Assembly: GCA_001898935.1 (NCBI GenBank)
Contig: MKVT01000014.1
Location: 124,001 to 188,000, forward strand
DNA: 64,000 nt
Reading direction: 5' to 3'
From: Paludibacter sp. 47-17
Lineage (GTDB): Bacteria; Bacteroidota; Bacteroidia; Bacteroidales; Paludibacteraceae
Positions 1-64,000 of the stretch are shown piece after piece. A program made the translations under genes and the position numbers. The notes under the pieces are model-generated. The model was not told the origin of the DNA. It was given only the letters and a program-made list of their open reading frames with translations, and did not search any database. The first letter of the stretch is position 1; the number at the start of each line of letters is the position of its first letter.

Positions 1-88
1 TATTGGATTATTAATTATCTCCGGGTGTATCAGGATAATAAAAACAGCTATTCGCAACCAACTAATCGTCGGTCGGCGCTACAAAAAC

Positions 89-904
89 TCATCTTTTGCG
101 TGATCGCACCAGCGACCATTTCGACACCGGCAGCTGTTTCTGTTCCGACAGCAACTCAGCCACGATACGGGCATTGAGCTGGGCACCGGCATAAGAAGTG
201 TGGGTATGGTCGCCATGAAACATGAGTTGAACCAGTTTTTTACCCATACTTTCGTACTCGGTGGCAATGCGATCGTTCAGATCGATATAGATGCCCTTTT
301 CCATGGCCGCCGCTTCTTTCGACCATTGGCCGAAACCCTCGGTATTACGGATAATCTGCGTACTGTCGAGCGTCACGAAATTATTCCGGGGAATATGTGA
401 AAAAACAATCGGTATGGCTTTTTTAGCTTTAGCTTCACGAACGTATTTGCGCATGTACCAACCAAACGAATGCACCGTATCGGGCAGTTGCGTACTTTCC
501 ATGACCACCACCGTATCGCAGTCGTGGTTGCCTTTGAGCGACGCCCGGGCACGGCCGGTATTCAGCGGACCCGAATCGTTGTGGCCGAACTGAATCAGCA
601 CATAATCGCCGGGCTGGAGCTGATCGAGCACCCGCTTCCAGCGTCCTTCACTGATAAACGTACGGCTGCTGCGGCCTCCCATCGCATGATTATCGAACCT
701 CACCTGCGTGGTGTCAAAATATTGCCAGAGGAAACTCCCCCACCCCCACTGTCCGTTACTTCCATCGCCGCGACCGTTTTTCACCGTCGAATCGCCAATC
801 ATAAAAACAGTTGGTTTACTTTTCTTTTTCCCGGCAGCTACCGGTTCTACCGCTGCCCCCATCATCAGGAATGCCACGATAGCCATCCATATCCATTTTT
901 TCAT
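89..904 (-). CDS. Rhamnogalacturonan acetylesterase-like SGNH hydrolase (CE12 type)
   Basis: Secreted esterase predicted to remove acetyl groups from rhamnogalacturonan, the branched pectin backbone. The 271-residue protein starts at MKKWIW, giving a hydrophobic signal peptide ending near residue 24; the longer in-frame extension adds only charged residues before it. SGNH blocks are visible: GDST with Ser39 as nucleophile, a conserved Gly in the NHAMGGRSSR stretch, FGHND with the block III Asn, and GDHTHTS near the C terminus supplying Asp and His. The GRSSRTF segment after block II is typical of the CE12 branch. It is divergent from the GH42 gene. Acetyl-pectin as substrate is inferred from the family; xylan or other acetyl esters remain possible. 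Confidence 0.85.
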   Translation of the reverse strand: MKKWIWMAIVAFLMMGAAVEPVAAGKKKSKPTVFMIGDSTVKNGRGDGSNGQWGWGSFLWQYFDTTQVRFDNHAMGGRSSRTFISEGRWKRVLDQLQPGDYVLIQFGHNDSGPLNTGRARASLKGNHDCDTVVVMESTQLPDTVHSFGWYMRKYVREAKAKKAIPIVFSHIPRNNFVTLDSTQIIRNTEGFGQWSKEAAAMEKGIYIDLNDRIATEYESMGKKLVQLMFHGDHTHTSYAGAQLNARIVAELLSEQKQLPVSKWSLVRSRKR

Positions 905-1011
905 TGGTATCTTAATTTTTAAATAAATCAATTGGGAATACAAAAAAAATAATAAAAAGTAAGACTATCAAGTCCGAAGACCTAAAAACCAGAAATCTGC
1001 AACACACTCCA

Positions 1012-1072
1012 TACCTTTGTACTATATTCCATGCCCGAACACCTCCCCGACAGGCGAAAAGCTGTATATTTG
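1012..1072 (+). promoter_or_regulatory. Candidate -7 boxes for the GH42 gene
   Basis: Two matches to the Bacteroidota -7 box TAnnTTTG lie upstream of the GH42 start: TACCTTTG at 1012-1019 and TATATTTG at 1065-1072. Neither has a clear TTTG at the usual 19-21 nt upstream spacing, so which one is used cannot be decided. Confidence 0.35.
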
Positions 1073-1106
1073 CGGAAGTAAATATCCCTTAAAAACAGTA
1101 TATACC

Positions 1107-3185
1107 ATGCGTAGTTTAGTACTTATCGGTCTGATAGCAGCCCTTGTTGGTCTGCAAGCCGAAAATCCTTTTTTTGCTCCCGAAAAGCTCACCGAAACAG
1201 GTGTTTATTATTATCCCGAAGCCTGGGATCCGGCTCAATGGGACCGCGATTTGAAGAAAATGGCCGATATGGGATTCGAATTCACCCATTTCGGCGAATT
1301 TGCCTGGGCGCAGATGGAGCCTGCGGAAGGCAGGTACGATTTCGGCTGGCTCGACAAAGCCCTGGAGCTTGCTCACAAAAACGGATTGAAAGTGATCCTG
1401 TGTACACCGGTAGCAACGCCTCCGGTATGGCTGGTGCGTAAATATCCCGAAGTGCTGGTGAAGATGGCCGACGGACAGCTGGCACAACACGGCACCCGGG
1501 CACATTATTCGTGGTCGAGCCCCAAATACCGGGAACTGACTTCACGCATTGTAGAAGAACTGGGCAAACGGTATGGCAACGATCCCAGGGTGTGGGGATG
1601 GCAACTCGATAATGAACCTTCGCATTACGGAACGATCGATTACAGCGATGCGGCTCAGGAGGCGTTCAGGCAGTGGTTACAAAAAAAATACGGAACCATC
1701 GGCGCCTTGAACAAGGCCTGGGGAACCGCCTTTTGGTCGGGCCTGTATGCTTCTTTTTCGGAAATCGAGCTTCCGAACCCGACCCGCTTGTATTCAGGAA
1801 TAGCTTCGCCCACCTCGATGGTCGATATGAAACGTTTTCATGCCGACGAAGCCGCAGCCTTTTTAAGCCTGCAAAACCAATTGCTGAAAAAGCATTTGTC
1901 GCCGAAGCAATTCGTCACCACCAATTTCATGCACGAATACACCAATGTGGACCCCTGGCGCAGTACCGATCTCGATTTTATAAGTTACACAGCCTATTTG
2001 GTGGCCGGGCATAACAAAGGCGTAGGCCCTCAGGGTTTCCGGATGGGCGACCCCTGGCGAATTTCGTTTGCCAACGATTTTTTCAATACCCTGAACGGCA
2101 TTACGGGCGTAATGGAATTGCAACCCGGACAGGTTAACTGGGGCCGAATCAATCCGCAACCCTATCCGGGGGTGGTACGGTCGTGGCTGTGGAATGCCTT
2201 TGCAGGAGGGTTGAAGTTTATCTGTTCGTACCGCTTTCGACAGCCGCTGTATGGTGGCGAACAATTTCACTACGGCATGGTAGGCACCGACGGGATTACC
2301 GAATCGACCGGAGGTAAGCAGTACCGGCAGTTTATGACCGAGTTGCGCGAACTGCGCAAACACTACAAACCCGGTTCCCCGATGCCGGCCGAATACGCCG
2401 CCCGTACCACGGCCATTCTTTACAATGTGGAAAACCTGTGGGAAACCAGCATTCAGCCACAAACCTACCAATGGGATCAGAAAGCCTTCACCTTTAAATA
2501 TTACGGAACATTAAAGACGCTATCGGTTCCGGTGAAATTTGTCCGCGAAAACGATGATCTTTCCCCATATCCCTATGTGGTAATCCCCGCCTACCAGATG
2601 GTATCGCCCGAATTGGTACACGAATGGGAAAAATACGCCCGCAACGGCGGCCACCTGATTATTACCCTGCGTACAGGTTTAAAAGATAAAAACGGACATT
2701 TTTTCGAAGCACCCTGGGCGAATACGATTCGTTCGCTCATCGGCGCCACGATTAAGATGAACGATATGCTCGATGGCACCATGCAGGCACGGGTAAGCAT
2801 GGACAACAAGACTTACACATGGAACAACTGGGGCGATATGCTCGAACCCGGACAGGGAGCCGAAAGCTGGGCCACCTATGCCGATCAGTTTTACGCAGGC
2901 AGGAGTGCGGTGATCCACCGGAAACTGGGCAAAGGAACGGTCACCTACATCGGCACCGATACCGACGATGGACTGCTGGAAAAGGACGTTTTCAAAAAAG
3001 TGTACACCAGTACGGGCGTCACGGTGAAAGAATTACCCGAAGGCGTGATTGTAAACTGGCGCGATGGGTTTTGGGTTGTCAATAATTATTCGTCGGAAAT
3101 GGTGAATTACACCCTACCGCTGTCGGCCACGGTATTGGTCGGCAGCAGTGCGATCGCCCCGGCAGGGGTGTTGGTGTACCGCTAA
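1107..3185 (+). CDS. GH42 family beta-galactosidase, secreted
   Basis: Retaining beta-galactosidase of family GH42, 692 residues, predicted to act on beta-galactosides such as short galactan chains from pectin side chains. The start at MRSLVL gives a signal peptide of about 18 residues; a longer in-frame extension upstream lacks secretion character and covers the second candidate promoter box. The N-terminal TIM barrel begins with the GVYYYPEAW stretch typical of the family. The acid/base Glu170 is in QLDNEPSHYG and the probable nucleophile Glu337 is in VMELQPGQ. A glutamine-amidotransferase-like trimerisation domain follows from about residue 430, then a short beta domain. It ends at a bidirectional terminator shared with the convergent LamG gene. 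Confidence 0.88.
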   Translation: MRSLVLIGLIAALVGLQAENPFFAPEKLTETGVYYYPEAWDPAQWDRDLKKMADMGFEFTHFGEFAWAQMEPAEGRYDFGWLDKALELAHKNGLKVILCTPVATPPVWLVRKYPEVLVKMADGQLAQHGTRAHYSWSSPKYRELTSRIVEELGKRYGNDPRVWGWQLDNEPSHYGTIDYSDAAQEAFRQWLQKKYGTIGALNKAWGTAFWSGLYASFSEIELPNPTRLYSGIASPTSMVDMKRFHADEAAAFLSLQNQLLKKHLSPKQFVTTNFMHEYTNVDPWRSTDLDFISYTAYLVAGHNKGVGPQGFRMGDPWRISFANDFFNTLNGITGVMELQPGQVNWGRINPQPYPGVVRSWLWNAFAGGLKFICSYRFRQPLYGGEQFHYGMVGTDGITESTGGKQYRQFMTELRELRKHYKPGSPMPAEYAARTTAILYNVENLWETSIQPQTYQWDQKAFTFKYYGTLKTLSVPVKFVRENDDLSPYPYVVIPAYQMVSPELVHEWEKYARNGGHLIITLRTGLKDKNGHFFEAPWANTIRSLIGATIKMNDMLDGTMQARVSMDNKTYTWNNWGDMLEPGQGAESWATYADQFYAGRSAVIHRKLGKGTVTYIGTDTDDGLLEKDVFKKVYTSTGVTVKELPEGVIVNWRDGFWVVNNYSSEMVNYTLPLSATVLVGSSAIAPAGVLVYR

Positions 3186-3233
3186 AAAGAACTCCGCTTC
3201 GTTCGATGAATCTTGACGAAGCGGAGTTCTTTT
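3185..3233. terminator. Bidirectional intrinsic terminator between the GH42 and LamG genes
   Basis: Two perfectly complementary 17-nt arms (3185-3201 and 3217-3233) surround a 15-nt loop, with A-rich left and T-rich right ends. It begins at the GH42 stop codon and lies 15 nt from the stop of the convergent gene, so it can serve both. Confidence 0.8.
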
Positions 3234-3248
3234 AAAGTCGAGGTAATT

Positions 3249-4184
3249 TTATTTAATCACTTTCAGCGTCTTTACGCTTCCATCGCTGTACACCGCACGA
3301 CGGATATAGCTACCCTTATCCAATTCGTTCAACTTTACAGTTTCTTTCGTACCGTTCAGATTGAAATACTCTTCCGAAACCAGCACCTGATCCTGCACTT
3401 CGCCCGGCAATGCAGTACTGAGCGATTTTGCCGTGCGGATGGCATTGATTTGTTCTGCCGTCAGAGCACTGGCATAAACTGCCACATCGTCGAATTTGTA
3501 GGCCGGATCGGGATCGGCCCAGTTCCAGGCCTGGTTTCCACCCAGGGCGATGTATTTAAGCTCCGAACCATTGGTAAACATGCCGGCAACTACCTGACCT
3601 GCGGTTACTCCGTCGATATTCCATTCGTTCTCGATCACTCCATCCACATATATTTTTACATTGGTAGGAGTAAACACAGCGGTATAGTAGTGCCATGCAT
3701 TATCGTCGAGCCATACGGTAGAAGCTTTGTTGACGCCCTTTACGTTCTGAGCATCCACCAGGTCGGTCCACCCGGCCACATTCACTTGTGCTACCAGGCG
3801 CGATTGCAGCACCATCATGGGCCAGGTATTGGCATTGTTGATGGGAGCGGCGCCGTAGGCCGAAAACAACGGAGTCCAGAAATAATCGACTGCCGATCCT
3901 TTGTTGACCCAGAAACCGATCGAAACGGCTTGTTGGGCGGATGCCTGCAAATCGGCAAAAACATCTGCGGGTAACAACAGGTAATTGGCACGAATGGCTT
4001 GCCCGCCTGCTGCATTGTGAAATACTTTTCCGAAACCGGGAGTCGCGTCGTCGACAATCGCACCGTTTCCTACAATAGTGGCATCGCCCGCCCCACTTTC
4101 AAAGGTATTCGAATAGATAACCGTTTGTGCGCCGACAACCGTTGTAGTCAACAGCGCTAATGCGAAAAAGTAAAATTTTTTCAT
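3249..4184 (-). CDS. Secreted LamG/concanavalin-like lectin-fold protein with Por-type C-terminal tail
   Basis: A 311-residue exported protein starting MKKFYFFALALL with a cleavable signal ending near AQ at residue 20. Residues about 25-240 look like a single laminin-G/concanavalin jelly-roll: a TFESG opening strand, the W-H-Y-T-A-V-F strand, KIYVDG and DDVAVYASAL, all typical of LamG_3 proteins. The last 35 residues (from YFNLNG to VKTLKVIK) resemble a C-terminal sorting tail with the pattern L-x2-G-x-Y-I and D-G-x-V-K-T. No catalytic residues are evident, so a glycan-binding role is inferred from the fold and the neighbouring glycosidases. It is divergent from the GH16 gene. Confidence 0.65.
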   Translation of the reverse strand: MKKFYFFALALLTTTVVGAQTVIYSNTFESGAGDATIVGNGAIVDDATPGFGKVFHNAAGGQAIRANYLLLPADVFADLQASAQQAVSIGFWVNKGSAVDYFWTPLFSAYGAAPINNANTWPMMVLQSRLVAQVNVAGWTDLVDAQNVKGVNKASTVWLDDNAWHYYTAVFTPTNVKIYVDGVIENEWNIDGVTAGQVVAGMFTNGSELKYIALGGNQAWNWADPDPAYKFDDVAVYASALTAEQINAIRTAKSLSTALPGEVQDQVLVSEEYFNLNGTKETVKLNELDKGSYIRRAVYSDGSVKTLKVIK

Positions 4185-4220
4185 GATGTATTGTTTTTTT
4201 TAAGATTAATAACATGGAAA

Positions 4221-4228
4221 CAAAAATA
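4221..4228 (-). promoter_or_regulatory. -7 box for the LamG gene
   Basis: TATTTTTG on the minus strand matches TAnnTTTG, 37 nt upstream of the start codon. No convincing upstream TTTG was found. Confidence 0.4.
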
Positions 4229-4328
4229 ACAGCATTTAAAATACCACGTGCGGATGAATTCGCAAATGCGGTGGATTTTTGTGTATTCAAATAACTATCT
4301 TCTGCATCAATTATTCAAATAAAAACAC

Positions 4329-4336
4329 TATTTTTG
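4329..4336 (+). promoter_or_regulatory. -7 box for the GH16-GH2 operon
   Basis: TATTTTTG matches TAnnTTTG and sits 58 nt upstream of the GH16 start codon in the divergent intergenic region, back to back with the LamG box. Confidence 0.4.
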
Positions 4337-4394
4337 CCCAGATAATAAAATTATCCGTAAATTCGAATAAAATCAATAAAATATTACAACAACA

Positions 4395-5936
4395 ATGCGT
4401 CCGATTGCCGTTTTATTTTTGCTTTTCGGGATTATCTCCGGGAACCTCCGTGCACAATCGTCCACCGGGTGGAAATTAATTTTTGAAGACGAATTTGAAG
4501 GATCCTCCTTCGATACACAAAGCTGGAGCTATTGCAAACGCGGTACTCCCGACTGGAACAAGTACCTGGTGAGTTCGCCTCAAACCGTACAGGTCGAAAA
4601 CGGAGTATTGAAAGTAAGAGCCATCAAAAACACCAATACTGCGGCCGACCCCGCCCCCTACCTGACCGGGGGAATCGAGAGCAGAGGTAAATTTAATTTC
4701 AAATACGGAAGAGCCGAAATACGCGCAAAGTTCGACAACGGACAAGGCTCATGGCCTGCTATCTGGATGATGCCCGAAAACAATATTGGCGGTTGGCCTG
4801 CAGGCGGGGAAATCGACATCATGGAACACCTGAACGCCGACAATCTGATTTACCAGACCGTACACTCGGCCTACACCTACACAGCCGGCTATAAAAACAA
4901 TCCTCCCAGCACAAAAACAGTCCCCATCAACAAAGACGACTGGAATGTGTACGGATTCAACTGGTACCCCGACCGTATCGAGTTTACGCTGAATGGCAGC
5001 ATCACCTACACCTACCCGCGCATCGAAACCTCTGTAGCCGGCCAATGGCCGTTCGATAAAGAATTCTACTTTATTTTGAACATGGCCGCAGGCGGATCAT
5101 GGGGCGGACCGGTAACCGACAGCCACTTACCATTCGAAATGCAGGTCGACTGGGTGCGGGTCTATCAACCGGAAAACGAATTCCCTTACTCGATTCCCGA
5201 TTGGAACTCGTCCAAAACTCCGAACGATATCTACTGGCAGCACACTTACCTTCAGTCGATCGCGGTTAATGGGGCCGAAACAGCCTATCGATACACAGCA
5301 TCCCAACGTCCGGCATCGTATTACTCGCTACTTGCCGATACTTTGAAGGTATATCCCGACAAACCCTTCGAGCTGTCGGCAGAAGCATTTTCGCTGGGCG
5401 CTTACTCCACATCAGTAGTAAAGCAGGACCTGCGTTATACCTGCGCCTATATTTTTGCCGATTTCGACGGCGACCGCTACTTCGAAACCACATTGCCCCG
5501 GGTAGGAAAAATACCGCCGGCCGACAGCAAAGGCGGAAACATGGAAACCCTATCCGTACAAGCGTCGATGCAATCGAAATCCAACCATCTGAACAAAACA
5601 GGCCGCATACGGTTAATCTATCACAATGCCTGGTTCAACCGCGCCGATGCATCTTCTCCGGTTTACGAAGGCCTCGTTTACGACATTCCGCTTCGCACGA
5701 TAGCCGTAAAAACATCGACTTCAGACATCCTGCTCCCCGAAAAAATCAGCCGGGCCGGAAATATACTCACCATCACCAACGCGATGTCGTCGACGCTGAT
5801 TATTTTCGACCTCACCGGCAAACAAATACATAACGAACTCATAAACGATAATCTAAAAGAACTTTCCGTCCCCGGACACCCCCTTATCCTTCAAATCATC
5901 CGACCCGACGGAAGTTCGGCATCACAACTTATCTAA
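4395..5936 (+). CDS. GH16 family endo-glycosidase with C-terminal sorting-like tail
   Basis: Secreted GH16 enzyme (513 residues), predicted to cleave beta-1,3- or mixed beta-1,3/1,4-glucans, or possibly galactans. A signal peptide covers about residues 1-20. The GH16 domain spans about 24-260. The signature GEIDIMEH places the nucleophile Glu139, the assisting Asp141 and the acid/base Glu144 as expected. Residues about 330-440 form a second beta-rich domain with DFDGDRYFETT, reminiscent of GEVED-type domains. The C-terminal 70 residues resemble a Por tail (IIFDLTGKQIHN), although the usual closing motif is degenerate. It lies 20 nt before the GH2 gene on the same strand, implying co-transcription. 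Substrate cannot be set from sequence: laminarin is the common case, but the beta-galactosidase neighbours make a galactan plausible. Confidence 0.85.
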   Translation: MRPIAVLFLLFGIISGNLRAQSSTGWKLIFEDEFEGSSFDTQSWSYCKRGTPDWNKYLVSSPQTVQVENGVLKVRAIKNTNTAADPAPYLTGGIESRGKFNFKYGRAEIRAKFDNGQGSWPAIWMMPENNIGGWPAGGEIDIMEHLNADNLIYQTVHSAYTYTAGYKNNPPSTKTVPINKDDWNVYGFNWYPDRIEFTLNGSITYTYPRIETSVAGQWPFDKEFYFILNMAAGGSWGGPVTDSHLPFEMQVDWVRVYQPENEFPYSIPDWNSSKTPNDIYWQHTYLQSIAVNGAETAYRYTASQRPASYYSLLADTLKVYPDKPFELSAEAFSLGAYSTSVVKQDLRYTCAYIFADFDGDRYFETTLPRVGKIPPADSKGGNMETLSVQASMQSKSNHLNKTGRIRLIYHNAWFNRADASSPVYEGLVYDIPLRTIAVKTSTSDILLPEKISRAGNILTITNAMSSTLIIFDLTGKQIHNELINDNLKELSVPGHPLILQIIRPDGSSASQLI

Positions 5937-5956
5937 CAAACACAATCAAATTTCCA

Positions 5957-8900
5957 ATGAAAAAAATCTCTTCCGTACTGCTACTCTGCTGCTTCATTGT
6001 AGGCGCATCGGCCACACCGGCGCTGAAAGGGTTCCGGTATGCCCGCGAACTGGCCCCCGCCGGTAACGAATGGGAATCGCCTGAGTATTTATCGCTCAAC
6101 AAAGAACAACCCCGCGCCTGGTTCTTCTCGTTTCAGGATGCCGAATCGGCACGCAAAGTACTGCCCGAAAATTCGTCGTATTATTTGTCGCTCAATGGTA
6201 ACTGGAAATTCAATTTCGTCAAAACACCCGATCGGCGGCCAAAAGAATTCTACCTGCCTTCGTACGATGTTTCGGGATGGGACGAAATAACGGTGCCCTC
6301 CAGCTGGCAGATCTATGGCATCCAGAAAGACGGAAGTCTGAAATACGGGGTACCTATCTATGTAAATCAACCGGTTATCTTCCAGCACAGCGTGCGTGTC
6401 GACGACTGGCGCGGAGGGGTCATGCGCACCCCACCCACCCACTGGACCACCTACGAATATCGCAACGAAGTGGGTTCCTATCGTCGCGATGTCGAAATTC
6501 CCGCTCAGTGGGACGGCCGCGAAATATTTATCAGTTTCGACGGTGTCGATTCCTTCTTCTACCTCTGGATCAATGGGGTATATGTCGGTTTTTCGAAGAA
6601 TTCGCGCAATACTGCCAGCTTCAACATTACCCCATTTCTGAAAAAAGGGAAAAACACAATTGCCGCCGAAGTGTACCGCAGCTCCGACGGCTCGTTCCTC
6701 GAAGCTCAGGATATGTTCCGGTTGTCGGGCATTTTCCGGACAGTGGCATTGTATTCCACTCCGAAGGTGCAGATTCGCGATCTGCAGGTATTTCCCGACC
6801 TGGAAAACAACTACAAGGAGGGTAAAATTATAGTAAAAGCTGAAATACGCAATTACGATAAAAAAGCAGCCAAAGATTACACCATCAGTTATTCGTTGTA
6901 CGAAAACAAGTTGTATTCCGACGAAAACGGACCGGTGGGCGGCGTTGCTGCAACGGCAACCGTACGACCTGTGGCGCCGGGAGCTATCGTCGCTGCCGAT
7001 ATCGCCGAGCTTCGCCTGTCGAATCCCAAAAAATGGTCGGCCGAACACCCCTATCGCTACACCCTGGTAGCACAGCTGAAGGATAAAAAAGGGAAAGTGG
7101 TTGAAACAGTCTCCACCTATATGGGATTTGCTAAAGTAGAAGTAAAAGATACGAAAGCCGAAGACGATGAATTCGGATTGGCCGGACGTTACTACTACGT
7201 CAACGGCAAAACCGTCAAACTGAAAGGGGTGAACCGCCACGAAACCAACCCTGCGGTCGGACATGCCATTACCCGCAAGCATATGGAGGCCGAAATCATG
7301 CTGATGAAAAAAGCCAACATCAATCATGTACGCAATGCGCATTATACCGACGATCCGTATTGGTACTACCTCTGCAACAAATACGGTATCTACCTCGAAG
7401 ACGAAGCTAATATCGAATCGCACCAATATTACTACGGAGCAGCTTCGCTTTCGCATCCGAAAGAATGGGAAGCAGCCCATGTAGCCCGTGTAATGGAAAT
7501 GGTATATGCCAATATCAACAATCCGTCGATCGTAATCTGGTCGCTGGGCAACGAGGCTGGTCCGGGCAAAAACTTCGTTGCAGCTTACAACGCGTTGAAA
7601 GCGGTCGACACGACACGTCCGGTGCAATACGAACGCAACAACGACATCGTGGATATTGGCTCCAACCAATACCCGTCGATCGCCTGGGTGAACGGAGCCG
7701 TAAAAGGAAAGTATACGATCAAATACCCGTTCCATATTTCCGAATACGCCCACTCTATGGGCAATGCATGCGGTAACCTTGTGGATTACTGGAACGCCAT
7801 GGAAAGTACCAACTTCTTTATGGGCGGAGCCATCTGGGACTGGGTAGACCAGTCGATGTACAATTACACCAAAGAGGGTCGCCGATACCTGGCGTATGGC
7901 GGCGATTTCGGCGACACTCCCAACGACGGACAATTCGTGATGAACGGAATCGTATTTGGCGACCTGGAACCCAAACCCCAATATTATGAGGTTAAAAAAG
8001 TGTATCAGCACATCGGCACCACCGCAAAGGATCTGATGAAAGGATCGATCGAAGTCGCCAACAAATACTATTTTAAAGACCTGGCCGATTACGAACTCCG
8101 TTGGGCCCTTTACGAGAATGGCATCGAAAGTAAACAAGGAGTGGTGCAACTCCCCTTTATCGGTCCAAGATCGAAAGCGGTTATAAAATTACCATTGTCG
8201 ACCGGAAATTTAAAGCCGGCCGCCGAATATTTTGTAAAAGTGCAATACCTCCTCAAAAAAGATCAGCCCTGGGCCGCTAAAGGATACGTTCAGGCCGAAG
8301 AACAACTCAAACTGAAAGATGCCGATGCTCGTCCTGCGTTGGCCGGGGTGGCCCGCGCAACAACGACGGTCAAACCATCGATGAGCGATGGCGCCGACGG
8401 CAGTAAAATTATTCGGGGTCAGCAGTTTGAACTTCGTTTCGACACTAAAACCGGAACAATTCACCAGTTGAACTACGGCGGCGAACAGATTATCGCGCCC
8501 GGCAACGGACCCAAACTGAATGCGCTCCGTGCCTTTGTCAACAACGACAACTGGTTCTACAGCCAGTGGTTCGAACGCGGGCTCCACAACCTGCGCCATA
8601 AAGCGATCAGCAGTCATTTCACCACCAAACCCGACGGCGCTATCGTCGCTGCCTTTACCGTTGAATCGCAGGCCCCCAATGCCGCACGTATCCACGGAGG
8701 CACCAGCTCGGGTAAAAACACCATCGAAGAACTCCTCAACCGGCCTTTCGGCGACAACGACTTCAAATTCACCACCGACCAGGTGTGGACCATTTACCCC
8801 GATGGTTCGGTAGAACTGCAGGCCAGCATCAGCTCCAATCAGGAGGGCTTGATCCTGCCTCGCCTGGGCTATATCATGAAAATTCCGCAGCGCTACGAAA

Positions 8901-9982
8901 ACTTCAGCTATTACGGTCGCGGTCCGATCGACAACTACCCCGACCGGAAGAGCGGACAATTTATCGAACTGCATAAAAGTACTGTAAAAGACGAATTTGT
9001 CAATTTCCCTAAACCACAGGACATGGGCAACCACGAAGAGGTACGCTGGACAGCGCTTACCGACAATGCCGGCAACGGAGCTGTATTTATAGCAGCCGGT
9101 ACGCACATGTCGGCAACGGCCCTACAGTATTCAGCTGTCGATATGATTTTAGCCTCCCACCCTCATCAGTTACCTCCGGCCGGCGACACCTACCTGCAGC
9201 TCGATGCGGCAGTGACCGGACTTGGCGGCAACAGCTGCGGACAGGGCGGCCCGCTCGAACACGACCGGGTGCGGGCAGTACAACAAAATTTCGGTTTTAT
9301 AATTCGCCCTGCCGGAACCAACATCAGCGAAACGGCCCAGGTGGCCGCCTCCGGCGAAGTACCCCTGAGCATTACCCGCAACCGGACTGGCGAAGTATCG
9401 CTCAGTACCAGTAAAGCATTGGCAAAAATGAGCTATTCGGTCAACAAAGGAAAAGCACGCCCGTATACGACCGTGATTCCATTGCGCGAAGGTGGCGAAA
9501 TCACCGCCTGGTTTACCGATAATCCGGAACTTAAAACCACCCGGCGATTCCCGCGCATCGAAAACATTCCCACTACTGTTATTTTCGCGAGCAGCGTGGA
9601 AGCCGGAGAAGGCGATGCCAATCACCTGACCGACGGCGACCCGAACACCAAGTGGCACACCATGTATTCGGTTACGGTGGCTAAGCACCCGCATTGGGTC
9701 GATCTGGATGCCGGCGAAGTGAAATCGATAAAAGGATTCACCTATCTCCCCCGCACCGACGGCTCCAACGGTAATGTAAAAGATTATTCCATTCACATCA
9801 GCATGGACGGCAAAGAATGGGGCGAACCGGTGATAAAGGACCGTTTCGACAATAATCAAAACGAAAAGAAAGTGTTGTTCGGCAAGCCGGTAAAAGGACG
9901 TTACATTCGCTTCACGGCATTGAGCGAACAATCGGGCCAGGACTTCGCTTCCGGCGCCGAAATCACCATCCTGGCCGAATAA
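5957..9982 (+). CDS. GH2 family beta-galactosidase (LacZ-like) with C-terminal F5/8 type C domain
   Basis: A 1341-residue exported exo-acting beta-galactosidase of the LacZ type. It has a signal peptide at 1-19 and a jelly-roll sugar-binding domain to about 280. An Ig-like domain follows, then the TIM barrel at about 395-690, a further beta domain, and the LacZ small-chain domain at about 815-1105. The acid/base Glu533 is in WSLGNEAG and the nucleophile Glu596 is in HISEYAHSMGN. Beyond the usual ~1030-residue LacZ length is a discoidin (F5/8C) domain at about 1212-1341, with DGDPNTKWHT and GRYIRF, which normally binds glycans. It follows GH16 by 20 nt and ends just before a terminator. Anchoring to insoluble or branched galactan is inferred from the added domain. 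Confidence 0.9.
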   Translation: MKKISSVLLLCCFIVGASATPALKGFRYARELAPAGNEWESPEYLSLNKEQPRAWFFSFQDAESARKVLPENSSYYLSLNGNWKFNFVKTPDRRPKEFYLPSYDVSGWDEITVPSSWQIYGIQKDGSLKYGVPIYVNQPVIFQHSVRVDDWRGGVMRTPPTHWTTYEYRNEVGSYRRDVEIPAQWDGREIFISFDGVDSFFYLWINGVYVGFSKNSRNTASFNITPFLKKGKNTIAAEVYRSSDGSFLEAQDMFRLSGIFRTVALYSTPKVQIRDLQVFPDLENNYKEGKIIVKAEIRNYDKKAAKDYTISYSLYENKLYSDENGPVGGVAATATVRPVAPGAIVAADIAELRLSNPKKWSAEHPYRYTLVAQLKDKKGKVVETVSTYMGFAKVEVKDTKAEDDEFGLAGRYYYVNGKTVKLKGVNRHETNPAVGHAITRKHMEAEIMLMKKANINHVRNAHYTDDPYWYYLCNKYGIYLEDEANIESHQYYYGAASLSHPKEWEAAHVARVMEMVYANINNPSIVIWSLGNEAGPGKNFVAAYNALKAVDTTRPVQYERNNDIVDIGSNQYPSIAWVNGAVKGKYTIKYPFHISEYAHSMGNACGNLVDYWNAMESTNFFMGGAIWDWVDQSMYNYTKEGRRYLAYGGDFGDTPNDGQFVMNGIVFGDLEPKPQYYEVKKVYQHIGTTAKDLMKGSIEVANKYYFKDLADYELRWALYENGIESKQGVVQLPFIGPRSKAVIKLPLSTGNLKPAAEYFVKVQYLLKKDQPWAAKGYVQAEEQLKLKDADARPALAGVARATTTVKPSMSDGADGSKIIRGQQFELRFDTKTGTIHQLNYGGEQIIAPGNGPKLNALRAFVNNDNWFYSQWFERGLHNLRHKAISSHFTTKPDGAIVAAFTVESQAPNAARIHGGTSSGKNTIEELLNRPFGDNDFKFTTDQVWTIYPDGSVELQASISSNQEGLILPRLGYIMKIPQRYENFSYYGRGPIDNYPDRKSGQFIELHKSTVKDEFVNFPKPQDMGNHEEVRWTALTDNAGNGAVFIAAGTHMSATALQYSAVDMILASHPHQLPPAGDTYLQLDAAVTGLGGNSCGQGGPLEHDRVRAVQQNFGFIIRPAGTNISETAQVAASGEVPLSITRNRTGEVSLSTSKALAKMSYSVNKGKARPYTTVIPLREGGEITAWFTDNPELKTTRRFPRIENIPTTVIFASSVEAGEGDANHLTDGDPNTKWHTMYSVTVAKHPHWVDLDAGEVKSIKGFTYLPRTDGSNGNVKDYSIHISMDGKEWGEPVIKDRFDNNQNEKKVLFGKPVKGRYIRFTALSEQSGQDFASGAEITILAE

Positions 9983-9994
9983 AACCACCAACTG

Positions 9995-10023
9995 AAAGGG
10001 AGACGCTTAACAAGTCTCCCTTT
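9995..10023. terminator. Bidirectional terminator between the GH2 gene and the histidine kinase
   Basis: Ten-base arms (9995-10004 and 10014-10023) of AAAGGGAGAC and its complement flank a 9-nt loop, with a T run on the plus side. The hairpin contains the stop codon of the convergent histidine kinase at 10007-10009. Confidence 0.7.
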
Positions 10024-10810
10024 TGATTTCTTCATATACCCGCGCAATTTCAATCTCACTCGCCAAGGGCACCGTAAAACCAATCCGGTTGTACCTCCCG
10101 GGTTGAGCCGAAACCACCAACCGACCATCATTGAGCTCCGCCAAATCGCGACTCACCACCAGTCCCAGCATGGCGACCTGATTAATCATCACACTCCGGC
10201 GCATCATCAGACTTTCGACACCGGCTGTTCCGTTCAACAAATCCTCCGGAAGTGAAGGGCCCTGATCCTCCACCTCCACCGACAATACATCGTCGTGCTT
10301 GTACATACGGATAAATACCTTACCATGGTCTGGCGACTGTTGCAATGCATTGTAAATTAAAATCTTCACTATTTTACTGAACATACCGATATCGGCCTTG
10401 ACCCACTCATCGGCAACAAATTCGTCGAAAAACAACACATCCCCCGATTTCGACTCGGTTTTGATCAGGAAAAGTAAATCGTTAATCACGTCCAGCGCTT
10501 GAAACACTTCGGGCGAAGCAGTAATCTTTCGCGATTTCAATTGGGTCCATAAAAGCAAATTATCGAGAAGGTTCGACGTTTGCAACGCCGTAAGATATAC
10601 TTCCCGGATATAATCTTCCTGTTGCAACTGCGTCAACGATCGGTTTTTAGCCATTAAAAGCTCCGAATAATTCAGAATTACATTCATGGAGCCCCTCAAA
10701 TCGTGTGACAGCAAATCGGGAAACACATCATTTGCCCCGTGTAATTCGGCCGACTTTCGTTCATCCTCCGTCTTGCAGGGTACAGTCCTATTGTACAATT
10801 CTCTGTTCAT
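10007..10810 (-). CDS. Small cytoplasmic sensor histidine kinase without input domain
   Basis: A 267-residue protein with a HisKA dimerisation/phosphoacceptor domain (LLSHDLRGSMNVIL, His36) and a HATPase_c domain at about 130-250. The N box is unusual: NALQQSP replaces the typical N-A-x-K-F/Y-T. The G1 box is present as VEDQGPSL, and a GLVVSRDLAELNDG helix matches the G2 region but lacks the usual G-x-G-x-G-L. There are no membrane segments and no PAS, GAF or TPR region, so it probably receives its signal through a partner. The ATG at 10810 is preferred over a TTG at 10831, which lies only 9 nt from the -7 box. No response regulator is adjacent. Kinase activity is likely but the weakened motifs leave room for a signalling pseudokinase. 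Confidence 0.7.
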   Translation of the reverse strand: MNRELYNRTVPCKTEDERKSAELHGANDVFPDLLSHDLRGSMNVILNYSELLMAKNRSLTQLQQEDYIREVYLTALQTSNLLDNLLLWTQLKSRKITASPEVFQALDVINDLLFLIKTESKSGDVLFFDEFVADEWVKADIGMFSKIVKILIYNALQQSPDHGKVFIRMYKHDDVLSVEVEDQGPSLPEDLLNGTAGVESLMMRRSVMINQVAMLGLVVSRDLAELNDGRLVVSAQPGRYNRIGFTVPLASEIEIARVYEEIKRETC

Positions 10811-10839
10811 CCTTTCGCATGCTTGATTCAATTCGAAAG

Positions 10840-10847
10840 CAAAAGTA
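10840..10847 (-). promoter_or_regulatory. -7 box for the small histidine kinase
   Basis: TACTTTTG on the minus strand matches TAnnTTTG and lies 29 nt before the ATG at 10810, supporting that start over the upstream TTG. Confidence 0.45.
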
Positions 10848-11133
10848 AGCGCTGACGGTAAAAAAAATACTCCGGCAGCCTCTTTTTATCTCTTATTTCC
10901 CAAAAAGCGGATAAAGGAAAAAACTCATATTGTTAACTTATATTTATTTTAGTTATTTTATGTTTTATTATTTACAATACATAGCAGGAGGCTACTTTTT
11001 TTTCCGTTCCTTTGTATCCGAAAGATTAGGTACTATTTCGTCAGATAAATTTCTTCTCCGCTTTATAACCGGCTATGAATTACCTACGTGATTACGCTTC
11101 TCTTTTAAAGTATAATTTTATTTACCAGATTTT
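10848..11133. other. AT-rich divergent intergenic region and RRM leader
   Basis: About 290 bp without a gene. Its left end carries the histidine kinase promoter. TTCCTTTG at 11007-11014 is one mismatch from TAnnTTTG; if used it would give the RRM gene a leader of over 100 nt. No tRNA, strong hairpin or short ORF with coding character was recognised. Confidence 0.4.
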
Positions 11134-11379
11134 ATGAACATTTACGTAGGTAACTTAAGTTACAAAGTGAGAGAAAACGACCTTCGGGAAGTTATTGAAG
11201 AGTACGGCCAGGTTGACTCCTGCAAAATCATCACCGACCGCGACACCCGTCGTTCGAAAGGCTTCGGTTTTGTTGAAATGCCTGATGACGATGCAGCACG
11301 CAAAGTAATCGCCGAACTCAACGGTGCCGAATTCGACGGCCGCCCGATGGTTTTGAAAGAAGCTCTGCCACGCAGCTAA
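11134..11379 (+). CDS. RRM-domain RNA-binding protein
   Basis: An 81-residue single RNA recognition motif protein of the kind common in Bacteroidota and cyanobacteria. The RNP-2 strand IYVGNL is at residues 3-8 and RNP-1 KGFGFVEM at about 43-50, each with the aromatic residues that stack on RNA bases. The domain fills the protein, which stops at ALPRS without the glycine-rich tail of some homologues. It probably binds single-stranded RNA as a post-transcriptional regulator or chaperone; the target is unknown. It is monocistronic, with a long upstream region and its own terminator. Confidence 0.9.
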   Translation: MNIYVGNLSYKVRENDLREVIEEYGQVDSCKIITDRDTRRSKGFGFVEMPDDDAARKVIAELNGAEFDGRPMVLKEALPRS

Positions 11380-11398
11380 TCTTCTTTTGAAAGACATT

Positions 11399-11437
11399 AA
11401 AAGCCATTTATTCATCGCGAATAGATGGCTTTTTTAT
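11399..11437 (+). terminator. Terminator of the RRM gene
   Basis: Fifteen-base arms starting AAAAGCCAT (11399-11413) and ending ATGGCTTTT (11419-11433), with one T-G pair and a 5-nt loop, followed by a T run. Confidence 0.8.
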
Positions 11438-11449
11438 TTTAATCATTTA

Positions 11450-11481
11450 TTTGTTTTCTTCAATAATATTTGCTTTATTTG
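11450..11481 (+). promoter_or_regulatory. Candidate promoter of the alginate-export-type porin
   Basis: TTTG at 11450-11453, then 20 nt, then TTTATTTG at 11474-11481, one mismatch from TAnnTTTG. The start codon follows 34 nt downstream. Confidence 0.4.
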
Positions 11482-11515
11482 CAATCCTATAAAGCTAACG
11501 TTATTCACACCCACC

Positions 11516-12808
11516 ATGAAAACTATCCTTGCAAGCTTGTTGTTGCTGGTAACACTGCCTGTTACGGTACCGGCAGCAGATAAAAATACCGAAAGCGAAC
11601 TAACCGTCCACCTTCAAATGCGGCCTCGTGCCGAATACCGCAACGGAGCGCTCGCTCCACACAGCTCCACCGATCAGGCTGCGGCGTTTATCAACAACCG
11701 CACCCGCCTTACATTGAGTTACCAAACTCAGGGACTGTCGATGGGACTTGCACTGCAAAATGCCGGCGTATGGGGGCAGGATGTCCAGGTATCGCGCAAC
11801 CCCAATACCAACGTTTACGAAGCCTGGGCGCAATTAACTTCGCCCGGCGGCTGGTTTTTGAAAGCCGGCCGGCAGGTACTGGCCTACGACGATGAACGGA
11901 TCTTGGGCGCCCTGGACTGGAACCCTGCCGGAAGAAGCCACGATTTGCTGAAAGGTGGCTTTGAAGATAAAACCCACAAACTACATCTTGCACTGGCCTA
12001 CAACCAAAATACGGAAAAAGTGATCGGAGGCACCTATTACGCCACTGCACAGCCTTACAAAACGATGCAAATGCTATGGTATCAATATAACGGATCGCCG
12101 GTTATTAAACCTTCGTTCCTGTTGATGAACCTGGGTATTGAAATAGGCAGTGCGGTAACCGGCAGGTCGGAAGTGGCTGCGATGCAAACCATCGGCACCC
12201 ATTGGGTAACCCAACCCACCGACCACCTGGGAGTCAACCTTTCGGCTTATTACCAACTGGGTAAAACCCGTACCAATGCTACCATCGAGGCCTGGATGAT
12301 GGCATTGCAGGCCAACCTGGCCATCGGCCGGAAATGGACGGCAACGGCGGGAACCGACTTCCTGAGCGGCGAAGAAACCATCAACAACAATGCAACTTAC
12401 AACGCATTTAATCCGCTGTACGGAACACATCACAAATTTTACGGAGCCATGGACTATTTCTACGCTTCAGCGTTCAGGGCCAATCTGAATCCCGGATTAT
12501 GGGATAGCTATGCTGGCCTTACCCATCAAGCATCAAAAAACCTTACACTCTCTGCCAAGTACCATTATTTTGCCATCACCTCGGACATCAACGACAATGG
12601 CCGGGTACTGAAGAGAGGGCTTGGATCGGAAATCGACCTTCAATTCGACTGGACGATACGTAAAGAGGTGCGCCTCTCGGGAGGCTACTCTACCATGCTG
12701 GGATCGGCCTCGATGGATATCGTAAAAGGTCCTTCGCATACGGTATGGCAGGATTGGGGATGGATTTCCATCAATTTCAATCCCCGGATTTTATCCCTTA
12801 AACATTAA
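11516..12808 (+). CDS. Alginate-export-domain outer-membrane beta-barrel protein
   Basis: A 430-residue outer-membrane porin-like protein. The start at MKTILASLL gives a signal peptide ending near PAAD; the longer in-frame extension runs through the RRM terminator and the putative promoter. The body is made of alternating amphipathic strands. Motifs typical of the alginate_exp family (PF13372) are visible: RPRAEYRNG, INNRTRLTLSYQ, WAQLTSPGGWFLKAGRQVLAYDDERILG and W-x2-AGRSHD. The last strand ends in an aromatic/hydrophobic pattern. Homologues export alginate in Pseudomonas, but in Bacteroidota this family is a general porin with unknown substrate. Its stop codon overlaps that of the convergent membrane gene by 4 nt. 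Confidence 0.75.
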   Translation: MKTILASLLLLVTLPVTVPAADKNTESELTVHLQMRPRAEYRNGALAPHSSTDQAAAFINNRTRLTLSYQTQGLSMGLALQNAGVWGQDVQVSRNPNTNVYEAWAQLTSPGGWFLKAGRQVLAYDDERILGALDWNPAGRSHDLLKGGFEDKTHKLHLALAYNQNTEKVIGGTYYATAQPYKTMQMLWYQYNGSPVIKPSFLLMNLGIEIGSAVTGRSEVAAMQTIGTHWVTQPTDHLGVNLSAYYQLGKTRTNATIEAWMMALQANLAIGRKWTATAGTDFLSGEETINNNATYNAFNPLYGTHHKFYGAMDYFYASAFRANLNPGLWDSYAGLTHQASKNLTLSAKYHYFAITSDINDNGRVLKRGLGSEIDLQFDWTIRKEVRLSGGYSTMLGSASMDIVKGPSHTVWQDWGWISINFNPRILSLKH

Positions 12809-13449
12809 TCCCTGAGAATAAGAAGCTCGAATCGTTTTTCAGGATGTTCGGTGAACCCCATTTTCCGGAGAAATTTTCGCTGAGCATCCTGATCGGTCTC
12901 CTGCACCAGCAATTCGATCCCCTTATTGGTGAATAAATCGGAATGGCGGTACACATATTCGCCGGTTTTTAAATCACGATAGGGTGCTGTCACGTAATCA
13001 ATTAAGATATTCAGGGTGGCTCCCTGACGCTTCCCGATCAGAATACCGGCCAGTTGCGCATCACGCAACAGTAAAAGCACCCACGCTCCTTCCAGTCCGC
13101 GTACTTCATGCATGATGGTATCAAGCTTCGGAAAAAACTTCAGGATATCTTTACGGTAAAAATCAATATAATACTGCAGATAAGGATCGTCGATACGCGT
13201 ACTCACGGCACTGATCGCCTCCTTGCGAGTATACATGGCTCTGAGGTAATATATATTGGCACCTGCTATAAAAAGATTTAAAAAACCTACCGGCAACGAA
13301 CCTATCATGAATCCATAGACCGAAAAGATGGCCGATCCGGCTAAATTGTACCATCTTAACTTCGCAATCGATCTCATAGTTAGCGAAATAGCCACCAAAA
13401 CAGAACTCAGATAACCAATCCATTCGAGCCATGAAATATTGAATAACAT
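12805..13449 (-). CDS. YgjV-like membrane domain fused to GNAT-like domain
   Basis: A 214-residue protein. Residues 1-75 contain about three transmembrane helices (LEWIGYLSSVLVAISL, the AGSAIFSVYGFMIG stretch, and GFLNLFIAGANIYYL), resembling the YgjV inner-membrane family. Residues about 85-214 are soluble and look like a GNAT acyltransferase fold: an AGILIGKRQ strand, then ILIDYVTAPYRDLKTGEYVY in the place of the acetyl-CoA-binding beta4-alpha3, and a final FLRKMGFTE. The canonical R/Q-x2-G-x-G/A is only partly kept, so catalysis is uncertain. The start codon ATG at 13449 follows a -7 box. Function is unknown; the family assignments come from residue patterns only. Confidence 0.6.
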   Translation of the reverse strand: MLFNISWLEWIGYLSSVLVAISLTMRSIAKLRWYNLAGSAIFSVYGFMIGSLPVGFLNLFIAGANIYYLRAMYTRKEAISAVSTRIDDPYLQYYIDFYRKDILKFFPKLDTIMHEVRGLEGAWVLLLLRDAQLAGILIGKRQGATLNILIDYVTAPYRDLKTGEYVYRHSDLFTNKGIELLVQETDQDAQRKFLRKMGFTEHPEKRFELLILRD

Positions 13450-13474
13450 AGTTGAAATTATGAAAATTATACCG

Positions 13475-13482
13475 CAAATATA
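13475..13482 (-). promoter_or_regulatory. -7 box for the YgjV-like gene
   Basis: TATATTTG on the minus strand matches TAnnTTTG, 26 nt before the start codon. Confidence 0.4.
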
Positions 13483-13611
13483 CTGTTTTTAATTCGATTT
13501 TGTTCCGGAAAATAAATTTAATCCCGCCGGTTCCACATTTAAAAAAATCAAAATCAGAAAAAATGTACTTTGATAACACTACAACTTTAGCTTTTTTCAG
13601 AATTAAATATG

Positions 13612-13619
13612 TACTTTTG
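13612..13619 (+). promoter_or_regulatory. -7 box for the CDP-alcohol phosphatidyltransferase gene
   Basis: TACTTTTG matches TAnnTTTG. It is 29 nt before the GTG start, so the leader would be short and the GTG is consistent with it. Confidence 0.45.
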
Positions 13620-13648
13620 CATCAATTAAACTAATTAACACCTCTATC

Positions 13649-14353
13649 GTGACCCTAAACACCAAAACTCATAAAAACGCCCTGAAGGTCATCTCTTCCG
13701 ATAGGGAGCGTACCAATATTCTGCGAAAGTATGAACAGAACCTGATTGCCTACCTGGTTCAGCGCATTCCGTCGTGGATCAGTTCAGACATGCTGACGCT
13801 GATTGGATTCTCGGGCAGTATCATTATTTTTGTCGGATTTGTACTGGCTACCTACCTTCACAGTAGCTTTTTACTGCTGGGAGTAGCCGGATTTCTGATC
13901 AGCTGGTTCGGCGATTCGCTCGACGGGCGGGTGGCATACTATCGTAAAAAACCACGCAAATGGTACGGATTTGCTCTCGATATTACAGCCGACTGGCTGG
14001 GTATCATCCTTATGGGATTGGGATTTGTGATTTACGCCTCCGGTCCGTGGGAATTTTTCGGATTCGGATTTGTGGTAATGTACGGATGGGAAATGGTAAC
14101 CACACTGGTTAGATATAAAATTACAGGTAAATATTCCATCGACTCGGGCCTGCTCGGACCTACCGAGGTCCGGATTATATTAAGCCTGATTTTTATCACC
14201 GAAGTTATTTTTCATAATTCTATATTAATCATGTCGGTGGTAGCAACTACAGGGTTACTTATCGCCAATATTGTTGATTCTTTAAAATTACTGAAACTTG
14301 CCGACGAATGTGACATCCGCGAAAAAGAACAGTCTGCCCAGCAATCTCATTAG
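13649..14353 (+). CDS. CDP-alcohol phosphatidyltransferase family membrane enzyme
   Basis: A 234-residue integral membrane enzyme that transfers a phosphatidyl group from a CDP-linked lipid to an alcohol, or the reverse pairing, in phospholipid synthesis. About six transmembrane segments follow a charged N terminus. The family active site is DSLDGRVAYYRKK...YGFALDITAD, keeping the metal-binding aspartates D-x2-D-G and G-x3-D-x3-D. The arginine normally following the alanine is a tyrosine, with an arginine two residues later, and the spacer to the glycine is one longer than consensus. GTG is the only reasonable start; an in-frame ATG upstream is closed by a stop. The acceptor alcohol cannot be told. 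The GtrA gene overlaps it by 56 nt, so the two are probably translationally coupled. Confidence 0.75.
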   Translation: MTLNTKTHKNALKVISSDRERTNILRKYEQNLIAYLVQRIPSWISSDMLTLIGFSGSIIIFVGFVLATYLHSSFLLLGVAGFLISWFGDSLDGRVAYYRKKPRKWYGFALDITADWLGIILMGLGFVIYASGPWEFFGFGFVVMYGWEMVTTLVRYKITGKYSIDSGLLGPTEVRIILSLIFITEVIFHNSILIMSVVATTGLLIANIVDSLKLLKLADECDIREKEQSAQQSH

Positions 14354-14798
14354 ACAGCTGTTTACTTTCTCGAAAGCCCAACTTTCAGCTTTTTCGGGTG
14401 GTCTTGTCGACTACCTGATTATGATCATGCTCACCGAATTTGCAGGGATCCACTATACCTACAGCATTGTAATGAGTGGAATCATAGGAGCTTACATCAA
14501 CTTTAAAGTGAATAAGATCTGGACTTTTCAGTCAAAGGAATTCGCTTATTCCAGTTCCACAAAAATTCAGATCCTGAAATTCGCCGTCGTGGTATTGAAC
14601 TCGGTAATGATGAAAGCTGCGGGCACCTACCTGATTACCAGCTATCTGAAAACCGATTATTACATCAGCCGGCTGTTCACCGACGGCTTTGTTTCGTTCG
14701 TTTTTAATTATAATCTGCAGAAATACTGGGTCTTTAAAAAGAGCCAGGAGCCAAAAACCGGAAATACTCCTACCCTGCCTCCCGACTCTACCAACTGA
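14298..14798 (+). CDS. GtrA family membrane protein
   Basis: A 166-residue protein with four predicted transmembrane helices in the GtrA arrangement (PF04138). These are a first helix LSAFSGGLVDYLIMIML, a second ending GAYINFKVNKIWTF, then KFAVVVLNSVMMKAAGTYL, and a fourth with DGFVSFVFNYNLQKYWVF. The paired N-x-K-W-x-F signatures after helices 2 and 4 are diagnostic. GtrA proteins are thought to move polyprenyl-linked sugars across the membrane or assist their glycosyltransferases. The start ATG lies inside the preceding gene; no later ATG precedes the first helix. Its pairing with a CDP-alcohol phosphatidyltransferase suggests a role in a glycolipid or lipid-linked head group, which is inference. 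Confidence 0.8.
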   Translation: MPTNVTSAKKNSLPSNLIRQLFTFSKAQLSAFSGGLVDYLIMIMLTEFAGIHYTYSIVMSGIIGAYINFKVNKIWTFQSKEFAYSSSTKIQILKFAVVVLNSVMMKAAGTYLITSYLKTDYYISRLFTDGFVSFVFNYNLQKYWVFKKSQEPKTGNTPTLPPDSTN

Positions 14799-14801
14799 AC
14801 G

Positions 14802-16358
14802 TTAACCGGTAACCACCGATCTCATATTGTCGTCGAAGGCCGACAATGCCGCTTTTGCACCCTCGCCCATCGCAACAACGATCTGCTTATAAGGTACCGT
14901 GGTCACATCTCCTGCAGCATACACTCCCGGCACATTAGTGCGGCAGTGCGCATCCACCACGATTTCGCCAAAACGCGTAACTTCAACTAATTCGGCAAAA
15001 ACCGAACTATTGGGTTTCAATCCGATCTGAACAAAAATCCCGTCCACTGCCAGCCGGTGAACTTCCTCCGACAGCCGGTCGCGATACTCCAGTTCATGTA
15101 CTTTTCCTCCTTCTCCTTTCACTTCCAGGGTTTGAGCATTGGTGACAACCTGCACATTAGGTAAGCTAACCAGCTTATCCTGCAGCACCTGATCGCCTTT
15201 CAAGTCGGGTAAAAATTCCAGAACCGTCACTTCCGAAGCAATGGCCGACAAATCAATCGCAGCCTCGAGCCCCGAATTGCCTCCACCCACTACTGCCACC
15301 TTTTTACCCTTGTAAAATGGTCCGTCGCAATGCGTACAAAATGCAACTCCCGAGCCGATATGCTCTGCCTCGCCCGGAACATTCAACCGGCGCCAGCTGG
15401 CACCGGTGGCAATGATAAGCATCGGCGCCACCAGCGTCTCACCCAACGAAGTTGTTATGTATTTAAGGCCGTTTTCCACTTTTACCGAAACTACCTTGCG
15501 ATTGACCATCGTATCGACAGGATATTCCTTCAAATGGGCAACCAAATCGGCGGCCAGCTTCGTACCGTTCGTTAAAGGAACTGAAATCAGGTTCTCGATG
15601 CCCGTGGTTTCGGCCACCTGCCCTCCGATATTCTCGGCCACAACAGCTACCCTGAACCCCTTACGGGCAGCGTAAATAGCCGCCGAAACCCCCGCAGGAC
15701 CTCCGCCGGCAACCACCACGTCCACTTCCTTACGCACCTCTTCCACCACCGACTCGTCGACGCCGGCTTTGCCTTCAATCTTTTCAAGCAACTCACCCAA
15801 GCTAGCCCGCCCGACATGAGCAACCGTGCCGTTTACAAAAACAGTAGGTACCGCCTGAATCTTCAACATCTCTACTTCCTGTTCGTTGATGCCCCCGTCG
15901 ACGATTTCGTGTTCCACCATCGGATTCAGTATTGCTATGGCATTCAGCGCCTGAACCACATCGGGACAATTGGTACAGCTGAGCGAAATATAGGATTTCA
16001 CCACCACCGGTCCTCTGAGCGATTTGATTCTCCGGGTAAGCGCTTCGTCGGGCAAATTCTTGCCGATTCCTTCCTGATTCAACACAGCAAGCAGCAACGA
16101 GGTGAATTCGTGGCCATTGGGCACTGCACGAAATACAAACGACGAAGGCACACCATCTTTAACAATACGGAACTGAAGGCCCGGGGCATCGGCCACCGTG
16201 CACGAAATCTGCGGCGAGCATGAAGCCACATCTTCCAGTAATTCAACTAATTCGGCCTTTGCCGAATGGGCCGGATCCACTTCGATCTGAAATACATAGG
16301 TCGACTTCAGCGAAGCAAACAATCCGCTTATCTGGTCTTTAAACGATTGATCTAACAT
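14802..16358 (-). CDS. ahpF: Alkyl hydroperoxide reductase subunit F
   Basis: Flavoprotein that passes electrons from NADH to the peroxiredoxin AhpC. The 518 residues match the usual AhpF length. The N-terminal tandem thioredoxin-fold domain holds the redox pair Cys128-T-N-Cys131. The FAD-binding domain begins at about residue 211 with [17 protein letters not shown], and the TrxR-type active site is Cys341-T-H-Cys344 in [10 protein letters not shown]. The NAD site is [12 protein letters not shown] and the terminal FAD motif is [15 protein letters not shown]. It lies 65 nt downstream of ahpC, separated by an intercistronic hairpin with a U tract, so it probably receives only part of the ahpC transcription. 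Confidence 0.97.
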
Positions 16359-16371
16359 GTGATGAAGGTAT

Positions 16372-16403
16372 AAAAAAGGGAGAAGCTACACGAGTTTCTC
16401 CCT
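16372..16403 (-). terminator. Intercistronic hairpin/terminator between ahpC and ahpF
   Basis: Arms at 16377-16384 and 16396-16403 (AGGGAGAA and complement) surround an 11-nt loop. In the minus orientation the stem is followed by six U residues. It sits in the 65-nt gap, so it likely lowers ahpF relative to ahpC. Confidence 0.6.
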
Positions 16404-16423
16404 GAATTTGAGAATATTGTTAC

Positions 16424-16987
16424 TTAAATTTTTCCAACAAGGTCGATGCTCGGCTTCAGCGTTTCGCCTCCTTTTTTCCATTTTGCAGGACAAACTTCCG
16501 AAGGATGATTGTCCACAAACTGAAGGGCCTGAATGCGACGGAACAATTCTTCGGCATTACGTCCGATATTGCCGGCTACCACTTCGTACGAAACAATTTC
16601 GCCTTTGGGATTCACTACAAAGGTTCCACGCTCGGCCAAACCAGCTTCTTCGATCATTACATCGAAACCGCGGGCCAGTACGCCGGTAGGATCGGCCAGC
16701 AGGGGGTATTTCACTTTTTTAATGGCAGCCGATGTGTCGTGCCATGCTTTGTGTACGAAATGGGTATCGCACGAAACGCCGTACACTTCTACTCCTGCTT
16801 CCTGAAAATCGCTGTATTTGTCGGCAAGATCTTCTAATTCAGTAGGACATACGAAGGTGAAATCGGCAGGATAAAAGAAAAATACCGACCATTTGCCCAG
16901 CACGTCCTGTTTGGTTACTTCTTTGAAACCATCGTTTACAAAAGCCTGAACTTTGAAATCTACAATTTGTTTTCCAATCTGTGACAT
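16424..16987 (-). CDS. ahpC: Alkyl hydroperoxide reductase subunit C (2-Cys peroxiredoxin)
   Basis: Typical 187-residue AhpC that reduces hydrogen peroxide and organic hydroperoxides. The peroxidatic Cys47 is in DFTFVCPTE and the resolving Cys166 in EVCPAKWKKG. The body keeps the YGVSCDTHFVHKAWH and RGTFVVNPKGEI stretches of the AhpC/Prx1 class. A full Bacteroidota-type promoter lies about 54 nt upstream and ahpF follows downstream, which is the standard order. Peroxide induction by an OxyR-type regulator is expected from relatives, but no operator was identified here. Confidence 0.97.
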   Translation of the reverse strand: MSQIGKQIVDFKVQAFVNDGFKEVTKQDVLGKWSVFFFYPADFTFVCPTELEDLADKYSDFQEAGVEVYGVSCDTHFVHKAWHDTSAAIKKVKYPLLADPTGVLARGFDVMIEEAGLAERGTFVVNPKGEIVSYEVVAGNIGRNAEELFRRIQALQFVDNHPSEVCPAKWKKGGETLKPSIDLVGKI

Positions 16988-17040
16988 AGTAATGTTGTTT
17001 TAAAATGAGTAAATAAGTAGTTGTTTTTTTGATTCTGATG

Positions 17041-17072
17041 CAAAGGTAAATTCAATCTGAAAGGTATACAAA
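17041..17072 (-). promoter_or_regulatory. Promoter of ahpC-ahpF
   Basis: On the minus strand, TTTG (17072-17069), 20 nt, then TACCTTTG (17048-17041). This matches both boxes of the Bacteroidota housekeeping sigma consensus, with a leader of about 45-50 nt. Confidence 0.65.
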
Positions 17073-17155
17073 CAGATAAATCCTATTAAGATATTGTTTT
17101 TTTCAATAGAAGCGATGAAAGCACCCGGCCGGTTCGGATTTTGGTCAAAAAATAT

Positions 17156-17163
17156 TACCTTTG
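17156..17163 (+). promoter_or_regulatory. -7 box for the acyl-ACP thioesterase gene
   Basis: TACCTTTG matches TAnnTTTG. The start codon at 17188 lies 24 nt beyond, and a TTG overlapping the box is thereby excluded as the start. Confidence 0.5.
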
Positions 17164-17187
17164 CATGTTACAACAACTACTTTACAC

Positions 17188-17928
17188 ATGGATTTGTTAC
17201 GAACTACTTACGCCTTTCAGGTGTCGCCCCAATCGGTCGATTTCCGCTATAAAATCACCCTTGCGGCACTTACCGACATGCTGCTCACTGCCGCACAATA
17301 CAACGCCGACGAAAATGGCTTCGGAATCCGGGAATTGCAATCGAACAACTCGTCGTGGGTATTGCTTCGGTTTGCGCTGGAAATGAATTACATGCCCCAA
17401 CAATACGAAAACATCTCCATTGAAACATGGATTCACAGCGTAGGAAGGGCCAGTACAACACGAAATTTCGCCCTTTACGACGCAAACGGAACTGTAATCG
17501 GCCATGCAATTTCCAACTGGGCAATGATCGATATGCAGTTGCGAAGAGCAAAAGACCTGATGACGCTTCCCAATATTCACGAATTTATCGATGGAGAAGA
17601 AGTGCCCATCGACCGGCCCGTCAAACTCGATGTTGTGGCCGGTCAACCCTTCGATCAGTTCAAGGCCCGCTACAGCCATATCGACATCAATCAACACGTC
17701 AACACCATGCGCTATGTCGAATGGATCAGCAATTATTTTACCCCCGACTATTACAGCAATCATCACCTGCGCAGGTTCGACATCAACTTCATGTCGGAAA
17801 TTGTATACGACGACTGTATTCAACTGGTTGCCAGGAAAAATGACGACGACGATTATTCGTTTGAAATACAACGCAATGAAACTTCAAGCTGTCGGGCAAG
17901 GCTAATATTTGAACCGCTTGTCCGATAA
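17188..17928 (+). CDS. Acyl-ACP thioesterase (FatA/FatB-like)
   Basis: A 246-residue double-hotdog enzyme that hydrolyses acyl-acyl carrier protein to free fatty acid, of the bacterial Acyl-ACP_TE family (PF01643). The N-terminal hotdog includes YAFQVSPQSVDFRYKITLAA and SSWVLLRFALEM with IETWIHSVGRAST. The C-terminal hotdog has the signature YSHIDINQHVNTMRYVEWI, in which Asn, His and the following acidic residue correspond to the plant catalytic N-x-H-V-x-N pattern. The ATG at 17188 fits the promoter box. FtsK begins 49 nt beyond the stop with a promoter box of its own. Chain-length preference cannot be read from sequence. Confidence 0.85.
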   Translation: MDLLRTTYAFQVSPQSVDFRYKITLAALTDMLLTAAQYNADENGFGIRELQSNNSSWVLLRFALEMNYMPQQYENISIETWIHSVGRASTTRNFALYDANGTVIGHAISNWAMIDMQLRRAKDLMTLPNIHEFIDGEEVPIDRPVKLDVVAGQPFDQFKARYSHIDINQHVNTMRYVEWISNYFTPDYYSNHHLRRFDINFMSEIVYDDCIQLVARKNDDDDYSFEIQRNETSSCRARLIFEPLVR

Positions 17929-17943
17929 ATGTGATAATTCTTG

Positions 17944-17951
17944 TACATTTG
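17944..17951 (+). promoter_or_regulatory. -7 box for ftsK
   Basis: TACATTTG matches TAnnTTTG, 26 nt before the ftsK start. A TTG at 17918-17920 lies 23 nt upstream, slightly long for the -33 box. Confidence 0.45.
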
Positions 17952-17977
17952 TAAATCATATAAAACAACAGCTCCCG

Positions 17978-20521
17978 ATGGCACCCAGAAAACCGGTACG
18001 ACCCATAAGTGAACCAAAAAAAGAAACTAAAACAATCCCTTTAAGCGTTGAAAGTACGCCCAAAAAAAAGACAAGCAGGGCTAAGGACTCCCCATCCCGG
18101 GGACCGGGTTTTGGCAAACAGCTTGTTGCTTTTTTCAAAAATGAAAATCTTCATGTAATTGCGGGCATTGTAACACTCATGTTGAGTTTCTACCTCAGCG
18201 TGGCAATGGTATCGTACTTTTTTACCGGAGCCGAAGATCAAAGCAAAATGGAAATGAGCTTTGGAGAGCTGCACCAGGCCCGGAACGAAATCCGGAACGT
18301 GAGTTCGTTTGTCGGAGCGCTGGTGTCGCACAAATTAATCCATCAGGGATTCGGAATGGGGGCCTTCGTAATTCCGTTCTATTTATTTGTGATAGGGATG
18401 CGCTTTTTCAGACAACGTATTTTTTCGTTGTGGAAAAGCTTTTTACATAGTTTTTTCTGGATGATATGGCTGTCGCTCCTGTTGGGAATGGCCGACACCT
18501 ATTTCAAACCCGAAATTTTCTTCCTGCTCGGGGGAGCGCATGGGGTTGCTGTAGGCAATCTCATTATTTCGTATATCGGCGAAATGGGCATCCTGCTCAG
18601 TCTGGCCGGCACAATGCTCATATACAGCATTATAGCCAACCCGCGCACGCTACCCTTCCTGAAAAAATTATTCAGTAAAAAGCACGATTTACCCCCTGTA
18701 CTCATCGACGAAGACGGTGAAACAGAGCCCTTGGTGGCAGTAGGAACCGAAATAGTGCCCGACGAATGGATACGGGGAGGCGAGAAAAATCCGGTCGATT
18801 TGGACTCCCTGGTAAACGATGCGGAAACCGGCGAACTACCCGAGGAATACGACGACGATGATGCGGACGATCAGGACGACGATGACTTCGAGGTACATCT
18901 TGGCGGCGACACCGACGAATTGAACGAAACCGGCGACAAGAAAAAAGAGGATGCCTTGTACCGTCAGGAAGAGAACCAGGATCCGAATTATAATATCGAG
19001 AAGCTGGGCAAATACGACCCTACCCTCGATTTATCGCATTACACCCCTCCTACGCTTCAATTGTTGAAAGTATACGGTACCGACAATGAGACCCAAATCG
19101 ACATGTCGGAACAAAAAGCAAACAAAGAACGCATTACCACAACCCTGCAGAACTACGGTATTGAAATAAAAACCATCAAGGCAACGGTGGGCCCCACCAT
19201 CACTTTGTACGAAATAGTACCGAAAGAAGGGGTGCGAATCTCCAAAATCAAAAACCTGGAATACGACATTATGCTGAGCCTGGCGGCCACCGGCATTCGT
19301 ATTATCGCCCCTATACCGGGGAAAGGCACCATCGGTATAGAGGTTCCGAATGCCGATCCTCAGATTGTATCGATGCATTCGGTAATTGCTTCGCGCCGCT
19401 TCCAGGATTCAAAATTCGACTTACCGGTTGCCTTCGGCCGAACCATCACCAACGAAGTGTTCATGGTGGATCTTACCAAAATGCCGCACCTGTTGGTAGC
19501 GGGTGCTACCGGCCAGGGAAAATCGGTCGGACTCAACGCGATCATCACATCATTGCTCTACAAAAAACACCCTGCCGAACTGAAACTGGTGCTGATCGAC
19601 CCTAAAAAAGTGGAATTTAATATCTATGGAGGCATCGAGAAACATTTTCTGGCCAAACTGCCCGACGGCGAAGATGCTATTATCACCGATACTACCAAGG
19701 TAGTCGAAACCCTGAACTCGATTTGTAAAGAGATGGACGATCGGTACGACCTGCTGAAAAAGGCCCATGTGCGTAATATCAAGGAATACAACGAGAAATT
19801 TGTCAACCGGCAGCTCAATCCGGAAAAAGGCCACCGGTTCCTGCCCTATATTGTCGTCATCGTCGACGAGTTCGGCGATTTAATTATGACGGCCGGAAAG
19901 GAAGTCGAATTACCCATCGCACGCATTGCCCAGCTGGCGCGAGCCACCGGTATTCATATGATTATTGCCACGCAGCGTCCGTCGGTTAATATCATCACCG
20001 GAGTGATCAAGGCCAATTTCCCGGCGCGCGTGGCGTTCCGTGTTTCGTCGATGATCGATTCGCGCACGATTATTGATGGGCCCGGAGCCAATCAGCTGGT
20101 GGGACGCGGCGATATGCTGTTTACTTCGGGCAACGAACTGATTCGCGTTCAATGTGCGTTTGTCGACACGCCTGAAGTGGAAAACATCGTACAGTTCATC
20201 GGGGTACAGCAAAGCTTCCCTACCGCCTTCTACCTGCCCGAGTATATAGGACCTGAGGGTGAAGGCGCCGACTTGAGCCAGGTCGATATGAGCAAACGCG
20301 ACCCGCTGTTCGAGGAAGCTGCGCGGTTGATCGTATCGTCGCAGCAGGGTTCGACGTCGAATATTCAACGGAAGTTCTCGATCGGCTACAACCGTGCCGG
20401 CCGGATTGTCGATCAACTGGAAGTGGCAGGCATTATTGGTCCCAATGAAGGCAGCAAGGCCCGGCAGGTATTGGTAATGGACGATCATCACTTAGATATG
20501 ATATTAAAACAATTAAGATAA
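17978..20521 (+). CDS. ftsK: DNA translocase FtsK/SpoIIIE
   Basis: Septal DNA pump that clears and sorts chromosome termini during division. At 847 residues it has a basic N terminus and then four transmembrane helices between about 50 and 210. An acidic linker (residues about 235-330, with runs of Asp) precedes the RecA-like motor. Walker A is GATGQGKS at 509-516, Walker B ends VIVDEFGDLI, and the gamma winged-helix domain occupies the final 65 residues (STSNIQRKFSIGYNRAGRIVDQLE). The start at MAPRKP is chosen because a -7 box lies just upstream and the longer in-frame extension covers it. A LolA-like gene follows after a single base. Confidence 0.95.
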   Translation: MAPRKPVRPISEPKKETKTIPLSVESTPKKKTSRAKDSPSRGPGFGKQLVAFFKNENLHVIAGIVTLMLSFYLSVAMVSYFFTGAEDQSKMEMSFGELHQARNEIRNVSSFVGALVSHKLIHQGFGMGAFVIPFYLFVIGMRFFRQRIFSLWKSFLHSFFWMIWLSLLLGMADTYFKPEIFFLLGGAHGVAVGNLIISYIGEMGILLSLAGTMLIYSIIANPRTLPFLKKLFSKKHDLPPVLIDEDGETEPLVAVGTEIVPDEWIRGGEKNPVDLDSLVNDAETGELPEEYDDDDADDQDDDDFEVHLGGDTDELNETGDKKKEDALYRQEENQDPNYNIEKLGKYDPTLDLSHYTPPTLQLLKVYGTDNETQIDMSEQKANKERITTTLQNYGIEIKTIKATVGPTITLYEIVPKEGVRISKIKNLEYDIMLSLAATGIRIIAPIPGKGTIGIEVPNADPQIVSMHSVIASRRFQDSKFDLPVAFGRTITNEVFMVDLTKMPHLLVAGATGQGKSVGLNAIITSLLYKKHPAELKLVLIDPKKVEFNIYGGIEKHFLAKLPDGEDAIITDTTKVVETLNSICKEMDDRYDLLKKAHVRNIKEYNEKFVNRQLNPEKGHRFLPYIVVIVDEFGDLIMTAGKEVELPIARIAQLARATGIHMIIATQRPSVNIITGVIKANFPARVAFRVSSMIDSRTIIDGPGANQLVGRGDMLFTSGNELIRVQCAFVDTPEVENIVQFIGVQQSFPTAFYLPEYIGPEGEGADLSQVDMSKRDPLFEEAARLIVSSQQGSTSNIQRKFSIGYNRAGRIVDQLEVAGIIGPNEGSKARQVLVMDDHHLDMILKQLR

Positions 20522-20522
20522 A

Positions 20523-21155
20523 ATGCGAAAAATATTATCTATCCTGGTATTCATAAATTCGATACTCCTGGCGTCGGCACAAAAACCGGCTGATGCTCAG
20601 ACAATTATCAGAAACTATTTATCGAAAATAAACACCGAAGCCGTGCAGACCGGTTTCACGTTGAACGTGATTTCAAAAAATGCCCTAACTTCGCAGTCGG
20701 TTTCAGGAAAAGTTACGATGAAAGGAAATCGGTTTTATCTTACGATGGACGATGTTACCGTATGGTTTGATGGTACCACACAATGGGCTTTATTTGCACA
20801 AAACAACGAGGTTACCATCACCCGGCCTACACCTGAAGAATTGGCAGAGACGAATCCGATGGCAGTTTTAGCAGGATATACAGCAAAAAGCAAAGTGGCA
20901 TTTTCGAACGAAAAACGTTCAGGCTATCAACTGATCGAACTGACACCAACGAGTAAAAACGAGACTTTTGTGAAAGTCGGTGTGCAATTTGTAAACAACG
21001 GCCAGCAACTGCATGCTATTAAGGTGATTAATAAAGACGGAAGCCGGAACGAATTGACGCTGCAAAATTACAAAGCGAATGCGACGGTTTCCAATGCGAC
21101 CTTTGTTTTCAATGCTGCGCAACATCCTGGAGTCATTGTGAACGATTTACGATAA
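20523..21155 (+). CDS. LolA-like outer-membrane lipoprotein carrier protein
   Basis: A 210-residue periplasmic protein with signal peptide 1-19 (MRKILSILVFINSILLASA). The remainder fits the half-open beta-barrel of LolA: a YLSKINTEAVQTGFTLNV helix/strand opening, SGKVTMKGNRFYLTMDD, VWFDGTTQWALFAQNNEVTI, and a C-terminal strand set. LolA shuttles lipoproteins across the periplasm. It begins one base after ftsK and is followed at 22 nt by trxB, so the three are probably one operon. Bacteroidota LolA-like proteins are divergent, so direct lipoprotein carriage is the likely rather than proven role. Confidence 0.75.
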   Translation: MRKILSILVFINSILLASAQKPADAQTIIRNYLSKINTEAVQTGFTLNVISKNALTSQSVSGKVTMKGNRFYLTMDDVTVWFDGTTQWALFAQNNEVTITRPTPEELAETNPMAVLAGYTAKSKVAFSNEKRSGYQLIELTPTSKNETFVKVGVQFVNNGQQLHAIKVINKDGSRNELTLQNYKANATVSNATFVFNAAQHPGVIVNDLR

Positions 21156-21177
21156 AAAAGAATAAAAAAACAACTAT

Positions 21178-22119
21178 ATGAACGAAAAAGTAAGATGTCT
21201 GATCATTGGATCAGGACCGGCAGGATACACCGCTGCTATTTATGCCTCCCGCGCCAACCTGAGTCCCGTATTGTACGAAGGTATGCAACCCGGAGGACAG
21301 TTGACCACCACAACCGAAGTGGAGAATTTCCCAGGCTACCCCACCGGCACTACCGGCCCCGAACTGATGGAAGATCTGAAGAAACAGGCCGAACGGTTTG
21401 GTGCCGATATTCGCTTTGGAACCGCTACGGCAACCGACCTGTCGTCGGCGCCTTATAAAGTCACCATCGATGGCGAAAAAGTAATCGAAACCGACACGCT
21501 TATCATTTCTACCGGCGCCACAGCCAAATACCTCGGTCTGCCCGATGAAAACAAGTATGCCGGCTCCGGAGTTTCGGCCTGTGCCACCTGCGACGGGTTC
21601 TTCTACCGCAAACTGAAAGTTGCTGTGGTGGGCGGTGGCGATACTGCATGTGAAGAAGCTATTTACCTGGCCGGTCTGGCCAGTAAAGTATATATGATCG
21701 TACGTAAACCTTTTCTGCGAGCATCTAAAATTATGCAGGAACGCGTGTTAAATAATCCTAATATTGAAGTATTATTTGAGCACGAAACACTAGGGTTAAC
21801 CGGCGATAAAGTGGTGCAGGGTGCTAACCTGGTGAAACGCCGCGGACAAGCCGGCGAGGAAAAAGTTCATCTTGAAATCGACGGATTTTTCCTGGCAATC
21901 GGACATACTCCCAATTCTAAGATATTCAAACCGTGGATAGAAACCGATGAAGTAGGTTATATTAAAACCATTCCCGGAACTCCGCGCACCAACGTGGCCG
22001 GCGTGTTTGCTGCAGGCGATGTAGCCGACCCGCATTACCGCCAGGCCATCACTGCCGCCGGCAGCGGCTGTCAGGCTGCCATCGAAGCCGAACGTTATTT
22101 ATCGGAAAAAGGGCTTTGA
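21178..22119 (+). CDS. trxB: Thioredoxin-disulfide reductase
   Basis: NADPH-dependent flavoprotein that reduces thioredoxin; 313 residues, the normal length. The FAD motif IIGSGPAGYTAAIYASRA is at 9-26, the redox pair Cys135-A-T-Cys138 in SACATCDGFFYR, and the NADPH motif VVGGGDTACEEA in the middle domain. The C-terminal FAD motif is GVFAAGDVADPHYRQAITAAGSGC. It is the last protein gene of the ftsK-lolA-trxB run. The -33 element of the next tRNA promoter overlaps its stop codon. Confidence 0.97.
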   Translation: MNEKVRCLIIGSGPAGYTAAIYASRANLSPVLYEGMQPGGQLTTTTEVENFPGYPTGTTGPELMEDLKKQAERFGADIRFGTATATDLSSAPYKVTIDGEKVIETDTLIISTGATAKYLGLPDENKYAGSGVSACATCDGFFYRKLKVAVVGGGDTACEEAIYLAGLASKVYMIVRKPFLRASKIMQERVLNNPNIEVLFEHETLGLTGDKVVQGANLVKRRGQAGEEKVHLEIDGFFLAIGHTPNSKIFKPWIETDEVGYIKTIPGTPRTNVAGVFAAGDVADPHYRQAITAAGSGCQAAIEAERYLSEKGL

Positions 22120-22145
22120 TAAATCAAAAACTTTTGCTACATTTG
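22115..22145 (+). promoter_or_regulatory. Consensus promoter of tRNA-Pro
   Basis: TTTG at 22115-22118, exactly 19 nt, then TACATTTG at 22138-22145: the best match in the window to the Bacteroidota housekeeping promoter. The upstream element overlaps the trxB stop codon. Confidence 0.8.
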
Positions 22146-22162
22146 CACCCGCAAAGCAAAAG

Positions 22163-22238
22163 CGGGATGTAGCTCAGCCCGGTTTAGAGTACTCGTCTGG
22201 GGGGCGAGTGGTCGCTGGTTCGAATCCAGTCATCCCGA
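22163..22238 (+). tRNA. tRNA-Pro (anticodon GGG)
   Basis: A full cloverleaf folds. The acceptor arms are CGGGATG and CATCCCG, the D stem GCTC/GAGT, the anticodon stem CTCGT/GCGAG with 7-base loop CTGGGGG, and the T stem GCTGG/CCAGT with loop TTCGAAT. Positions 34-36 of the loop read GGG, which decodes proline CCC/CCU. The discriminator is A and CCA is not encoded. It has its own promoter and terminator. Confidence 0.93.
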
Positions 22239-22245
22239 CGGCTAT

Positions 22246-22287
22246 AAGCGTTTAATTATCGATACGATAATTAAACGCTTTTTATTT
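22246..22287 (+). terminator. Terminator after tRNA-Pro
   Basis: Fifteen-base perfect arms (22246-22260 and 22266-22280) with a 5-nt loop, followed by a T-rich stretch. Confidence 0.8.
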
Positions 22288-22373
22288 ACCCGGCGGCTGC
22301 CGGCCACACAACCGGATTTCGGGTTACTGCAGGTAAAAATACAAAGCCGCTCCTTTCTTTTTAGTCACGCCCC

Positions 22374-23672
22374 TTATTTCACATTAAACGCAATACGCAA
22401 CTCGTCGATTTCCTTGTCGCCCATCGGCTGCAACGCTCCAACGGCCGAAGCCATCACCAGCGAATTGGCCGAAAACTCGGCTACTTCCAGGTAATCGAAG
22501 GTATTCAGCAACTTATCGCCCGTCACAAAGACGCAATCGTTTTCCACCAATACCACCCGGTTGGTTTTAAATAACCCGGCCATCTTATCGGTATCGCTGA
22601 AACCAATCCCAAACGGAACCGACGGAACATCCTGCAGGAAGATCCAGCTTTCGGGAATGGTGCGTACATCAAACTTCTGATGACTTACCGCATGGGCCAT
22701 CAAATTGGTAGGCTGCGTAGTGATAATGGAATTAATATGCGGATTGAGCTGGTAAATACGATGATGCAAGGCCACCGAACGACTCGGAACTTTGCCTGCT
22801 TCCGCCATCCCGTTCCGGATCTGAACAATATCTTCCGGCAGAATATCCCAGCGGGCCACGTCGCGCGGCGTAATCAGGAAGTCGTTGTCGCGCCAGCGAA
22901 CCGAAACGGTACCGTAGGTCGAAATCATCAGCCCCTGGTCGCAGGCACGGCGGATAATGCGTACCATATCGGAGCGCAGCGCCCGCTCGTCCGACGGGTA
23001 ATCCACATCCATAAAATGAACAATGTTTTTCGGAAAATGATTGGTGTACTGAGCTATCTGTTTTTCGGTCAGGCTATTGGCCTTTCCTATCCTTCCCGAA
23101 TTAATAATGGTGCGGCAACAAAACTCCAGAGTTTCGAAACGCTGATAGGCATCCATCATATCGCTTCCTCCCAACACTACCCCGTGGTTTTCCATAATTA
23201 CGGCCTTATAGGAACCTGTACGGAATTCATTCGCAATTTTTTCGCCCAGGTCGACGCTTCCCGGACAACCATAGGGAGCAAACCCGATTTCGCCGCAAAT
23301 ATTGCGTGCCTGGGGAACAATATTGGTATCGGGCACCTGCCGGGCGATACTGAAAGCAACCAATCCCGGGGGATGGGCATGAATGACTGCGGTAAGCTCG
23401 GGACGAGCCTCATAAATAGCCTTGTGGAAGGGGTATTCGGAGGAGGGCTTATGAGGGCCCACAATGCTACCATCCGCTTTTACGCACACTATATCGCGGG
23501 TCGTAAGCGAACCCTTATCCACTCCCGAGGGAGTAATCCAGATATCGCCATTCACATCCCGGATCGATATATTACCTCCTGATGTGGTGGTCATCCCACT
23601 CCTGTAAATCCGGCCGATGATCACGTTGATCTGCTCGGTCGGGTGCATTAAATTCACGTCTAACTGCTTCAT
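22374..23672 (-). CDS. Tandem class II aldolase/adducin-domain protein
   Basis: A 432-residue protein with two class II aldolase/adducin domains. The first, at about 5-205, looks active: a TTTSGGNIS phosphate-binding loop, the catalytic Glu in SSEYPFH, zinc ligands in VIHAHPPG, and the third His in ENHGVVLGG. The second, at about 235-425, keeps the fold (ISTYGTVSVR, PSRSVALHHRIYQ) but has IITTQPTN where the H-x-H ligands should be, so it probably does not bind metal. Such enzymes cleave or epimerise sugar phosphates such as rhamnulose-1-phosphate. The nearby rhamnose operon makes that substrate plausible, but this gene has its own promoter and is separated by two unrelated genes. The start at 23672 is chosen because an upstream TTG lies inside the -7 box. 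Confidence 0.8.
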   Translation of the reverse strand: MKQLDVNLMHPTEQINVIIGRIYRSGMTTTSGGNISIRDVNGDIWITPSGVDKGSLTTRDIVCVKADGSIVGPHKPSSEYPFHKAIYEARPELTAVIHAHPPGLVAFSIARQVPDTNIVPQARNICGEIGFAPYGCPGSVDLGEKIANEFRTGSYKAVIMENHGVVLGGSDMMDAYQRFETLEFCCRTIINSGRIGKANSLTEKQIAQYTNHFPKNIVHFMDVDYPSDERALRSDMVRIIRRACDQGLMISTYGTVSVRWRDNDFLITPRDVARWDILPEDIVQIRNGMAEAGKVPSRSVALHHRIYQLNPHINSIITTQPTNLMAHAVSHQKFDVRTIPESWIFLQDVPSVPFGIGFSDTDKMAGLFKTNRVVLVENDCVFVTGDKLLNTFDYLEVAEFSANSLVMASAVGALQPMGDKEIDELRIAFNVK

Positions 23673-23702
23673 ATTCCTGAATTTATTATAAGAATTATGC
23701 TG

Positions 23703-23710
23703 CAAAGGTA
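23703..23710 (-). promoter_or_regulatory. -7 box for the tandem aldolase gene
   Basis: TACCTTTG on the minus strand matches TAnnTTTG, 30 nt before the start codon. Confidence 0.5.
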
Positions 23711-23789
23711 CACTACGGGAAAGAAGCCGGCAACACTTCCAGACTAAAAAATGAATTTATTTTGACAGAAATGATTCGAAAATTGACCT

Positions 23790-24689
23790 TTATCGATTAC
23801 CGAGGAACAGGAGTAACATGCCCAACACCACTCCTACCATATCGATCGCCTTCATTTTCAGATGTTTATCGCCCATTATCAGTGCTCCGTACAGAAACGG
23901 AACCACCACTCCCGCCCGGCGGATGGTCGACACCACCGAAATCAACGAACCGGGCATGGTGAGCGCATAAAAATAGGCAAAATCGGCTGCTACTAAAAAT
24001 ACCGAAATCATGGCGATCGACCACCGGAACTGAAAGCGGGTCGTTTTCCTGCGGGTGGGATACCACATAAAAATGGTAATCAGGCCCATGATCAGTGCCT
24101 GATAAAAGGTGTAATAGGTTTGTACGGCCATATGATCGAAACGATGCAGCAGGTATTTGTCGTACAAACCGCTCACGGCACCTGTAAGGGTTGCCAGGAT
24201 GATAAACCAAAGCCATTTGCTGGAGCGAAGCGAAAAACCCTCCTTCTTGCCGGCAAAGGAGAACAGAAAGAACGATACCAGGGTTACTAAAACACCCGCC
24301 CATTGAAACCCGTTGAGCTTTTCTCCAAAAATGAGGACACCGCCTACCACCACCCATACCGGCTGCGTGGCCTTGATAGGCGATGCAAGGGTGATGGGAA
24401 GATGCTTCATGGCAAAATAAGCAAACAACCAGGAAGTAAGTACAATGACGGCTTTTACAACTAAAAGCATATGAGTGCGAAAATCGACCGGAGGAACATA
24501 AAACGGAGTCGGTTCCAGCACATCGGGACGAACCAGCGAAACCACCAAAAACGGGAACAAAATGCCTGAAGAAATGAGTACCGAAGTAAGCAACACCGGA
24601 ATCACCGCATTACCCTGTACCGAAACCTTTTTACTCACATCATAAATACCCAGCAGAACGGCCGATACCAGGGCCAGAATTAACCACAT
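23790..24689 (-). CDS. EamA/DMT-superfamily transporter
   Basis: A 299-residue integral membrane protein with ten predicted helices in two EamA repeats (about 1-145 and 155-299). The first repeat ends with PIKATQPVWVVVGGVLIFGEKLNGFQWAGVLVTLVSF. The second has SVVSTIRRAGVVVPFLYGALIMGDKHLKMKAIDMVGVVLGM, the typical paired drug/metabolite transporter signature. The start is ATG at 24689, since the alternative TTG is part of the -7 promoter box. The substrate is unknown; members export amino acids, sugars or metabolites. It does not appear to share a transcript with its neighbours, because the ric terminator lies directly upstream. Confidence 0.85.
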   Translation of the reverse strand: MWLILALVSAVLLGIYDVSKKVSVQGNAVIPVLLTSVLISSGILFPFLVVSLVRPDVLEPTPFYVPPVDFRTHMLLVVKAVIVLTSWLFAYFAMKHLPITLASPIKATQPVWVVVGGVLIFGEKLNGFQWAGVLVTLVSFFLFSFAGKKEGFSLRSSKWLWFIILATLTGAVSGLYDKYLLHRFDHMAVQTYYTFYQALIMGLITIFMWYPTRRKTTRFQFRWSIAMISVFLVAADFAYFYALTMPGSLISVVSTIRRAGVVVPFLYGALIMGDKHLKMKAIDMVGVVLGMLLLFLGNR

Positions 24690-24710
24690 ACCTATTCTTT
24701 TTTTGAACCG

Positions 24711-24718
24711 CAAAGGTA
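24711..24718 (-). promoter_or_regulatory. -7 box for the EamA transporter
   Basis: TACCTTTG on the minus strand matches TAnnTTTG, 21 nt before the ATG, and abuts the end of the ric terminator. Confidence 0.45.
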
Positions 24719-24757
24719 CAAAAAAATTCCCGCGCAGGTATTCGCTGTACGGGAATT
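24719..24757 (-). terminator. Terminator of ric
   Basis: Eight-base arms AATTCCCG/CGGGAATT (24725-24732, 24750-24757) with a 17-nt loop, followed on the minus strand by a U run. It ends where the promoter box of the next gene begins. Confidence 0.65.
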
Positions 24758-24777
24758 CAACTTTACCGACCTATTCT

Positions 24778-25503
24778 TTACTGCCAACTTTTCTCCAACT
24801 CTACGGCTTTCGGGAACAAAATATTATTCTCGAGATGAATATGGTGGTGCAGATCCTGTTCGAATTCTTTCAGCATCGCCAGCGTAACCTGATAAGTGCG
24901 ACAACCGTCGGCAGGAGTTTCGTAATGATTGGTCAGCGCCGAAATGGTCCGGAACCGCTCCCCCTCAGTTTCGTGCTCTACCTGCATAGTTTCGGCGATA
25001 TACGCTTCCAACGATTCAAATCCAACCGTGGTTGGTTTCGGCCCTTTACCCTGCGCATTCACCACTTTAACAATGTAGGGAAACAACACCAACTCCTCTT
25101 TTTGCATGTGCAAGGTAAGTGCTCCCACAGCTCCGTGAAACAGTTGCTCCACTTCGAGCAGCTCGGGATGACGGTCGCCATGCACATCGGCAATCTTTGC
25201 CAGGAAGGGCTTGATTTCAGCCGATTTCTGCGCCACATAACGGTGGTGTTTCTTAATAATATAATCGATCAGCAGATCGGGCGGCCACGATTTATAATCG
25301 ACGGCTGCTCCGGAAGTGGCGCTCAATACATCGTTCAATTCCCGAAGCAACGGCGCTACTTCGGTTTTCACTTCGGCGCAAGCCTCGTCAACCGGACGGT
25401 TACCACGGCAGCAAAAATCAATTCCATGGGCATGGAATACCGATGCGGTACGATAGTCGGCTGCTACCAGTTCACCAACTATGCTTTTCTCAGAAATATT
25501 CAT
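24778..25503 (-). CDS. ric: Iron-sulfur cluster repair di-iron protein (RIC/ScdA/YtfE)
   Basis: A 241-residue di-iron protein that restores iron-sulfur clusters damaged by nitric oxide or oxidants. The N-terminal ScdA_N domain (1-65) has HAHGIDFCCRGN with the paired cysteines and DEAC. The hemerythrin-like domain supplies iron ligands in HHRYV, HGDRHPEL, HMQKEELVLFPYI, HETEGERF and HHHIHLENNILFP. It is monocistronic, with its own terminator. A 20-bp palindrome lies 19-39 nt upstream of the start and no standard -7 box was found there, which suggests control by a stress-responsive regulator. Confidence 0.95.
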   Translation of the reverse strand: MNISEKSIVGELVAADYRTASVFHAHGIDFCCRGNRPVDEACAEVKTEVAPLLRELNDVLSATSGAAVDYKSWPPDLLIDYIIKKHHRYVAQKSAEIKPFLAKIADVHGDRHPELLEVEQLFHGAVGALTLHMQKEELVLFPYIVKVVNAQGKGPKPTTVGFESLEAYIAETMQVEHETEGERFRTISALTNHYETPADGCRTYQVTLAMLKEFEQDLHHHIHLENNILFPKAVELEKSWQ

Positions 25504-25522
25504 TGTTCTATCAGTATTTAAT

Positions 25523-25542
25523 ATGCTACATTATTGTAGCAT
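25523..25542. promoter_or_regulatory. Palindromic putative operator upstream of ric
   Basis: A perfect inverted repeat: ATGCTACA (25523-25530), TTAT, TGTAGCAT (25535-25542). It lies in the ric leader/promoter region. Arm length and spacing fit a dimeric regulator, perhaps an NO- or redox-sensing protein; the sequence does not match FNR or NsrR consensus motifs known to me. Confidence 0.55.
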
Positions 25543-25676
25543 TTATTACTATAACGATTTTAGGTACAAAATGTTTTATCGGCGCTGTAAAAATATTGAG
25601 CGTTCCTCTTCCAGGTACATTTCCGGCCCAGCGGTTTTAAAAAAAACACAGAGAGGAAGGAAACTGATCCTGAGTA

Positions 25677-26585
25677 TTACACACCCGGATCCTTCACTTC
25701 AGTACTGTTGCGGTACTCGATGGGTGTTAATCCGGTACGTTTTTTAAAAAACACCGGAAAATAATCCGGATTATCAAAATTAAGTTTATAGGCGATTTCC
25801 TTTACGGTAAGAAAAGTGGTGGACAGCAACCGTTTAGCCTCGTTCAACTTGAGTTCGATGATGTATTTGAGCGGCGAAGTGCCGGTAAACTCGCGAAAAG
25901 CCCGCCGGAATCCCGAGTAGCTGATATTCAGTTCCAATGCTATCTGTTCGGGGGAAATATTTTTGTAGATCGATTCGCGCATGATTACCTTGGCCTTCTT
26001 CATCTTCCTGATCAGGTCTTCATCCTGAAAATCGCGGGTTTTATCGCGGTAATACATCAAACCGAGTATATGCATCACAATGCCCGAAAGCGCCTGTTGA
26101 TATCCCGCACGCTCTTCATTGGCAATTTCGATCGCTTTGTGGTACAGATCCACGATGCGTTCGTTCAATCCGATGGAAAAAACCGGCGGGCGGTTGAGAA
26201 AAAAACCTTCTTCCACGATTTTATCGATAATCGGGCCGCGGAAACCAATCCAGTACTCATTCCAGCCGGTATTCGGCAAGGGTTTGTACGAATGCCATAC
26301 TCCCGGCATCAGAAAAAACATTTTTCCTTCGGAAATAAAACAATTTTGTTTACTGATCCCAAAATTGAAGATTCCATTTCCATTCGTTATATACAGCAAC
26401 TGATATTCGTTGAGAACCCGACCTTTATCGGGATCGAAATAATAGCCGCTCGGGTGATTCTGAGGCGGATACACCTGACCTTCTTCAATAATCTGGTGAC
26501 CGACCGTGGTCACTGTCATCCCCCACAATTCATCTTCGTCGGAGGTGACCATGTAATTGATCTGCTTACTAACACTGCTTGACAT
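25677..26585 (-). CDS. AraC-family transcriptional regulator, probable rhamnose regulator
   Basis: A 302-residue AraC-type activator. The N-terminal cupin-like sensing domain (about 15-165) contains the NEYQLLYITNGNGIFNFG and MFFLMPGVWHSYKP stretches. The C-terminal double helix-turn-helix (about 195-295) has ISPEQIALELNISYSGFRRAFREFTGTSPLKYIIELKLNEAKRLL (helices 1-4) and VKEIAYKLNFDNPDYFPVFFKKRTGLTP. The ATG at 26585 is used because the upstream TTG belongs to a -7 box. It sits directly downstream of the rhaT terminator with its own promoter. By position it is the likely counterpart of Bacteroides RhaR, the L-rhamnose regulator; this is inferred from context. Confidence 0.8.
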   Translation of the reverse strand: MSSSVSKQINYMVTSDEDELWGMTVTTVGHQIIEEGQVYPPQNHPSGYYFDPDKGRVLNEYQLLYITNGNGIFNFGISKQNCFISEGKMFFLMPGVWHSYKPLPNTGWNEYWIGFRGPIIDKIVEEGFFLNRPPVFSIGLNERIVDLYHKAIEIANEERAGYQQALSGIVMHILGLMYYRDKTRDFQDEDLIRKMKKAKVIMRESIYKNISPEQIALELNISYSGFRRAFREFTGTSPLKYIIELKLNEAKRLLSTTFLTVKEIAYKLNFDNPDYFPVFFKKRTGLTPIEYRNSTEVKDPGV

Positions 26586-26609
26586 GGCGATGGTTGAATT
26601 TATTCCATG

Positions 26610-26642
26610 CAAATATACATCAAATTTCAGGATAAGGGCAAA
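26610..26642 (-). promoter_or_regulatory. Promoter of the AraC-type regulator
   Basis: On the minus strand TTTG (26642-26639), 21 nt, then TATATTTG (26617-26610). The upstream element coincides with the U tract of the rhaT terminator. Confidence 0.55.
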
Positions 26643-26685
26643 AAAAGTTGGAGAACTGCCGCATTACCTTCAGCAATTCTCCAAC
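26640..26685 (-). terminator. Terminator of the rhamnose operon
   Basis: Nine-base arms GTTGGAGAA/TTCTCCAAC (26647-26655, 26677-26685), followed on the minus strand by seven U residues, just after the rhaT stop. Confidence 0.75.
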
Positions 26686-26705
26686 CCCACCAACAAATCA
26701 TCGTA

Positions 26706-27743
26706 TTAATTCTGTAACAAAGTCGGCAGAATCAATGAGAAAATAAGAATCAACATCCCGATAACGAGTACCGAAACTGTTTTAGAACCGGCTCCTTTCC
26801 ATTCTTTAAGGATGATACCCCACACATTACTGAAGGTCACATTGAGCGACATCAGAATACTCCAGGAGAAAGCCATCATTACGCTTCCTTCGGTAAAGAA
26901 GCTTTTGCCAAGCGTGAGTCCGAAGAACTGCGAGTACCATAAGATTCCGGCCAGGGCGGTAAAAAGCAAATTATTGACCCAAACCTTGCCCGATACCGAT
27001 GTATAATCCTTCAGGGTTTTGTTTTTCACATTCTGGAAGAGGCAATACACCGCATTGGTAAGAAAACCGCCGAAAGTCACCATCAGGATGGCGGGCAATC
27101 CGGCATATAACCCATCGGTGCCCAGTTCAACCGCTTTCAGGCGAATCGGTTCGGCAGCTTCGAGTCCCAGGTTGAAGCTCGCGCTCATCACACCGGCCAG
27201 CAAGGCTACAAAAAGACCTTTACCCAGGGCGAAATCTTTAACGGCAGCCTTTTTCTGTTCTTCCGTCATATTTTTGGCCCGCAAGCTCCCGGCATAGCCG
27301 ATCACAGCGATACCGGCAATCGCCACACTAACACCGATCAAAAGAATGAGTCCTTCGCCGGAAAAAAGGTTTTCACCTTTCATCAGGGCCGGTATCAAGG
27401 TACCGAACGCCGAGCAGGTTCCCAGGGCAATCGACTGTCCCAGAGCAATCCCCAGGTAACGCATGCTTAAGCCGAAGGTCAGTCCGCCGACTCCCCAGAG
27501 CACACCAAAGAAAATGGATTTCCAGGCGGCCCCTTCGCCCGCAGCAAGCAACTCGCCCAGTGTATATCCTTCGGGTATAGCCAGCAACGCACCCAGGTAG
27601 GGGAATACCAGCCAGGCAAAAACGCCCTGCACCAGCCAGAAACTTTCCCACGACCATTCCTTCACTTTTTTGATAGGCACGTAGGAGCTCGATTGCCCCA
27701 TACTGCCTACCGCAATAATTAAAAGACCTAACAGGACTTCCAT
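26706..27743 (-). CDS. rhaT: L-rhamnose/proton symporter
   Basis: A 345-residue inner-membrane transporter with ten predicted helices, matching RhaT length and pattern. Diagnostic stretches include the N-terminal GQSSSYVPIKKVKEWSWESFW, a GVLWGVGGLTFGLSMRYLGIALGQSIALG core, FGGFLTNAVYC, and WSILMSLNVTFSNVWGI near the end. It imports L-rhamnose driven by protons. It starts 4 nt after rhaA, so the two are co-transcribed, and it is followed by a terminator. Confidence 0.93.
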   Translation of the reverse strand: MEVLLGLLIIAVGSMGQSSSYVPIKKVKEWSWESFWLVQGVFAWLVFPYLGALLAIPEGYTLGELLAAGEGAAWKSIFFGVLWGVGGLTFGLSMRYLGIALGQSIALGTCSAFGTLIPALMKGENLFSGEGLILLIGVSVAIAGIAVIGYAGSLRAKNMTEEQKKAAVKDFALGKGLFVALLAGVMSASFNLGLEAAEPIRLKAVELGTDGLYAGLPAILMVTFGGFLTNAVYCLFQNVKNKTLKDYTSVSGKVWVNNLLFTALAGILWYSQFFGLTLGKSFFTEGSVMMAFSWSILMSLNVTFSNVWGIILKEWKGAGSKTVSVLVIGMLILIFSLILPTLLQN

Positions 27744-27747
27744 AGAC

Positions 27748-29010
27748 TTAGCGCTTGAGGGTTACCTCTTTTTCGTATTGCTGAATATCGGCCACATACG
27801 ATTCGCCCGGAATCACGCCTTTTTTCATGCAATAGTAATCGTAAACAGCCGACCAGGGAAGCGATTTTGCTTCTTCGAGGAATGCCAGGCGTTCGAAATA
27901 CTGACCTTTCGATTCGAATTCGCGCAACTGGGCAATGGGTTCCAACAGCGCCTGCAACAGCGCTTTCTGAGTAGCGCGGACACCAATAACATAGGCTCCG
28001 ATACGGTTGATAGAAGCATCGAAGTAATCGAGTCCGATATGCACACGGTCCACAGCATCGGCGCGGATAATCTCCTGCGTAAGCGCCAGCAGTTCGTCGG
28101 TTTGGATGACCACGTGGTCGCTGTCCCAACGAATACCGCGGCTCACGTGGAGCATAATTTCGGGAGCAAACAACAATAGCGACGAAATTTTATCCGAAAT
28201 CACTTCAGTAGGATGATAGTGACCCGAATCGAGGGTGATCATTTTATTGTTGGCAACACCATAGCCCATGTAGAATTCGTGTGAACCGACGGTATAGCTT
28301 TCGCTGCCGATACCAAAAAGTTTACTTTCGATACAGTCGGCCATGTACTCGTCGTTGGTTTTGTATTCAAAAATTTTGTCGAGCGAATCTTTCAGGTTTT
28401 TGCGGTACAACAGGCGATCCACGGTAAGATCTTTCGATCCATCGGGAATCCATATATTGTGAATACACTTGGAACCCAACTGGCGACCCATTTCCTCCGC
28501 AATTTTGCGGCTGCGTATCACGTGTTCGATCCAGAACTCACGGATAGCCGGATCGCGGTGCGACAGGGTGAAACCATCGGCAGATTTATCGTGCGAAAAG
28601 CAAGTACAGTTGAAGTCGAGCTTGTAGTTTTTTTCTTTGGCCCAATCGATCCAACTTTGGAAATGCTTGGGTTCAATCTCATTACGATCCACTTTTTCGC
28701 CCTGGAAATCGCCATAGAAGGCATGGATATTCACACGGTGTTCGCCGGGAATCAGCGACATCGCCTTATCGATATCGGCGCGTACTTCGGAGATGGTACG
28801 GGCACGGCCCGGATAATTTCCGGTGGTTTGGATTCCGCCGGTGAGTTCGCCGTCGCCATCTTCGAAACCGCGTACATCGTCGGTTTGCCAGCAATGCAGC
28901 GAGATGGGCAGTTTATCGAGTTGAGCCATTGCATTATCCACATCGATACCTAATTCGGCATAACGAGCTTTGGCATATTCAAATGCCTGGTTAATTTGTT
29001 GTTCTTTCAT
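27748..29010 (-). CDS. rhaA: L-rhamnose isomerase
   Basis: Converts L-rhamnose to L-rhamnulose. The 420 residues match the family, with typical segments ISLHCWQTDDVRGFE, IPGEHRVNIHAFYGD, LDFNCTCFSHDKSADGFTLSH, SKCIHNIWIPDGSKD and IGLDYFDASINRIGAYVIG. The metal-binding glutamate, aspartates and histidines of the TIM barrel lie within these and in ITLDSGHYHPTE. rhaT follows after 4 nt and rhaM precedes by 125 nt. A rhamnulokinase gene is not in the window. Confidence 0.96.
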   Translation of the reverse strand: MKEQQINQAFEYAKARYAELGIDVDNAMAQLDKLPISLHCWQTDDVRGFEDGDGELTGGIQTTGNYPGRARTISEVRADIDKAMSLIPGEHRVNIHAFYGDFQGEKVDRNEIEPKHFQSWIDWAKEKNYKLDFNCTCFSHDKSADGFTLSHRDPAIREFWIEHVIRSRKIAEEMGRQLGSKCIHNIWIPDGSKDLTVDRLLYRKNLKDSLDKIFEYKTNDEYMADCIESKLFGIGSESYTVGSHEFYMGYGVANNKMITLDSGHYHPTEVISDKISSLLLFAPEIMLHVSRGIRWDSDHVVIQTDELLALTQEIIRADAVDRVHIGLDYFDASINRIGAYVIGVRATQKALLQALLEPIAQLREFESKGQYFERLAFLEEAKSLPWSAVYDYYCMKKGVIPGESYVADIQQYEKEVTLKR

Positions 29011-29053
29011 GGAACTTTCTGTTAAATTGATATTTTAGTTACGAATCCGATGG

Positions 29054-29061
29054 CAAAATTA
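29054..29061 (-). promoter_or_regulatory. Possible internal -7 box before rhaA
   Basis: TAATTTTG on the minus strand matches TAnnTTTG in the rhaM-rhaA gap, 43 nt before the rhaA start. It could give rhaA-rhaT a second start point; no upstream TTTG was found. Confidence 0.35.
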
Positions 29062-29135
29062 CCGATCCTGGTGCAGTCGTCCATCTGAAATCTGATATTA
29101 AAACCACACTTTTTGATAAAAAACTCAGCCGCTTG

Positions 29136-29450
29136 TTATTCCATATAAAAAACTTCGGGTAACTCGACAGATACCGGAGAGTTATCGGGATTCGTTTCCA
29201 TAATATCGGCCATGTAGGCCCACCATTTCTGTACGATTTCGGTCGAACCGAGGTCCTGCGATCCGCCATCGCCGCTCACTTTCTGAACGGCAAACAATAG
29301 GTTGGTGTCTTTATCCCAGAAAATGGAATAATCGGAAACGCCTGCTTCCTGCAGCAAGGCTTTGAGTTCGGGCCAGATTTCGTTGTGCCGCTTAGTATAT
29401 TCGGCTTCGCAGCCCGGTTTCAGAAACATTTTAAATGCAGCTCTTTTCAT
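29136..29450 (-). CDS. rhaM: L-rhamnose mutarotase
   Basis: A 104-residue dimeric alpha/beta ferredoxin-like enzyme interconverting alpha and beta anomers of L-rhamnose. Family motifs are RAAFKMFLKPGCEAEYTKRHNEIWPEL (with the catalytic His22), YSIFWDKDTNLLFAV and VQKWWAYMADIMETNPDNSP. The start ATG at 29450 lies 30 nt after a -7 box. It is the first gene of the rhaM-rhaA-rhaT run. Confidence 0.94.
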   Translation of the reverse strand: MKRAAFKMFLKPGCEAEYTKRHNEIWPELKALLQEAGVSDYSIFWDKDTNLLFAVQKVSGDGGSQDLGSTEIVQKWWAYMADIMETNPDNSPVSVELPEVFYME

Positions 29451-29480
29451 GATCGTTATTTTTAAAGTTAGTAATGCCTA

Positions 29481-29488
29481 CAAATGTA
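29481..29488 (-). promoter_or_regulatory. -7 box of the rhamnose operon
   Basis: TACATTTG on the minus strand matches TAnnTTTG, 30 nt before rhaM. The lack of a correctly spaced -33 box fits activator dependence, which is inference. Confidence 0.5.
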
Positions 29489-29584
29489 TAGTATAATCGC
29501 AACAACCCGGAAATGAAGTGTCGTTTTTTACAGGAAAAAGAAGCATCTTACAGGAAATTGATTTTTTAAAACACCGGAAATTAC

Positions 29585-29592
29585 TATCTTTG
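29585..29592 (+). promoter_or_regulatory. -7 box for fhs
   Basis: TATCTTTG matches TAnnTTTG, 27 nt before the fhs start; the nearest TTG is 24 nt further upstream, a longer spacing than usual. Confidence 0.45.
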
Positions 29593-29619
29593 TTTAAGAA
29601 ATTAAACAACAACAAACAT

Positions 29620-31287
29620 ATGAAGAGCGATATTGAAATTGCGCACGAATCGACTTTGGAAAAAATTTCGAAGGTTGCCGGAAAATTAGGAATAGCAAAA
29701 AACGATATTATTTCATACGGACCCTATATGGCAAAAATTCCCTGTGGAATGATCGATCAGAAAAAAATAAAAAAAAGCAAGCTGATACTGGTTACGGCCA
29801 TTACCCCTACCAAGGCAGGAATAGGTAAAACGACGGTATCGATCGGTCTGAGCCTGGGGTTGAATAAAATTGGAAAGTTGAGTGCTGTGGCACTCAGGGA
29901 ACCTTCGCTGGGTCCGGTGTTCGGGATGAAAGGAGGAGCTGCCGGAGGCGGTTACGCTCAGGTATTGCCGATGGAGAATATCAATCTGCATTTTACGGGC
30001 GATTTTCATGCCGTTACCTCGGCAAACAATACGATTGCAGCGCTGCTCGACAATTACATTTACCATCATCGCAACCAGGCCGACGGGCTGAAGCAAGTGC
30101 TTTGGAAACGTGTACTGGACGTCAACGACCGGAGTTTGAGGCATGTTGTCACAGGGCTCGGAGGACTTACCAATGGTGTACCGGCCGAAACCGGATTCGA
30201 CATTACTCCGGCTTCTGAAATTATGGCTATTTTATGTTTGTCGGAAAATGAAGACGATTTAAAACGGCGGATCGAAAAGATCTTATTGGGCTATACCCAT
30301 TCGGGACAACCCTTCACGGTGAAAGACCTGGGCATTGCCGGAGCTATCACCGTATTGTTGAAGGATGCCATCCACCCGAACCTGGTGCAAACCACCGAAA
30401 ACACGCCGGCGTTTATTCATGGCGGCCCGTTTGCTAATATTGCACATGGCTGTAACTCGATTGTTGCCACCAAAATGGCCCTGAATTTTTCGGACTATGT
30501 GATTACCGAGGCGGGCTTCGGGGCCGATCTGGGAGCCGAAAAGTTCTTGAATATCAAATGCCGTAAATCAGGGCTGCATCCTGCTCTGTCGGTACTGGTA
30601 GTTACTTCGCAGGCACTCAAGATGCACGGAGGAGTGGATATCAGGCAGATAAAAGAAGAAAATCACGAAGGACTGATCAAGGGATTCGAGAATATGGACC
30701 GCCATATCGACAATCTTAAATCCTTTGGTTTGAAAGTAGTGGTAGCATTCAACAAATATGATTTCGACACCGATGCCGAAATCGAATTGCTGCGTAACCA
30801 TTGTATGGAAAAGGAAGTAGGTTTCGCCGTCAACAATGCCTTTGCCGAAGGCGGCGCAGGAGCCGTGGAGCTGGCAGAAAAGGTAGTGGAAATGACAGAA
30901 GAAAAAACACACAAACCGCTCCACTTCACCTATAAGGATACCGACAGTATCGCCCGGAAAATCGAAAAAATCGCTCAGCGCATTTACGGAGCCCGCAGGG
31001 TTCTGTTTTCGGAAAAAGCAATGGCCATGATCCCGAAATTTGAAGCAATGGGAGCCGAAGCCTATCCGGTGTGTATTGCAAAAACCCAATATTCATTTTC
31101 CGACGACGAGAAGGCGTACGGAGCAGTACACGATTTCGATTTTCACATCAACGACCTGGTACTCAACAATGGTGCTGAATTTATCGTGGCCATCGCCGGT
31201 AAAATTATGCGTATGCCGGGCCTACCCAAAGATCCTCAAGCCAAGAATATCGATTTTACCGACGGCAAAATCACAGGATTGAGTTAA
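29620..31287 (+). CDS. fhs: Formate--tetrahydrofolate ligase
   Basis: ATP-dependent ligase making 10-formyl-tetrahydrofolate from formate; 555 residues, the expected length. The P-loop is [11 protein letters not shown] at about 62-72. The family signature [30 protein letters not shown] follows, then [11 protein letters not shown] and the [15 protein letters not shown] stretch. The ATG at 29620 fits the promoter box; the longer in-frame extension upstream covers that box. It is monocistronic and convergent with the response regulator gene. It feeds one-carbon units into purine and methionyl-tRNA metabolism. Confidence 0.97.
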
Positions 31288-31311
31288 TGAAGGGAATACA
31301 ATCGGTCGATA

Positions 31312-31349
31312 GCAGGGAGGATGTTCCATTGTGTTGAACATCCCCCTGC
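31312..31349. terminator. Hairpin between fhs and the response regulator gene
   Basis: Strong stem: GCAGGG-A-GGATGTTC pairs with GAACATCC-C-CCTGC around a short loop, with one internal mismatch. It lies between convergent genes but has no U tract on either strand, so termination is plausible rather than clear. Confidence 0.45.
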
Positions 31350-31366
31350 CGGAACTGTTGTACGCA

Positions 31367-31978
31367 CTAAATCAACTTTTCTTCAATCGCCATTTTAACC
31401 AACACCGCCGTATTTTTTGCGCCCAATTTAAGCAGCAGGTTTTTACGGTACCCGTTGACGGTTTCTACACCGAGACACATTTTATCGGCAATTTCAGGAT
31501 TTGTGTACCCATCCACGATGAGCTTCAGGAGTTCTTTTTCCCGCGGGGTGAGCCACACGGGGTTTAGTGTGCGTTTTCGCATCAGCATATCGATTTCCTC
31601 CGACAGAAACCGTCCGCCTTCCACGACCGTTTCAATACTCAGGAGGATTTCATCGGGCATGGCATTTTTGAGCAGATAGCCGTCGGCTCCGCTTTCGAGC
31701 ATTCGGCGAACAAGTGCATATTCTCCGAAACTGGTCAGCGCTATTATCTTGATTTCGGGATTGTGCAATTTTATCTCCCTGCACAAATCGATTCCATTGG
31801 CATCGGGCAGGTTTATATCGAGAAATACCACATCGGGAGTTGCACGATGCAGGTAATGCAGGCATGCCTTTCCCGTAAGCGCCGTATGGCAAACCTCGGC
31901 GAAGCCAGAGTCGTCGACCAGTTTCTTCAACCCGTCGGCCAGGATAAGATGATCATCAACGATAAGAACCTGTATCAT
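31367..31978 (-). CDS. NarL/FixJ-family response regulator
   Basis: A 203-residue regulator with a CheY-like receiver (1-120: acidic pocket Asp8/Asp9, phospho-acceptor Asp54 in VVFLDINLPD, conserved Lys in YLLKNAMPDE). A LuxR-type helix-turn-helix occupies about 140-203 (LTPREKELLKLIVDGYTNPEIADKMCLGVETVNGYRKNLLLKLGAKN). It starts 6 nt after the sensor kinase and is its cognate partner. The divergent operon of giant surface proteins is the obvious candidate target, an inference from position. Confidence 0.92.
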   Translation of the reverse strand: MIQVLIVDDHLILADGLKKLVDDSGFAEVCHTALTGKACLHYLHRATPDVVFLDINLPDANGIDLCREIKLHNPEIKIIALTSFGEYALVRRMLESGADGYLLKNAMPDEILLSIETVVEGGRFLSEEIDMLMRKRTLNPVWLTPREKELLKLIVDGYTNPEIADKMCLGVETVNGYRKNLLLKLGAKNTAVLVKMAIEEKLI

Positions 31979-31984
31979 AATGGG

Positions 31985-33874
31985 CTAAATTTTAATCTCC
32001 ACGCTTATTTCCGTTCCTTCGTTTTCCTTGGAACAGATATTCATAGTTCCACTGAACGACACTACTCTGTTTTGGATGTTTTTCAATCCCATCCCCAAGG
32101 TTTTCGCTTTCGTATCAAAGCCTTTTCCGTTGTCCTGCACCGTAACCGAGATACGGGAAGGTTCCTGAACCAACTGCACATTTATTTCATCGGCATCAGC
32201 ATGCTTGAGGGCATTATTCACCAGTTCCATGACAATGCGGTAGATCATTACCTCACGTTTCGACTCCAAACGGGTTTCTGTTCCGAAATAATGGAAATTT
32301 ACATTCGGCAAACTATGGCATAAATCGGCTATGGCGGTTTTTAATCCGTAACGCGATAAGGCTTCGGGCATCATATTGTGCGAAATTCTACGCAGCTCCC
32401 GTATGGAATTATCCAACATTTTCAACACGTTGTTGAACCGCAAAATATCGTCGGACTCAAGTAAGGTTCCTTTTTTCATGTCGAACAGGTTTAATTTTAC
32501 CGCAGAGAGCATTCCGCCGAGACCGTCGTGCAGGTCGCGTGCAAGCCGCGAACGCTCGGCGGTTTCCCCGTCGAGTACGGCTTGCGTAGCCACCAGTTGT
32601 TTTTCCTGTTCGAGCCGGATTATTTTTTGCTCGGCAAGTTGCTTTTTTGTCCTAATATTTCTATGGCGGAAGTACAACGAAACGATGAGTGCCAATAACA
32701 AAACGCATATGACCATCCCGACGAACAGGTACAAGCTCTTTTCCTGTTGCAATGCAACAATTTTCAATTCCTTTTCGTCCACTTCATAAGCGGTCCGGAT
32801 CATTTCCACCTGACGTAAAGAACTCTCGTTCAGAACGCTGTCTTCGTATAGTTTGAATTTTCGTTCGGCAGCCAACGCGGCGCTCCAGTTGCCCTGTTTT
32901 TCATACATATCGGCAAGCCCTTTGTACGCACGGGCGATATTCCGCATTATTCCGCTGGCCTCGGCAACACTTAAAGCTTCTTTATAATTTTTCTCGGCCA
33001 GCGGGAAGTTGTCGATATGTTGATATACGTCGGCCACATTACAATAATTGGGAGCTATGTACTTCCTGTCGGCAATTTCCAGGTTCATTGCCAGCGCTTT
33101 TTGATAGTACTCCAACGCCTGGTCCCATCGATTGCGCTTTTTCGCCACGTTTCCCATGGAATTATACGCGATGGCTATCCCATTTTTATCGTTCCAGCCT
33201 TCGCTGTAGAAAAGATTTTTTTCGTAGTGCACCTGCGCCGAATCCAATTGGTTTTTTGCCTCAAAAACTCTTCCGATGCAACCGTGGCAAATCGAAAGCC
33301 CCTGATAATTATTTCGTTTTCTATCGATAAGCAACGATTGTTGAAAATAGTTCATGGCTTCATCGTATCGCTGAAGGGATAAATACACATTCCCGATATT
33401 GTTGAGCGCCGAGGCGGTTTCTTTTTCGTTTTGCAGTTTTTCGGCCAGAGGCAAGGCGCGAAACAAATATTCCAGCGCCGTGGGATAAACTTCCAGACGG
33501 CGGTAGAGAACTCCCAGATTCTGATTGGAGCGCAGCATCCAATAATCGGAGTTGTGTTGTTCCGATAACGTGAGGCATTCCTTATGGTAGCGAAGCGACG
33601 CCGGATAATTGGAAAAATTTCGCTCCATCACACCCAATTGATCCAACGCATGCATCATCCCTTCAGTATATTTCAGCTCCCTTGCTTTCTCAAGCGCCTT
33701 CACGGCAAATAATTTCAGTTCTTTTTTGTAAATCGTTACCTGCAAAACCGAATCAACCTGTTGTTTTGAAACAGGCGGAGAAAGCAAGGAATCGAGATGT
33801 TGTGCCTTTACTGCAAGGCAGATCATCAGAAATGCCCATACGACGCCGGTTTTTCTTTTCGCATTGCTTACCAT
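31985..33874 (-). CDS. TPR-containing sensor histidine kinase (HisKA_3)
   Basis: A 629-residue membrane sensor kinase. A signal peptide at about 1-25 leads to a periplasmic array of TPR repeats (about 40-375; for example ASALNNIGNVYLSLQRYDEAMNYFQQSL). One transmembrane helix (about 385-410) is followed by a coiled coil with charged residues and a HisKA_3 domain with His449 in RLARDLHDGLGG. The HATPase domain ends with GKGFDTKAKTLGMGLKNIQNRV. The ATG at 33874 (MVSNAK) is preferred over an upstream TTG. This architecture is typical of Bacteroidota kinases that read periplasmic signals through protein-protein contact. It is divergent from the three-gene surface protein operon. Confidence 0.92.
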   Translation of the reverse strand: MVSNAKRKTGVVWAFLMICLAVKAQHLDSLLSPPVSKQQVDSVLQVTIYKKELKLFAVKALEKARELKYTEGMMHALDQLGVMERNFSNYPASLRYHKECLTLSEQHNSDYWMLRSNQNLGVLYRRLEVYPTALEYLFRALPLAEKLQNEKETASALNNIGNVYLSLQRYDEAMNYFQQSLLIDRKRNNYQGLSICHGCIGRVFEAKNQLDSAQVHYEKNLFYSEGWNDKNGIAIAYNSMGNVAKKRNRWDQALEYYQKALAMNLEIADRKYIAPNYCNVADVYQHIDNFPLAEKNYKEALSVAEASGIMRNIARAYKGLADMYEKQGNWSAALAAERKFKLYEDSVLNESSLRQVEMIRTAYEVDEKELKIVALQQEKSLYLFVGMVICVLLLALIVSLYFRHRNIRTKKQLAEQKIIRLEQEKQLVATQAVLDGETAERSRLARDLHDGLGGMLSAVKLNLFDMKKGTLLESDDILRFNNVLKMLDNSIRELRRISHNMMPEALSRYGLKTAIADLCHSLPNVNFHYFGTETRLESKREVMIYRIVMELVNNALKHADADEINVQLVQEPSRISVTVQDNGKGFDTKAKTLGMGLKNIQNRVVSFSGTMNICSKENEGTEISVEIKI

Positions 33875-34234
33875 GGATTGAAAATTATTATTTCTCAAAA
33901 ATACGCATATTTTTTCAATGCAAATTTACTCCCAGAAAGAATTCTAAAAAACCCCCTTTTAGGGGTATCGCATAGAAAATTACAAAGATAACTTTGCAAT
34001 ATAAACTGCTAACAATCAAACGAACCAATGGTATGGAGACAATTTAACGCTCAATATTGTATTCAATCTGTATTTTTTAACCAAATCCGGACTTGAAAAT
34101 AAAAACTATTAGATGTTAAAATCTGTTTTATTGTATAGAGTTTTTATATCCCGGCTTCTTCAGGCGTGAAGAAGAAAAACAGCACAGGCGACGACTAGTC
34201 ATCAATCATCCATAAACTTAATCACTAATTGGTC
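33875..34234. other. Divergent 360-bp regulatory region of the two-component system and surface operon
   Basis: No gene is seen. Minus-strand -7 boxes are TAAATTTG (33928-33921) and TATCTTTG (33990-33983). The latter overlaps a plus-strand TAACTTTG (33989-33996), so the two form the near-palindrome CAAAGATAACTTTG. Further right, an inverted repeat lies at 34155-34174. A CCCC-TTTTA-GGGG-type short hairpin lies near 33953-33965. If the 33989 box is used, the surface operon has a leader of over 200 nt. Confidence 0.5.
34155..34174. promoter_or_regulatory. Inverted repeat in the leader of the surface protein operon
   Basis: CTTCTTCA (34155-34162), GGCG, TGAAGAAG (34167-34174): perfect 8-bp arms with a 4-nt spacer, 61 nt before the first surface gene. 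It could be a dimeric NarL-type regulator site, or a stable hairpin in the leader RNA. Confidence 0.5.
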
Positions 34235-37200
34235 ATGAAAAAAACACATTTACTTCTTTTTGTGCTCAGCTTCAGCGGCATCGTAACGGCCCAACTGAGC
34301 AAGACAGTCGACATTACCGCAGGAGGACTCAGTGCAGCGCTTACCTCCAGTGAAAAAGCAACGGTTACCGAGTTAATTATAACCGGCTCCATGAATTCAA
34401 ACGATTTTTATCAGATCCGCAATTACATGCCGCTTCTTAACAAGCTCGACATGTCGGCTGTGAGCGTAGCCAACCGTGTTATTAACAGCAGCGCTTTCGA
34501 ATCCAAAACTTCATTGGTGGAGGTAGTACTGCCCAGCAATTTAAAATCGATTGACGAATACGCTTTTTACAATTGCAACAACCTTAAATCGATCAATTTA
34601 CCCGACAGTCTGGAGCTTATCAAATACTCCGCTTTTTATCAGTGTTACGAGCTGAGCACCAACCTGGTGATTCCTCCGAAAGTCCGATCCATCGACAATT
34701 ACGCTTTCTACAAGTGCTCCAAACTAAGTTCGCTTGTTTTGCCCGACTCGTTGCGAACACTGGGTTCCTATGCTTTTCAGGAATGCGGATTGCTCAGCGG
34801 CCAACTGGTAATTCCTGCCTATGTAACATCGATGGGATACAACACTTTTTACGGAACCAATTACACAACGGCCAAACTATTGACACTCACCCCTCCGTCC
34901 ATCTACACAGGAGGATCGTTCAGCATGGGTCCCATCGCAATATTTTACGTTTTGCCGGAAGCAAAAACGGCATTCCGCAACGACACCAAGTGGAATCCTT
35001 ACATTATAATCGGCGGAGATATGCCGGTCAAGGTGACAGTCGATTTAACCACCGCGGGTACTCTGGGCGAAATGGTACTGCAACAGGTCGAGTACCTGAA
35101 AGACGTAAATGAACTCACGGTATCGGGCCTTATGAACGCTACCGATATGACCTTGCTGAAAAACAATTTTCCCGATTTGATAAGTCTGGATCTGAAGCAT
35201 ACCAATGTTACCGACATTCCAAATGGGCAGTTCCAGTTCCGTTATTACCTGCGTACTGTCGTGCTTCCCGATAGTTTACTGACCATGGGAACCTCGGTGT
35301 TTTACCAGTGTTACGACCTTCAGGAAATCGAAATTCCGAAGAAAGTGAAAATCCTTAACAATTACGCCTTTTACGAATGTAACCAATTAAGAAAAATCGT
35401 CCTCCCACCCACTTTAACCCATATCGGGAACCAGGCATTCGACGCCAATCATGCGCTTACCGATTTGATCCTGCCCGATTCTCTGGTCGAACTGGCCAAC
35501 TATGCATTCAGGGATTGCCGTCAACTCGACTCATTGATAATCCCTCCAAAAATCACGACGATCAACTATGCCAGCTTCGACGGGTGCACCCAACTCAAGT
35601 ATGTGACCTTTCCCGACAAACTCACCACCATCCGGAACTATGCTTTTCAGTCGTGCCCCATCGACACCCTGATCTTTCCCACGACCCTTCAAACCATCGA
35701 AGGATACGCCTTCCAGTTCAATCCGGGGTTAAAGCACATACTTTGCCAGCAACCTACTCCACCCGTGTTGAGTACCGATCCGTTTAATCATGTTGTAAAA
35801 ACCGTATGTACCCTCGAAGTGCCTTTCTGGTCGATGAACATGTACAAACAGTCGCCCGTATGGACCAACTTTGCCACGGTAATACCCTTCAATAAAGAAT
35901 TAAAAGAAATTCCGGTCAGCGGTCCGCTGGCCCTGGTCAATAATGTACGCCCCACCGGCTTCCCGAACATTACTATTCTGAGCAACGGAAGTCTGACGGT
36001 GGGCGGCAACACCCCATTTTCTACCGACCGGTTTATAATGGAAGGCAGGTACAATTCGGGTGTATTCGGAAATCTGATCAACGATTGCCCGGCCATGTCG
36101 GCCAACTCGGTAATGGTAAAACTGGATGTGAACGGAAATAAATGGTATTTTCTGAGTTTCCCCTTCGACCTAAAAGTATCCGATATCGGCACCTCAAACA
36201 ATGCTTTGTTGGCCATCCGCAGTTACGACGGGGCCGCACGTGCCCTGAACGGCACCGGTGGCAGCTGGAAAACAATGACACCCGACAGCACCCTAAAAGC
36301 CGGTAAAGGCTATATTATTAACGCCAACGCCACTACCACCTTACTGTTACCGGCAACATCGGCATCGCGGAACCAACTCTTCGGCAACGAAGAAAAAAGT
36401 GTGCCCCTGTCGACCTATGCCACCGAAGTAACAGCGAACAAAAACTGGAATTTTATCGGTAATGTTTATCCTTCGTATTTCGATTCGCGTTATCTCGACT
36501 TTACGGCTCCGATTACGGTATGGAACCTGAACAACAACACCTACACCGCCATATCGCTTACCGACGATAAATACGCCATTAAACCTTTCGAGGGGTTTTT
36601 CGTACAAAAACCGGAAGATATTTCGAATATGACCTTCCTCAAGGGAGGACGACAGCTCACTTCGGTACTATCGGCCGGCGGCCCTGCCGGTGCGCCTCAC
36701 AGAATACCGGCCAACAGCAACCGTAAGTTGGTCGACCTGCTGATCAGCAACTCCCAGCTTAGCGATCAAACGCGAATCGTTTTCAATCCCGAAGCCTTTA
36801 TGGAATATGAGATGGAAAGAGATGCGTCGAAATTTTTCAGCAACGATCCGTCGGTTCCCCAGTTGTATAGCCTCGACGATAGCAACAACTACTATGCAAT
36901 CAACGAACGCCCATCGTCGCAAGGATGGGTAAAACTGGGCTACAGGGCCGGAACCGACGGCAATTATCGGATTAAAAAGGCTGAAAACAGCTCTTCCGAT
37001 ATCCTTCAGCTCATGCTGGAAGATCGACTTACGTCGGCTTCGGTAGATCTGACACAGAGCGACTATTCGTTCTACAGCCCGAACGGCACATTCGACCACC
37101 GGTTTATTCTGCGCATTACTTCGCTGGCAACCAGCACACAACAACCGACAGCAACCGAATTAATACGCGGAGCGGAAGGTAAAATCTACATTTTTGCACC

Positions 37201-37348
37201 CGAAGGAACTCTTTATACTATATACTCGCTCAACGGAATGTTGATTCGTACCGTTGCCGTTGGCAGCACTGCTACCGAAATTCCGGTTCCATCGGGCATC
37301 TACTTTGTTCGCAGCAATGCCGAAATCCATAAGATCGTTGTATTTTAA
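34235..37348 (+). CDS. BspA-type leucine-rich repeat surface protein with T9SS tail
   Basis: A 1037-residue secreted protein; the ATG at 34235 (MKKTHLLLF) gives a signal peptide ending at TAQ. Two arrays of BspA/TpLRR-type repeats (LRR_5), at about 80-245 and 325-520, show the repeating pattern I-x2-Y-A-F-x2-C-x2-L-x3-x-L-P-x-S/K-L. Each array is preceded by a short L-x2-L-D-M/L segment. Residues about 560-870 are a beta-rich region with YFLSFPFDL and GKGYIINANA, as seen in other Bacteroidales surface proteins. The last 65 residues (IYSLNGMLIRTVAVGS..SGIYFVRS) are a type A Por sorting tail. BspA repeats mediate adhesion in Tannerella and Treponema. It is first of three genes separated by 10 and 7 nt. 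Confidence 0.85.
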   Translation: MKKTHLLLFVLSFSGIVTAQLSKTVDITAGGLSAALTSSEKATVTELIITGSMNSNDFYQIRNYMPLLNKLDMSAVSVANRVINSSAFESKTSLVEVVLPSNLKSIDEYAFYNCNNLKSINLPDSLELIKYSAFYQCYELSTNLVIPPKVRSIDNYAFYKCSKLSSLVLPDSLRTLGSYAFQECGLLSGQLVIPAYVTSMGYNTFYGTNYTTAKLLTLTPPSIYTGGSFSMGPIAIFYVLPEAKTAFRNDTKWNPYIIIGGDMPVKVTVDLTTAGTLGEMVLQQVEYLKDVNELTVSGLMNATDMTLLKNNFPDLISLDLKHTNVTDIPNGQFQFRYYLRTVVLPDSLLTMGTSVFYQCYDLQEIEIPKKVKILNNYAFYECNQLRKIVLPPTLTHIGNQAFDANHALTDLILPDSLVELANYAFRDCRQLDSLIIPPKITTINYASFDGCTQLKYVTFPDKLTTIRNYAFQSCPIDTLIFPTTLQTIEGYAFQFNPGLKHILCQQPTPPVLSTDPFNHVVKTVCTLEVPFWSMNMYKQSPVWTNFATVIPFNKELKEIPVSGPLALVNNVRPTGFPNITILSNGSLTVGGNTPFSTDRFIMEGRYNSGVFGNLINDCPAMSANSVMVKLDVNGNKWYFLSFPFDLKVSDIGTSNNALLAIRSYDGAARALNGTGGSWKTMTPDSTLKAGKGYIINANATTTLLLPATSASRNQLFGNEEKSVPLSTYATEVTANKNWNFIGNVYPSYFDSRYLDFTAPITVWNLNNNTYTAISLTDDKYAIKPFEGFFVQKPEDISNMTFLKGGRQLTSVLSAGGPAGAPHRIPANSNRKLVDLLISNSQLSDQTRIVFNPEAFMEYEMERDASKFFSNDPSVPQLYSLDDSNNYYAINERPSSQGWVKLGYRAGTDGNYRIKKAENSSSDILQLMLEDRLTSASVDLTQSDYSFYSPNGTFDHRFILRITSLATSTQQPTATELIRGAEGKIYIFAPEGTLYTIYSLNGMLIRTVAVGSTATEIPVPSGIYFVRSNAEIHKIVVF

Positions 37349-37358
37349 TCCCCCGGTT

Positions 37359-40300
37359 ATGAATAAAATTCAATCTTACCTGCTGCATATTCTGTTGATT
37401 TTGTGCCTTCAGCCTTCATTGACGGCCCAGAACGCAACCGAATACAATCCGGGGAATCCGCCAGAACCCGAGAATTTGTTCAGCCTGGAACTCCGGATGA
37501 ACAACAACTCGGCGGGCTATACCTCCGGTAGCGGCAATTATCCTGCAGGTAAATCGGTCAGGATAATTGCATCCGTATATTCAGGATATCAATTTATTGC
37601 CTGGTGCGAAGGCGATTCGGTGATTTCCACCTCACGCAACTTCGATTACATAATGCCTTCGAGGAAAGTAAACCTTACGGCGCATTTCAGGTATACCCCT
37701 TCCAATCCGGGGGAACCGGCCAATAAATATACTCTGAAATTAATGGCCGAACCGGAAGGATCGGGATACTTCTCCAACGACAACCTGTTTTATGAACCGG
37801 GCACCCACTACTCCGTATATGCTTATCCGCATTCGGGCTATGTATTTAAAGGCTGGTACAGGGACCATACGCTCGTGTCGCCGTCGACCCCCTATGCGTA
37901 CACCACCGGTTATGCCAACGACACCCTCCTCGCCCGGTTCGAATACCTTCCCGGCAATCCCGGCGAACCGGCTACCGGAACAGGATCGCTCTACAATCTG
38001 AGCTTACTGACCCCGGCATCCGAAAAAGGGAAAACCATTGCTTTCCCGGTGCATTTATTCAACCGGGATACCGAAATCTTCGCCACGACCTTCGATCTCC
38101 AGTTTCCGCAAGGAGCATTGATCGACCTGGCCAATGCCAGCTTGTCGGGCCGTAAAGACGGACATACGCTCAGTACCGAGGTATTGAACGACAGCACTTA
38201 CCGTTTTGCAATAACCGGCCCCGACGCGAGAGCGCTTACCGGCTCCTCGGGAATTCTGGTCACTATCCCGGTCACTATTCCGCAGGAATGGGAAATCGAC
38301 ACAACCTACCCGGTCGTACTCGCGAATGCAACCGTTCGTACCGCCGGCGGCACCGTCAACTGCCCCGTCAAGCCGGGCGGTATACGGGTTCTTTCGGAGG
38401 AAGGCGCATTGTTTGCCAGTTTTTACCCCGACATCTACCTCAACAGGGCGCATTTTGTTAACCTCTCCTCGCCCCTGGCCGAAACCTACCGCTGGGATTT
38501 TGGCGACGGAACCGGTTCGACTGAAAAAAGTCCGTTGCACAGCTATGAAACCGGCGGACCGTACACGGTGCGCTTATGGGTGGCACAAGGGACTCAGACT
38601 GATTCGGCACAATTCAATATTGTTGTTACCGATAAGCTTCATTGGAGAATATCGGGTAATTTCAGTTTGAATACGACCCTAGTGGATGTCCGTAATTTCA
38701 GATCGGCCGATGAACTGTTCACGCTGTTTTCGCAAGCGGGCATTGCCGGCCCCTCGAATATTCGGGTAGCCAACGGCCAGTCGCATGCGCTGGAGATCCC
38801 CCTTTCGATGAAAGACAAACTGACCGTATTGTGTCAAAAACTGAAACAAACGGGACATAGTATTACTTTCAGCGCAACCGATCCGGCGCAACAGCCCGTA
38901 GTGGACTTTAAAAACACCATCGATCAGGAAGTTCTCGATTTGCTGATCGACCTGTGGAATTACCTGCCTGCCGACAATGTAAAATTCGCCCTGCAGGGCG
39001 TTGAAATGAACAGTACGGCCATCCGGAGTTTCCGTTCGCAGCAGTTGTGTTCGGGAAATGCATCGCAGGCACTCGATTTTTCGGGCATCAATCCGGCGCT
39101 TACCTACAGCTGGAAGCGGATTTCCGAACCAGTAAGCAGTGAAGGATACCTCACCGAAGGGCAACAAATTTTACCGTCGATGACGCTTATCAATCCTACC
39201 GAGGCTCCCGACACGCTGATCTATGAAGTGAATACCAGTATTCCGGGAACAACGTTTACCAAATTGCTGACGCTGAAACTGATTGTACTGCCGTTATTAT
39301 CGGGCCCCCCGGTTGTTGAATTGCCGGCAGCCGGCAGCAAACAGGCATCGACTACGGTGAAGTTTGCCTGGTCGACCGTTCACAATGCCATTTACGATTT
39401 ATACATCTGGGAAGAAAACACCGCTCCGCCGGCGGTACCTGCTTTCAGTGGCATCAGCGTCAACAACTTTACCAATTCGAGCTTCTGCAAATACGGTACC
39501 ACCTACCACTGGAAGGTGGTAGCCAGAGGCACGTGCGATAGCCGAAGCAGTACGACCGGCAGTTTCAGCATTCGCACCTTACCCGACCTGCAGGTTGTTT
39601 CCATTCAGCATCCCGCCGATTTGTACCCGGGCGATGAGGTAACCGTGCGTGTAACCATTCAGAACAAAGGCGGAACAACTCCTGTGAACAGCTATTGGAG
39701 AGATGAAATAGCGCTCAGCAGAAATGAAAACCTGGAAGGCATATTGTCGCTCAACTCGGTGTACGGTTATCGTACCGTACTCAGCGACAGCAGTTACTCG
39801 GTGAATATCCGTTTTATATTGCCCCTCGACACCATCCCCTATTCACGGTTTGTAGTCAGAACCGACCTCAACAACCAATTGCTCGAAAGTGACGAAACCA
39901 ACAATGTGTTTGTCAGTCAACCGATCCATATTATTCAACCGCGCATCGAGCCGGGCGATTACAACCGGTTGCGGGCATTTTATCAGCAAACCGGAGGTGC
40001 CGGCTGGAAAAAGAAGTGGAATATAAATTCGGATGTTATTATCGCCGCCAACTGGCCGGGCGTAAGTTTTTACCGGGGTCGTGTATCGGCGATTAACCTC
40101 AACAGCAACAACCTTACCGGCACGTTGCCGGGTAGCGTTTTCGGATTTAGCAAGATGAAACGGCTCGAATTGTACGACAACCAACTCACCGGCAATCTGA
40201 CTTCGATCAACGACAGTGTGAAGAATATGCTTCAGCCGGCCGACAGCCTGAATTACCTGAATATGGGTAAAAACCGGCTGAGTGGCGAGTTATCGGCATT

Positions 40301-41501
40301 TGCTGCCGCGTTTCCGTTGCTCACCTATCTGAATTTGTCGGAAAACCGGTTGAGTCAGGAACAGGCTTTGTCGTCGGCTATCAATCAGCTCAATTTGCAA
40401 TACCAGCAGGTAACGATCGATTCGATGGATATGGCACCCTATCCGGTATTCGACACTTTGCCTATGATTTGCCGGTACAACCACAGCAATCGTAGCTTTA
40501 CATTCCAGCCGGGTTTCTCTATCCTGCACCAAAACAATACGGTAGGATACATCAGTTTCTCGGGCAACCGGTACAACTTGTCGTGGAACAACACCACCGG
40601 CTGGCGCATTCCTTCGGGAGAAGCCCTGGAAATAATGCAACACAACGGGACGGCCTATGGAGCTCGATCGCCTTTCAAACTGTTTTTCCTCCATGGTGAT
40701 GCCAATGTCGACCGGCGGATCGACCTGCTGGATGTACAACACAGTTTGAATTTCGTATTGCGAAACAGTCCGACTTTATTCAACTACGCAGCCGCCAATA
40801 CCTTCGGCGACGATCAGCTCAACGTTCAGGACATTGTTACCACCGTTGAAATGATACTGGCCATCGACAGTATTGAGGATCAGCCGGCAGGCAGCTGGCG
40901 CGCGCCGGAGGCAGCTCCCAATCAACTCTACATTGAAAACAACAACCTGATGCTGCGCACTATTGCACCTGTAGCAGCACTCGATGTCGGCTTAAACGAT
41001 GCCAGCAGTCGTGCATTTACCTTCCTTGCCGATACCCGAAAATTTCAGTACCGTACACGGGATAATGGAAGGGGCGGAATGCGCCTGATTGTGTTTTCGC
41101 CCGACGGCAGCGAGTTTGCACCCGGAACGCTGCGTATTGGAAAATTCGAAGGTACAGTACCCTCTATCCGGAAGCTCATGCTTTCCGACCGGTATGCCAC
41201 CGAACTTCCGGCAAGCATCGGAGTACCGGTTACTTCGACCGACGCAACCACAACCGGTCAGTTCCAGCTACAGCACTTACCCGGAAAATTAATCATCCGG
41301 ATTCCCGAAGGGCTTGTACCGCTCGAAGTTAAGTTGATTACCATGCAGGGAATAGTGGTTCGGCAAGAAGCCGCCGGCACGCGTGCCGATATCACCCTGG
41401 ACCTGGGAAATGAATTGCCTGCAGGAATATACCTGTTGCAGATTCACAACGGTAAAGACACAAGCAAGCCATGGCATTTCAAGGTATTAATTACAAAGTA
41501 G
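37359..41501 (+). CDS. Multidomain surface protein with cohesin-like, PKD, CARDB, LRR and dockerin-like modules and T9SS tail
   Basis: A 1380-residue exported protein starting MNKIQSYLLH, signal peptide to about 24. Visible order: two divergent InlB-type B repeats (about 40-111 and 124-195; YQFIAWCEGD, YVFKGWYRDH), a cohesin-like jelly-roll (211-335; FDLQFPQGA), and a PKD domain (348-426; YRWDFGDGT). An unassigned stretch follows, then an FN3-like domain (650-743) and CARDB (742-860; LPDLQVVSI, DETNNVF). Next come plant-type LRRs (865-1020; NNLTGTLPGSVFG). A dockerin-like pair of calcium loops lies at about 1112-1169 (GDANVDRRIDLLD; NTFGDDQLNVQD). A Por-type tail ends it (AGIYLLQIHNG). No catalytic domain was recognised. 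It is co-transcribed with the LRR gene before and the 2436-residue gene after. Confidence 0.8.
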   Translation: MNKIQSYLLHILLILCLQPSLTAQNATEYNPGNPPEPENLFSLELRMNNNSAGYTSGSGNYPAGKSVRIIASVYSGYQFIAWCEGDSVISTSRNFDYIMPSRKVNLTAHFRYTPSNPGEPANKYTLKLMAEPEGSGYFSNDNLFYEPGTHYSVYAYPHSGYVFKGWYRDHTLVSPSTPYAYTTGYANDTLLARFEYLPGNPGEPATGTGSLYNLSLLTPASEKGKTIAFPVHLFNRDTEIFATTFDLQFPQGALIDLANASLSGRKDGHTLSTEVLNDSTYRFAITGPDARALTGSSGILVTIPVTIPQEWEIDTTYPVVLANATVRTAGGTVNCPVKPGGIRVLSEEGALFASFYPDIYLNRAHFVNLSSPLAETYRWDFGDGTGSTEKSPLHSYETGGPYTVRLWVAQGTQTDSAQFNIVVTDKLHWRISGNFSLNTTLVDVRNFRSADELFTLFSQAGIAGPSNIRVANGQSHALEIPLSMKDKLTVLCQKLKQTGHSITFSATDPAQQPVVDFKNTIDQEVLDLLIDLWNYLPADNVKFALQGVEMNSTAIRSFRSQQLCSGNASQALDFSGINPALTYSWKRISEPVSSEGYLTEGQQILPSMTLINPTEAPDTLIYEVNTSIPGTTFTKLLTLKLIVLPLLSGPPVVELPAAGSKQASTTVKFAWSTVHNAIYDLYIWEENTAPPAVPAFSGISVNNFTNSSFCKYGTTYHWKVVARGTCDSRSSTTGSFSIRTLPDLQVVSIQHPADLYPGDEVTVRVTIQNKGGTTPVNSYWRDEIALSRNENLEGILSLNSVYGYRTVLSDSSYSVNIRFILPLDTIPYSRFVVRTDLNNQLLESDETNNVFVSQPIHIIQPRIEPGDYNRLRAFYQQTGGAGWKKKWNINSDVIIAANWPGVSFYRGRVSAINLNSNNLTGTLPGSVFGFSKMKRLELYDNQLTGNLTSINDSVKNMLQPADSLNYLNMGKNRLSGELSAFAAAFPLLTYLNLSENRLSQEQALSSAINQLNLQYQQVTIDSMDMAPYPVFDTLPMICRYNHSNRSFTFQPGFSILHQNNTVGYISFSGNRYNLSWNNTTGWRIPSGEALEIMQHNGTAYGARSPFKLFFLHGDANVDRRIDLLDVQHSLNFVLRNSPTLFNYAAANTFGDDQLNVQDIVTTVEMILAIDSIEDQPAGSWRAPEAAPNQLYIENNNLMLRTIAPVAALDVGLNDASSRAFTFLADTRKFQYRTRDNGRGGMRLIVFSPDGSEFAPGTLRIGKFEGTVPSIRKLMLSDRYATELPASIGVPVTSTDATTTGQFQLQHLPGKLIIRIPEGLVPLEVKLITMQGIVVRQEAAGTRADITLDLGNELPAGIYLLQIHNGKDTSKPWHFKVLITK

Positions 41502-41508
41502 ACGTAGT

Positions 41509-44500
41509 ATGAAGACAAGATTAATATATATAGCGATCTTGCTTCTGGCCGCTGTTCAGGTGGCCGAAGCACAACAGGAAAACATACTGCTGTTGCCCTC
41601 TCTGCAAAGTGGCGCCGGCCGCGAAGCCGGCATAACGGTGCAAATGAACAACACAGCAGAAATTGTGGCCGTACAATTCGAAATACAGTTCCCCCGCGGT
41701 TTCCGATTATCGGACACTACGGCCATACAGTTATCCGACCGGAAATCGAATCATACCGTATCGGCCAGGTACCTGGGTAACTTCCAGTATCTGTTCGTGA
41801 TTTTTTCAACCACCAACCAACTATTGATGGGCAATTCGGGAAATCTGGTCCGTATCCCGGTTGTAGTTCCCGACACCTGTACGGCAGGTATCCAACATGC
41901 GTTCGCGTTCCGGAATATTATTATCGCCGGTAAAAGCGGCGAGAATATAGCTACCGGCTCGCAGGGCGGCACGTTGGAAGTAATCGTGAGTCCGCGCCCC
42001 GACGTTCGGGTTCAACACATCACCATTGCCGGAACCTCGGCATCGCCGGGCGACAAAGTGGTTGTTTCGTGGCAGGTAGCCAATATAGGCGATTTAGGGA
42101 CCAGCGGCGGCTGGAGCGAACAGGTATCGTTGGTGAGCGCCACCGGCGAGAGTTCCCACCTGGGCACCACCTATTATCCGGAGTGGCTCCGGCCTTCCGA
42201 AGGGGTACTGCGCCAGGCCGAGTTTTCGCTTCCCGATTATCCGGGAGTCGACGGGCCGGTACAAGCGCGCGTCAAACTGATTCCCAACAAAACCCTGGGC
42301 GAATTGCCGGCAGCCGCTTCGAACAATACGGCAGTTTCGACCGGCACAATCCTGATCAATAAACAGCTCACCCTGAAACAAAACAGAACCCATATCCCCG
42401 AAAACGATGCGGGATACGTGCAGTATCAGTTGTTGCGAAGCGGTAGCCGCAGTACCCGTGAAGCTTTTGCAATTACCACCGACAAACCCGAACGGATACA
42501 ATTGCCCGATTCGGTAGTGCTTACAACCGGTAATTCGGGGGCTGTTTTTTACGGCAGGCCTACCGACAACGATCAGATGAATATGGATTCGGTAATTACC
42601 GTGTTTGTTGCCGGCAACAACTACGATCCGGTAAACAGCAAACTCACCATTGTCGACAATGAAGTCCCCGGGCTCAGCCTCAGCTCTACCGCACAAGAAC
42701 TGACCGAAGGCGATTCGATCGTGCTCACTGTTTCCCGGCAGCTGGTCACCGCTCAACCTTTACCGGTAAGTCTGCAGACCAATTATCCGAAACGGTTTGC
42801 TTTCGCTAAAGAAGTAACGATAGCTGCGAATGAAAAAACCGCTCAGGTAACCGTGAAAGCAATCGACGACAAACTTCCCGATCTCGACGTTGCCACCTAC
42901 TTCACAGCTTCCGGCCCATCGTACCAAAGTACCCGTTGCGACCTGATCCTGCACGACAATGACGTTCCTCCACTGGAACTGATAATTGGTCCCGACACGG
43001 TGAGCGAGTCGGCCGGCTTTCAGGCGGCAATGGGGATCGTCAGGCGTACCGGCCCGACCGATCAGACCGTATACGTACGCCTGACCGACAACTCATCGGG
43101 GATGTTGTATTACAACACTCCCACGGTAACCCTGCTCAAAGGGCAGACCGAAGCGCGGTTCACCATTGGAGTGGTCGACAACGCGCTGATGGAAGGCGAC
43201 AAGGGCATCGACATCACAGCTGCCGTATTTATCACCCATTGCAACTGTACCGTTGCACCCGAGAGCGCCGGCACTGTAAAGGGCCGGTTGATGGTGAGCG
43301 ACGACGACGGCCCCGCGCTGAAGATCGTTTCGTCGCAATCGATGCTTCCTGAAGGAAAAACGGCGGCAACCGTACTTACCGTTACCCGCAATACCCCGTC
43401 TGTTGCCGATTTGCCGGTTACACTGTCGAGCAATTTCGACTCACGGTTGGTTTATCCTAAATCCATCGTCATTCCGGCCGGACAATCGTCGGCCACCGCA
43501 AGTGTGGATGTACTGAGCAATAGTGTGCCCGAGGGCGACCAAATGGTCAGCTTTACAGCAGTGGCCGAGGGGTTCAGCAACGGATTCTGCTGGGCGATGA
43601 TATCGGATCAGACCTTGGCCGATGCTCAATTGACCATCGAACAGCTTTCGGCCGATACGATCGAGACAAAGGGTACTTTACGGATCAAAATGCGTGTCAC
43701 CAATTCAGGATCGGCAGTGCTTACCCCGGGTAAAGATGTCGATGTATATATTTCGGCCAGCGACCGGCCGGGAGCATCGCGTACGAAACTCGGAAATACA
43801 CTTACGCAGGCCGGCATCGCCCCGGGATCGTCGGACACGCTTAGCGTGAGCGTCAATCTCCCCGATATGACCGGATTACGCTATCTGCTGGCCGAGATTA
43901 ATGCCAACCAACAACAAAAGGAATTGAGTTTTCTCAACAATCTGTCGCCCGCGGCTCCCCTGGTCATGAATCCTTCGTACCAGGTGAGCATGTCGACCGA
44001 TAAAGATTCGTATAGAACCAACGATACGATTCTGTTTACCGGAAAGGCAAGCAATGGAACCGGCAGTGGAATTTCCAACGCCCTGGTCGAAATTTACCTG
44101 ATCGCACCGGGCGGACAACGCACTACTTTTACGGCTACCACCGATGCCGGGGGTAACTACGTGTACAAGCATGTTCCCACCTTGTCGACCCTGGGCCGGT
44201 TCAGTGCCGGAGCTTGTTATCCGGGCGAAGGACGTACAACCGGAATAAAAACGATCGACATACTGGGGCTCAAACGTGCCAGCAGCGCTTATATTGTATG
44301 GGAAGTGCTTACCAACGAGGAGTACACCGGCGAAATCGACATTATGAACCCCGGGGCCGGCGTACTTACGTCAGTCGAAACCACGGTCGAAACCACGGTG
44401 CCGGGCCTATCGCTTTCGTTCGATCCTATCGCTTCGATTGCTGCCGGCGCTACTGCCAAGCTCAGGTACCGGCTCACCGCAACACAGGCGAGCACTAAAA

Positions 44501-47500
44501 ACGACTACGATCGTATAAAGCTGATAACGCGTTCGGCGGAGGGAGCGTCGCTTGAAATGACCGGATATTATGTATCACAAAATCCGCGGGCGACCCTTAA
44601 AGCCGGGGTAAGTTCCATCAATACTACCATGACCAAGGGAGCGGTTCGTACCTACGATCTGTCGGTAACCAATACGGGCAAAGGCGAAAGCGGACCTATA
44701 ACTATAGCGCTTCCGCAAACCAGCTGGATGAGTTTGGTTTCGGCGTCGACTTTACCTTCGCTGAAAAGCGGGGAATCCACAACCATCGTGTTCCAGTTTG
44801 CTCCGGGAAACGATCTGGCGCTCAATGTTCCGGTCAACGGATCGATCGGGGTGAATTGTCAGAATGGCAGCGGATTCGCGTTGCCTTTCCGAATCGAACC
44901 CGTTTCCGAATCGACGGGAACGCTGGTTATTGATGCCTGCGATGAATATACCTATTATACCGACGAAGCTCCTCATGTGGCCGGAGCACAGGTGCGCATC
45001 AGGCATCCTTACACCAAAGCGCTCATCACCGAAGGAAAAACCGACGAACGGGGCTTATTCACCCTCGAAGGCTTACCCGAAGGCTACTATTTCGTGGAAG
45101 TCACTGCCGACCGGCACGATTCGTATTCCAACAACATCCTGATCGATCCGGGCAAAACCAATACCCTGGTAGTGAACCTTAGTTTCCAGGCCATCACCTA
45201 TACCTGGGAAGTGGTGGAAACAGAGGTGGAAGACGTTTACGAACTCGAAACCATTGTGAAATTCGAAACCAATGTGCCTACCCCGGTTATCGAGATGATT
45301 TCGCCCAAAGAAATCGATACCGAAAAACTGAGTATTGGCGAATCGCTGGTTTTCAATGTCGTGTTAACCAACAAAGGCCTGATTACGGCAAAAGATGTGG
45401 AAGTAGTGGTGCCCAGAGGTTTGAATTCGCTTACCTTCGAGCCGCTCTTCAACATGATCGAACTCAAACCGCACGAATCGGTCATGATCCCGGTAACGGT
45501 TACCAAAATCGGTAGTCCTTCCGGTGCTCCCCAACGAGCCATGGCTGCCGCCGATAATTGTAAGGAATATATTGCGGTCATCTACCTGTGGGACTGCGGA
45601 CTCGACCGTAAATGGCATCAATTTACGAAAGAAATAAGCCTGGGCACCTGGTGTTTTTCCAAATCGAGTCCGACCCCGCCTTCCAACTGGTCGGGCTACT
45701 CGCTCACCTTTGGTGGCTGGGGTGGCGGCTGGGGTGGCAACTACGGCGCCAGCTCGTCGCAAACCACACCCACTGTCAGCGTGGCCGATTGCGAACCCTG
45801 CCAGAACAGTTTTTTGTATAAGATGGCCAAGTGTTTCGTCACCCGTATTCCGATCGTCGAAAAGGTGCTGACTGTAATTGAAACGGCTGTTTGTGTTTAC
45901 GACGTTGCTGCCAATGGAGATTTAACCTGTATTGCCGAGAAAATAATCACTCAAAACGAATGGGTGGATAAAATCATCGGCTATAAAGATCTTTACGAGG
46001 ATTGTATCAAACCCATTCTGGAACCTTGCGAACCGGGCAACTTTGTCCGCCATTCGCCCGATGGCGTTGCACGTACCACGCAAAACATGCCGGCATTTAT
46101 TGCCCATTTCCAGGAAGTAATGCAACAGGTATACAGGATGTCGAATTCGTACGAAGCACAGCTTTTAGAAATCTTCGGCGATAGCGTGTGGATGCAACAA
46201 ACAGGAGGTGCATTGAACATTTTCTGGTCGCAATTGACTCAATACAGCGGCATGATTCCCGACGATGCTCCTTTGAAACAATTCCGTCCGGGGGGCGTTA
46301 CCGAAGCACAATACCTGCAATTCATTCATCGTTGGAATAATTCGTTAAATCCTTCGTACAGCGGAACCGACCGGATCAACTTCAACACGATCAATCAGCT
46401 GACGGCTGTTCAGGAAGATGCCAAGGCCTATGCCGGCGCCTTGGGGTACAGTTCGGTACGCGAAATGTTTGATAAGGAATATGCTATTTACGAACAGGAA
46501 GCCAGCGATAACTCAGGGAGCGTATGTGCAACCATTACGCTGAAGTTTTCGCAAACCATGACCATGACCCGTCAGGCATTCCGGGGCACGCTCACTGTTT
46601 TCAACGGGCACGAAACCGTTGCCATGAAAGAAGTGGAACTCGACCTGATCATCAAAGATGCCGGCGGAACGATAGCAACCAGCCACGAGTTCCAGGTGAA
46701 TACCGAGAAACTGGTGCAGGTAAACGCTATCGACGGTACGGGCATTATTAATCCGAAAGATACGGCCATTGCCACCATCCTGTTTATTCCCACGAAGTAT
46801 GCCGCTCCTACTGCTCCTCAGGAATATTCCTTCGGCGGAACCCTCGGGTATCTCGATCCGTTTACCGGTACAAAAGTAACCCGCGATTTGTATCCGGTGA
46901 CACTTACGGTGAAACCTTCGCCCGACCTGGTGCTGAACTACTTCATGCAACGCGATGTAATGGGCGACGATCCGCTTACTACCGATGTGGTGGAACCTTC
47001 GGAAGATGCCGAATTCACCCTGCTCATTGTGAATGAAGGCGCCGGCGATGCCACCAATGTCAGGATCAGCTCTAAACAGCCTGAAATTATCGATAATGAA
47101 AAGGGACTGCTCATCGACTTCGAAATCGTATCGTCGAGCCTCAACGGCGCAGAAAAGAATATTGGAATCACGAATATCGATTTCGGCAATATTCCATCGG
47201 GAGCGTCGTCGTACGGACAATGGTGGTTCCGGAGCTCCTTGCTGGGGCATTTCGTGGAATACGATACGAAAATCACGCATGTAACCAGCTACGATAATCC
47301 TGATCTTTCGTTGGTGAAAAGTTTAAACATCCACGAACTCATCAGCAGTATCGAAGTAACCCGCGACAACCGGAAACTCCGGGGATTTATGGCCAACGAT
47401 GTAGTCGACACCTACGATTACCCCGACAGGATGTATCTTTCCGATGGCAGCTCGGCAGAAATCAGCACCCAGAACACGGTTGAAGTGACGGATGCAGGAA

Positions 47501-48819
47501 GCAACCAAAAACGGCTCACCCTTACGCCTACGCAGGCCGGATGGAATTATGCCGTCGTTGCCGATCCGTACAACGGTCGTTCACGCCTCACGGAAGTGAA
47601 ACGGGAAGCCGACAACCTGATTCTGCCAGTGGGCAATTTCCGGCAAACAGCTTTAACCCTGCGCGACGGGAAAGATCCGGTTCATGAAAACAAGCTCCAC
47701 TTTATCGACGAAGTGGCGCTTGCCGGAGGCAGCTACCTTCTCAGCTTCGAGCCAAAACGCGAAAACATCCTGAAAGTAACCGGTTTTGGCAGTGTTCCGG
47801 TCGATATCAGTCCGTATCAGGTGAATCAGGTTGAAGTGGTGTTCAACCGCGCCATTCTCGATTCTACTTTTACACACGACGACATCGGTCTGAGCTGCCA
47901 GGGAATCAATCTGGATGTAAGCAAGGTAACCATCAGCCGGTTAAATTCCGTAACCTATCGCCTGCATCTCGACTCGGTAACCCATACCAACGGCTATTTC
48001 TACCTGACGGTGCACACCAACGGGATTAAAGACGACGAAGGCTATGCCGGGGAACTGGGGTTGAGTACCAGCTGGACGCAATTCCTCGACGACGCTGTGC
48101 AGGTATCGGTACAGGTTATTCCCGAAAATTCGGGTACCGTAAGCCCGCAAACCGGTGCGTACAACTATGGTGTGCCCGTGGTATTCAAAGCTACTGCAAA
48201 ACCGGGCTATCTGTTTAAACACTGGAGTATGGACAATGTAACTCTGGGCGCCGAAACGTCGCTTACTCATATACCGTTGGAAACCAAATTGATTCAAGCT
48301 CATTTCGAACTGAAAAAATACATGGTGGTGACGGCCTGCGACACAACGATGGGACAGCTCACCGGAAATGTTTCGGGAATTTACACGCATGGCAATACAT
48401 TGTACTTCGTTGCTTTGGCACGTACCGGCTTTGAGTTTACCGGGTGGAAAATCAACGGGACCTTTACGGCTTCGAAGGAAACCAATCTGGCCGTTGAGTT
48501 ATTGAACGACATCGCGATTGAACCTGTTTTCAAAAAGAAAGATGGCGCAACCGGTTTCACCGTACTCCCAACCGGTGAAATGAAGGTGTATCCCAATCCG
48601 GCAAGGAACGGAACCGAAGTTATACTGGTGTTGCCTGTGGACGAGTCGCAGCTCCGCGATGTGCGGGTACGGCTGATTTCGCTCACCGGAACCATACTGT
48701 ACGATGAAGTGCCTGCTCAGCAAGAATTGAAGTGGAATGGCCTGAGGGCCGGCATGTACATGATCCAGCTGTTGGCTCCGGGCAAACAATACCGGGTTCA
48801 AAAGCTATTGGTCAACTAA
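41509..48819 (+). CDS. Giant Calx-beta/CARDB/cohesin-like surface protein with Cys-rich insert and T9SS tail
   Basis: A 2436-residue secreted protein. The signal peptide (1-22) is followed by a cohesin-like domain (about 24-155; VAVQFEIQFPRGF) that parallels the one in the preceding gene. Next come CARDB (165-285), four Calx-beta repeats (about 287-385, 386-485, 486-600 and 601-705; motifs TEGDSIVLTVSR, LHDNDVPPL, SDDDGPAL), and CARDB again (704-822). Carboxypeptidase-regulatory-like domains lie near 824-930 and 1137-1225, with NEW3/DUF11-like segments between and after. A Gly-Trp run and ten cysteines fall between about 1349 and 1507, followed by a helical region. Near the end are two InlB-type repeats (LFKHWSMDN, FTGWKINGT) and a Por tail (MKVYPNPARNG..AGMYMIQLL). 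No enzyme active site was recognised. It is the last gene of the three-gene operon. Confidence 0.8.
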   Translation: MKTRLIYIAILLLAAVQVAEAQQENILLLPSLQSGAGREAGITVQMNNTAEIVAVQFEIQFPRGFRLSDTTAIQLSDRKSNHTVSARYLGNFQYLFVIFSTTNQLLMGNSGNLVRIPVVVPDTCTAGIQHAFAFRNIIIAGKSGENIATGSQGGTLEVIVSPRPDVRVQHITIAGTSASPGDKVVVSWQVANIGDLGTSGGWSEQVSLVSATGESSHLGTTYYPEWLRPSEGVLRQAEFSLPDYPGVDGPVQARVKLIPNKTLGELPAAASNNTAVSTGTILINKQLTLKQNRTHIPENDAGYVQYQLLRSGSRSTREAFAITTDKPERIQLPDSVVLTTGNSGAVFYGRPTDNDQMNMDSVITVFVAGNNYDPVNSKLTIVDNEVPGLSLSSTAQELTEGDSIVLTVSRQLVTAQPLPVSLQTNYPKRFAFAKEVTIAANEKTAQVTVKAIDDKLPDLDVATYFTASGPSYQSTRCDLILHDNDVPPLELIIGPDTVSESAGFQAAMGIVRRTGPTDQTVYVRLTDNSSGMLYYNTPTVTLLKGQTEARFTIGVVDNALMEGDKGIDITAAVFITHCNCTVAPESAGTVKGRLMVSDDDGPALKIVSSQSMLPEGKTAATVLTVTRNTPSVADLPVTLSSNFDSRLVYPKSIVIPAGQSSATASVDVLSNSVPEGDQMVSFTAVAEGFSNGFCWAMISDQTLADAQLTIEQLSADTIETKGTLRIKMRVTNSGSAVLTPGKDVDVYISASDRPGASRTKLGNTLTQAGIAPGSSDTLSVSVNLPDMTGLRYLLAEINANQQQKELSFLNNLSPAAPLVMNPSYQVSMSTDKDSYRTNDTILFTGKASNGTGSGISNALVEIYLIAPGGQRTTFTATTDAGGNYVYKHVPTLSTLGRFSAGACYPGEGRTTGIKTIDILGLKRASSAYIVWEVLTNEEYTGEIDIMNPGAGVLTSVETTVETTVPGLSLSFDPIASIAAGATAKLRYRLTATQASTKNDYDRIKLITRSAEGASLEMTGYYVSQNPRATLKAGVSSINTTMTKGAVRTYDLSVTNTGKGESGPITIALPQTSWMSLVSASTLPSLKSGESTTIVFQFAPGNDLALNVPVNGSIGVNCQNGSGFALPFRIEPVSESTGTLVIDACDEYTYYTDEAPHVAGAQVRIRHPYTKALITEGKTDERGLFTLEGLPEGYYFVEVTADRHDSYSNNILIDPGKTNTLVVNLSFQAITYTWEVVETEVEDVYELETIVKFETNVPTPVIEMISPKEIDTEKLSIGESLVFNVVLTNKGLITAKDVEVVVPRGLNSLTFEPLFNMIELKPHESVMIPVTVTKIGSPSGAPQRAMAAADNCKEYIAVIYLWDCGLDRKWHQFTKEISLGTWCFSKSSPTPPSNWSGYSLTFGGWGGGWGGNYGASSSQTTPTVSVADCEPCQNSFLYKMAKCFVTRIPIVEKVLTVIETAVCVYDVAANGDLTCIAEKIITQNEWVDKIIGYKDLYEDCIKPILEPCEPGNFVRHSPDGVARTTQNMPAFIAHFQEVMQQVYRMSNSYEAQLLEIFGDSVWMQQTGGALNIFWSQLTQYSGMIPDDAPLKQFRPGGVTEAQYLQFIHRWNNSLNPSYSGTDRINFNTINQLTAVQEDAKAYAGALGYSSVREMFDKEYAIYEQEASDNSGSVCATITLKFSQTMTMTRQAFRGTLTVFNGHETVAMKEVELDLIIKDAGGTIATSHEFQVNTEKLVQVNAIDGTGIINPKDTAIATILFIPTKYAAPTAPQEYSFGGTLGYLDPFTGTKVTRDLYPVTLTVKPSPDLVLNYFMQRDVMGDDPLTTDVVEPSEDAEFTLLIVNEGAGDATNVRISSKQPEIIDNEKGLLIDFEIVSSSLNGAEKNIGITNIDFGNIPSGASSYGQWWFRSSLLGHFVEYDTKITHVTSYDNPDLSLVKSLNIHELISSIEVTRDNRKLRGFMANDVVDTYDYPDRMYLSDGSSAEISTQNTVEVTDAGSNQKRLTLTPTQAGWNYAVVADPYNGRSRLTEVKREADNLILPVGNFRQTALTLRDGKDPVHENKLHFIDEVALAGGSYLLSFEPKRENILKVTGFGSVPVDISPYQVNQVEVVFNRAILDSTFTHDDIGLSCQGINLDVSKVTISRLNSVTYRLHLDSVTHTNGYFYLTVHTNGIKDDEGYAGELGLSTSWTQFLDDAVQVSVQVIPENSGTVSPQTGAYNYGVPVVFKATAKPGYLFKHWSMDNVTLGAETSLTHIPLETKLIQAHFELKKYMVVTACDTTMGQLTGNVSGIYTHGNTLYFVALARTGFEFTGWKINGTFTASKETNLAVELLNDIAIEPVFKKKDGATGFTVLPTGEMKVYPNPARNGTEVILVLPVDESQLRDVRVRLISLTGTILYDEVPAQQELKWNGLRAGMYMIQLLAPGKQYRVQKLLVN

Positions 48820-48883
48820 TCGGAGCCGGTGCTGCATCCCGTTAATGTATAGATATTTTCGATTGACGTATAATTTAATACTG

Positions 48884-48914
48884 TTGTCATCTATTAAAAA
48901 ACGATATATCTTTG
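48884..48914 (+). promoter_or_regulatory. Promoter of dps
   Basis: TTG at 48884-48886, 20 nt, TATCTTTG at 48907-48914: a full Bacteroidota-type promoter with a leader of about 40 nt. Confidence 0.65.
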
Positions 48915-48960
48915 TATCATCAAAAATAAAGATATCACAAACATATAAAAATTATACAGT

Positions 48961-49437
48961 ATGAAAACATTAGATTACATTAAGTTAGATGCAGCTTCGG
49001 CCGCTAAAACCGTGAACGGATTACAACAATTACTGGCCGATTTTCAGGTGTTTTATACCAACCTGAGAGGTTTTCACTGGAATGTAAAAGGAAAAAATTT
49101 CTTTCAATTGCATGCCCGGTTTGAAGAAATGTATAACGATGTATCCGAAAAAATTGATGAGATTGCCGAACGCATTCTGATGCTCGACGGAGTACCTGCA
49201 CACAATTTCAGCCAGTACCTTGCCGTTTCAAAAGTAAAGGAATCGGGTATGGTGAGCGATGGCGATGCAGGCCTTATGAATATACTCGAAACCTTATCGT
49301 TGCTGATGGAGGCGGAGCGTTCGGTACTTGCAACGGCCAGCGAGGCAGGCGACGAATCGACGGTAGCGATGATGAGCGATTATTTAAAGGAGCAGGAAAA
49401 GTCGGTTTGGATGCTCACTGCCTATTTCGGAAAATAA
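48961..49437 (+). CDS. dps: Dps-family ferritin-like DNA-protection protein
   Basis: A 158-residue four-helix ferritin-like protein. Dps dodecamers oxidise and store iron using peroxide and shield DNA. The inter-subunit ferroxidase site residues are in FYTNLRGFHWNVKG (His), LHARFEEMYNDVSEKIDEIAERI (Glu, Asp, Glu), and the signature continues through GVPAHNFSQYL. The short N terminus lacks a lysine-rich DNA-binding tail, so DNA binding is uncertain. It is monocistronic, with clear promoter and terminator. Confidence 0.93.
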   Translation: MKTLDYIKLDAASAAKTVNGLQQLLADFQVFYTNLRGFHWNVKGKNFFQLHARFEEMYNDVSEKIDEIAERILMLDGVPAHNFSQYLAVSKVKESGMVSDGDAGLMNILETLSLLMEAERSVLATASEAGDESTVAMMSDYLKEQEKSVWMLTAYFGK

Positions 49438-49456
49438 GTGGAAACAATTAAAACGC

Positions 49457-49487
49457 AAACCGGTTCACAATGTGAGCCGGTTTTTTT
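49457..49487 (+). terminator. Terminator of dps
   Basis: Twelve-base arms starting AAACCGG (49457-49468) and ending CCGGTTT (49472-49483), with a 3-nt loop and one G-T pair, followed by a T run. Confidence 0.8.
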
Positions 49488-49528
49488 ATGCTCCGCAATG
49501 TTAAAAAAGCATTAAAGCAAAAAATAAA

Positions 49529-49543
49529 TTAAGCCACACTTAA
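49529..49543. promoter_or_regulatory. TTAAG-N5-CTTAA palindrome upstream of the XRE-cupin gene
   Basis: TTAAGCCACACTTAA, within a longer inverted repeat AAATTAAG-CCACA-CTTAATTT (49526-49546). It ends 19 nt before the -7 box, over the place of the -33 element. A second copy of the pattern lies at 50131-50145. Confidence 0.6.
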
Positions 49544-49562
49544 TTTATTAATCAATTTTTCG

Positions 49563-49570
49563 TACCTTTG
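49563..49570 (+). promoter_or_regulatory. -7 box for the XRE-cupin regulator
   Basis: TACCTTTG matches TAnnTTTG, 15 nt before the ATG at 49586, ruling out a TTG inside the box as the start. Confidence 0.5.
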
Positions 49571-49585
49571 CAGCAAAATTCGAAC

Positions 49586-50134
49586 ATGAACAGAATAGGC
49601 GAACGCATAAAACGAAAGCGAGATCAGTTTAAGCTGAATCTTAACGAATTGGCCAAACGTGTAGGCATCAGTTCGAGTGCGTTGTCGCAAATCGAAAACG
49701 GCAAAGCTTTTCCTACCATTATCACTTTAAAGAGTATAGCCGACCAGCTTCAAACTACAGTTGGAGAACTCATCGGCGAAAATGAAAGCGTTCAGATGCC
49801 CATCGTACGAAAAAAAGAAGCTAAAACCATAATTACCAACGACTTTGGAGCCGACGTAATGGCTTTATCTTACGACGAGCTTAACAAACTAATGGATACG
49901 TTTATGGTTCGGTTTCCCGAAAAGAGCAATAGTATCGGTCTGTTCAGCAAGCAAACCGGGCAATTGTTCGGATATGTTATAAAAGGCGAATTACAGCTGG
50001 AACTCGACAATCAGACCTATCACCTGGAGGAAGGCGATAGTGTATACTTCAATGCAAGGCGGAACTATCAGTTTTCCAACCTGAGCAAGTATACGGCAGA
50101 ACTACTTTGTGTTACTTCGTTCAAGAACAATTAA
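49586..50134 (+). CDS. XRE-family transcriptional regulator with C-terminal cupin domain
   Basis: A 182-residue regulator. The N-terminal helix-turn-helix (about 3-60) reads IGERIKRKRDQFKLNLNELAKRVGISSSALSQIENGKAFPTIITLKSIADQL. The cupin barrel at about 110-180 contains GYVIKGELQLELDNQTYHLEEGDSVYFNARRNYQF, matching the cupin_2 pattern. Such XRE-cupin proteins usually sense a small molecule and control adjacent metabolic genes. The DUF4914 gene begins 64 nt downstream, and a shared palindrome precedes both genes and overlaps this stop codon. Autoregulation together with control of DUF4914 is inferred. Confidence 0.88.
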   Translation: MNRIGERIKRKRDQFKLNLNELAKRVGISSSALSQIENGKAFPTIITLKSIADQLQTTVGELIGENESVQMPIVRKKEAKTIITNDFGADVMALSYDELNKLMDTFMVRFPEKSNSIGLFSKQTGQLFGYVIKGELQLELDNQTYHLEEGDSVYFNARRNYQFSNLSKYTAELLCVTSFKNN

Positions 50135-50145
50135 GTAGCACTTAA
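50131..50145. promoter_or_regulatory. TTAAG-N5-CTTAA palindrome upstream of the DUF4914 gene
   Basis: TTAAGTAGCACTTAA overlaps the stop codon of the XRE-cupin gene and lies 53 nt before the DUF4914 start. It shares the arms and the CA at spacer positions 4-5 with the upstream copy. A weak -7 box TATTTTTA is at 50171-50178. Confidence 0.6.
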
Positions 50146-50198
50146 AATTAAAGAAATTTTTAATTAATGATATTTTTAAGGTATCCAATAATAAAATC

Positions 50199-52088
50199 AT
50201 GAATCAGTTTATTTCAACGCTTGAAAAAAGGGGGATCGTGTTACCCCCCGCGACAATTGACATTTTGAATAATTGCCGCAGTTTCACTGTTTTCAATTCG
50301 GTACAGGAGCTGTCGATAGCTGCCCTTGGAGGAGAAAACAACAACGAATTTGAGGTTCGCTACGAGCTTCCGGGTAAAGGCGAAATCACCGAAGCCATCG
50401 TACACCGCGTACGCAACGGGGTAGCTGCCAACTACACCGATCCTTACATGCGTCGTCGCGACCCCGACACCATGGCTATTGCCGACAAGGAACCCACCGA
50501 TAAGGAAACATTCCGCGAACGTTTTGGTTACGGATTTACCGAATTGAAGAATGAAACCTTCGAATGGTTGAAAAATCAGGATCTTGCCGTGTTCTTCTAT
50601 TTTGCAGGACGTGCGGGAATCGGAGTCAGCGGGATGGCTATTGCACCGGCCAATGCCGGTTTCTTTGCCATGGGACTGGCAATGCTTCAGCAAATTATCC
50701 CGATCGATGAATTACCCGGCAACATGGAGCTCGATTCGATTATTTATGTAGCGCCCACCTTCCGTCACACTCATTTCGACGGAAAACAGATCGTGGTACA
50801 CAACCGCGACGGTAACCGCCACGAAATTTATTCGTACAACCTGTATCCGGGACCCAGTGCCAAAAAAGGCCTTTACGGCGCATTGCTTACCAAGGGAGAG
50901 AAAGAAGGCTGGATTACCGCCCACTGTTCCACTGTACAGGTAGTGAGCCCCTACGACAATATCACCACTTTTATGCACGAAGGCGCCAGCGGTGGCGGAA
51001 AAAGCGAAATGCTACAGCACATCATCCGCGAACCGAACGGACAGGTATTGATCGGCGAAAACTCCATTACACAAGAACGACGGTTAATCAACTTGCCGAT
51101 CTTATCCTCCTTCCATCCGGTTACCGACGACATGGCGCTTTGCCACCCGTCGATTCAGAAAAACAACGGCAAGCTTACCGTACTGGATGCCGAAAATGCC
51201 TGGTTCATCCGCGTGGATGGTGTACGCGAATACGGCGACGATCCGTTCCTGGAAAAAATCACCCTCAAACCACCCACACCCTTGTTGTTCCTCAACCTGC
51301 AGTCGCACCCCGACAGTACGGTAATGATTTGGGATCACATCGAAGATCAACCCGGCAAACCCTGCCCGAATCCCCGCGTGATTCTGCCTCGCGAAATCGT
51401 TCCCAATGTAATCGGAACCCCGGTTTCGGTCGATGTACGCAGCTTTGGAGTTCGCACCCCGCCCAGTTCGCTCGAAAATCCGAACTACGGCATCATCGGA
51501 TTGTTCCACATCCTGCCGCCGGCACTGGCCTGGTTGTGGCGCCTGGTTTCGCCCCGCGGACATGCCAACCCCAGCATCGTAGGCGGCACCGGAATGGGCT
51601 CGGAAGGCGTGGGTTCGTACTGGCCGTTTGCCACCGGTAAAATGGTGGAACATGCCAATATCCTGCTCGACCAGATTATGGCAACCCCGGCTACCCGCTA
51701 TACCCTGGTTCCCAACCAATACATCGGAGTATGGAAAGTGGGCTTCAAACCTCAGTTGATGATGCGCGAGTACCTTACCCGCCGTGGAAATGCAAAACTG
51801 AAACGGGAACAGTACCAGTCGGCTCGCTGTCCGCTATTGGGTTACGAGCTCAATTACCTCACCATTGAAGGTGCAAAAATCCCTTCGCGCTTCCTGCAGG
51901 TATACAAACAAAGCGAAGTCGGAACCGAAGGCTACGACAAGGGAGCCGACAAACTGTACGACTTCTTCCGCGATGAATTGCAGCAATATTTAACTCCCGA
52001 ACTCAATCCGCTGGGACGTCAGATTATTGAAGCCTGCCTTAACGGCGCTTCGGTAGAAGAATACAACAACCTTATTCCGATGGAGTAA
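50199..52088 (+). CDS. DUF4914-like protein with P-loop of the HPr kinase/PEPCK type
   Basis: A 629-residue cytoplasmic protein that I assign with moderate confidence to DUF4914 from its length and overall sequence. No function is established. About residue 265-272 is GASGGGKSEM, which resembles the P-loop of HPr kinase (G-x-S-G-x-G-K-S-E) and PEP carboxykinase. The following VTDDMALCHP segment could serve as a metal-binding acidic motif. Other conserved-looking parts are FFYFAGRAGIGVSGMAIAPANAGFFAMG, IYVAPTFRHTHFDGKQ and GGTGMGSEGVGSYWPFATGKM. A nucleotide-dependent kinase or carboxykinase-like reaction is therefore inferred. It is partnered with the XRE-cupin regulator and overlaps the convergent MarR gene by 17 nt. 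Confidence 0.7.
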   Translation: MNQFISTLEKRGIVLPPATIDILNNCRSFTVFNSVQELSIAALGGENNNEFEVRYELPGKGEITEAIVHRVRNGVAANYTDPYMRRRDPDTMAIADKEPTDKETFRERFGYGFTELKNETFEWLKNQDLAVFFYFAGRAGIGVSGMAIAPANAGFFAMGLAMLQQIIPIDELPGNMELDSIIYVAPTFRHTHFDGKQIVVHNRDGNRHEIYSYNLYPGPSAKKGLYGALLTKGEKEGWITAHCSTVQVVSPYDNITTFMHEGASGGGKSEMLQHIIREPNGQVLIGENSITQERRLINLPILSSFHPVTDDMALCHPSIQKNNGKLTVLDAENAWFIRVDGVREYGDDPFLEKITLKPPTPLLFLNLQSHPDSTVMIWDHIEDQPGKPCPNPRVILPREIVPNVIGTPVSVDVRSFGVRTPPSSLENPNYGIIGLFHILPPALAWLWRLVSPRGHANPSIVGGTGMGSEGVGSYWPFATGKMVEHANILLDQIMATPATRYTLVPNQYIGVWKVGFKPQLMMREYLTRRGNAKLKREQYQSARCPLLGYELNYLTIEGAKIPSRFLQVYKQSEVGTEGYDKGADKLYDFFRDELQQYLTPELNPLGRQIIEACLNGASVEEYNNLIPME

Positions 52089-52755
52089 TCCTCCGGAGGA
52101 TATCCTCAAGCCCGGCATCCTTTTCGTTCATGAAAATATCATTGTGAAAATCGTCGAGCTTGCGCATTAAAAAGGTCAGCAGATTTTGCTCCGTTTGAGT
52201 CAGATTTCCAACTACGATTTTGGAAACCTGATTCATCCGGGGCAAAATTTGTATAATCTCCTGCCGTCCCTGAGCTGTGATTTTCAGCATCTTGCTCCGA
52301 CGGTCCTTTTCTCCGTCGAACTGCTCGACATACCCCTGACGAATCAGCCTGTTGACAATCTCAATGCCCGATGTTTTTTCCAGCACCTGCTCTTTAATAA
52401 GCTCCTGCTTGGATATACTTTCGTGAGTCATTAAGGTGATCAGTAAAGCGAATTCGTCGACCGTCCTCAGTCCACTGTCCTTCATGGCCTTCCGGGAATA
52501 CATTTTTGCGTACCGGTACAACAAACTCACCAATATCGAAACATTGGTAGCGCTTCGGTTCTCGGTGTATTGTATCACTTTCCACGACTCCTTACCTCCC
52601 CTGATTTTGTCGTCGGACAAGGTATCGGGCACATGCACCGCATTTAAATAGCCGATAAAGTCGGCGGTCGACAGCCTCTTTTCCGTATCTTTATGCTGAT
52701 TTTCAAACTCTTCCAGGTAATTCAGCAAATCAATTATTATATGCTTTGTTCGCAT
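52072..52755 (-). CDS. MarR-family regulator divergent from the carotenoid operon
   Basis: A 227-residue winged-helix regulator, longer than most MarR proteins because of about 75 extra N-terminal residues. The MarR core covers about 90-215: LRTVDEFALLITLMTHESISKQELIKEQVLEKTSGIEIVNRLIRQGYVEQ is the helix-turn-helix, and DGEKDRRSKMLKITAQGRQEI is the wing with its D-x-R-D/R-x3 motif. It is transcribed away from crtB across a 119-bp gap that contains a 31-bp-spaced direct repeat. Its 3' end overlaps DUF4914 by 17 nt. Control of the carotenoid genes is likely by position. The ligand is unknown. Confidence 0.85.
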   Translation of the reverse strand: MRTKHIIIDLLNYLEEFENQHKDTEKRLSTADFIGYLNAVHVPDTLSDDKIRGGKESWKVIQYTENRSATNVSILVSLLYRYAKMYSRKAMKDSGLRTVDEFALLITLMTHESISKQELIKEQVLEKTSGIEIVNRLIRQGYVEQFDGEKDRRSKMLKITAQGRQEIIQILPRMNQVSKIVVGNLTQTEQNLLTFLMRKLDDFHNDIFMNEKDAGLEDILRRITPSE

Positions 52756-52806
52756 AGGCTTAACGCTTATATCGATTCAAAAAAAATATTTTCTGCAATT
52801 AGAACA

Positions 52807-52854
52807 AATTTGTACCAATATTGTTTAAGTTGATATGAATTTGTACTATATTCG
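52807..52854. promoter_or_regulatory. Direct repeats and -7-like box between marR and crtB
   Basis: AATTTGTACCA (52807-52817) and AATTTGTACTA (52838-52848) are an 11-bp direct repeat 31 bp apart, about three helical turns. The second overlaps TATATTCG (52847-52854), one mismatch from TAnnTTTG and the best crtB -7 candidate. A regulator bound there would cover the promoter. Confidence 0.5.
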
Positions 52855-52874
52855 CAGACATAACACATTAACTT

Positions 52875-53711
52875 ATGCAATTGTACGACAGAACAACGTT
52901 TGAAAGCTCCAGATTGATCGCAAGGAACTACAGTACTTCCTTCTTTTTTTCGTCAAATCTTCTTAAAAAGGAAGATAAGGAGGCGATATTTGCGATTTAT
53001 GGCTTTGTAAGAGTGGCCGATGAGATCGTGGATACCTTCCATCAGTACAACAAACAGGAGTTGCTCAACGAATTCGAAGATCAATTGAAAAGAGCGATCA
53101 GCCAGGGAATTAGTACAAATCCGGTTCTTCATTCTTTTCAGCTTACCATCCGGAGGTACAACATCCCCTATTCGCTTATCGAAGCATTCATGCACAGTAT
53201 GCGGTTGGATCTCGAAAAAACGGTGTATACCAGCCGGGAGGAGACAGAAGAATACGTACATGGCTCGGCCAATGTGGTCGGTTTGATGTGTTTAAAGGTT
53301 TTCACCAACAACAACGAAAGCGAATACAACCGCCTCAAGATGCCGGCCATGAAGTTGGGTTCGGCTTTTCAGAAAGTTAATTTCCTGCGCGATTTAAATG
53401 CCGACATCACGGGGCTGAACCGTATCTACTTCAGTAATTACGATTTCGAACGGTTCGACGAACAGGCCAAAAACGCCCTCGTGAAGGAAATCCGTGATGA
53501 GTTCGACGAAGCCTATCAAGGGATCAGGCAATTGCCCGGGCGTTCGAAACTGGCAGTACTCACAGCGTACTATTATTATATGCAACTATTGAAACGAATC
53601 GAACTTACACCGCCGCAACAGGTAATGAGCGCCCGTATCAGCGTGCCCAACAGCATGAAATTTATATTGCTCATCAAGGCGATGTTCGTATATAAACTAA
53701 AACTGATTTAA
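52875..53711 (+). CDS. crtB: Phytoene/squalene synthase family protein
   Basis: Head-to-head prenyl synthase, 278 residues, joining two geranylgeranyl (or farnesyl) diphosphates as the first committed carotenoid step. The first aspartate-rich motif is DEIVD (49-53), preceded by YGFVRVA; the second is in KVNFLRDLNADITGLNRIYF. These hold the magnesium and diphosphates. It heads a run of nine same-strand genes. C40 phytoene synthase is favoured by the C40-type partners, but a C30 dehydrosqualene synthase cannot be excluded from sequence alone. Prenyl diphosphate synthase genes are not in the window. Confidence 0.9.
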   Translation: MQLYDRTTFESSRLIARNYSTSFFFSSNLLKKEDKEAIFAIYGFVRVADEIVDTFHQYNKQELLNEFEDQLKRAISQGISTNPVLHSFQLTIRRYNIPYSLIEAFMHSMRLDLEKTVYTSREETEEYVHGSANVVGLMCLKVFTNNNESEYNRLKMPAMKLGSAFQKVNFLRDLNADITGLNRIYFSNYDFERFDEQAKNALVKEIRDEFDEAYQGIRQLPGRSKLAVLTAYYYYMQLLKRIELTPPQQVMSARISVPNSMKFILLIKAMFVYKLKLI

Positions 53712-53717
53712 GAAGAA

Positions 53718-54239
53718 ATGGAACAAGTAATACTGGTTAACGAGAACGACGAGCCGATTGGAACAATGGAAAAGATGGCTGCCCACCATGGCGCCCATCT
53801 GCACAGGGCTATTTCGGTATTTATCACCGATACGCAGGGCCGGTGGCTTCTGCAACAGCGTACGATGGATAAATACCATTCAAAAGGGAAATGGTCGAAC
53901 GCCAGCTGCAGCCATCCGGCTCCGGGCGAAGCTACCTCTGCGGCGGCTCACCGCAGATTAATGCAGGAAATGGGGTTGGCTACGGAATTAACCGGTTTAT
54001 TCATCTTCAAGTACAAGGCCGAGTTGGAAAACAATCTGACGGAGCATGAAATCGATCATGTGTTCGTGGGTGTAACCGACCTGCCGCCCCACCCCAATCC
54101 GGAAGAAGTGATGGCGTATCGCTACCTTGGTTTCGACGATCTGAAAAAGGAGATCGAAGCTCATCCCGACGCCTTTTCCGCCTGGTTTAAACTGATCTAC
54201 GAAGAGGTTCAACAACATATCGATACACTTGGAAAATGA
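53718..54239 (+). CDS. idi: Isopentenyl-diphosphate delta-isomerase, type I
   Basis: Interconverts isopentenyl and dimethylallyl diphosphate to supply prenyl chains. The 173-residue Nudix-fold enzyme has the catalytic Cys64 in NASCSHPAPGE and the glutamate motif in NLTEHEIDHVFVG. HLHRAISVFITD carries metal-binding histidines, and AAAHRRLMQEMGL stands in place of the Nudix box. It begins 6 nt after crtB and overlaps the next gene by 4 nt (ATGA), so it is translationally coupled within the carotenoid operon. Confidence 0.95.
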   Translation: MEQVILVNENDEPIGTMEKMAAHHGAHLHRAISVFITDTQGRWLLQQRTMDKYHSKGKWSNASCSHPAPGEATSAAAHRRLMQEMGLATELTGLFIFKYKAELENNLTEHEIDHVFVGVTDLPPHPNPEEVMAYRYLGFDDLKKEIEAHPDAFSAWFKLIYEEVQQHIDTLGK

Positions 54240-54892
54240 AGAATAAAATGTGGCGTTTTCTTACCAACCCGCGCAAGGCTACGTATTTACTGCTCCTTTT
54301 TTATGCCGTAGGAGTAGCCGGTATGGTGTTCGAATTCAGCCGGCCGTGGTTTATCCGACTGATACCGTTCGCTTTACTTTTAAGTACCTTTTTACTGATA
54401 ATCCATCACAAAGGAACCAAAAACATGCGAATGGCCATCGTATTGGCAGTGCTGTACCTCGCCGGTTTTTTCGTGGAAGTACTGGGTGTAAACACCGGAC
54501 TTATTTTCGGAGAATATTCCTATGGTCAGGGATTAGGCTGGAAAGTGTTCAACACGCCGCTGATGATTGGATTAAACTGGGTTTTACTGATCTATACGTC
54601 AGCATCCGTTTTGCAGTCGTTGGGATGGAAAAGTCCGGCGATCGTAGCCGGTGGGGCCACAATGATGTTGACCTACGATCTGGTTCTTGAGGAGGTAGCA
54701 CCGGTAATGGATATGTGGACCTGGTCGGCCGCCGGCGTGCCGGTTCAGAACTACATCTCATGGTGGGTAATTGCTGCTTTAATGCATGCATTAGTGGCTT
54801 CAAACCGGCTGAAATTCACCAATCGGCTGGCAATGCCGGTAATTCTCATCCAGTTTATATTTTTCACCATCATCTACATTTTTATCCGGTAA
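54236..54892 (+). CDS. CruF-like carotenoid biosynthesis membrane protein
   Basis: A 218-residue membrane protein with about six to seven helices of the Caroten_synth family (PF04240), which includes CruF, the carotenoid 1',2'-hydratase of cyanobacteria and the bacterioruberin C-50 hydratase of archaea. Family features are VEVLGVNTGLIFGEYSYGQGLG, TPLMIGLNWVLL and YDLVLEEVAP. The predicted role is addition of water to a psi end group, making a tertiary alcohol for later glycosylation. It overlaps idi by 4 nt and the next gene by 1 nt. The precise substrate is inferred from the cluster. Confidence 0.85.
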   Translation: MKNKMWRFLTNPRKATYLLLLFYAVGVAGMVFEFSRPWFIRLIPFALLLSTFLLIIHHKGTKNMRMAIVLAVLYLAGFFVEVLGVNTGLIFGEYSYGQGLGWKVFNTPLMIGLNWVLLIYTSASVLQSLGWKSPAIVAGGATMMLTYDLVLEEVAPVMDMWTWSAAGVPVQNYISWWVIAALMHALVASNRLKFTNRLAMPVILIQFIFFTIIYIFIR

Positions 54893-55512
54893 TGATTAAA
54901 GCCCGTCATAATCCGCTGGTTTACCGCTTTTTTCAAGCCTATGCCAGCTTGCGTATCCGGAACAACTTTCGGGCAACGGTAATTGAGGGCGACGCCAGCC
55001 TGTCGGGCAAGGCGGTGCTGCTGCTTTCCAACCACATTAGCTGGTGGGACGGTTTTTGGGCTTTATACCTCAACATGAAGCATTTTCGCAAGCGTTACCA
55101 CTTCATGATGGATGAAGAAGAGCTGCGCAAACGCTGGCTGTTCTCATGGAGCGGAGGTTTTTCCATTCGCAGCACCAGTCGCTCGTTATTCGAAAGTCTG
55201 CACTACACCGAAGAACTCCTGCGGCAGGACGACAACCTGGTGGTCATCTATCCTCAGGGCAAGCTTTATTCCTCCCGTACTCCGTCGATAATATTCAAAA
55301 AAGGGATCGAACGTCTGCGCTTTGAAGCCCATACGGCTCCGGATGTATATTTTCTGGTCCAACTTACCGATTACTTTCAGTACGACAAGCCCACTTTGTA
55401 TTTTTACCTCGAAAAAGCAGCTGCCGACATTACGCAAACCCGTGATTACGAAGCTGCGTACAACGATTTTTATCGCCGGTGTATCAACCGGCACAGCCAG
55501 ATTGTAGTATGA
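54892..55512 (+). CDS. PlsC-like acyltransferase (CruD-like, carotenoid context)
   Basis: A 206-residue lysophospholipid-acyltransferase-fold protein. The catalytic H-x4-D motif is NHISWWD (His48, Asp53), block II includes SGGFSIRST, and block III is VVIYPQGKLYSS in place of the usual F-P-E-G-T. The start TAATG overlaps the previous stop by one base; a longer frame begins inside the CruF-like gene and is discounted. In green sulfur bacteria CruD acylates a carotenoid glycoside; the same role is inferred from its position next to a CruC-like glycosyltransferase. Phospholipid acylation remains possible. Confidence 0.75.
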   Translation: MIKARHNPLVYRFFQAYASLRIRNNFRATVIEGDASLSGKAVLLLSNHISWWDGFWALYLNMKHFRKRYHFMMDEEELRKRWLFSWSGGFSIRSTSRSLFESLHYTEELLRQDDNLVVIYPQGKLYSSRTPSIIFKKGIERLRFEAHTAPDVYFLVQLTDYFQYDKPTLYFYLEKAAADITQTRDYEAAYNDFYRRCINRHSQIVV

Positions 55513-56603
55513 ACGCAGCACTGTTTTTAACAATCCCGGCCTTGTTGATCTTGGGTTTCACCCTCCTGCAATGGCTTATAGCGATAGTGAATTATGTATT
55601 CAGGGTCGACTACAGCCACTATACATCGCGGCAGAAAGAATTGGTGTCGGTTATCATTCCGGCCAGAAACGAGGAAGCCAATATTGGAAATCTACTCCAC
55701 GATTTGTCAGGGCAAACCTACAAAAACATGGAGATTATCGTAGCCAACGACGACTCATCCGACTGTACCGCCGGTATTGCAGGCAGCTATAAAGGAGTGA
55801 AGGTAATTGATGCAGGGCTCAAAAACGAAGGCTGGTTGGGAAAAAACCATGCCTGTTATACGGGTGCAAAGCAGGCAAAAGGGAAATACATGCTGTTTCT
55901 GGATGCCGATGTCAGACTCGGAAGCAATGCCTTGGCATCGGCTATCGGATATTTTGAACAATCGGGAGTTGTGTTCATGTCGGTATTCCCCCGCCAGCTG
56001 ATGACCGGCAAGGGAGTGTACCAGGTGGTTCCGCTGATGAATTACATTTTATTGAGCCTGCTGGTAATCCCCTTGGTAAAGGCGACTTCTTTTGTATCGC
56101 TATCGGCTGCCAACGGTCAGTTTATGTTATTCGACCGTGAATTGTATACTGCACTTGAACCGCACAAACGGTTCCGCAGCGAAAAAGTAGAAGACATCCA
56201 CATTTCGCGTTACTACAAACGGCATGGTTACTGCATAGCCTGCCTCACGGGTAATGACGATATAGCTTGCACGATGTATTCTACTTACGAGCAGGCAATG
56301 GAGGGTTTCAGCAAAAATATATTTGCATTCTTTGGAAATTCGGTGGTCGCGGCGCTGTTGTTTTGGTTCATCACATTGACAGGCATTCTCTGGATGCTGG
56401 CATTACCCTGGTACGCACCGGCGGTATATGTACTGGCTGTGCTTTCTACCCGTTGGATGATTTCACGTATCAGTCGTCAGAACGCCGAGATCAACCTCCG
56501 TATGCACTATACACAACTCTGGACAATGGGAAGACTGATGTTCAGATCTTTACACCAACAACGAAATAAAAGCTATCAATGGAAAGGAAGAACTATATAT
56601 TAA
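55509..56603 (+). CDS. GT2 family membrane glycosyltransferase (CruC-like)
   Basis: A 364-residue membrane glycosyltransferase. An N-terminal transmembrane helix (5-28) leads to the GT-A domain (SVIIPARNEEANIGNLLHDL; nucleotide-binding VANDDSSD; metal motif Asp132-A-Asp134 in LFLDADVRLG). EKVEDIHISRYYKRHG in the later part holds the E-D-x-H/D base region. About four membrane helices fill the C-terminal third. The likely job is glycosylation of a hydroxylated carotenoid, by analogy to CruC/CruG. It overlaps the acyltransferase by 4 nt (ATGA) and the next gene by 25 nt. Confidence 0.8.
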   Translation: MNAALFLTIPALLILGFTLLQWLIAIVNYVFRVDYSHYTSRQKELVSVIIPARNEEANIGNLLHDLSGQTYKNMEIIVANDDSSDCTAGIAGSYKGVKVIDAGLKNEGWLGKNHACYTGAKQAKGKYMLFLDADVRLGSNALASAIGYFEQSGVVFMSVFPRQLMTGKGVYQVVPLMNYILLSLLVIPLVKATSFVSLSAANGQFMLFDRELYTALEPHKRFRSEKVEDIHISRYYKRHGYCIACLTGNDDIACTMYSTYEQAMEGFSKNIFAFFGNSVVAALLFWFITLTGILWMLALPWYAPAVYVLAVLSTRWMISRISRQNAEINLRMHYTQLWTMGRLMFRSLHQQRNKSYQWKGRTIY

Positions 56604-57313
56604 TTGCCGTGCTGGCAATACCTCTTCTGCTTTTTTCCGCCACACCGGCCGAACAGGTATACAAAGCATACATCAGCGGCAATATGAAACAATGGCAACG
56701 GATACTTACCGAGGCGCAACGCAACACACGCCCGTCGGCCCGTCAGCGATTGGAGCGTGTCAATTTTCAGTACGGTTACATTGCCTGGTGCATCGGCAAT
56801 CAGAAATACAACGAGGCCAGGGAGTGGATTCCAAGAATGGAAGCCGATCTGGAACAGCTGGAAAAAAGCAGAACGGAACTGTCGTCGGTGTATGCGTACA
56901 AGGCGGCCCTGTACGGTTACCGGATCGGAATAAACAAGCTCCAGGCTCCTTTTCTCGGTCCAAAAAGCCGCGACTTTGCCGAGAAATCCATTGCAACCGA
57001 CCCCAACAATCCGTTGGGACATCAGCAATACGGCAATATCCAGTTTTACACGCCATTCCTGTTCGGCGGTTCGAAAGAAAAGGCTGCCATCCATTTACTG
57101 AAGGCCCTCCAACTGATGGAAGAGCATAAGGAACAACTGCAATGGAACTGGAATTACCTTAGTTTGCTCACCTCTATCGCCGAGTTGTATTACGATACGG
57201 GCGACCGTGCAAAAGCGATCGCCTATTTAAAGAAAACATTAACAATTGAACCAGGATATCAGTGGGTGAAAAATGAGATTTTACCCCTGTATGAGAGTCA
57301 CGAATCAAAATAA
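56579..57313 (+). CDS. TPR-repeat exported protein of the carotenoid operon
   Basis: A 244-residue protein with an N-terminal hydrophobic signal (YILIAVLAIPLLLFSA) and then all-helical sequence. TPR-like helices include QYGYIAWCIGNQKYNEAREWIPRME near 63-88 and TSIAELYYDTGDRAKAIAYLKKTLTIEPGY near the end. It has no enzymatic motif. The start overlaps the glycosyltransferase by 25 nt. A role as a periplasmic adaptor for the downstream TonB receptor or for carotenoid placement is speculative. Confidence 0.75.
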   Translation: MERKNYILIAVLAIPLLLFSATPAEQVYKAYISGNMKQWQRILTEAQRNTRPSARQRLERVNFQYGYIAWCIGNQKYNEAREWIPRMEADLEQLEKSRTELSSVYAYKAALYGYRIGINKLQAPFLGPKSRDFAEKSIATDPNNPLGHQQYGNIQFYTPFLFGGSKEKAAIHLLKALQLMEEHKEQLQWNWNYLSLLTSIAELYYDTGDRAKAIAYLKKTLTIEPGYQWVKNEILPLYESHESK

Positions 57314-57332
57314 GAAACAAAAATTTAACCTT

Positions 57333-58808
57333 ATGATTAAAAATGTTATAATTGCAGGAGCCGGTCTGGGTGGACTAACCACCGCTTTAAGGTTAGCCAA
57401 GCGCGGTTATCAGGTCGACATTCTGGAAAAAAACGAACGAGCCGGCGGGAGGCTCAACCAGGTAAAAAAAGACGGGTTTACCTTCGATACCGGGCCGAGC
57501 TTTTTCAGTATGTCGTACGAATTCAGGGAATTTGCCAAGGATTGCGGTATCGAGTTACCGTTCGAATTCGTGGAGCTCGATCCGCTTTACACGGTCAACT
57601 TCAGCAACAGTCCGAAGACCTATACACTGTACAAAGACCTCGACAAGCTGGCGGATCAGTTTGCCGAAGAAGAGCCCGATTTTAAAGAAAAATTTCAGAA
57701 CTATATACTGAAATCGGGTCAATTGTACAACGACACGGTAGATAAGGTGATTAAAACAAATTTCGATTCTAAAATCGGGTATTTGCTCACCCTGGCTACG
57801 GTGAATCCGGTGCATTTACCCGTACTGCTGAAAACATTCTGGCAGCAGGTTGAAAGGTATTTCGACTCGCAACAGGCACAGCAAATCGTATCGTTGATTG
57901 CATTTTTCCTGGGCCGTACGCCTTTCGACACCTCGGCGGTTTATACCTTGTTGTCGCATATCGAATTTGTAAACGACGGCTATTACAATGTAAAGGGAGG
58001 TATGTACCAGATCGTAACCGGGTTGGTGAAAGAACTCAAAGAAGCCGGGGTGAGTTTCCACTTCAATACCGAAGTAAAAGCAGTGAAAGAAGCGAACGGA
58101 AAAGCAACCGCTTTGATCGATCAGAACGGGAAAAGCTGGAAAGCCGATGCCTTTGTGATCAACGCCGATGCAGCAGTGTTCCGCGGCCGCGTACTTCACC
58201 GGAAGCAATATTCCGAAGCCAGGTTGCGTAAAATGAAATGGACCATGGGTTATCTTACCTTTTACATTGGAGTAAATAAAAAGTTACCCCAGGTTCATCA
58301 TCACAACTATTTCCTGGGAACCAACTACAAGGATTACTCGCTGAAAGTACTCAAGCAACCCGATACGCTCGAAAAGCCCTATTACTATGTCAATGTAGTA
58401 TCGAAACACAATCCCGACTGTGCTCCCGAAGGTTGCGAAAGCCTGTTTTTCGTGTGCCCCGTACCAAATCTGCTGTACAAACGTAACTGGGACGACCGCG
58501 ATAAAATTGTGGACAGTATTCTCGACGATTTTTCGAAACGTATCGGGGAAGACATCACCCAGGCCATCATTTCGCGTACGATCTACACTCCGCTGGAATG
58601 GGAGAAATACTTTAACCTGTACGAAGGTAGCGGATTGGGCTTATCGCATCACATGAGTCAGATCGGAGGCTTCCGTCCGGCCAATGCAGACGAAGACCTG
58701 AGCAACCTGTTTTATGTGGGTGCATCAACAGTGCCGGGGGCCGGTTTGCCGATGGCAGTGATCAGTTCTAAATTAACAACTCAACGTGTTATTGAATATT
58801 TTGAATAA
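57333..58808 (+). CDS. crtI: CrtI-family phytoene desaturase
   Basis: FAD-dependent carotenoid desaturase/isomerase of 491 residues. The N-terminal Rossmann motif is GAGLGGLTTALRLAKRGY, followed by ILEKNERAGGRLNQVKKDGFTFDTGPS. The family C-terminal signature is LFYVGASTVPGAGLPMAVISS. CrtI introduces several double bases-worth of conjugation, typically turning phytoene into lycopene. The ATG at 57333 (MIKNVII) is chosen because the Rossmann strand starts directly there; the longer frame overlaps the TPR gene. Only one CrtI homologue is in the cluster. It is 19 nt after the TPR gene and 3 nt before the TonB receptor. Confidence 0.92.
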   Translation: MIKNVIIAGAGLGGLTTALRLAKRGYQVDILEKNERAGGRLNQVKKDGFTFDTGPSFFSMSYEFREFAKDCGIELPFEFVELDPLYTVNFSNSPKTYTLYKDLDKLADQFAEEEPDFKEKFQNYILKSGQLYNDTVDKVIKTNFDSKIGYLLTLATVNPVHLPVLLKTFWQQVERYFDSQQAQQIVSLIAFFLGRTPFDTSAVYTLLSHIEFVNDGYYNVKGGMYQIVTGLVKELKEAGVSFHFNTEVKAVKEANGKATALIDQNGKSWKADAFVINADAAVFRGRVLHRKQYSEARLRKMKWTMGYLTFYIGVNKKLPQVHHHNYFLGTNYKDYSLKVLKQPDTLEKPYYYVNVVSKHNPDCAPEGCESLFFVCPVPNLLYKRNWDDRDKIVDSILDDFSKRIGEDITQAIISRTIYTPLEWEKYFNLYEGSGLGLSHHMSQIGGFRPANADEDLSNLFYVGASTVPGAGLPMAVISSKLTTQRVIEYFE

Positions 58809-58811
58809 AAA

Positions 58812-61202
58812 ATGAAACGAATAATATTAATCTTCAGCTTATTAGTATCGGCATTTGCCTTGATGGCTCAGAAAGGAACCATCAAGGGGCGCGTTTATAA
58901 TGCCAAGACCAACGAACCGCTTGAATTCGCAAATATCTTGATTCAGGGTACATTGATTGGGTCTACCTCCGACCTCGACGGGAATTACATCTTTACCGGA
59001 ATTGATCCCGGATTTAAACAACTGGTCGTGAGCCTGGTGGGATACGAAACCACTCTATCGCCCGAAATTCAGGTACAGGGAAATCAAACTGTATTTCTCG
59101 ACATTCCTGTCAATGAAACCACACAGGTCCTCAACGAGTTTGTGGTAAAACGGAACATCAACGCAAAAAAAATCGAGAGTCCGATCTCGGTCATTTCTCT
59201 GGGCGTGCAGGAGATTGAGAAAAGTGCGGGGGTAAACCGCGACGTATCCAAGCTGGTTCAGACATTGCCCGGCGTGGGAGTTACCGACCCGAACCGTAAC
59301 GACCTGATTGTACGCGGCGGAGGCCCGTCGGAAAATGTATTTTACCTCGACGGGATCGAGATCCCGGTAATCAATCACTTTACCACCCAGGGGTCGTCGG
59401 GCGGAACCATCGGCATCATCAATCCCGACTTTGTGCAGGATATCAGCTTTTACACCGGAGCCTTCCCGGCCAACCGCACCAATGCGCTGAGTTCGGTCAT
59501 GGAAATTCGCCAGCGCGAAGGAAACAAGGACAGGCTTCAGGGCAAAATATCGGTAGGAGCCTCCGACGCAGCCTTCACCCTCGACGGACCAATCGGCGAG
59601 CGTTCCAACTTTATACTATCGGCCCGCCAGTCGTACCTGCAATTCCTGTTCGATGTAATCGGGTTGCCATTCCTGCCCACCTACAACGACTTTCAGCTCA
59701 AGTATAAATTCGATTTCGACAAAAAAAATCAGCTGACCATACTCGGAATCGGAGCCATCGACGACATGGTACTCAACCTGGGAATTGAAAACCCTACCGA
59801 GTCTCAAAGCTATTTATTGGCGTACCTGCCTGTATATAAACAATGGAATTATACGGTAGGAGCCGTGTATAAGCATTTTGCCGAAAATCATTTCGACACC
59901 TGGGTGCTGAGTCGTAACATGTTACGCAATGCGAATTTCAAATACCTCGACAACGACGAAACCAAAGAACGCATACAGGATTATCTTTCGGATGAAATAG
60001 AGAACAAGTTTCGTTTCGAACAGAATTACCCTTCGGGCGCTGTAAAATTTTCGTGGGGACTGGGGGCTACGCTCTCGCGCTATACCAACGATACCTACCG
60101 GAAAATCTTCCTGGGCAATACGGTAAAGACCCTGGAGTATCAAACCGACATTAACTTATGGAGCTACCAGGGCTTTGCACAGGTATCCGACGATTATCTC
60201 GATCAACGGTTGAAATTGTCGCTCGGAATCAATTTTGTCGGAAACAATTACAACAAAAACATGCAAAATCCTCTGAACCAGATTTCACCCCGTTTGTCGG
60301 CATCGTACGAATTAAACGAAAACTGGATACTGAACGGAAATATCGGTCGCTATGCATTACGTCCGGCCTATACAACATTAGGGTATCGCGATGTGGATAC
60401 GAAAGAGCTGGTCAATCAAAACGAAAAGCTGCGCTATACGATTTCCAACCAGTTCATCGGAGGCGTGGAATATCTGAACGAGAACAAGATCCGCCTCACC
60501 GTTGAAGGATTTTATAAACACTACAACTACTACCCTCTTTCGGTGGACGAAGGACTCAGCATTGCCAGCAAAGGTACTAACTACGGTCAGGTAGGCGACG
60601 AAGAAATTGTATCGACCGGCAAAGGGCGCGCTTATGGCGTCGAATTTCTGCTGAAAATAATGCAGTGGAAAAACCTGAATGTAACCGCCACCTATACCTT
60701 GTTTCGCAGCGAGTTTACCGATGTAAACGGCACCTACATTCCTTCGTCGTGGGACACCCGCCAGCTCCTCAACCTCATTGCCTCCTATAAGTTACCGGGC
60801 GATTGGAATATTGCCGGGCGATGGCGCTTTTTGGGAGGAGCCCCGTATACTCCTATCGACGAAGACCTATCGACCTTGAAATCGGCTTTCGACATTACCA
60901 ATCAGGCCTATCTCGATTATTCCCGTTTTAACGAATTGCAACTCAAACCGAGCCATCAGCTCGATTTACGGATCGACAAGGAATTTTACTTCAAAAAATG
61001 GCTTCTGAATGTATATACCGATGTACAAAACGTATATAATTTCAAGTCGGAAAGCGCCCCGGCCTATACTACCCGGAAAGATGAGAACGGAAAACCGGTG
61101 GTCGTTACCGACACCAACGGCAACGAACGTTACCAGCTCCGCATGATTGAAATGCTGGGCGGAAACATTCTTCCAACTTTAGGCATTATAATTAAGTTCT
61201 AA
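58812..61202 (+). CDS. TonB-dependent receptor with N-terminal carboxypeptidase-like domain
   Basis: A 796-residue outer-membrane receptor. The signal peptide (1-19) is followed by a CarboxypepD_reg-like domain (about 22-105; GTIKGRVYNAKTNEPLEFANILI). The plug (about 115-225; VQTLPGVGVTDPNRNDLIVRGG, VFYLDGIEIP) and the beta barrel ending in a terminal Phe come next. It is smaller than SusC proteins and has no SusD partner. It starts 3 nt after crtI, making it part of the carotenoid operon. It could import a substrate for the same stress response or help place a large amphiphile in the outer membrane; neither is shown by sequence. Confidence 0.9.
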   Translation: MKRIILIFSLLVSAFALMAQKGTIKGRVYNAKTNEPLEFANILIQGTLIGSTSDLDGNYIFTGIDPGFKQLVVSLVGYETTLSPEIQVQGNQTVFLDIPVNETTQVLNEFVVKRNINAKKIESPISVISLGVQEIEKSAGVNRDVSKLVQTLPGVGVTDPNRNDLIVRGGGPSENVFYLDGIEIPVINHFTTQGSSGGTIGIINPDFVQDISFYTGAFPANRTNALSSVMEIRQREGNKDRLQGKISVGASDAAFTLDGPIGERSNFILSARQSYLQFLFDVIGLPFLPTYNDFQLKYKFDFDKKNQLTILGIGAIDDMVLNLGIENPTESQSYLLAYLPVYKQWNYTVGAVYKHFAENHFDTWVLSRNMLRNANFKYLDNDETKERIQDYLSDEIENKFRFEQNYPSGAVKFSWGLGATLSRYTNDTYRKIFLGNTVKTLEYQTDINLWSYQGFAQVSDDYLDQRLKLSLGINFVGNNYNKNMQNPLNQISPRLSASYELNENWILNGNIGRYALRPAYTTLGYRDVDTKELVNQNEKLRYTISNQFIGGVEYLNENKIRLTVEGFYKHYNYYPLSVDEGLSIASKGTNYGQVGDEEIVSTGKGRAYGVEFLLKIMQWKNLNVTATYTLFRSEFTDVNGTYIPSSWDTRQLLNLIASYKLPGDWNIAGRWRFLGGAPYTPIDEDLSTLKSAFDITNQAYLDYSRFNELQLKPSHQLDLRIDKEFYFKKWLLNVYTDVQNVYNFKSESAPAYTTRKDENGKPVVVTDTNGNERYQLRMIEMLGGNILPTLGIIIKF

Positions 61203-61214
61203 TATTATACGAAA

Positions 61215-61943
61215 ATGAACAAGAAATTAATAGTACTTACTTTAATGGCATGGGTATTCGCTGCCGGTTATAGTCAGCGTAAAAAAGACATTTACACCGT
61301 TGCCAATTATGGAGAAGGAAAAGCAGGCAGCTTGCTTGAGTTTCATTTTGAAAAAGGAAAACGTCACAATCATCCCCTGATGGCAATTTGGCTGGCCGAC
61401 CAGCAGGGTAACTACCTGCAAACATTGTACGTAGCCGAATCGATTGGCAAAGGCAACTTCAGAAGAGCGGACCGTTCGACCGGCAAATGGCAGGCCGGTG
61501 AAATCCAGCGACCTGCCACCCTGCCTTATTGGGGGCATCGGCGCGGACTAAAAAACGAGTTTGGGAATTACCTCCCTACTCCGCGGGAACCGGTGGTTGA
61601 TGCATACACCGGAGCGACTCCTCCCGGATCGTTCGATTTTCAGCTGACAACCGAAACCAAACTCAATGGTGTATACCAGATTTATATGGAGATCAATCAA
61701 TCGTGGGATTGGAACGAATATTGGTACAACGACAAATATCCCGGCGATCGCGATTACATGACTTCGAGTCAGCCTGCTGTTGTGTACCGTGCAACTATCG
61801 ACACCCGGTCGTCGGTTCGTAAGGTCGAACTAACACCTGTCGGACGAAGTCATCATTCGGGAAAAGACGGCACACTGTATACCGACTTAAACACCCTTAC
61901 AACCGCATTGGAGATCGTGAAAAAATGCGAAGTACGTTTTTAA
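61215..61943 (+). CDS. DUF2271-family exported protein
   Basis: A 242-residue protein with a signal peptide (MNKKLIVLTLMAWVFAAGYSQ). The mature part matches my recollection of DUF2271 (PF10029): HNHPLMAIWLADQQGNYLQTLYVAES, RPATLPYWGHRRG, DAYTGATPPGSFDF and YQIYMEINQSWDWNEYW. Function is unknown; relatives often sit near PepSY or FMN-transfer and iron-related genes. It is the last gene of the carotenoid run, 12 nt after the TonB receptor, and its stop codon starts the 52-bp palindrome. Confidence 0.8.
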   Translation: MNKKLIVLTLMAWVFAAGYSQRKKDIYTVANYGEGKAGSLLEFHFEKGKRHNHPLMAIWLADQQGNYLQTLYVAESIGKGNFRRADRSTGKWQAGEIQRPATLPYWGHRRGLKNEFGNYLPTPREPVVDAYTGATPPGSFDFQLTTETKLNGVYQIYMEINQSWDWNEYWYNDKYPGDRDYMTSSQPAVVYRATIDTRSSVRKVELTPVGRSHHSGKDGTLYTDLNTLTTALEIVKKCEVRF

Positions 61944-61994
61944 CGGTAAAAGTAGTGGTTAACAGGGTACCCTGTTAACCACTACTTTTACCGT
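61943..61994. terminator. Loopless 52-bp perfect palindrome, bidirectional terminator
   Basis: Twenty-six bases on each side of 61968/61969 are exactly complementary with no spacer; the centre is GGGTACCC. It includes the last base of the DUF2271 stop codon at one end and the stop codon of the convergent methyltransferase gene (61988-61990) at the other. A T-rich stretch follows on the plus strand. Transcription termination in both directions is the likely role. Confidence 0.65.
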
Positions 61995-62737
61995 CCTTTT
62001 TCGTCCAGCCAGTTGGTTTGTCTCTTGACAAGCTTCAGCACCAGGTAAAGAACGCCCGAAGCAAGCGTGGCCCAGAAAACCCAGTCCAGCCGAATGCTCC
62101 ACAGGCCGCTCGTAACCGATAAACGAAGATTGTGGAACAACAACAGCAAGACAAAAATAGCCAACACCCCGTTTTTTTCCTTTTTAAGCACTTTTTTGAT
62201 ACTGAACGGGTAAATTGATTTCGTTTTATTACGCAAAGCCGGCACAAAAGCCGGAGTACGATGGGCCCATGCGGTGTATTTCTCTCCGAATTTCCGTCGC
62301 AGGAACTGTTCTTCGGCATACATAATCCGCTCGTAATAAATCCAATACGCCAATACAAATACAAGGGTAAACCAAGTATTGGCGATCAGCAATACGGCAC
62401 CCAGCCACATAAAGAAATTACCCAGGTAGAGCGGATGCCGGACCGTAGAATAAATGCCGGTGGTATTCACTTCATCGGCCAACTGCTCCTTGGTATTACG
62501 GCCCGAAGTATTGGCCGGCGTATGGCCTACGGCAATAATCCTGATCGCCAAACCAAAAAAACTTACTATCAGCGATATATACTCTATCCGGCGGTAAATT
62601 ACCTCGTTGGTATGAACTCCATTCCGGAGATCGTAATAAAAAACAGCGATACCTGCTGCAAGTATTAACAAAGGCAGAAAACTGCGGTAACGAAACAGGA
62701 AATTACCCTGTTTTTCAATCGATTCTTGTAATGCCAC
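61988..62737 (-). CDS. Isoprenylcysteine carboxyl methyltransferase-like membrane protein
   Basis: A 249-residue membrane protein with about six helices. The ICMT/PEMT core is clear at about 90-165: VNTTGIYSTVRHPLYLGNFFMWLG binds the S-adenosylmethionine, and YYERIMYAEEQFLRRKFGEKYTAW is the conserved E-E helix pair. The substrate is uncertain; bacterial relatives methylate lipids, including lipid A phosphate in some species. The start is GTG at 62737, since no ATG precedes the first helix. It lies 28 nt downstream of ung on the same strand and ends inside the palindromic terminator. Confidence 0.75.
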   Translation of the reverse strand: MALQESIEKQGNFLFRYRSFLPLLILAAGIAVFYYDLRNGVHTNEVIYRRIEYISLIVSFFGLAIRIIAVGHTPANTSGRNTKEQLADEVNTTGIYSTVRHPLYLGNFFMWLGAVLLIANTWFTLVFVLAYWIYYERIMYAEEQFLRRKFGEKYTAWAHRTPAFVPALRNKTKSIYPFSIKKVLKKEKNGVLAIFVLLLLFHNLRLSVTSGLWSIRLDWVFWATLASGVLYLVLKLVKRQTNWLDEKGR

Positions 62738-62765
62738 GGTTGTTTTGTAATTAATTTTTAGTATG

Positions 62766-63434
62766 TTATAATTTCCATTCGATGGGTGTACGGCCTTGTT
62801 GCACGAGGTACCGATTGGTCTGCGAAAAATGTCCGCATCCTATAAATCCGCGGTAGGCCGACAAAGGCGAAGGATGTACCGACTTCAGCACCAGGTGTTT
62901 ATCACCCGGGATAAAAGCGCCTTTCCGTTGTGCATACGACCCCCACAACATAAACACCAAATTACGGCGTTCCTCGGCCAGGCGGTGAATTACTCCATCC
63001 GTAAACAGCTCCCAACCTTTATTTTGATGCGAACCGGCTTTATGGGCTTCGACGGTTAGGGTGGCGTTAAGCAACAACACCCCTTGTTTTGCCCACGATG
63101 TCAAATCGCCGCTAGTCGACGGAGGAATACCCAAATCGCGTTCGAGCTCCTTGTAGATATTCACCAATGAAGGAGGAACCTCGACTCCGGGTGGTACAGA
63201 AAAACACAACCCATGCGCCTGACCCGGTCCATGATACGGATCCTGCCCTATAATCACCACTTTTACCTGGTGAAACGGGCACCGATCGAATGCATTAAAA
63301 ATAAGGGGAGCAGGCGGATAGATGGTTTTTGCAGCATATTCGGCGCGTACGAAATCGGTCAGTTCTTTAAAATAGGGCTGATCAAATTCGGGTTGCAATA
63401 CGCTTTCCCAGGATGCTTCAATTCTGACTTTCAT
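62766..63434 (-). CDS. ung: Uracil-DNA glycosylase, family 1
   Basis: Removes uracil from DNA as the first step of base excision repair. The 222 residues match Ung length. The water-activating motif [17 protein letters not shown] carries Asp65, and the DNA minor-groove motif [11 protein letters not shown] carries His187. [10 protein letters not shown] supplies the uracil-specific Asn. It is 14 nt downstream of the aminotransferase gene and probably co-transcribed with it. Confidence 0.97.
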
Positions 63435-63448
63435 AACTTATCCGGGCT

Positions 63449-64000
63449 TTATAATTCTGCAACAGCTGCGCTGAGTTGCTGCATCGCCCGTACCAGCACT
63501 GCCCGCGGACAAGCAACATTCAGTCGCAAATGATATTCGCCACCTTCGCCGAACACAGTTCCCTTGTTCAGTCCTAATCCTGCTTTCAGAGCAAAAAACC
63601 GATGCAAGGTGTCCGTATCCATTCCCAACGCACTACAATCGAGCCATAAAAGGAAGGATGCTTCGGGCTCCATCGGACGAATCTGCGGAAGATGTCCGGC
63701 AAGATAATCGATCACGTACCGGATATTCCCCTGAACATACTCGAGCATGGCAACCCGCCATTCTTCACCCTGTTCGTAACAGGCCACTGTGGTCAGGTAA
63801 GCAAACAAGTTACCCGTATTCATTTCGGCAGCTTCCAGGAAATGAGCAAAACGTGCTCTTAAAGCCCCATCGGGAATGATATACGACGAAGAAACAATAC
63901 CCGGCATATTGAACACCTTGGTCGGAGCCATAAAGGTTACCGAACCTTTCGCTGCCGTATCCGAAACCGTAGCATAAGGCGTGTGACGGTATCCGTTTAA
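63449..64000 (-). CDS. MalY/PatB-type aminotransferase or cystathionine beta-lyase (N-terminal part outside window)
   Basis: Partial: the frame is open to the window edge, leaving the C-terminal 183 residues. The PLP Schiff-base lysine lies in FMAPTKVFNMPG, preceded by HTPYATVSD as in B. subtilis PatB. The C-terminal domain includes FLLWLDCSALGM and a closing arginine in YHLRLNVACPR that binds the substrate carboxylate. MalY/PatB enzymes cleave cystathionine or cysteine conjugates by beta-elimination. Reaction specificity is inferred from the family only. Confidence 0.85.
   Translation of the reverse strand, partial: LNGYRHTPYATVSDTAAKGSVTFMAPTKVFNMPGIVSSSYIIPDGALRARFAHFLEAAEMNTGNLFAYLTTVACYEQGEEWRVAMLEYVQGNIRYVIDYLAGHLPQIRPMEPEASFLLWLDCSALGMDTDTLHRFFALKAGLGLNKGTVFGEGGEYHLRLNVACPRAVLVRAMQQLSAAVAEL

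Follow-up and report, generated by a model that had tools for sequence, protein, structure and literature searches.

As judged by sequence profiles, the core of protein C, the largest product of a three-gene operon in Paludibacter sp. 47-17, is an unnamed protein family that crosses phylum boundaries, and this key part of the locus was missed by the first-pass annotation. On the best reading of the sequences, C appears to carry an exchangeable central module, seated in what we call the slot, between two conserved blocks. The co-occurrence of cohesin and dockerin domains suggests in addition that C forms a pair with B, the product of the gene just upstream, and the remaining protein, A, is best read as an accessory to the B-C pair that is also present elsewhere. 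The operon lies in a window of 64,000 nucleotides (contig MKVT01000014.1, positions 124,001 to 188,000) taken from a host genome of 4.18 Mb in 39 contigs. The tight cluster described earlier was reproduced from the open reading frames with the same product lengths (Table 1), all three genes being on the same strand with gaps of 10 nt between A and B and 7 nt between B and C. Divergent from the operon on the minus strand are genes for a TPR histidine kinase (31985-33898) and a LuxR-type response regulator (31367-31978); control of the operon by this pair is possible, as a guess. A sigma-70 scan gave no excess of sites (15 vs. 18.0 in shuffles).

Table 1. Genes and predicted modules of the operon (window coordinates; aa, residue numbers in the respective protein).
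Feature	Position	Strand	Description
Gene A	34235..37348	+	1037 codons; ORF confirmed
A modules	34235..37348	+	Leader, then LRRs of BspA type over about aa 60-555; the C-terminal region has a weak T9SS tail at aa 988-1034
Gene B	37359..41501	+	1380 codons; ORF confirmed
B modules	37359..41501	+	Leader, InlB-type repeats, cohesin, PKD, middle region, CARDB, weak LRR, dockerin, weak T9SS tail
B cohesin-like domain	38010..38363	+	aa 218-335; PF00963 at E 1.3e-4, 22.7 bits, below the cut-off of 24.1; a row in the cohesin alignment
B dockerin	40695..40877	+	aa 1113-1173; by eye, a pair of F-hand-like calcium loops of which the second is partly degenerate
Gene C	41509..48819	+	2436 codons; ORF confirmed; putative giant stalk/carrier protein of a cross-phylum family
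C N-terminal cohesin	41590..41925	+	aa 28-139; PF00963 at E 0.001, 19.7 bits, below the cut-off of 24.1
C block 1	44596..45528	+	About aa 1030-1340; CARDB/NEW3-like, CarboxypepD_reg (transthyretin-like), further beta domain
C slot	45529..46512	+	aa 1341-1668; divergent in sequence, with a Gly-rich linker, conserved Cys and a helical module
C block 2	46513..48102	+	About aa 1669-2198; conserved, beta-rich
C InlB-type repeats	48106..48480	+	aa 2200-2324; PF18998, 58.6 bits
C T9SS sorting tail	48586..48813	+	aa 2360-2435; Por_Secre_tail and TIGR04183, both cut-offs passed

Conservation along C resolves into two blocks, at about aa 1100-1300 and 1650-2200, around a divergent stretch, and this is the diagnostic build of the core family. 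Pfam models above their cut-offs in C comprise CARDB, CarboxypepD_reg, Flg_new_2 and Por_Secre_tail, with an MG2-like stretch also present. For the region of about 440 residues at aa 1640-2080, no Pfam family had matches in two or more of the seven members compared, and comparison with the sequences of solved structures returned nothing except a single row (E 0.7). When the proteins of 149 genomes of relatives were searched, long matches to C were found in five genomes besides its own and weak ones in others, for a total of 12 of 149; the profile of aa 1640-2080 matched 6 of these 149 genomes and, in a phylum sample of 296 genomes, 3, the host genome being included in both counts. The occurrence of this profile is patchy, and this distribution, together with the higher GC content of the operon (0.51 for positions 34235-48819 vs. 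0.475 elsewhere in the window), may hint at horizontal transfer.

A scan of the contig collection yielded 143 relatives of C, from which 79 loci were retained. The titles of these loci name Bacteroidota or its subgroups, with Prevotella-type, Flavobacterium and Prolixibacteraceae records among them; the two exceptions are an Erysipelotrichaceae and a Chlorobiota MAG. Of these, the Erysipelotrichaceae contig has blocks 1 and 2 identical to those of a Paraprevotella locus (L036/L037) and was probably mis-binned. Tandem pairs of C-family ORFs were observed at three loci (L046, L053 and L068). Outside Bacteroidota, the plasmid collection contributed four records from three species of Cyanobacteriota and Pseudomonadota (Nostoc, Eleftheria and two of Methylomonas koyamae), with matches to C from aa 1198 and over aa 821-1344. 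In Nostoc, a single giant protein contains the two blocks together with a Cys-rich stretch. Methylomonas and Eleftheria have block 2 on a separate protein, in which it comes right after a leader, with block 1 encoded upstream; RHS-repeat stretches follow block 1 within the same protein in Methylomonas (13 of them) and in the next gene in Eleftheria (10). We also observed that the giant protein of the Nostoc sp. TCL26-01 plasmid (L112) is a Calx-beta protein with a C-terminus that looks by eye like a subtilisin-type peptidase, a family for which its Pfam rows held no entry; that in Eleftheria terrae (L113:3-11888) the RHS genes beside the block 1 and block 2 genes are followed by type II secretion-like genes; and that in Methylomonas koyamae (L114:1-10076) rhodanese-like and transglutaminase genes lie in between.

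The content of the slot was compared among members of the family. Both anchors are present in 88 of 92 core ORFs (window and duplicates counted), spaced 132-830 residues apart; in the other four, the first anchor is absent. Conserved Cys was found in the slot of 48 aligned proteins, a biased sample of 48 out of 59, since the 11 omitted include unusual slots (L031, L051, L093, L065 and L103). In this set, the top 19-residue hydrophobicity mean exceeded 1.6 in the slot of 25 of the 48 proteins and in the rest of the core of none. In three relatives (L031, L051 and L093), the slot is occupied by an alpha/beta hydrolase, as evidenced by matches above Pfam cut-offs to the PGAP1, palmitoyl thioesterase and DUF676 models, and a fourth (L073), at a locus cut by the contig end, also has a hydrolase in the slot. 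The motif GHSMGG is kept in all four hydrolase slots, as are, judged by eye, an Asp and a His where they would be expected; in pairwise comparison, L031, L051 and L093 share 29-31% identity over their hydrolase modules. The earlier statement that no enzyme is recognized holds for A, B and C by Pfam, with these four relatives carrying the hydrolase. On a quick tree of blocks 1 and 2, the hydrolase label has to change two times, as starred branches dictate, on a labeling in which loci not marked hydrolase were taken as helical without individual check, L073 is absent and long branches are flagged; these two changes indicate that slot content was gained, lost or exchanged on at least two occasions.

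An alternative reading of C is a contact-dependent delivery device, with a build akin to that of RHS/teneurin-like polymorphic toxins, in which the slot would be the payload and its Cys-rich hydrophobic helices would be membrane-active. We consider this account to be quite improbable for several reasons: 1) no toxin domain was found in the proteins of the window, and the hydrophobicity maximum of the window slot is 1.42; 2) no immunity-like gene was recognized, with no immunity family named among ten flanking proteins scanned and a ferritin-like gene directly past C; 3) a sorting tail stands at the C-terminus of C, the place of the payload in C-terminal-payload toxins; 4) at the level of fold, teneurin is one among many Ig-like rows, and a sequence profile finds no teneurin up to E 10.

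The reading that we prefer, namely a B-C pair with C framing an exchangeable module, draws on the relationship between the cohesin of C and the dockerin of the upstream ORF. With models that were seeded and iterated on the very loci counted, and with 21 core ORFs left out as having no upstream ORF, both domains were found in 41 rows, neither in 24, cohesin only in two and dockerin only in none. Four of the 41 rows are duplicates, the duplicate loci being L022/L034, L023/L040, L024/L063 and L025/L072, and among the 24 rows with neither domain, the upstream ORF in L044, L046, one of two L053 rows and L068 is itself a C-family ORF or a fragment of C. The two cohesin-only rows are fusions, one with LRR and dockerin inside C (L070) and the other with InlB-type repeats joined to C (L045, in which A is followed by the fused C). 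Another fusion, of an LRR_5 array to C, was found in L031. Among the 41 paired rows, 36 have the cohesin type of the window and five a second type, which hhalign barely relates to the first; a B-like ORF lies immediately upstream of C in 36 of 36 rows with the window type. Ten upstream ORFs match A and B alike. On a quick tree, only two changes are needed among the three pairing states, a result that is consistent with pairing and statistically weak, with few independent events.

The order of the genes points in the same direction. The full order A-B-C was found on a single contig in three loci (L022, L033 and L106) and was inferred across contig ends in two more (L030+L117 and L035+L118, the B part of the latter consisting of InlB-type repeats only), and the B-C pair was also found in Flavobacterium (L048, L054, L055, L057-L059 and L067). 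Among the 149 genomes of relatives, B itself was found in its own genome and in one other (G083), with a partial match in a third (G119). Relatives of the C-terminal half of A occurred in 11 of 22 genomes searched, a search that covered 22 of the 79 C-family loci; one genome has eight matches on eight contigs, so A also stands away from B and C. The first-pass annotation had proposed one co-secreted surface assembly of all three proteins, to be doubted should homologues occur singly. Such homologues were found for A and not for B-C. One co-exported assembly is still the best reading, in light of gene order, fusions and the tracking of cohesin with dockerin, its unit being the B-C pair with A in an accessory role.

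The module content of the three proteins agreed in large part with what had been read from the letters: LRR, InlB-type, PKD and CARDB modules were recovered, cohesin and dockerin were recovered by family profiles, and the supposed Calx-beta modules in C (no Pfam match up to E 0.1) and FN3 modules in B (no Pfam match) were not. The LRR_5 array in A scored 262 bits vs. a Pfam cut-off of 27.7, which places it among BspA-type LRRs. In B, Flg_new_2 (InlB-type), PKD and CARDB are above Pfam cut-offs, and the LRR matches, at 21.8 and 18.5 bits vs. 27, are sub-threshold. Pfam gave no match for the window B dockerin on its own; this domain aligns with dockerins of 31 neighbors, drawn from the 41 paired loci, and 23 of these 32 rows match Dockerin_1 at E 0.01. 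The profile of the 32 rows finds the solved dockerins 5nrk_B (4e-8) and 1ohz_B (1.8e-6). For the cohesins, the alignment comprised 28 of the 41 paired loci plus the window rows; Pfam Cohesin matches 19 of its 30 rows at E 0.1, and its profile finds the solved cohesin 5n5p_A at 1.9e-6.

With both families genuine, one might consider a cellulosome-like scaffold that collects dockerin-bearing enzymes at the surface. The host genome does encode one GH31-like protein (by eye; L116:2584-5976, minus strand) in which, close to the end, a dockerin is immediately followed by a cohesin; it is the one further protein found in this genome to exceed both Pfam cut-offs. Against a scaffold of this type, genome-wide Pfam at E 0.01 returned a single cohesin match and two for dockerin, one of the latter over the cut-off, a search that missed the copies in B and C and so may have missed others, and in the three proteins of the operon Pfam detected neither enzymes nor cellulose-binding modules. 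We regard such a scaffold as highly improbable.

Export of the three proteins was assessed from their termini. Each of A, B and C starts with a hydrophobic leader ending in ..AQ, as judged by eye. The tail of C passes TIGR04183 with 30.7 bits vs. a cut-off of 23; the tails of A (17.7) and B (18.5) are under this cut-off but at the expected position. The earlier claim of a signal peptide and a Por-type tail on each protein thus agrees with the leaders as read by eye and with the C tail, with the A and B tails recognized at sub-threshold level only. The T9SS translocon was assessed in the host genome through its component SprA, which is encoded there (2810 bits, cut-off 200), and the genome has 88 Por-tail matches at E 0.001, the C tail being among those above the cut-off. 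For A and B, we infer export to the surface.

Taking these data together, we tentatively favor, with confidence that falls just short of even, a T9SS-exported complex in which B would be docked on C and C would frame the exchangeable module. A, B and C would make up a multi-part surface complex, exported by Sec first and by the type IX system next. C would be a long stalk whose N-terminal cohesin would take the dockerin of B, a predicted contact that would be calcium-dependent as in cellulosomes, and this docking would bring the LRR, InlB-type, PKD and CARDB modules of B onto C. The two-block core of C would in turn frame a swappable module, which would be Cys-rich and helical in the window, and in relatives an esterase-type hydrolase or RHS repeats after block 1. 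We surmise that the LRRs would recognize or adhere to a target surface, with A contributing a second LRR surface to the complex, and that the content of the slot would be presented there. A broader version of this idea, in which the two-block frame (block 2 with its new domain family) is a hitherto undescribed surface delivery or display device that spans phyla, bearing a swappable payload (esterase, RHS repeats or the Cys-rich helical module) and in Bacteroidota steered by LRR proteins via cohesin-dockerin contact and T9SS, seems unlikely to us at present.

Several findings weigh against docking of B on C. B has its own cohesin, and the sequence past its dockerin reads as a degenerate cohesin, so the dockerin of B may bind inside B; the window dockerin was missed by Pfam, and the window cohesins and the tails of A and B are below cut-offs. 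Against the reading of one complex is the finding of A-type proteins apart from B and C. An alternative with a substantial, if lesser, claim is a plain adhesin or matrix cluster, with three T9SS-exported adhesins acting separately, the dockerin clamping the cohesin within B, and the core of C serving only as a structural stalk. Besides the cohesin in B itself, this alternative can draw on the cohesin found in 8 of the 41 dockerin-bearing upstream ORFs (L022, L030, L034, L024, L025, L063, L072 and L105), on the second-type cohesin in the upstream ORF of 19 of the 24 rows with neither domain, in which no dockerin was detected, and on the dockerin-cohesin arrangement in the GH31-like enzyme of the host genome; LRR, InlB-type, PKD and CARDB are also typical adhesive modules, Pfam finds no enzyme in the window proteins, and A-type homologues occur elsewhere. 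Against separately acting adhesins are the absence of any upstream dockerin, among 41, without a cohesin in C, the fusions between the genes, and the slot that in some relatives is taken over by a hydrolase whose Ser, Asp and His are conserved.

If the preferred reading of a B-C complex with an exchangeable slot is true, it would account for one class of surface proteins, giant in size and labeled 'hypothetical', that occurs across Bacteroidota, and would define a conserved region that is absent from Pfam. It would also extend the use of cohesin and dockerin, as a connector between products of adjacent genes, beyond cellulosomes, and would tie the C proteins via the exchangeable slot to RHS-bearing proteins of another phylum.

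Among the literature titles and abstract openings listed, none dealt with such an architecture, and cohesin, dockerin and CARDB do not occur in the accessible part of PMC3482391. Among known systems, teneurin-like toxins have been described in six phyla, Bacteroidota not being listed (PMC13018210). Bacterial teneurin-like proteins share with C large size, a surface location (predicted for C), adhesive modules and a transthyretin-like domain (PMC13018210), and the Methylomonas relative of C adds RHS repeats past the transthyretin-like domain. Membership of C in this group was rejected in that C has no YD-shell, and neither RHS nor NHL models matched it up to E 0.1; a check of the transthyretin-like/FN-plug region gave only a fold-level alignment, to 8fia_A. 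TANFOR toxins, as described in PMC7073777, are large Bacteroidetes proteins proposed to use T9SS, with an N-terminal TANFOR domain (TIGR02542). In contrast to these toxins, the variable part of C is central rather than C-terminal and no immunity-like gene accompanies it as far as recognized; this candidate was given low weight, as the NCBIfam rows up to E 0.1 for the three proteins include none for TANFOR, provided that the release contains the model. The operon shares its two binding families with cohesin-dockerin systems (cellulosomes and noncellulosomal pairs), as exemplified by profile matches to solved examples, and differs from them in having an adjacent-gene pair with T9SS-type tails, no cellulase and binding that is predicted; membership in the cellulosome set was rated low given the lack of cellulose-binding modules and enzymes noted above. 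With the T9SS-exported BspA-type LRR or modular adhesins of Bacteroidota, it shares the leader, the LRR_5 array and the sorting tail (weak in A, clear in C), and it differs from these adhesins in that the core of C is absent from Pfam and the genes form an operon with a conserved partner pair.
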